Shown in pieces: positions 1-14,411 of a stretch of DNA of 14,411 nucleotides. Location of the stretch: contig CAMOXW010000253.1 of assembly GCA_946629405.1 (NCBI GenBank), positions 1 to 14,411 of the forward strand, read 5' to 3'. The notes beneath the pieces are model-generated. The model had not been told where the DNA came from. It saw nothing but the letters and a program-made list of their open reading frames with translations, and ran no database searches. The stretch is from an uncultured Ruminococcus sp. (GTDB lineage: Bacteria; Bacillota_A; Clostridia; Oscillospirales; Ruminococcaceae). Position numbers and translations under genes: made by a program. Each line of letters begins with the position of its first letter. The stretch's first letter is position 1.

Positions 1-1430
1 ACGCTTACATGGGAAAGAAGGCAGCCGGCGGTAATTTCGTTTCCGGCGAAGGCCCTTACATTGAATACATGAAAGCTCCGGGCAGCGATAAGGGCTACTA
101 CTATCTGTTCATGTCCTATGGATTTTTCAATTCCAACGGCGGATATAATATGCGTGTTTTCCGCAGTGAAAAACCCGACGGCCCTTATGTTGACCAGAAC
201 GGCAACAGTGCGATCTATCCTCGCGGCGGCGACAATATAGGCGGAACGATCGGCGAACGTCTTATGAGCAATTATCAGTGGGAATGCAATGCAAAGCCGT
301 TCAAGGCTCAGGGACACAACTCCGCACTAATGGACGATGACGGAAAGCTCTATGTCATCTATCACACAAAGTTCGATGACAACTGGGGCGCACATGAGGT
401 ACGAGTTCATCAGATGATAATGAATCAGGACGGCTGGCCAACTGCTGCTCCCTATGAGTATTCCGGCGAGTCGCTCTCCGCAAATGGACATTCAATGACA
501 GCGGTCACAGGAGATTACGACTTTATCTTCCACACTCTCGATCAGAAATTTGTAAACGAGCAGAGTGCAGATGTAGAGAAGCCACATACTATCACACTGA
601 ACGGTGACGGCACGATATCCGGCTATATCACAGGTACATGGTCTATGGCGGCAGGAAGTCCGTATATGTCGCTGAATTTCGGCGGAGTTACTTACAAGGG
701 AGCGTTTCTGGTTCAGGCTGATGAATCCGCAGCTCAGACAGTCCGCATGACATTTACAGCAACGGGCAATAACACCTGTGTCTGGGGCAGCAAAAGGACT
801 GCATACAATGCAGCTGACGACATCTCCGAGCCTGTAACTATCGACGAGGGAAAATATACTCTCCGCAGCGTAAACAGCGGACTGTATATCAGTGAAAAAG
901 ACGGAAATGTTATTCAGTCAGCGGCACAGGCGTGGAATATAAAAAGTGTGGGGAACGGCGAATACTCCATAATTGACGACAGCGGAAATGCACTGACAGT
1001 AGTTAATGGTTCATCTGAGGACGGTGCAAATATCGCAGTTTTGCCTTCGGACAACAGTGCAGCGCAGAGGTTCAGACTAATAGAAAATACGGACGGTTCC
1101 TACTCGTTCATGACAGTTAGCTCAGGCGGTGTACGCTGCATTGATGTATATAATATCAGCTTGGAGGACGGTGCTAATATCTGCCAGTGGGAGTTCTGGG
1201 GCGGAAACGGTCAGAAGTTCATTCTTGAGCCGTTCAATGAGCCGGAGCATATCAAAGGTGACGTGAATGCCGACAAGCAGTTCAATGTTGCAGACCTTGT
1301 GATGATGCAGAAATTCCTCCTTGGAAAAGGTTCACTTACAGATTGGAAAGCGGGAGATTTGTGCGAAGATGAGAGAATAAATGTGTTCGATATGATCGTT
1401 ATGAGAAAGCTGATAACAGACTTAAAGTGA
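1..1430 (+). CDS. GH43 arabinanase-like enzyme with ricin-type lectin domain and dockerin (5' truncated)
   Basis: This is the 3' part of a secreted cellulosomal glycoside hydrolase. The frame is open through the left edge, so the Met at base 9 is internal. Residues are numbered from that Met. Residues 1-150 are the distal half of a GH43 five-bladed propeller, with GEGPYIEYM (Glu14 as likely general acid) and HNSALMDDDGKLYVIYHT, a pattern typical of endo-1,5-alpha-L-arabinanases. The N-terminal blades with the general base and the signal peptide are outside the window. Residues 155-275 fit the beta-sandwich domain that follows the propeller in larger arabinanases. Residues 280-405 are a ricin-B/CBM13-like trefoil with repeated DGANI and W/F repeats. 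Residues 416-472 are a dockerin: the first loop starts GDVNADK; the second, GDLCEDERINVFD, has Cys where Asn/Asp is usual. Arabinan specificity is inferred from overall resemblance. The neighbouring pectate lyase fits a pectin-side-chain role. Confidence 0.9.
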   Translation, partial: AYMGKKAAGGNFVSGEGPYIEYMKAPGSDKGYYYLFMSYGFFNSNGGYNMRVFRSEKPDGPYVDQNGNSAIYPRGGDNIGGTIGERLMSNYQWECNAKPFKAQGHNSALMDDDGKLYVIYHTKFDDNWGAHEVRVHQMIMNQDGWPTAAPYEYSGESLSANGHSMTAVTGDYDFIFHTLDQKFVNEQSADVEKPHTITLNGDGTISGYITGTWSMAAGSPYMSLNFGGVTYKGAFLVQADESAAQTVRMTFTATGNNTCVWGSKRTAYNAADDISEPVTIDEGKYTLRSVNSGLYISEKDGNVIQSAAQAWNIKSVGNGEYSIIDDSGNALTVVNGSSEDGANIAVLPSDNSAAQRFRLIENTDGSYSFMTVSSGGVRCIDVYNISLEDGANICQWEFWGGNGQKFILEPFNEPEHIKGDVNADKQFNVADLVMMQKFLLGKGSLTDWKAGDLCEDERINVFDMIVMRKLITDLK

Positions 1431-1555
1431 ATTGTCCGGGCAGCGCCGTAATGAAGATGATGAAATACCGGATAAAGACATGGATTCATTGGCTAATATA
1501 TGGATTTTTGCCTTGAAAAATGTAAGCACCATTTATAGAAGGTTTTGCTTTTATT

Positions 1556-1585
1556 GAAATGCCCTCGGTTATTCGGGGGCATTTC
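1556..1585 (+). terminator. Hairpin terminator after the GH43 gene
   Basis: A 12-bp stem, starting GAAATGCCC and closing GGGCATTTC with one G-T pair, encloses a 6-base loop. It lies 125 bases past the stop codon. The following bases (TCCCTATAAAA) lack a real T tract, so it may work weakly or as an mRNA-stabilising hairpin. Confidence 0.5.
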
Positions 1586-1630
1586 TCCCTATAAAAGCAC
1601 GATCGTTCAAGTATTGAGCGCAAATTATCA

Positions 1631-1674
1631 TTTACTTTTTTTCTGAATATTGATATGATAAAACAAAAAGGGGG
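1631..1674 (+). promoter_or_regulatory. Putative SigA promoter and RBS of the pectate lyase gene
   Basis: TTTACT (1631-1636) and TATGAT (1654-1659) are separated by 17 bases. The predicted start near 1666 leaves a leader of only about 15 bases, beginning at the Shine-Dalgarno run AAAGGGGG (1667-1674). The leader is unusually short, so another promoter further upstream is possible. Confidence 0.4.
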
Positions 1675-1680
1675 ATCATT

Positions 1681-3390
1681 ATGAATATCAGATTCAGAAA
1701 AAAGGCATCGGTGCTCGCAGCAGCTGTTCTCGCAGCGACTCAGCTGACTTTCATGCAGCCGGCAGCAGTATTTGCTCAGGGCACTGAATATATCACAGCA
1801 GTCTCCGCATCAAATGAAGCTATAACGCTCTGCGGAGGCTGGTTCGAGGCGGCTTATGCTGAATGGGACAGCAGCATTATCGGTCAGAACATCAGCGTAA
1901 GCTATGCAGAAGCTGGCAGCAGCGACTTTACGGCTGTTGACACCGAGCTTATAAGAGGCGAAAGAGTTGATATTCCCGGCTTGAAGGGCAATACGTCCTA
2001 CACACTTAGAATAACCGGTGACAATGGTTCTGCTGAGTGCAGTGTGAGAACATCCGCGTTTGATCGTACAGGCTACGCTCATTATAATTTTGAGGGAATC
2101 GGCGCTTACAATGACGACGGTACGCTCAAACCAGATATCACGGTTATTTACGTCACCAACGAGAACAAGGACACTATTACCTACAACGGCAAGGTGGGAC
2201 TTTACAACATATTTTTCAGTGCCAAGCCCAAGAACGTTCTGTTCAGATTTGTGGGCAGACTGGACGTCCCTGCCGGAACTGTCCCCAACGACGGAAGTCA
2301 TAACGATGGCTCCAATATGCTTTATCTCCAGAACAGCTCAAATGTGACTATTGAAGGTATCGGCGACGATACGGATCTTATCGAGTGGGGCATCGAGATG
2401 AAGCGCTGCACAAGTTGTGAGGTCCGCAATCTGTGGCTGGGAAATTACCCTGACGACGGTATTTCTATGACCGGTAACATCGATATCCGCTCAGAGCATA
2501 TCTGGGTGCATAACAATACTATCGAGAAAGGATATAACGCCTTTGCGGGCGGAGGTCACGTTGATGCTGACAAGGCGGAGGGCGATGGTTCGGTTGATAT
2601 GAAGTGGTCAAACTATGTTACTGTTTCTTACAATGAATTCAGGGAATGCCACAAAACTTCTCTCGTTGGCGGACGTGCTGATCAGATACAGGACTTCATA
2701 ACCTACCACCATAACTGGTTTAACAATACCCAGTCAAGAAATCCCCGCGTGAGAAATGCTCATATCCATTCATTCAACAACTATTTTTCTCAGAACGGCG
2801 AGTATGGCATATGTGCGTCCTATAACTCAAAGATATTCTCCGAGTCCAACTATTTTGAAAATTCCAATTCGCCACTATATGCCATAAATATGGGCAAGGA
2901 TCAGTATTCCGGCACTATCAAGTCCTACAACGACAAGTTCGTAGACTGTGCTCCTGATGAGGGACTTGCATACAGGATCATCGACAGTCGCAGTGATGCT
3001 CCCCGGATTGCAAACCTCATTGAGGGCGGTGATGACTATGATAACTTTGATCTCGATATTTACAGCTATACCGCTCAGTCACCCGATGAGGCTAAAGAGA
3101 GCGTTTTGCAATATGCAGGACGTATGAGGTGCGAAAACAGCGGGAAATCCGAGCCTGTTATCGAACCTGTCACAGAGCCGGCATCTGAACCTTCGGTCAC
3201 TGCCGGAGACGTAAACGGTGACGGCGAATTCGGCGTTGCAGACCTGGTGCTGTTCCAGAAATGGCTGCTTGCATATCCTGATGCAGTTATCTCAGACTGG
3301 AATTCTGCCGACCTGTGCAAGGACGATAAGCTCAACGTGTTCGACCTTTGCGTTATGCGAAAAATGCTTGTAAACACTGTTAACGGCTGA
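1681..3390 (+). CDS. Secreted PL1 pectate lyase with FN3-like domain and dockerin
   Basis: This predicted extracellular lyase would cleave polygalacturonate by calcium-dependent beta-elimination and attach to a cellulosome. Residues 1-32 are a signal peptide (basic start, Ala/Leu core, likely cut after AVFA). Residues 35-124 resemble a fibronectin III domain. Residues 130-460 are the PL1 parallel beta-helix. The hallmark series is present: DGSVD (302-306, calcium-site acid), VTVSYNEF, HKTSLVGG (Lys325), ITYHHNWF and SRNPRVR (Arg353 the likely catalytic base, Arg358 beside it), followed by HSFNNYF. A Glu/Pro-rich linker around 490-503 leads to the dockerin at 508-568, with loops DVNGDGEFG and DLCKDDKLN; the latter again has Cys at position 3. 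The start is set by the AAAGGGGG Shine-Dalgarno. Family assignment is firm; whether it prefers methylated or unmethylated pectin cannot be read. Confidence 0.94.
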   Translation: MNIRFRKKASVLAAAVLAATQLTFMQPAAVFAQGTEYITAVSASNEAITLCGGWFEAAYAEWDSSIIGQNISVSYAEAGSSDFTAVDTELIRGERVDIPGLKGNTSYTLRITGDNGSAECSVRTSAFDRTGYAHYNFEGIGAYNDDGTLKPDITVIYVTNENKDTITYNGKVGLYNIFFSAKPKNVLFRFVGRLDVPAGTVPNDGSHNDGSNMLYLQNSSNVTIEGIGDDTDLIEWGIEMKRCTSCEVRNLWLGNYPDDGISMTGNIDIRSEHIWVHNNTIEKGYNAFAGGGHVDADKAEGDGSVDMKWSNYVTVSYNEFRECHKTSLVGGRADQIQDFITYHHNWFNNTQSRNPRVRNAHIHSFNNYFSQNGEYGICASYNSKIFSESNYFENSNSPLYAINMGKDQYSGTIKSYNDKFVDCAPDEGLAYRIIDSRSDAPRIANLIEGGDDYDNFDLDIYSYTAQSPDEAKESVLQYAGRMRCENSGKSEPVIEPVTEPASEPSVTAGDVNGDGEFGVADLVLFQKWLLAYPDAVISDWNSADLCKDDKLNVFDLCVMRKMLVNTVNG

Positions 3391-3402
3391 AAACAGCCGT
3401 TT
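3382..3402 (+). terminator. Hairpin overlapping the pectate lyase stop codon
   Basis: AACGGCTG and CAGCCGTT pair as an 8-bp stem around an AAAA loop, with the TGA stop inside the stem. Only two T residues follow the stem, so it is probably a weak terminator or 3'-end protector, with the stronger candidate at 3527-3560. Confidence 0.4.
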
Positions 3403-3526
3403 ATAAGGCTCCTGATTATCTATGGGTATCAAGCTCCTCCGATTTGTTATACCCCTGTCAGCCATAAATTATTGTATCATATGGATTTATGGCACAAAAT
3501 GATATACCTGATATGTACATAGTTTT
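3403..3526 (+). other. Gene-free stretch with two further dyads
   Basis: No ORF or recognised RNA is seen here. Two inverted repeats are present. One pairs GGGTAT with ATACCC across 3424-3454. The other is a perfect 9-bp repeat, GCCATAAAT (3461-3469) with ATTTATGGC (3485-3493), around a 15-base loop. Together with the terminator-like hairpin at 3527-3560 they could form the 3' UTR of the lyase mRNA or a small RNA. No convincing promoter was found for the latter. Confidence 0.35.
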
Positions 3527-3572
3527 CAAGCTCTCTGCTGAATGTCCGGCAGGGAGCTTGTTATTGTTTATT
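3527..3572 (+). terminator. Strong intrinsic terminator downstream of the pectate lyase
   Basis: A 14-bp stem (CAAGCTCTCTGCTG with CGGCAGGGAGCTTG, two G-T pairs) and the 6-base loop AATGTC are followed by TTATTGTTTATT. It lies about 137 bases after the lyase stop and is the best candidate for the end of that transcript. Confidence 0.65.
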
Positions 3573-3660
3573 ACTTACAGTAAAACAGTACATCTTGAAA
3601 AGTTATGATGAATATTCGATAAAAATATATAAAACGTCCACCGTTTATGCAAATTATAGG

Positions 3661-3740
3661 TTGTAAAGAAAACTTTAATGTGATAAGATATCTGTATAAA
3701 TAAATATAATGTTCATAATATCATCATATATCTGGGAGGA
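3661..3740 (+). promoter_or_regulatory. Putative extended -10 promoter and RBS of the GH43/CE1 gene
   Basis: TTGTAA (3661-3666), a 17-base spacer ending in TGA, and TAAGAT (3684-3689) form a SigA-type promoter with an extended -10. The leader of about 50 bases is AT-rich and ends in the Shine-Dalgarno GGGAGGA (3734-3740). Confidence 0.5.
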
Positions 3741-3746
3741 AATCTT

Positions 3747-6700
3747 ATGAAGAAGATTCTTTCGGCAGCTATTGCTGCTGTGACCGCAGCTTCAGCTTTC
3801 AGTATTACGATCCCGGAGACCGCAATTGCTGAGAACCCTGTTGTACAGACTTCTTTTACGCCTGACCCTGCTCCTGTTGTGTTCGGGGATGAGCTTTATG
3901 TTTTCACAGGCTGCGACCGTGACGGCGACAACGATTTCTACAAAATGACCGGCTGGCAGTGTTTCTCTACAAAGGATATGAAGAACTGGACTGACCACGG
4001 CAGGATACTGGAGGATACCTCTTTTTCATGGTGCGGTGCAAACGATGCCTGGGCTTCACAGTGCATCGAGCGCAACGGCAGGTATTACTTCTACTTCACC
4101 ACAACAAACAAGTCCGGCGGCGGAAGAGCCATAGGCGTTGCTGTGGCTGACAGCCCGGAGGGACCCTACAAGGACGTTCTCGGAAAGCCCCTCTGCGGTC
4201 CTAACTGGAACTACATCGACCCGACCGTTATGATCGACGATGACGGTCAGGCGTGGCTGATGTTTGGCAATCCGACCTGCTATTACGTCAAGCTGAAGGA
4301 CGATATGATAACACTTGACGGCGAGATAAAGTCATTCGATATGACAGAGCAGGCGTTTGGTCCGCATACAGCTGCAAATTCCGATGACAAAAGGACCTGC
4401 GCTTACGGCGAGGGTCCGTGGATATGCAAGCATGATAACCTTTACTACCTTGTCTATGCGGCTTTTGTCGGGAAGGATTCCGGAGAGAGCATGGCTTATG
4501 CGACAGGTCCGTCGCCGACCGGTCCGTGGACCTACCGCGGACAGATACAAAAGGGCTCAAACTGCTATACCATTCACGGCGGCATTGTCGATTACAAGGA
4601 TCATTCGTACTACTTCTACCACATGAACGGTATTCCCGGCGGAGGCGTTTTCAACCGCAGTGCGGCGTGCGAGGAGTTCACATTTAACTCGGACGGCTCA
4701 ATACCGAATCTTCCATCCACAAGCTCCGGTCCTGAACAACTCGAGGCGCTTGACCCGTTTGTAAGAGTTGAGGCTGAAACTATCTGCTGGTGTGAGGGCG
4801 TAAAGACTGAGAAATGCAGCGAGGGCGGCTTGAACATCGGAAATATCGGTGACGGAAGCTATATCAAGGTCAGCGGAGTTGACTTCGGAGAGGGCGCTGA
4901 CAAGTTCACTGCAAGTGTTGCTTCTGCGAGCAATGGCGGAAATATAGAGATACATCTTGATTCCAAAACAGGTCCGGTAGTCGGTTTATGCAGGGTCTCC
5001 GGAACAGGCGGATGGCAGAGCTGGGAGGAGGTCTCGTGCGATGTTTCAGGTGCAAACGGTGAGCATGACCTTTACTTCGTGTTCAAGGGCTCCGATACCT
5101 ATCTGCTGAACGTTGACTGGTGGAAGTTCAGCGGACCCGGCGGCGCTTCCTCCGGAGACAGCACCTACTTCTTCCGTAATGGCTTTGAAAACAGTACGGA
5201 CGGCTGGTCCGGCAGAGGCGCGGCGAAGGTATCATATACTTCGGATGAGTCCTATGCAGGAGGTTCATCAGCCTTTGTTTCAGGAAGAACGGCTTCATGG
5301 AACGGTATAGGCAAAAATCTTGGCTATAAATTCAAGGCGGGCGAAAGCTACAGCTTCTCAGCAAACGTGAAATATTCCTCCGGTGAGCCGACAAATACCT
5401 TCCACTTCACTCTCCAGTACAACGATGCGAACGGCGAACCAGTGTACAAGAAGATCGACACTAAGACCGTTCCAAAGGGCGAATGGACACAGCTATCCAA
5501 CACAGGCTTCACTATCCCAGAAGGCGCGAAGAATTGCTATATCTATGTCGAGACAGAGGGCGACGATGGAATTGACTTCTATGTCGACGATATCGCAGCA
5601 GCAGTCAGCGGAACGGTCATAGCCGGAGCAGGTTCCCCTGATGTTTCGGTGATACCGGGTGACCTCAACTTCGATGGAATTATAAACGTATTTGATATGA
5701 TCATCGCCAGAAAGACCTACGTCAGCAAGTTTTCGACCGGCATAAACGACAAGAAGCTGCTGAAGGCTGCAGATGTTGACGGAAACGGTGACTATACGAT
5801 CGCCGATATGGTGCAGATAGCAAACTTCCTTCTTGGAAGATCAAAGAAATTCGAGGAGACTGCTTCTAAGACAACTACGTCTGCGACCACAACTACTACC
5901 ATTACTACAACCACAGGTAAAACTCCCAACGGTAACTATATGGACACTATTTCAAATGATATGCAGATCAATGCCCCGGACAGCTTTTTCAACAGCCGCA
6001 GCGGTGTTGACTATGGTAAGTCCGAGGTCGTAAAGTATTTCTCTGAGGACGGAAACTGCGAAAAAAGCATGACAGTCATTCTTCCTCCCGGATATAGCGA
6101 AAACGAGAAGTATCCCGTGCTCTATGTCCTGCACGGCATTGGCGGAGATCACAATTCAATGCCGCGGATGGGAGTACAGACGATGCTCGGCAATCTTATT
6201 GCGGACGGCAAGTCTGAAAAAATGATAATCGTCTGCCCGTCTATGCTCACAGGACAGGGCAATCCCATGGCGTTCAACCAGGAGACAATGCGTATGTATG
6301 ACCTCATCCGCGAGGATATCGAAAACAGCATCATGCCCTATATGGAGCAGCATTATTCAATTAAGACAGGCAGGGAAAACACTGCGATAACCGGCTTTTC
6401 CCTCGGAGGCAGGGAGGCACTCTACTGCGGTATCACTCATTCGCAGAATTACGGCTACGTCGGAAGCGCCTGTGCCGCTCCCGGTATCTTCCCGACTGTA
6501 GATACCTTCATGACGCATGAGGGTTCCCTCAAACAGGAAAGCGAATTCAAGCCCTCTGTAATGCCCGAAATGATACTTATTTCCGCAGCACAGAACGACG
6601 GTGTTGTAGGCACTTATCCTGAGAGCTATCATAATGCTCTCACTGGCAATGGTGTTCAGCACCTATGGCAGATCATTCCTCAGGGTGATCACGGCAATGA

Positions 6701-6755
6701 AACTGTAAAGCCGCATATGTACAACTTCCTGAGATATGTTTTCAAGGCGGAATGA
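3747..6755 (+). CDS. Bifunctional GH43-CBM6-CBM22-dockerin-CE1 hemicellulase/esterase
   Basis: A secreted 1002-residue enzyme, probably active on decorated arabinoxylan. The signal peptide is 1-28 (cut after AIA). GH43 spans about 32-325 with all three acids visible: Asp40 in PDPAPV, Asp158 in YIDPTV and Glu222 in GEGPW. The type suggests an alpha-L-arabinofuranosidase or beta-xylosidase. CBM6 follows at 338-462 (FVRVEAE to NVDWWKF). A CBM22-like sandwich lies at 474-618 (ENSTDGWSGRG to DFYVDDI). An internal dockerin occupies 637-700, a Thr-rich linker 706-728, and a CE1 alpha/beta-hydrolase 745-1002 with triad Ser885 (GFSLGG), Asp951 (QNDG) and His982 (GDHG). CE1 members remove ferulate or acetate from xylan; which one cannot be told here. 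The dockerin repeats are in swapped order compared with the neighbouring dockerins: the NVFD-type segment comes first. The gene is monocistronic, with its own promoter and terminator. Confidence 0.93.
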   Translation: MKKILSAAIAAVTAASAFSITIPETAIAENPVVQTSFTPDPAPVVFGDELYVFTGCDRDGDNDFYKMTGWQCFSTKDMKNWTDHGRILEDTSFSWCGANDAWASQCIERNGRYYFYFTTTNKSGGGRAIGVAVADSPEGPYKDVLGKPLCGPNWNYIDPTVMIDDDGQAWLMFGNPTCYYVKLKDDMITLDGEIKSFDMTEQAFGPHTAANSDDKRTCAYGEGPWICKHDNLYYLVYAAFVGKDSGESMAYATGPSPTGPWTYRGQIQKGSNCYTIHGGIVDYKDHSYYFYHMNGIPGGGVFNRSAACEEFTFNSDGSIPNLPSTSSGPEQLEALDPFVRVEAETICWCEGVKTEKCSEGGLNIGNIGDGSYIKVSGVDFGEGADKFTASVASASNGGNIEIHLDSKTGPVVGLCRVSGTGGWQSWEEVSCDVSGANGEHDLYFVFKGSDTYLLNVDWWKFSGPGGASSGDSTYFFRNGFENSTDGWSGRGAAKVSYTSDESYAGGSSAFVSGRTASWNGIGKNLGYKFKAGESYSFSANVKYSSGEPTNTFHFTLQYNDANGEPVYKKIDTKTVPKGEWTQLSNTGFTIPEGAKNCYIYVETEGDDGIDFYVDDIAAAVSGTVIAGAGSPDVSVIPGDLNFDGIINVFDMIIARKTYVSKFSTGINDKKLLKAADVDGNGDYTIADMVQIANFLLGRSKKFEETASKTTTSATTTTTITTTTGKTPNGNYMDTISNDMQINAPDSFFNSRSGVDYGKSEVVKYFSEDGNCEKSMTVILPPGYSENEKYPVLYVLHGIGGDHNSMPRMGVQTMLGNLIADGKSEKMIIVCPSMLTGQGNPMAFNQETMRMYDLIREDIENSIMPYMEQHYSIKTGRENTAITGFSLGGREALYCGITHSQNYGYVGSACAAPGIFPTVDTFMTHEGSLKQESEFKPSVMPEMILISAAQNDGVVGTYPESYHNALTGNGVQHLWQIIPQGDHGNETVKPHMYNFLRYVFKAE

Positions 6756-6762
6756 TATGGAC

Positions 6763-6797
6763 AGCCGCGGAGCAGAAAGCTTCGCGGCTTATTTTTT
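6763..6797 (+). terminator. Rho-independent terminator after the GH43/CE1 gene
   Basis: AGCCGCGGAGC pairs with GCTTCGCGGCT (11 bp, one G-T pair) around AGAAA, followed by TATTTTTT. It begins 7 bases after the stop codon. Confidence 0.9.
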
Positions 6798-6855
6798 GGG
6801 AAGGACGGTACGTTGAATGTTAGCGAAGGCTTACCAAAGTGTTCTGAAATAACCA

Positions 6856-6878
6856 AATCCGATAGGAATAATCGGTAT
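6856..6878. promoter_or_regulatory. Candidate operator dyads upstream of luxS
   Basis: AATCC-GATA-GGAAT (6856-6869) is a near-palindrome centred about 50 bases upstream of the luxS -35. It overlaps a second dyad, CCGAT (6859-6863) with ATCGG (6871-6875). The first resembles sites of small Rrf2-type sulfur-metabolism regulators, but this is recalled loosely and no regulator gene is in view. Confidence 0.25.
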
Positions 6879-6913
6879 ACTTTTATGAACTATCATATTT
6901 TTTTCTCTTTTGT

Positions 6914-6967
6914 TTGACATTGCTGCAAAATTGTGTTATAATTTCAAAAACAACATATATTAAGGAG
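6914..6967 (+). promoter_or_regulatory. Consensus promoter and RBS of luxS
   Basis: TTGACA (6914-6919) and TATAAT (6937-6942) are both perfect hexamers with a 17-base spacer that ends in TGT, giving an extended -10. The Shine-Dalgarno AAGGAG lies at 6962-6967. Confidence 0.85.
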
Positions 6968-6976
6968 TTGCTGAAT

Positions 6977-7501
6977 ATGGATCTTATACCAAGCTTTTCC
7001 GTTGACCATACTGCTATTGTCCCCGGCATTTTCATTAGCCGTCAGGATGAGGTGGGCAGCGGCGTTATCACTACTTACGACATAAGGCTCAAAAAACCCA
7101 ACAGAGAGCCTGCAATAGATGTTGCTGCAATGCACTCGCTCGAGCACATCATTGCCACCTTCCTCAGAAATGACCCTGACTGGAAGAATGAGATCATCTA
7201 TTGGGGACCTATGGGATGTCTCACAGGTTTTTATCTTATTCTCAAGGGCAGCCGTCCTTCTCAGGAGATATACGATCTTCTCCTGAGAGCGTTCAGGTCA
7301 GTCGAGGGTGTTGAGGAGGTACCAGGTGTTGCTCCGGAGAACTGCGGCCATTACCTCATGCATAACCTCAATATGGCAAAGTGGTATGCAGCAGAATTTG
7401 CCGGATACCTTGCTGAAAACGCCGGAAATCCTGCAATATTTAAGTATCCTAAGACAGAAAGGCTCATCACTGCTGACGGTCAGCATTTCTTCGATTCGTG
7501 A
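6977..7501 (+). CDS. luxS: S-ribosylhomocysteine lyase LuxS
   Basis: This cytoplasmic metalloenzyme splits S-ribosylhomocysteine into homocysteine and DPD, the precursor of autoinducer-2, and recycles the activated methyl cycle. The 174-residue product is slightly longer than the usual near-160. Metal ligands are His53 and His57 in HSLEH, and Cys123 in ENCGHY. The catalytic Glu56 lies in the same HSLEH motif. Cys81 in GPMGCLTGFY is the expected second catalytic residue. DLIPSFSVDHT at the start is typical of the family. The start at 6977 is chosen because AAGGAG lies 9 bases upstream. The in-frame ATG at 6914 sits on the -35 box and cannot be used. The gene is monocistronic, between its own promoter and terminator. 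Confidence 0.97.
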   Translation: MDLIPSFSVDHTAIVPGIFISRQDEVGSGVITTYDIRLKKPNREPAIDVAAMHSLEHIIATFLRNDPDWKNEIIYWGPMGCLTGFYLILKGSRPSQEIYDLLLRAFRSVEGVEEVPGVAPENCGHYLMHNLNMAKWYAAEFAGYLAENAGNPAIFKYPKTERLITADGQHFFDS

Positions 7502-7538
7502 TATGGAAACGTCGGAAGTATCAGGCGTTCAATACGTC

Positions 7539-7574
7539 AAAAGCTCTGCATCAGTGCGGAGCTTTTTCTTTTAT
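7539..7574 (+). terminator. Rho-independent terminator of luxS
   Basis: AAAAGCTCTGCA pairs with TGCGGAGCTTTT (12 bp, one G-T pair) around TCAG, followed by TCTTTT. It starts 37 bases after the stop codon. Confidence 0.88.
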
Positions 7575-7761
7575 CTTCCGGAAAACTAAGGCTCATGCGG
7601 CGGGATATGGGGATATATACCGGGTCCTACGGAGCGTGGATTGACGAATTGCCTGCTGTGGATGCAGACTTGTCCCTGAGGAGGCTGTCAGGGCGAAGGG
7701 GAGAGAAATGCTTACCGGCGGGCTCATGTAACAGGAGATCCGCGCGAAGCAGAAGTAACTT
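7575..7761 (+). other. G-rich gene-free stretch, possible structured RNA or intron remnant
   Basis: No ORF here has a ribosome-binding site or family-like sequence; a 60-codon frame at 7595-7777 looks random and Arg/Ser-rich. The stretch is richer in G than its neighbours. It contains the hairpin CCCTGA/TCAGGG (7673-7692), a direct repeat GGCTCATG (7590-7597, 7721-7728), and a bulged pairing between GCGGCGGGAT and ATCCGCGC that would close most of it. It runs into the terminator at 7762-7791. The tract GGAGAGAAATGCTTACC plus CTCATGTAACAGGAG faintly recalls bacterial group II intron RNA, from memory only. No promoter is evident. Confidence 0.3.
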
Positions 7762-7791
7762 AAAGCTCCCGGAGTGACCCGGGAGCTTTTT
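7762..7791 (+). terminator. Rho-independent terminator before the tetR operon
   Basis: AAAGCTCCCGG and CCGGGAGCTTT form a perfect 11-bp stem around AGTGAC, with the T run at 7787-7791. No protein gene precedes it closely, which suggests an untranslated transcript upstream or a relic. Confidence 0.7.
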
Positions 7792-7862
7792 GTCGGACCT
7801 TATAAATCCGATAACGCTGAATTGTTCAATATAACGAAATTTCAGAAATAGCCTGAACCTTG

Positions 7863-7891
7863 TTGACACGATGTCAGAATAGTGCTATAAT
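7863..7891 (+). promoter_or_regulatory. Consensus promoter of the tetR-AKR-flavodoxin operon
   Basis: TTGACA (7863-7868), 17 bases ending in TGC, and TATAAT (7886-7891) make a perfect extended -10 SigA promoter. Transcription should start near 7898. The RBS AAAGGAGG lies at 7920-7927. Confidence 0.88.
7864..7876. promoter_or_regulatory. TetR operator 1 (overlaps the -35 box)
   Basis: TGACA-CGA-TGTCA is a perfect 5-bp dyad followed by GAA. It shares bases with the -35 hexamer and spacer, so binding would block RNA polymerase. Confidence 0.72.
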
Positions 7892-7899
7892 ATCTATGG

Positions 7900-7912
7900 T
7901 GACATAACGTCA
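7900..7912. promoter_or_regulatory. TetR operator 2 (just after the transcription start)
   Basis: TGACATAACGTCA, also followed by GAA, matches operator 1 at 13 of 16 positions. Its centre lies 36 bases downstream of operator 1. The pair brackets the -10 box, a typical autoregulatory layout for a TetR-family repressor. Confidence 0.72.
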
Positions 7913-7934
7913 GAACGCGAAAGGAGGCAGCATT

Positions 7935-8555
7935 ATGCCAAAGGGTTCCCCAGAACTGACCGCTTCACGCCGTGAGGAGATCGTGAAAGCCTGCGAAAAA
8001 CTTTATCAGACCATGAGCTTCAAGGACATCACCCTCAAAGAGATAAGCGTGGAGACAAGCTTCTCAAGAACTTCAATTTATAACTATTTTCAGACGAAGG
8101 AGGAGATCTTCCTCGCCCTGATGCAGCGTGAATATGAGCTCTGGGCGGCTGAGCTGAACTCTATTTCTGAGGAAAATACTGCAATGACTGCTGATGAGTT
8201 TTCATCCGCGCTTGCTCACTCTCTTGAAAAACGACAGCAGCTTTTGAAACTGCTTGCTATGAATCACTATGATATGGAGGAGCATTCCAGACCGGAGAGG
8301 CTGACGGAGTTCAAGGTCGCATATGGTGCATCTCTTGATGCGATGAGGGGGTGTGTAAGGAAATTCTTCCCGGACACGGACTGCGAGAGCTTTATATTCG
8401 TATTCTTTCCGCTGTTGTTCGGCGTTTATCCGTATGCTGTGGCAACGCAGAAGCAGCTTGATGCTATGCGCGAGGCAAAGCTCGACTTTCAGATGCACAG
8501 CATTTATGATATTGTATTTTCCTGTGCAATGCAGTTGTTAGGAGGGAAAAGATGA
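7935..8555 (+). CDS. TetR/AcrR-family transcriptional regulator
   Basis: This 206-residue cytoplasmic repressor has the TetR N-terminal DNA-binding helices at about 12-58: ITLKEISVETSFSRTSIYNYFQ contains the helix-turn-helix, and the FQTKEEIF tail is characteristic. Residues 60-206 are an all-helical ligand-binding half with no recognisable specificity; the ligand is unknown. It is the first gene of the operon. Its stop overlaps the next start as ATGA at 8552-8555, so it is translationally coupled to the first reductase. The two flanking dyads indicate that it represses its own promoter and hence all five genes. The start is supported by AAAGGAGG seven bases upstream. Confidence 0.93.
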   Translation: MPKGSPELTASRREEIVKACEKLYQTMSFKDITLKEISVETSFSRTSIYNYFQTKEEIFLALMQREYELWAAELNSISEENTAMTADEFSSALAHSLEKRQQLLKLLAMNHYDMEEHSRPERLTEFKVAYGASLDAMRGCVRKFFPDTDCESFIFVFFPLLFGVYPYAVATQKQLDAMREAKLDFQMHSIYDIVFSCAMQLLGGKR

Positions 8556-9589
8556 AGTATACTAAACTTGGAAATTCAGACCTGAACGTTTCACGGATCT
8601 GTATGGGATGTATGGGGTTCGGCGATCCACAGAACGGTCAGCATTCATGGACGATAGACGAGGAACATTCCCGTGAGATAGTAAGGCGTGGGCTTGAGCT
8701 CGGAGTGAATTTCTATGATACGGCGATCGCCTATCAGTCGGGTACGAGCGAACAGTATGTCGGCAGAGCTCTGCGTGACTTTGCAAAGCGTGACGAGGTG
8801 ATAGTCGCTACAAAATTCCTGCCGAGAACTCCTGCTGATATCGAAGCGAGGATAAAAGGTCAGCAGCATATTGAGCGCATGATAAACAAAAGCCTTGAAA
8901 ACCTCGGAATGGACTATGTTGACCTGTATATATACCATATGTGGGACTGGAATACGCCGGTCTATGATATCCTGGACGGTCTGAACAGAGTTGTCAAAGC
9001 CGGAAAAGCACGTTATATCGGTATTTCCAATTGCTATGCGTGGCAGCTTGCAAAGGCTAATGCTCTTGCTGAAAAAGAGGGATTTCCGAGGTTCGTGAGC
9101 GTTCAGGGACATTATAATCTTATCTTCCGTGAGGAGGAACGTGAAATGACTATGCTCTGCGCGGAGGACAACATTGCATTGACCCCATACAGCGCCCTTG
9201 CAAGCGGCAGACTTTCCCGGCTTCCCGGTGAAACTTCAAAGCGTGCCGAGGAGGACAGCTACGCTAAATTCAAATACGATGCTACCAAAGATCAGGACGA
9301 GGTCATTATATGGAGAGTTGCGGAGATCGCCGCAAAACGCGGGCTCTCCATGTCAGAGGTATCACTTGCGTGGCTGCTCACAAAGGTCACATCACCCGTG
9401 GTCGGAGCAACTAAGCTTCACCATATCGAGGAAGCTGCAAGTGCGGTCGATGTCGAGCTGACTGCCGGGGAGATCGCGTATCTTGAAGAACCTTATGTAC
9501 CTCATGCTCTCGCAGGTGTAATGGCGCAGAATAAGCCGGCAAATAAGAATGAAAAGCACGTCTGGTCAACAGGCTCGCAGAAAATATAG
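8552..9589 (+). CDS. Aldo/keto reductase (345 aa)
   Basis: NAD(P)H-dependent oxidoreductase with the (beta/alpha)8 aldo-keto reductase fold, predicted cytoplasmic. The tetrad is visible: Asp56 and Tyr61 (NFYDTAIAY), Lys88 (VATKF) and His129 (YIYHMWD). Motifs YIGISNCYAWQ, VSVQGHYNLI and LTPYSALASGRLSR are those of the longer AKR group that includes E. coli YajO-like and Kvbeta-like enzymes. SPVVGATKLHHIEEA is the C-terminal cofactor-phosphate loop. The substrate is not predictable. The gene overlaps tetR by four bases and has AGGAGGG at 8540-8546. It lies 15 bases before a second reductase of a different subgroup, which argues against simple gene duplication. Confidence 0.93.
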   Translation: MKYTKLGNSDLNVSRICMGCMGFGDPQNGQHSWTIDEEHSREIVRRGLELGVNFYDTAIAYQSGTSEQYVGRALRDFAKRDEVIVATKFLPRTPADIEARIKGQQHIERMINKSLENLGMDYVDLYIYHMWDWNTPVYDILDGLNRVVKAGKARYIGISNCYAWQLAKANALAEKEGFPRFVSVQGHYNLIFREEEREMTMLCAEDNIALTPYSALASGRLSRLPGETSKRAEEDSYAKFKYDATKDQDEVIIWRVAEIAAKRGLSMSEVSLAWLLTKVTSPVVGATKLHHIEEAASAVDVELTAGEIAYLEEPYVPHALAGVMAQNKPANKNEKHVWSTGSQKI

Positions 9590-9604
9590 AAGGAGGTAAT
9601 TATT

Positions 9605-10468
9605 ATGTATGACAAGATGCTCACATTATCAAACGGGGTGAAGATCCCGCAGCTTGCGCTCGGTACATGGCTGATAGATGACAGCTTGGTATCAGCCGCA
9701 GTAAAATCTGCCATTGCGCTCGGCTACCGTCATATCGACACTGCTCAGGCTTACGGCAATGAGCGCGGCGTAGGCGAAGGAGTGCGTGAAAGCGGTATCG
9801 CCCGAAAGGATATTTTCGTGACTTCAAAGGTCGCTGCTGAGCATAAGGACTACAAGTCCGCAGCGGCAGGTATTGACGAAACGCTTTTCAGGACTGGTCT
9901 GGACTACCTCGATATGATGATAATACACAGCCCTCAGCCGTGGGCGCTCGTTAATCAGTCCGACGACCGCTTTACCGAGGGCAACCGTGAAGCGTGGAGG
10001 GCTCTGGAGGACGCATACAGGGCTGGAAAGCTTCTTGCGATAGGTGTTTCCAACTTCCTTGAGGGGGATATTGAAAGTCTTTGGGAAACGGCTGAGATAA
10101 AGCCTATGGTCAATCAGGTGCTTTGCCATATTTCAAATTCTCCGCTTGCACTTATCGACTACTGCACGAAAAAAGGCATCGTAATGGAGGCATATTCTCC
10201 CGTTGCACACGGTGAAGCACTGAAGAATCCTGTGATCGCGGAAACGGCGAGAAAGTACGGAGTTACCGCGGCACAGCTCTGCATAAGATTTGACATTCAG
10301 CTCGGCATGATCGTTCTGCCGAAAACTGCAAATCCAGAGCATATGAAAAACAATGCGGACATTGATTTTGTCATCTCGGACGAGGATATGGATATGCTTA
10401 AAAACATCGACCATATCGAAAACTATGGCGCACACAGTTTCTTCCCGGTATTTGGCGGAAAGCTGTAA
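9605..10468 (+). CDS. Aldo/keto reductase, diketogluconate-reductase type (287 aa)
   Basis: A shorter AKR of the group containing 2,5-diketo-D-gluconate reductases and prostaglandin-F-synthase-like proteins, predicted cytoplasmic and NADPH-dependent. The catalytic tetrad is Asp45 and Tyr50 (HIDTAQAYGNE), Lys75 (VTSKV) and His108 (IIHSPQPW). GKLLAIGVSNF and MEAYSPVAHGE are family signatures; VLPKTANPEHMKNN is the phosphate-binding loop. AGGAGGT at 9591-9597 is among the strongest ribosome-binding sites here. It sits between the first reductase (15-base gap) and the dockerin-flavodoxin gene (11-base gap), so cotranscription is very likely. Physiological substrate unknown. Confidence 0.93.
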   Translation: MYDKMLTLSNGVKIPQLALGTWLIDDSLVSAAVKSAIALGYRHIDTAQAYGNERGVGEGVRESGIARKDIFVTSKVAAEHKDYKSAAAGIDETLFRTGLDYLDMMIIHSPQPWALVNQSDDRFTEGNREAWRALEDAYRAGKLLAIGVSNFLEGDIESLWETAEIKPMVNQVLCHISNSPLALIDYCTKKGIVMEAYSPVAHGEALKNPVIAETARKYGVTAAQLCIRFDIQLGMIVLPKTANPEHMKNNADIDFVISDEDMDMLKNIDHIENYGAHSFFPVFGGKL

Positions 10469-10479
10469 GGAGTGAGGCA

Positions 10480-11604
10480 ATGAAAAAGCTTTTGTCAGTT
10501 CTCATTGCAGGTATCACAGTTTCCTCCGGCGCAGGCTTTCGTGCTGATGAGCCGGAGCAGGCGGATGCCGTTTCTGCTGCGACTGAAAGCATTGTCTATA
10601 CCATCGGGGATGTACAGGAACTGCAGGATTATCTTCTTGGGAGACCGACGGAAACTGACCTGACCGGCAGGCAATATGATCTTAACAGTGACGGCAGGTG
10701 GGACGTTTTCGACCTGTGCCTGATGAGGCGAAGGGTAATGGAAAATCCCTCGGAAACTCCGTCTGACGATACGATCGTTGTGTATTTCTCACGCACAGGT
10801 AATACTGAAAAGATAGCGGAATATCTCATCGACCTGACTGGTGCGGACAGCTATGTGATCGAGGCTGCTGTTCCATATACTGATGAGGATATTGCCTATA
10901 ACAATTCGTCCTGCCGTGCAAATCAGGAGCAGAATGACAAGTCAGTGCGCCCTGAGATAGCTGATCCGATAAGCTCTCTTGACAGCTATGATACGGTATT
11001 CCTCGGCTATCCGATCTGGTGGGGACAGGAACCGCGCATCATCGACACATTTCTTGAAAGCTATGACCTCTCTGAAAAAACGGTAATCCCGTTCTGCACC
11101 TCTGCAAGCAGCGGTATATCCACAAGTGAGAAGAATATCGCAGCCCTTGTACCGATCGGGGAGCAGCTCGCTGGAAAACGTTTTGCTGTATCCGCATCAA
11201 AGGACGATGTTGCTGCATGGTATGAGTCACTTCCTTTGAAAAAAGCTGAGCAGAAGCTCCAGATCACGGTCGGTGATAACGTCCTGACTGCCTCACTTGC
11301 TGAAAATTCCTCGGCACAGGCGTTTGCTGAGCTGCTGAAAAAAGGCAGCATCACGGTCGATATGCACGACTACGGCAGCTTTGAAAAGGTAGGGGAGCTC
11401 CCCGAAACCTTGCCACGCTGCGATGAGAGGATAACAACTGAACCGGGCGATATCATCCTGTATCTCGGCAATAATATCACGATCTATTACGATGTCAATA
11501 CATGGGATTTCACAAAACTCGGTCACATTGACAACATCACACAGGACACGCTGAAGAACATTCTCGGCGACGGAAATGTCAGTGTTACGTTTTCATTAAA
11601 ATAA
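10480..11604 (+). CDS. Secreted dockerin-flavodoxin-cyclophilin-like fusion protein
   Basis: A 374-residue protein with a signal peptide (1 to about 22, MKK then a Leu/Ile/Val core) lacking any lipobox Cys. Residues 38-88 are a dockerin-like pair: the first helix YTIGDVQELQDYLLG survives without its calcium loop, while the second is intact (DLNSDGRWDVFDLCLMRRR, Asp67 to Asp75). Residues 98-245 are a flavodoxin: IVVYFSRTGNTEKIAEYL is the FMN phosphate loop and FLGYPIWWGQEP a conserved loop near the flavin. Residues 258-374 resemble the cyclophilin-like domain that often follows such flavodoxins. It would be an exported FMN protein, perhaps a quinone or NAD(P)H-linked reductase, docked on a cellulosome. 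The electron donor outside the cell is unknown. The RBS AAGGAG overlaps the upstream TAA. Related flavodoxins are often lipoproteins (family knowledge), so the dockerin may replace that anchor (inference). Confidence 0.88.
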   Translation: MKKLLSVLIAGITVSSGAGFRADEPEQADAVSAATESIVYTIGDVQELQDYLLGRPTETDLTGRQYDLNSDGRWDVFDLCLMRRRVMENPSETPSDDTIVVYFSRTGNTEKIAEYLIDLTGADSYVIEAAVPYTDEDIAYNNSSCRANQEQNDKSVRPEIADPISSLDSYDTVFLGYPIWWGQEPRIIDTFLESYDLSEKTVIPFCTSASSGISTSEKNIAALVPIGEQLAGKRFAVSASKDDVAAWYESLPLKKAEQKLQITVGDNVLTASLAENSSAQAFAELLKKGSITVDMHDYGSFEKVGELPETLPRCDERITTEPGDIILYLGNNITIYYDVNTWDFTKLGHIDNITQDTLKNILGDGNVSVTFSLK

Positions 11605-11617
11605 CGGAGGTTTTATC

Positions 11618-12373
11618 ATGAGCGAAAAAATAGTACAGACAGCAGGCAGAGATCAGCTCGGAGAGTTTGCACCGGTGTTCGCACATCTCAATGATGATGT
11701 GCTGTTCGGTGAGGTGTGGAATGAGCAGGCGATAGATGTAAAGACTAAGTGCATTATCACGGTCGTTTCCCTTATGGCTTCTGGGATCACTGACAGCTCG
11801 CTTGCGTATCATTTGCAGAATGCAAAGTCTCACGGCGTTACCAAAGAGGAGATAGCTGCTGTAATCACACACGCCACCATGTATGTCGGCTGGCCGAAGG
11901 GCTGGGCGGTGTTCCGGCTTGCAAAGGAGGTATGGAACGAGGAGGCGCCTGCGATGACTGACAAGGACAGGTATCAGAACACGCTGTTCTTCCCGATAGG
12001 CGAGCCGAATCCTTACGGAAAATTCTTTGTGGGGCAGAGCTACCTTGCTGCTGTTTCGACTGAACAGGTGCCTGTTTTCAATGTTACATTCGAGCCTGCC
12101 TGCCGCAATAACTGGCATATCCACCACGCCAGGACCGGCGGCGGCCAGATGCTTATATGTGTCGGAGGCAGAGGCTACTATCAGGAGTGGGGCGGGGAGG
12201 CAAGAGAGCTTCACCCGGGCGATGTGGTCAATATCCCCGCAAATGTCAAGCACTGGCATGGTGCTGCGCCTGATTCATGGTTCTCACACCTTGCACTTGA
12301 GATACAGGGCGAGGACGGCAGCACTGAATGGTGCGAGGCTGTTTCGGATGAGGATTACGGCAAGCTGAAATAA
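11618..12373 (+). CDS. Carboxymuconolactone decarboxylase-like/cupin fusion protein
   Basis: A 251-residue protein with two domains and no signal peptide. Residues 15-110 are an AhpD/CMD helical domain (KTKCIITVVSLMASG, NAKSHGVTKEEIAAVITHATMYVGWP). The CxxC pair of AhpD peroxidases is absent; only Cys45 and His65 remain nearby, so thiol peroxidase activity is unlikely. Residues 135-235 are a cupin barrel with likely metal ligands His167/His169/His170, Gln177 and His212 (WHIHHARTGGGQ, HPGDVVNIPANVKHWHG). Such CMD-cupin fusions commonly lie beside aldo/keto reductases and flavodoxins in gut Firmicutes, recalled as a pattern and not searched here. The reaction is unassigned; a decarboxylase, isomerase or dioxygenase-like role on a small cyclic substrate is possible. 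Last gene of the operon, with GGAGG at 11606-11610 and a terminator right after. Confidence 0.9.
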   Translation: MSEKIVQTAGRDQLGEFAPVFAHLNDDVLFGEVWNEQAIDVKTKCIITVVSLMASGITDSSLAYHLQNAKSHGVTKEEIAAVITHATMYVGWPKGWAVFRLAKEVWNEEAPAMTDKDRYQNTLFFPIGEPNPYGKFFVGQSYLAAVSTEQVPVFNVTFEPACRNNWHIHHARTGGGQMLICVGGRGYYQEWGGEARELHPGDVVNIPANVKHWHGAAPDSWFSHLALEIQGEDGSTEWCEAVSDEDYGKLK

Positions 12374-12383
12374 TTGCTTTCAG

Positions 12384-12425
12384 AAAAAGGATCATGATAC
12401 CTTACCGGCTCATGATCCTTTTTTT
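12384..12425. terminator. Bidirectional terminator between convergent operons
   Basis: A perfect 14-bp stem (AAAAAGGATCATGA with TCATGATCCTTTTT) around a 12-base loop, with A-rich left and T-rich right flanks. It can end the plus-strand tetR operon 10 bases after its stop and also the minus-strand operon whose last stop is at 12483. Confidence 0.88.
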
Positions 12426-12482
12426 ATATGTATCTGACTGCGCCGCTTTTACTTTTATAATGAAGCGAGGCTCTTGTAATAC

Positions 12483-12623
12483 TTATTTGCTGCTGCTCTT
12501 ATCCTTGTCATCCTCAGGAACGTGTTTGTCTGACTCCCTGCTCAGATCCCTTGAAATGAAAAAGTCAAGTGAGAGCATTCCGATAAAAAATACTGCACAC
12601 AGTATTATGATAATAATATTCAT
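12483..12623 (-). CDS. Small single-span membrane protein, 46 aa
   Basis: A short gene encoding MNIIIIILCAVFFIGMLSLD followed by a strongly charged tail (DLSRESDKHVPEDDKDK) ending SSSK. Residues 2-20 form one transmembrane helix; the tail is probably cytoplasmic or exposed, with orientation uncertain. The start is fixed by a perfect GGAGG (12629-12633, minus strand) five bases upstream. It begins 20 bases after the end of the upstream minus-strand membrane protein, so the two form an operon ending at the bidirectional terminator. No family is recognised. Small subunit or regulator of a membrane complex is only a guess. Confidence 0.72.
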   Translation of the reverse strand: MNIIIIILCAVFFIGMLSLDFFISRDLSRESDKHVPEDDKDKSSSK

Positions 12624-12643
12624 AATGACCTCCGTTTTATTTT

Positions 12644-13054
12644 TTAATAAAACAGAGAAGTTCCTTTATATCCGTCCTTGTCATGAATGAATTTGATGAT
12701 GAATCTGCTGCTGCGGACAATTCTGCATTCAATTATTCTTATAAGAATAAACAGCAGCAGAACTGAAACAGAAAAGCTTATGCCGCAGTATGTGAGAAGC
12801 GGCATTTCATATTGCGGGTGTGTGCTGTGCCGCTGAAGGCTGGAGATATACTGAGTCTCGGCGGTGGATTCTTTTTCGTTGTAGGTGACAACGTGCAGAC
12901 GGTCAGCAATGCTTGCAGATATCCTGCTGCTGCCTGAGAGCTCAGAATACTGACAGCGATCAGAGCTTTTTGCAAGATCCCCGGTCAGGAATGCTGTCAG
13001 AAGGAGAAGGACGGTAATAAGGCTGAATAAGCAGCTGTGTTTTTTATTATTCGT
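12644..13054 (-). CDS. Unrecognised two-helix membrane protein, probable ACG start
   Basis: A 136-residue product if started at ACG 13054. Residues 10-26 (SLITVLLLLTAFL) are a signal or first membrane helix. About 65 polar residues follow, probably outside, then a second helix (MPLLTYCGISFSVSVLLLFI) and a basic Arg/Lys-rich tail facing the cytoplasm. The frame's only upstream ATG (13096) lies three bases after the -10 box, ahead of the expected transcription start. The Shine-Dalgarno AAGGAGGGG (13071-13063) sits eight bases before in-frame ACG (13054-13052), and no ATG, GTG or TTG is suitably placed. So a rare ACG start, or an ATG mutated to ACG, is inferred. No homologous family is recognised. 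Confidence 0.6.
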   Translation of the reverse strand, partial: TNNKKHSCLFSLITVLLLLTAFLTGDLAKSSDRCQYSELSGSSRISASIADRLHVVTYNEKESTAETQYISSLQRHSTHPQYEMPLLTYCGISFSVSVLLLFILIRIIECRIVRSSRFIIKFIHDKDGYKGTSLFY

Positions 13055-13098
13055 GCGATCTTCCCCTCCTTCTGTGTTTTGTATTATCGGATACATAC

Positions 13099-13127
13099 AT
13101 TATATCACAGCTGCATCAGAATGTCAA
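13099..13127 (-). promoter_or_regulatory. Consensus promoter of the minus-strand membrane operon
   Basis: On the minus strand TTGACA (13127-13122), a 17-base spacer ending in TGA, and TATAAT (13104-13099) form a perfect extended -10 promoter. It is divergent from the plus-strand promoter whose -35 begins at 13151, 24 bases away. Confidence 0.82.
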
Positions 13128-13150
13128 AATTCTCGCCGCGCAAAAAACAG

Positions 13151-13214
13151 TTGACAAGGCCGCGCTTAATATGTTATAATTGTACAAAGGCTTGTTCGAT
13201 TTTTCACAGGAGGG
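13151..13214 (+). promoter_or_regulatory. Consensus promoter and RBS of the DUF6935-like gene
   Basis: TTGACA (13151-13156), an 18-base spacer ending in TGT, and TATAAT (13175-13180). The leader is about 35 bases and ends in AGGAGGG (13208-13214). Confidence 0.82.
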
Positions 13215-13220
13215 ATCGTT

Positions 13221-13781
13221 ATGGGATTATTCGATAATATTAAAAAAGCCGTCGGAGCGCCGGCCGGCGGAAGCAGCACATCTTCAAACAAGTGCGTTGA
13301 CGTAGTTTTTCCGAAGCTTCCTGAAACTCTGGAGGACTTCAAGGCTCTCCCGCAGGCACAGCTCACCTCGCCGTTTGACACGGCAGCGCTGACTGTTCTT
13401 GCATTCTGTTTCTATCCTCAGAACAAAGAGCTTTCACTCGATATGCTCAATTTCCTCCGCGGTCCGCGCCCGCTGAGCGGCTACGACCTTCAGTTCATAC
13501 GCGACCGCTTTATGGATAAGGACTATGTTCCGCGTTCTTATTTCGTCGGAGCGACACCTGCCAACGATTATCTGCCATCTGAGCCGTATACTATAAAGGT
13601 CACTGAGAATCCCTACAGCTATGCTGAGGAGAATTATGCCAAGCTTTTTATGTCCTCAGGCGGTGCTGACAGTCCCCGATATGTTCAGCTCCGTAAGGCT
13701 AAGGACGGCAAGTGGTACCTCTGGGAGCAGTTCATCCTCTCAGACATAAGACCGCCCGAGAGCACTGACCCGTGGGCATGA
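13221..13781 (+). CDS. Conserved protein of unknown function, DUF6935-like
   Basis: A 186-residue protein, predicted cytoplasmic, with no signal or membrane helix. It begins with a short amphipathic segment (MGLFDNIKKAVG) and a Gly/Ser linker, then a compact conserved domain at about 40-186. Distinctive strings are ALPQAQLTSPFDTAALTVLA, LSLDMLNFLRGPRPLSGYD, FMDKDYVPRSYFVGATP, YTIKVTENPYSY, and KWYLWEQFILSDIRPPES near the end. These match my recollection of DUF6935, common in gut Firmicutes, whose function is unknown. The amphipathic start resembles phage-shock or tellurite-type small proteins, but nothing else supports that. It has its own strong promoter. Its terminator lies inside the convergent kinase gene, whose stop is one base away. 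Confidence 0.85.
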   Translation: MGLFDNIKKAVGAPAGGSSTSSNKCVDVVFPKLPETLEDFKALPQAQLTSPFDTAALTVLAFCFYPQNKELSLDMLNFLRGPRPLSGYDLQFIRDRFMDKDYVPRSYFVGATPANDYLPSEPYTIKVTENPYSYAEENYAKLFMSSGGADSPRYVQLRKAKDGKWYLWEQFILSDIRPPESTDPWA

Positions 13782-13782
13782 T

Positions 13783-14411
13783 CTATAAGCGTTTTTCCGG
13801 CAGACTTACCGTGACGGTGAGCCTGCCGTTTTTGTATGCCGCGGAGATACTTCCGCCTATGCGTTCGGTCAGCGTGCGGGCGATAGAAAGTCCGAGACCG
13901 GTCGAATTGTTCGCAGTATTTACTGTGTAGAAACGGTCGAACAGCCTGCCGATGTCTATGCCGGAAAGCTCGGGTGAGGCATTTGAAAAGGCGATATTTC
14001 CCTCAGTATCGAGCGATATCTCAAGATCGCCTGCGCTGTATTTCATTGCGTTGTTCATAAGATTTGACAGCACACGCGAAAGGCTCTCACGGTCGGTTTT
14101 TCGCATTATCTTTTCCTCAGGCATACTGATCTGCGGGACTATGCCACGAGAGTTCAGTGAGCCGTAATAGCCGAGTATGCAGCTTTCAAGCACCTCGTTC
14201 AGCGAAAGCTCCTCCGTGTTGAGTGCAGTGTCCGAGGGTATCACGGAATACTGAAGCAGCTCGTCAGTGAGCTGCTTCATCGCATCGGTGCGCTCACTGA
14301 TTATGTCAAGGCAATGCTCTATACGCTCCGGCTTGTCAAGCGGCTTCATCATTTCAAGGTAACCGCATATCGCCGTCATTGGAGTGTGGAGGTCGTGGGA
14401 AATATTCGTGA
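13783..14411 (-). CDS. Sensor histidine kinase, C-terminal part (5' truncated)
   Basis: The C-terminal catalytic region of a two-component kinase that runs off the right edge. The H-box ISHDLHTPMTAICGYLEM spans 14403-14350, with the phosphoacceptor His codon at 14397-14395. It is followed by the second dimerisation helix. The ATPase domain shows the N box (LSNLMNNAMKYS), the F box (LFDRFYTVN) and the G2 box (STGLGLSIARTL). The usual DxGxG box is replaced by NASPELSGID, a form seen in a known kinase subgroup with poor G1 boxes. The sensor and membrane segments and any cognate response regulator are outside the window, so the signal is unknown. Met at 14379 is within the H-box and is not the start. 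Confidence 0.92.
   Translation of the reverse strand, partial: TNISHDLHTPMTAICGYLEMMKPLDKPERIEHCLDIISERTDAMKQLTDELLQYSVIPSDTALNTEELSLNEVLESCILGYYGSLNSRGIVPQISMPEEKIMRKTDRESLSRVLSNLMNNAMKYSAGDLEISLDTEGNIAFSNASPELSGIDIGRLFDRFYTVNTANNSTGLGLSIARTLTERIGGSISAAYKNGRLTVTVSLPEKRL
13798..13833 (+). terminator. Plus-strand terminator inside the kinase 3' end
   Basis: CGGCAG/CTGCCG plus an inner CTTACC/GGTGAG stem (12 pairs, one mismatch, one G-T) encloses GTGAC and is followed by TTTTT (13829-13833). It begins 17 bases after the DUF6935-like stop and overlaps codons for the last residues of the antisense kinase. Confidence 0.75.

Follow-up and report, generated by a model that had tools for sequence, protein, structure and literature searches.

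The window, the whole 14,411-nucleotide stretch of uncultured Ruminococcus DNA analysed here, holds at 10480..11604 a gene whose product, as its sequence indicates, is an exported flavodoxin fitted with a dockerin-fold module and a cyclophilin-like domain. The module is a half-dockerin, retaining one calcium loop of two, and comparison of its copies marks it as a class of its own, common to exported aldo/keto reductases (AKRs) and other proteins. We think that this group-6-like half-dockerin may well dock the exported flavodoxin, with FMN as its probable cofactor, on a type-I-like (ScaC-type) cohesin at the cellulosome or the membrane, in what we regard as an evenly balanced case. The first-pass annotation had proposed an exported dockerin-flavodoxin in a cellulosomal context, and this context is upheld by the dockerin-bearing enzymes encoded in adjoining genes and by the cohesins of relatives. 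The gene and its parts are as follows.

10480..11604, + strand: gene for the exported half-dockerin/Flavodoxin_4/cyclophilin-like protein, 374 aa (open reading frame, Pfam, AAGGAG upstream)
10480..10587, + strand: Sec-type signal sequence and spacer, residues 1-36, without a lipobox Cys (by eye; pLDDT below 50)
10579..10743, + strand: half-dockerin, residues 34-88, comprising helix 1, one calcium loop and helix 3 (PF00404, AF2, Foldseek/VIA, dN/dS)
10678..10713, + strand: the single calcium loop, residues 67-78 (DLNSDGRWDVFD), with the signature residues Trp74 and Phe77 (family copies)
10774..11229, + strand: Flavodoxin_4 domain, residues 99-250 (PF12682, 150 bits, cut-off 24)
10789-10806, + strand: phosphate loop SRTGNT, residues 104-109 (sequence)
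11263..11595, + strand: cyclophilin-like domain, residues 262-372 (PF18050, Cyclophil_like2, 81.7 bits, cut-off 22.7)

Reading from an ATG with AAGGAG ahead of it, the frame encodes a signal-like N-terminus without a lipobox, the dockerin-type module, the Flavodoxin_4 domain and the cyclophilin-like domain, in that order. By eye, the N-terminus has Lys-Lys followed by a hydrophobic stretch, and inspection finds no lipobox Cys, there being no Cys ahead of residue 80; the signal peptide lacking a lipobox that had been called earlier is retained. The whole-protein model has a pLDDT of 83.7 and a pTM of 0.50, with residues 1-36 (pLDDT below 50 throughout) and 89-95 disordered. Among the matches listed, 119 relatives share 66-81% identity over 91-100% of the length of the window protein. 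The nearest genome locus (L001, from a MAG of Ruminococcus sp., genome G006) is 79% identical, and the window itself comes from a rumen-type Ruminococcus genome.

The flavodoxin with an FMN phosphate loop and the cyclophilin-like domain, both named at the outset, are borne out by the Pfam scores and the SRTGNT loop listed above, and the identity of the former as Flavodoxin_4 with FMN-type loops is clear from the sequence. Its model matches the FMN-bound Bacteroides flavoprotein 3klb with a TM-score of 0.88 on the target; sequence search finds 3klb as well (E 2e-34), and the window loops align with those of that protein. The Bacteroides proteins 3klb (with FMN), 4ici and 4j8p, titled putative flavoproteins, have fold and loops in common with the window domain at 38-41% identity, but their chains are only ~160 residues long. 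A simple two-loop FMN-type pattern fits 66 of the 81 Flavodoxin_4-bearing half-dockerin ORFs. The score against Flavodoxin PRK07116 (NF005501) was 178.6 bits, below the NCBIfam cut-off of 198. The modelled C-terminal domain matches the fold of the atypical cyclophilin TM1367 (1zx8), a likeness from which isomerase activity is putative at most.

Residues 38-88 had been read as a dockerin. Structure prediction shows them to be dockerin-like, and the claim stands for a dockerin-type module; it fails for a normal dockerin, as there is only one calcium loop. The alignment to Dockerin_1 (PF00404) starts at profile position 12, positions 1-11 being unmatched here and likewise in relatives; both helices and the second calcium loop are kept and the first loop is absent, so that of the two calcium loops of a type I dockerin the window module has the second only. 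The same half form is seen in the module-bearing relatives displayed, one of which (L013) ends at a contig edge. PF00404 scores 21.3 on the whole protein and 25.2 on the isolated segment, against a curated Pfam cut-off of 22.9, and in seven of nine full-length relatives scanned it fell below the cut-off or gave no match at E 0.1, implying that annotation can overlook the half-dockerin. The AF2 model is a confident two-helix fold, well predicted as a monomer without a partner and with helices 1 and 3 of the type I dockerin fold. Dockerins are its top-ranked structural matches (Foldseek, VIA), with scores that are modest because the module is very short.

Column identity averages 66% in an alignment of 32 half-dockerin copies. 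Helix 1 has the form [FY]x[IV]xD followed by a Q..LL stretch. Counted over 125 distinct family copies (seven ORFs were unparsed), loop positions 2 and 6 are Asp in 123 and 118 copies, at places where the parsing pattern allowed few letters; position 9 is Trp in 113, position 11 is Val or Ile in 98, position 12 is Phe or Tyr in 120, and position 18 of the retained repeat is Lys or Arg in all 125. When parsing made no demand for Asp at position 13, this residue still stood there in 108 of 109 copies. At the matching place in full dockerins of the same loci, Trp occurs in none of 31 first loops and none of 20 parsed second loops. One module profile was seeded with a pattern that required the Trp, a mild bias; an earlier profile, seeded with the window's full dockerins and run for three iterations, recovered flavodoxin-borne half-dockerins too.

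We infer that the loop Trp is a plug filling the space left by the lost first loop. Single EF-hands often pair, and the same residue, found in most half-dockerins and not seen in full dockerins, could form a surface for pairing as readily as a plug: the half-dockerin would then be a structural or oligomerising module that binds no cohesin, with calcium-loop dimers joining the flavodoxin and AKR proteins. Such pairing is weakened by the monomer being well predicted alone, and the Trp could merely fill the lost-loop gap; other evidence on it comes from the parent proteins of the module.

Could the half-dockerin instead be vestigial, the functionless leftover of a gene fusion? The missing first loop and the seven relatives whose Pfam scores fall short would fit such an origin. 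Substitution rates argue against it. In pairwise Nei-Gojobori comparisons (up to 150 pairs from 35 sequences, of which 134 were usable for the half-dockerin, 126 for the cyclophilin-like domain, 76 for the spacer and 88 for the linker), median dN/dS was 0.07 for the flavodoxin, 0.12 for both the half-dockerin and the cyclophilin-like domain, 0.49 for signal and spacer and 0.63 for the linker, values to be used for their ranking only because the pairs are non-independent and many dS are near saturation. These coding-sequence comparisons indicate that the half-dockerin is under purifying selection as strong as that on the cyclophilin-like domain. With this constraint (0.12 against 0.49 in the spacer), the conserved calcium ligands, the new family-wide Trp and the presence of the module on many unrelated parents, we consider a vestigial dockerin highly improbable.

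The module profile separates half-dockerins, at 50 bits or more, from full dockerins, at 43 bits or less (235 loci), with a gap that is not absolute, one copy from the genome of the nearest relative falling inside it at 45 bits. Among 140 non-redundant half-dockerin ORFs, some of them cut by locus ends, 81 carry Flavodoxin_4, 23 an AKR and 8 both, counts that are biased because some loci were fetched by the flavodoxin and others were chosen partly for different parents; for loci fetched through the module itself (L109 and later), the parent is a flavodoxin or AKR in 53 of 90. Other parents are S9-like hydrolases (9), GH11-like proteins (7), esterase/BD-FAE proteins (7) and CotH (6), the remainder comprising DUF362, DUF2271, beta-helix, cyclophilin-like only and unclassified fragments. 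These classes were assigned by similarity to Pfam-named representatives, and three of the eight dual-domain ORFs were checked by Pfam. The module lies in the first 130 residues in 111 of the 140 and at the C-terminus in 12. A pattern for the AKR active site, built from the AKR tetrad, fits 21 of the 23 AKRs, the misses being one truncated and one variant sequence.

In some loci the partners share one chain. Lipoproteins made of half-dockerin, Flavodoxin_4, cyclophilin-like domain and AKR are encoded at L209:1286-3292, L229:3164-5131, L019:159-2162 and L233:773-2776 (L209 and L229 Pfam-checked; lipoboxes by eye), and proteins with a lipobox, cyclophilin-like domain, half-dockerin and AKR at L139:2523-4085, L140:1206-2768, L213:4360-5877 and L154:2338-3855. 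These last, lipobox-bearing AKRs sit outside the cytoplasm, where NADPH is unexpected. Fusion in one chain suggests that flavodoxin and AKR probably work together, and the best hint that they do so is that they are operon neighbours in the window and one polypeptide elsewhere. The fusions, and the many half-dockerin parents that are lipoproteins, are also compatible with pairing through the calcium loops. Half-dockerins are also borne by the GH11-like proteins L157:1911-4466, L145:1849-5118 and L146:3589-6870, in which no full dockerin was found (L157 and L145 by Pfam scan, L146 by similarity only). The half-dockerin is internal in L145 and L146; in L157 it is C-terminal, the usual dockerin place, and is the only dockerin-type module found, which speaks for docking and against pairing. 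The VF...M(R/K) docking motif is moreover kept. We regard the pairing explanation as somewhat unlikely.

Several further arrangements were seen. Half-dockerin DUF362 lipoproteins are encoded at L050:4897-6129, L153:598-1809 (both by Pfam) and L239:2053-3363 (by eye). At L044:9914-11875 a half-dockerin flavodoxin is joined with an FGE-sulfatase (formylglycine-generating-enzyme-like) domain and with the beginning of another flavodoxin, and at L034:2586-3755 the order is altered to cyclophilin-like domain, half-dockerin, flavodoxin. A second lipoprotein flavodoxin, without a half-dockerin, lies right behind the half-dockerin one at L005:4890-5612, L006:11141-11866 and L021:3508-4233. The half-dockerin AKR and flavodoxin/SnoaL-type ORFs of FD-1 are interrupted or cut at contig ends (L141:3378-4214, L142:4909-5124), compatible with both draft assembly and decay.

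To which cohesin might the half-dockerin bind? R. flavefaciens dockerins of groups 3 and 6 are reported to bind ScaC, and those of groups 2 and 4 surface cohesins (PMC5301203, PMC2930009). On binding, a large side chain of the former, in most cases Phe, enters a hydrophobic pocket in the ScaC cohesin (PMC5429695). The Val-Phe...Lys/Arg pattern of the retained half-dockerin repeat is also present in the first repeat of the ScaC-bound dockerin 5lxv (DGEVDVFDLILMRK), which the half-dockerin matches over 25 residues (E 0.005) with the Phe and the VFDLxLM(R/K) pattern kept; with the PL1 dockerin of the window it aligns at 31% over 48 residues. Proteins with one cohesin and terminal dockerin-like repeats, which we take from their sequences as ScaC-like, were seen in five of the six genomes that we inspected, that of L001 among them; in the FD-1 example Pfam detects the cohesin only, the dockerin repeat being seen separately. 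Half-dockerins have been termed functional (PMC8063739). Docking on a type-I-like cohesin, for instance the one in the adaptor scaffoldin ScaC, is therefore our best guess, since the Phe/VFDLxLM(R/K) pattern is kept, half-dockerins can function and ScaC-like proteins are present in relatives. The module may have arisen from a group-6-like dockerin by loss of the first calcium loop, with the second loop and both helices retained, and would then have come to tag exported oxidoreductases (flavodoxins, AKRs and single-chain fusions) and some cell-wall enzymes.

The likeness to groups 6 and 3 is incomplete. Val-Phe at positions 11-12, the M(R/K) motif and the kind of helix 1 are common to both, but the half-dockerin differs in the missing first loop, the loop Trp, the lack of a c1 Trp, the many oxidoreductase parents and its mainly near-N-terminal position. 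At helix 1 positions that we take to be exposed, it has Gln, Glu and Asp, as against Val, Leu/Met and Lys in the group-6-like dockerins of the window. This alteration speaks against ScaC docking if both dockerin helices take part in ScaC recognition, as is reported (PMC5429695). Group 6 dockerins are described as having conserved Phe in b1 and b2 and Trp in c1 and d (PMC2930009); the half-dockerins have an aromatic residue (Tyr or Phe) in b1 and Phe in b2, but c1 Trp in none of 140 copies (four unparsed), and the window copy has no Trp between helix 1 and the calcium loop. The absence of the c1 Trp from all parsed copies also counts against ScaC docking.

A surface cohesin, or some cohesin other than ScaC, is the alternative partner, in which case the redox proteins would be held at the envelope, away from the fibre-bound complex. 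ScaE and ScaH, both surface cohesins, are partners of the R. flavefaciens group 2 half-dockerins (PMC5301203), and the lipobox-bearing members of the present class sit at the membrane. Most FD-1-genus genomes have several cohesin matches, which would offer such partners; at least one is found in 124 of 125, so common that cohesin presence discriminates nothing, and co-occurrence was discarded as a test of docking. Like the group 2 modules, known to us by description only, the half-dockerin has a single calcium loop. Those modules are described, however, as C-terminal, as keeping the first repeat only and as similar to group 4 (PMC2930009, PMC5301203), specifically to its C-terminal half, with Gly-Arg as the recognition pair in some group 4 members (PMC5301203). 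The window module is N-terminal, keeps the second repeat and belongs to a class with mostly Val-Phe, the ScaC-type pair. We think a surface or other cohesin an unlikely partner, and return to ScaC-type docking as the preferred reading; on it, the docked redox protein would be carried by the cellulosome or, in relatives with a lipobox, lie close to the membrane.

Relatives of this flavodoxin had been described as often lipoproteins, with the dockerin suggested as a replacement anchor. Lipoprotein relatives are indeed common, but replacement does not hold generally. A flavodoxin tree from a quick search (79 rows, 24 of 103 having been dropped as cytosolic flavodoxins or fragments; lipoboxes by pattern, with seven rows labelled by hand and six of them changed) contains 23 half-dockerin proteins with a plain signal, 21 with half-dockerin and lipobox, and 35 with a lipobox and no half-dockerin. 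Nearly half of the half-dockerin flavodoxins (21 of 44) thus have both features, and the half-dockerin as a replacement anchor is rejected as a rule. The tree requires at least seven changes for the module and six for the lipobox within it, counts that are soft because 33 of 76 inner branches are open and some branches are long. A likely course, for which the tree is no proof, begins with an ancestral lipoprotein flavodoxin that had TetR, AKR or CMD/cupin genes nearby; in the Ruminococcus line it would have acquired the module, and repeated loss of the lipobox would have followed. The lipobox in 21 of 44 fits oddly with release to the cellulosome.

The gene lies within a putative operon, with spacings of 4-base overlaps or 11-15-base gaps.

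7863..7891, + strand: perfect sigma-70-type promoter match TTGACA-17-TATAAT before the operon (consensus match only)
7935..8555, + strand: TetR-type regulator, first in the putative operon (PF00440/PF17929)
8552..9589, + strand: aldo/keto reductase, no signal sequence seen by eye (PF00248, 227 bits)
9605..10468, + strand: second aldo/keto reductase, DkgA-like, no signal sequence seen by eye (profile matches)
11618..12373, + strand: carboxymuconolactone decarboxylase-like (CMD) and cupin protein, last in the putative operon (PF02627, PF07883)

The sigma-70-type consensus search gave 14 sites against 7.8 expected. By eye, none of the other four operon proteins has a signal sequence, and the window AKRs look cytosolic, as far as sequence can tell; the DkgA-like AKR shares 32-36% identity with the AKR portions of four proteins encoded elsewhere that combine a half-dockerin and an AKR. 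Three genes upstream of the operon, for a GH43, a pectate lyase and a GH43-CBM-esterase, all encode proteins with a dockerin match, and luxS follows them. In the adjoining dockerins of 1681-3390 and 3747-6755 the order of repeats is reversed, by eye: that of the PL1 protein has the NVFD repeat second (group 6-like) and that of the GH43-esterase has it first (group 3-like). Downstream, a DUF6935 protein (Pfam; 13221-13781, + strand) is convergent with a partial histidine-kinase-like protein (by eye; 13783-14409, - strand).

TetR-type and CMD/cupin genes adjoin the flavodoxins of relatives at some loci. At least one of TetR, AKR and CMD/cupin lies within 6 kb at 24 of 40 half-dockerin loci and at 25 of 36 other flavodoxin loci, many being cut by contig ends; with such similar company the neighbourhood is not tied to the half-dockerin, and the operon was dropped as a discriminator for the module. 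The Clostridia lipoprotein flavodoxins without a half-dockerin (35 of the 79 tree rows), seen for example in Pseudobutyrivibrio and Oribacterium, have the same domain, are exported and often lie near TetR, AKR or CMD/cupin genes.

As far as sampled, the half-dockerin class is confined to Ruminococcus (the FD-1 genus) and near family genera. Of 125 genomes of that genus, at least 95 have a match at E 1e-10 and at least 71 at E 1e-15, our threshold for a half-dockerin call; these are lower bounds because candidates were only partly scored in many genomes. The FD-1 genome itself has six matches at E 1e-15. In 197 sampled family genomes there are eight matches at 1e-10, three of them (G001, G031, G033) also in the genus sample and five outside it, including the genome of L001; that in G233 (48 bits) may be a full dockerin. 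Two of 295 order genomes and one of 299 phylum genomes have matches, all in the FD-1 genus. The same dockerin-flavodoxin order, which the first-pass annotation had suggested seeking in Ruminococcus genomes, was found there, including R. flavefaciens strains not labelled MAG.

What would such a protein do? Reactive carbonyls, quinones or phenolics are suggested as targets by the operon, by the AKR and CMD/cupin proteins found alongside and by the BD-FAE proteins, presumably feruloyl-esterase-type, among half-dockerin parents elsewhere. The flavodoxin and its AKR partner might reduce reactive plant or fermentation compounds such as quinones, aldehydes and phenolics; no feature in the analysis points to lignin in particular. 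The extracellular supply of FMN and NAD(P)H is a gap in the docking explanation. More broadly, and more tentatively, it is possible that Ruminococcus runs an extracytoplasmic redox arm in which exported flavodoxins, NAD(P)H-type AKRs and their fusions are held on ScaC-type cohesins by a Trp-stabilised half-dockerin, with electron transfer on or beside the cellulosome.

Dockerins, half-dockerins, Flavodoxin_4 and AKRs are already known kinds. Within our literature search, what is new is the half-dockerin class itself, the Trp that marks it and its attachment to exported flavodoxins and AKRs, although a published list of 222 dockerins may contain some of the ORFs. Titles and abstract openings on dockerins with flavodoxin, oxidoreductase or redox/flavin, on half-dockerins, and on lipoprotein flavodoxins and the operon genes gave no description of the protein or module, and nothing was found on dockerins with aldo keto reductase. 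A term search for 'flavodox' in the text of the extracellular proteome of strain 007 (PMC3672088) gave no occurrence, which tells against the docking explanation. In its passage on the matter, a 2025 review goes no further than that redox enzymes 'may contribute' (PMC12484212).

Cellulosome models comprise hydrolases, lyases, esterases, proteases and scaffolds. The half-dockerin on a set of exported reductases suggests an undescribed redox side of the fibre-digesting surface, and a conserved module on exported flavodoxins and AKRs would supply named redox proteins that can be tested in strains of R. flavefaciens. In addition, it would establish half-dockerins with a single calcium site as stable docking units in wide use and of value for designer cellulosomes. 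It raises the question of how electrons are fed to flavin and nicotinamide enzymes outside the membrane of an anaerobe.
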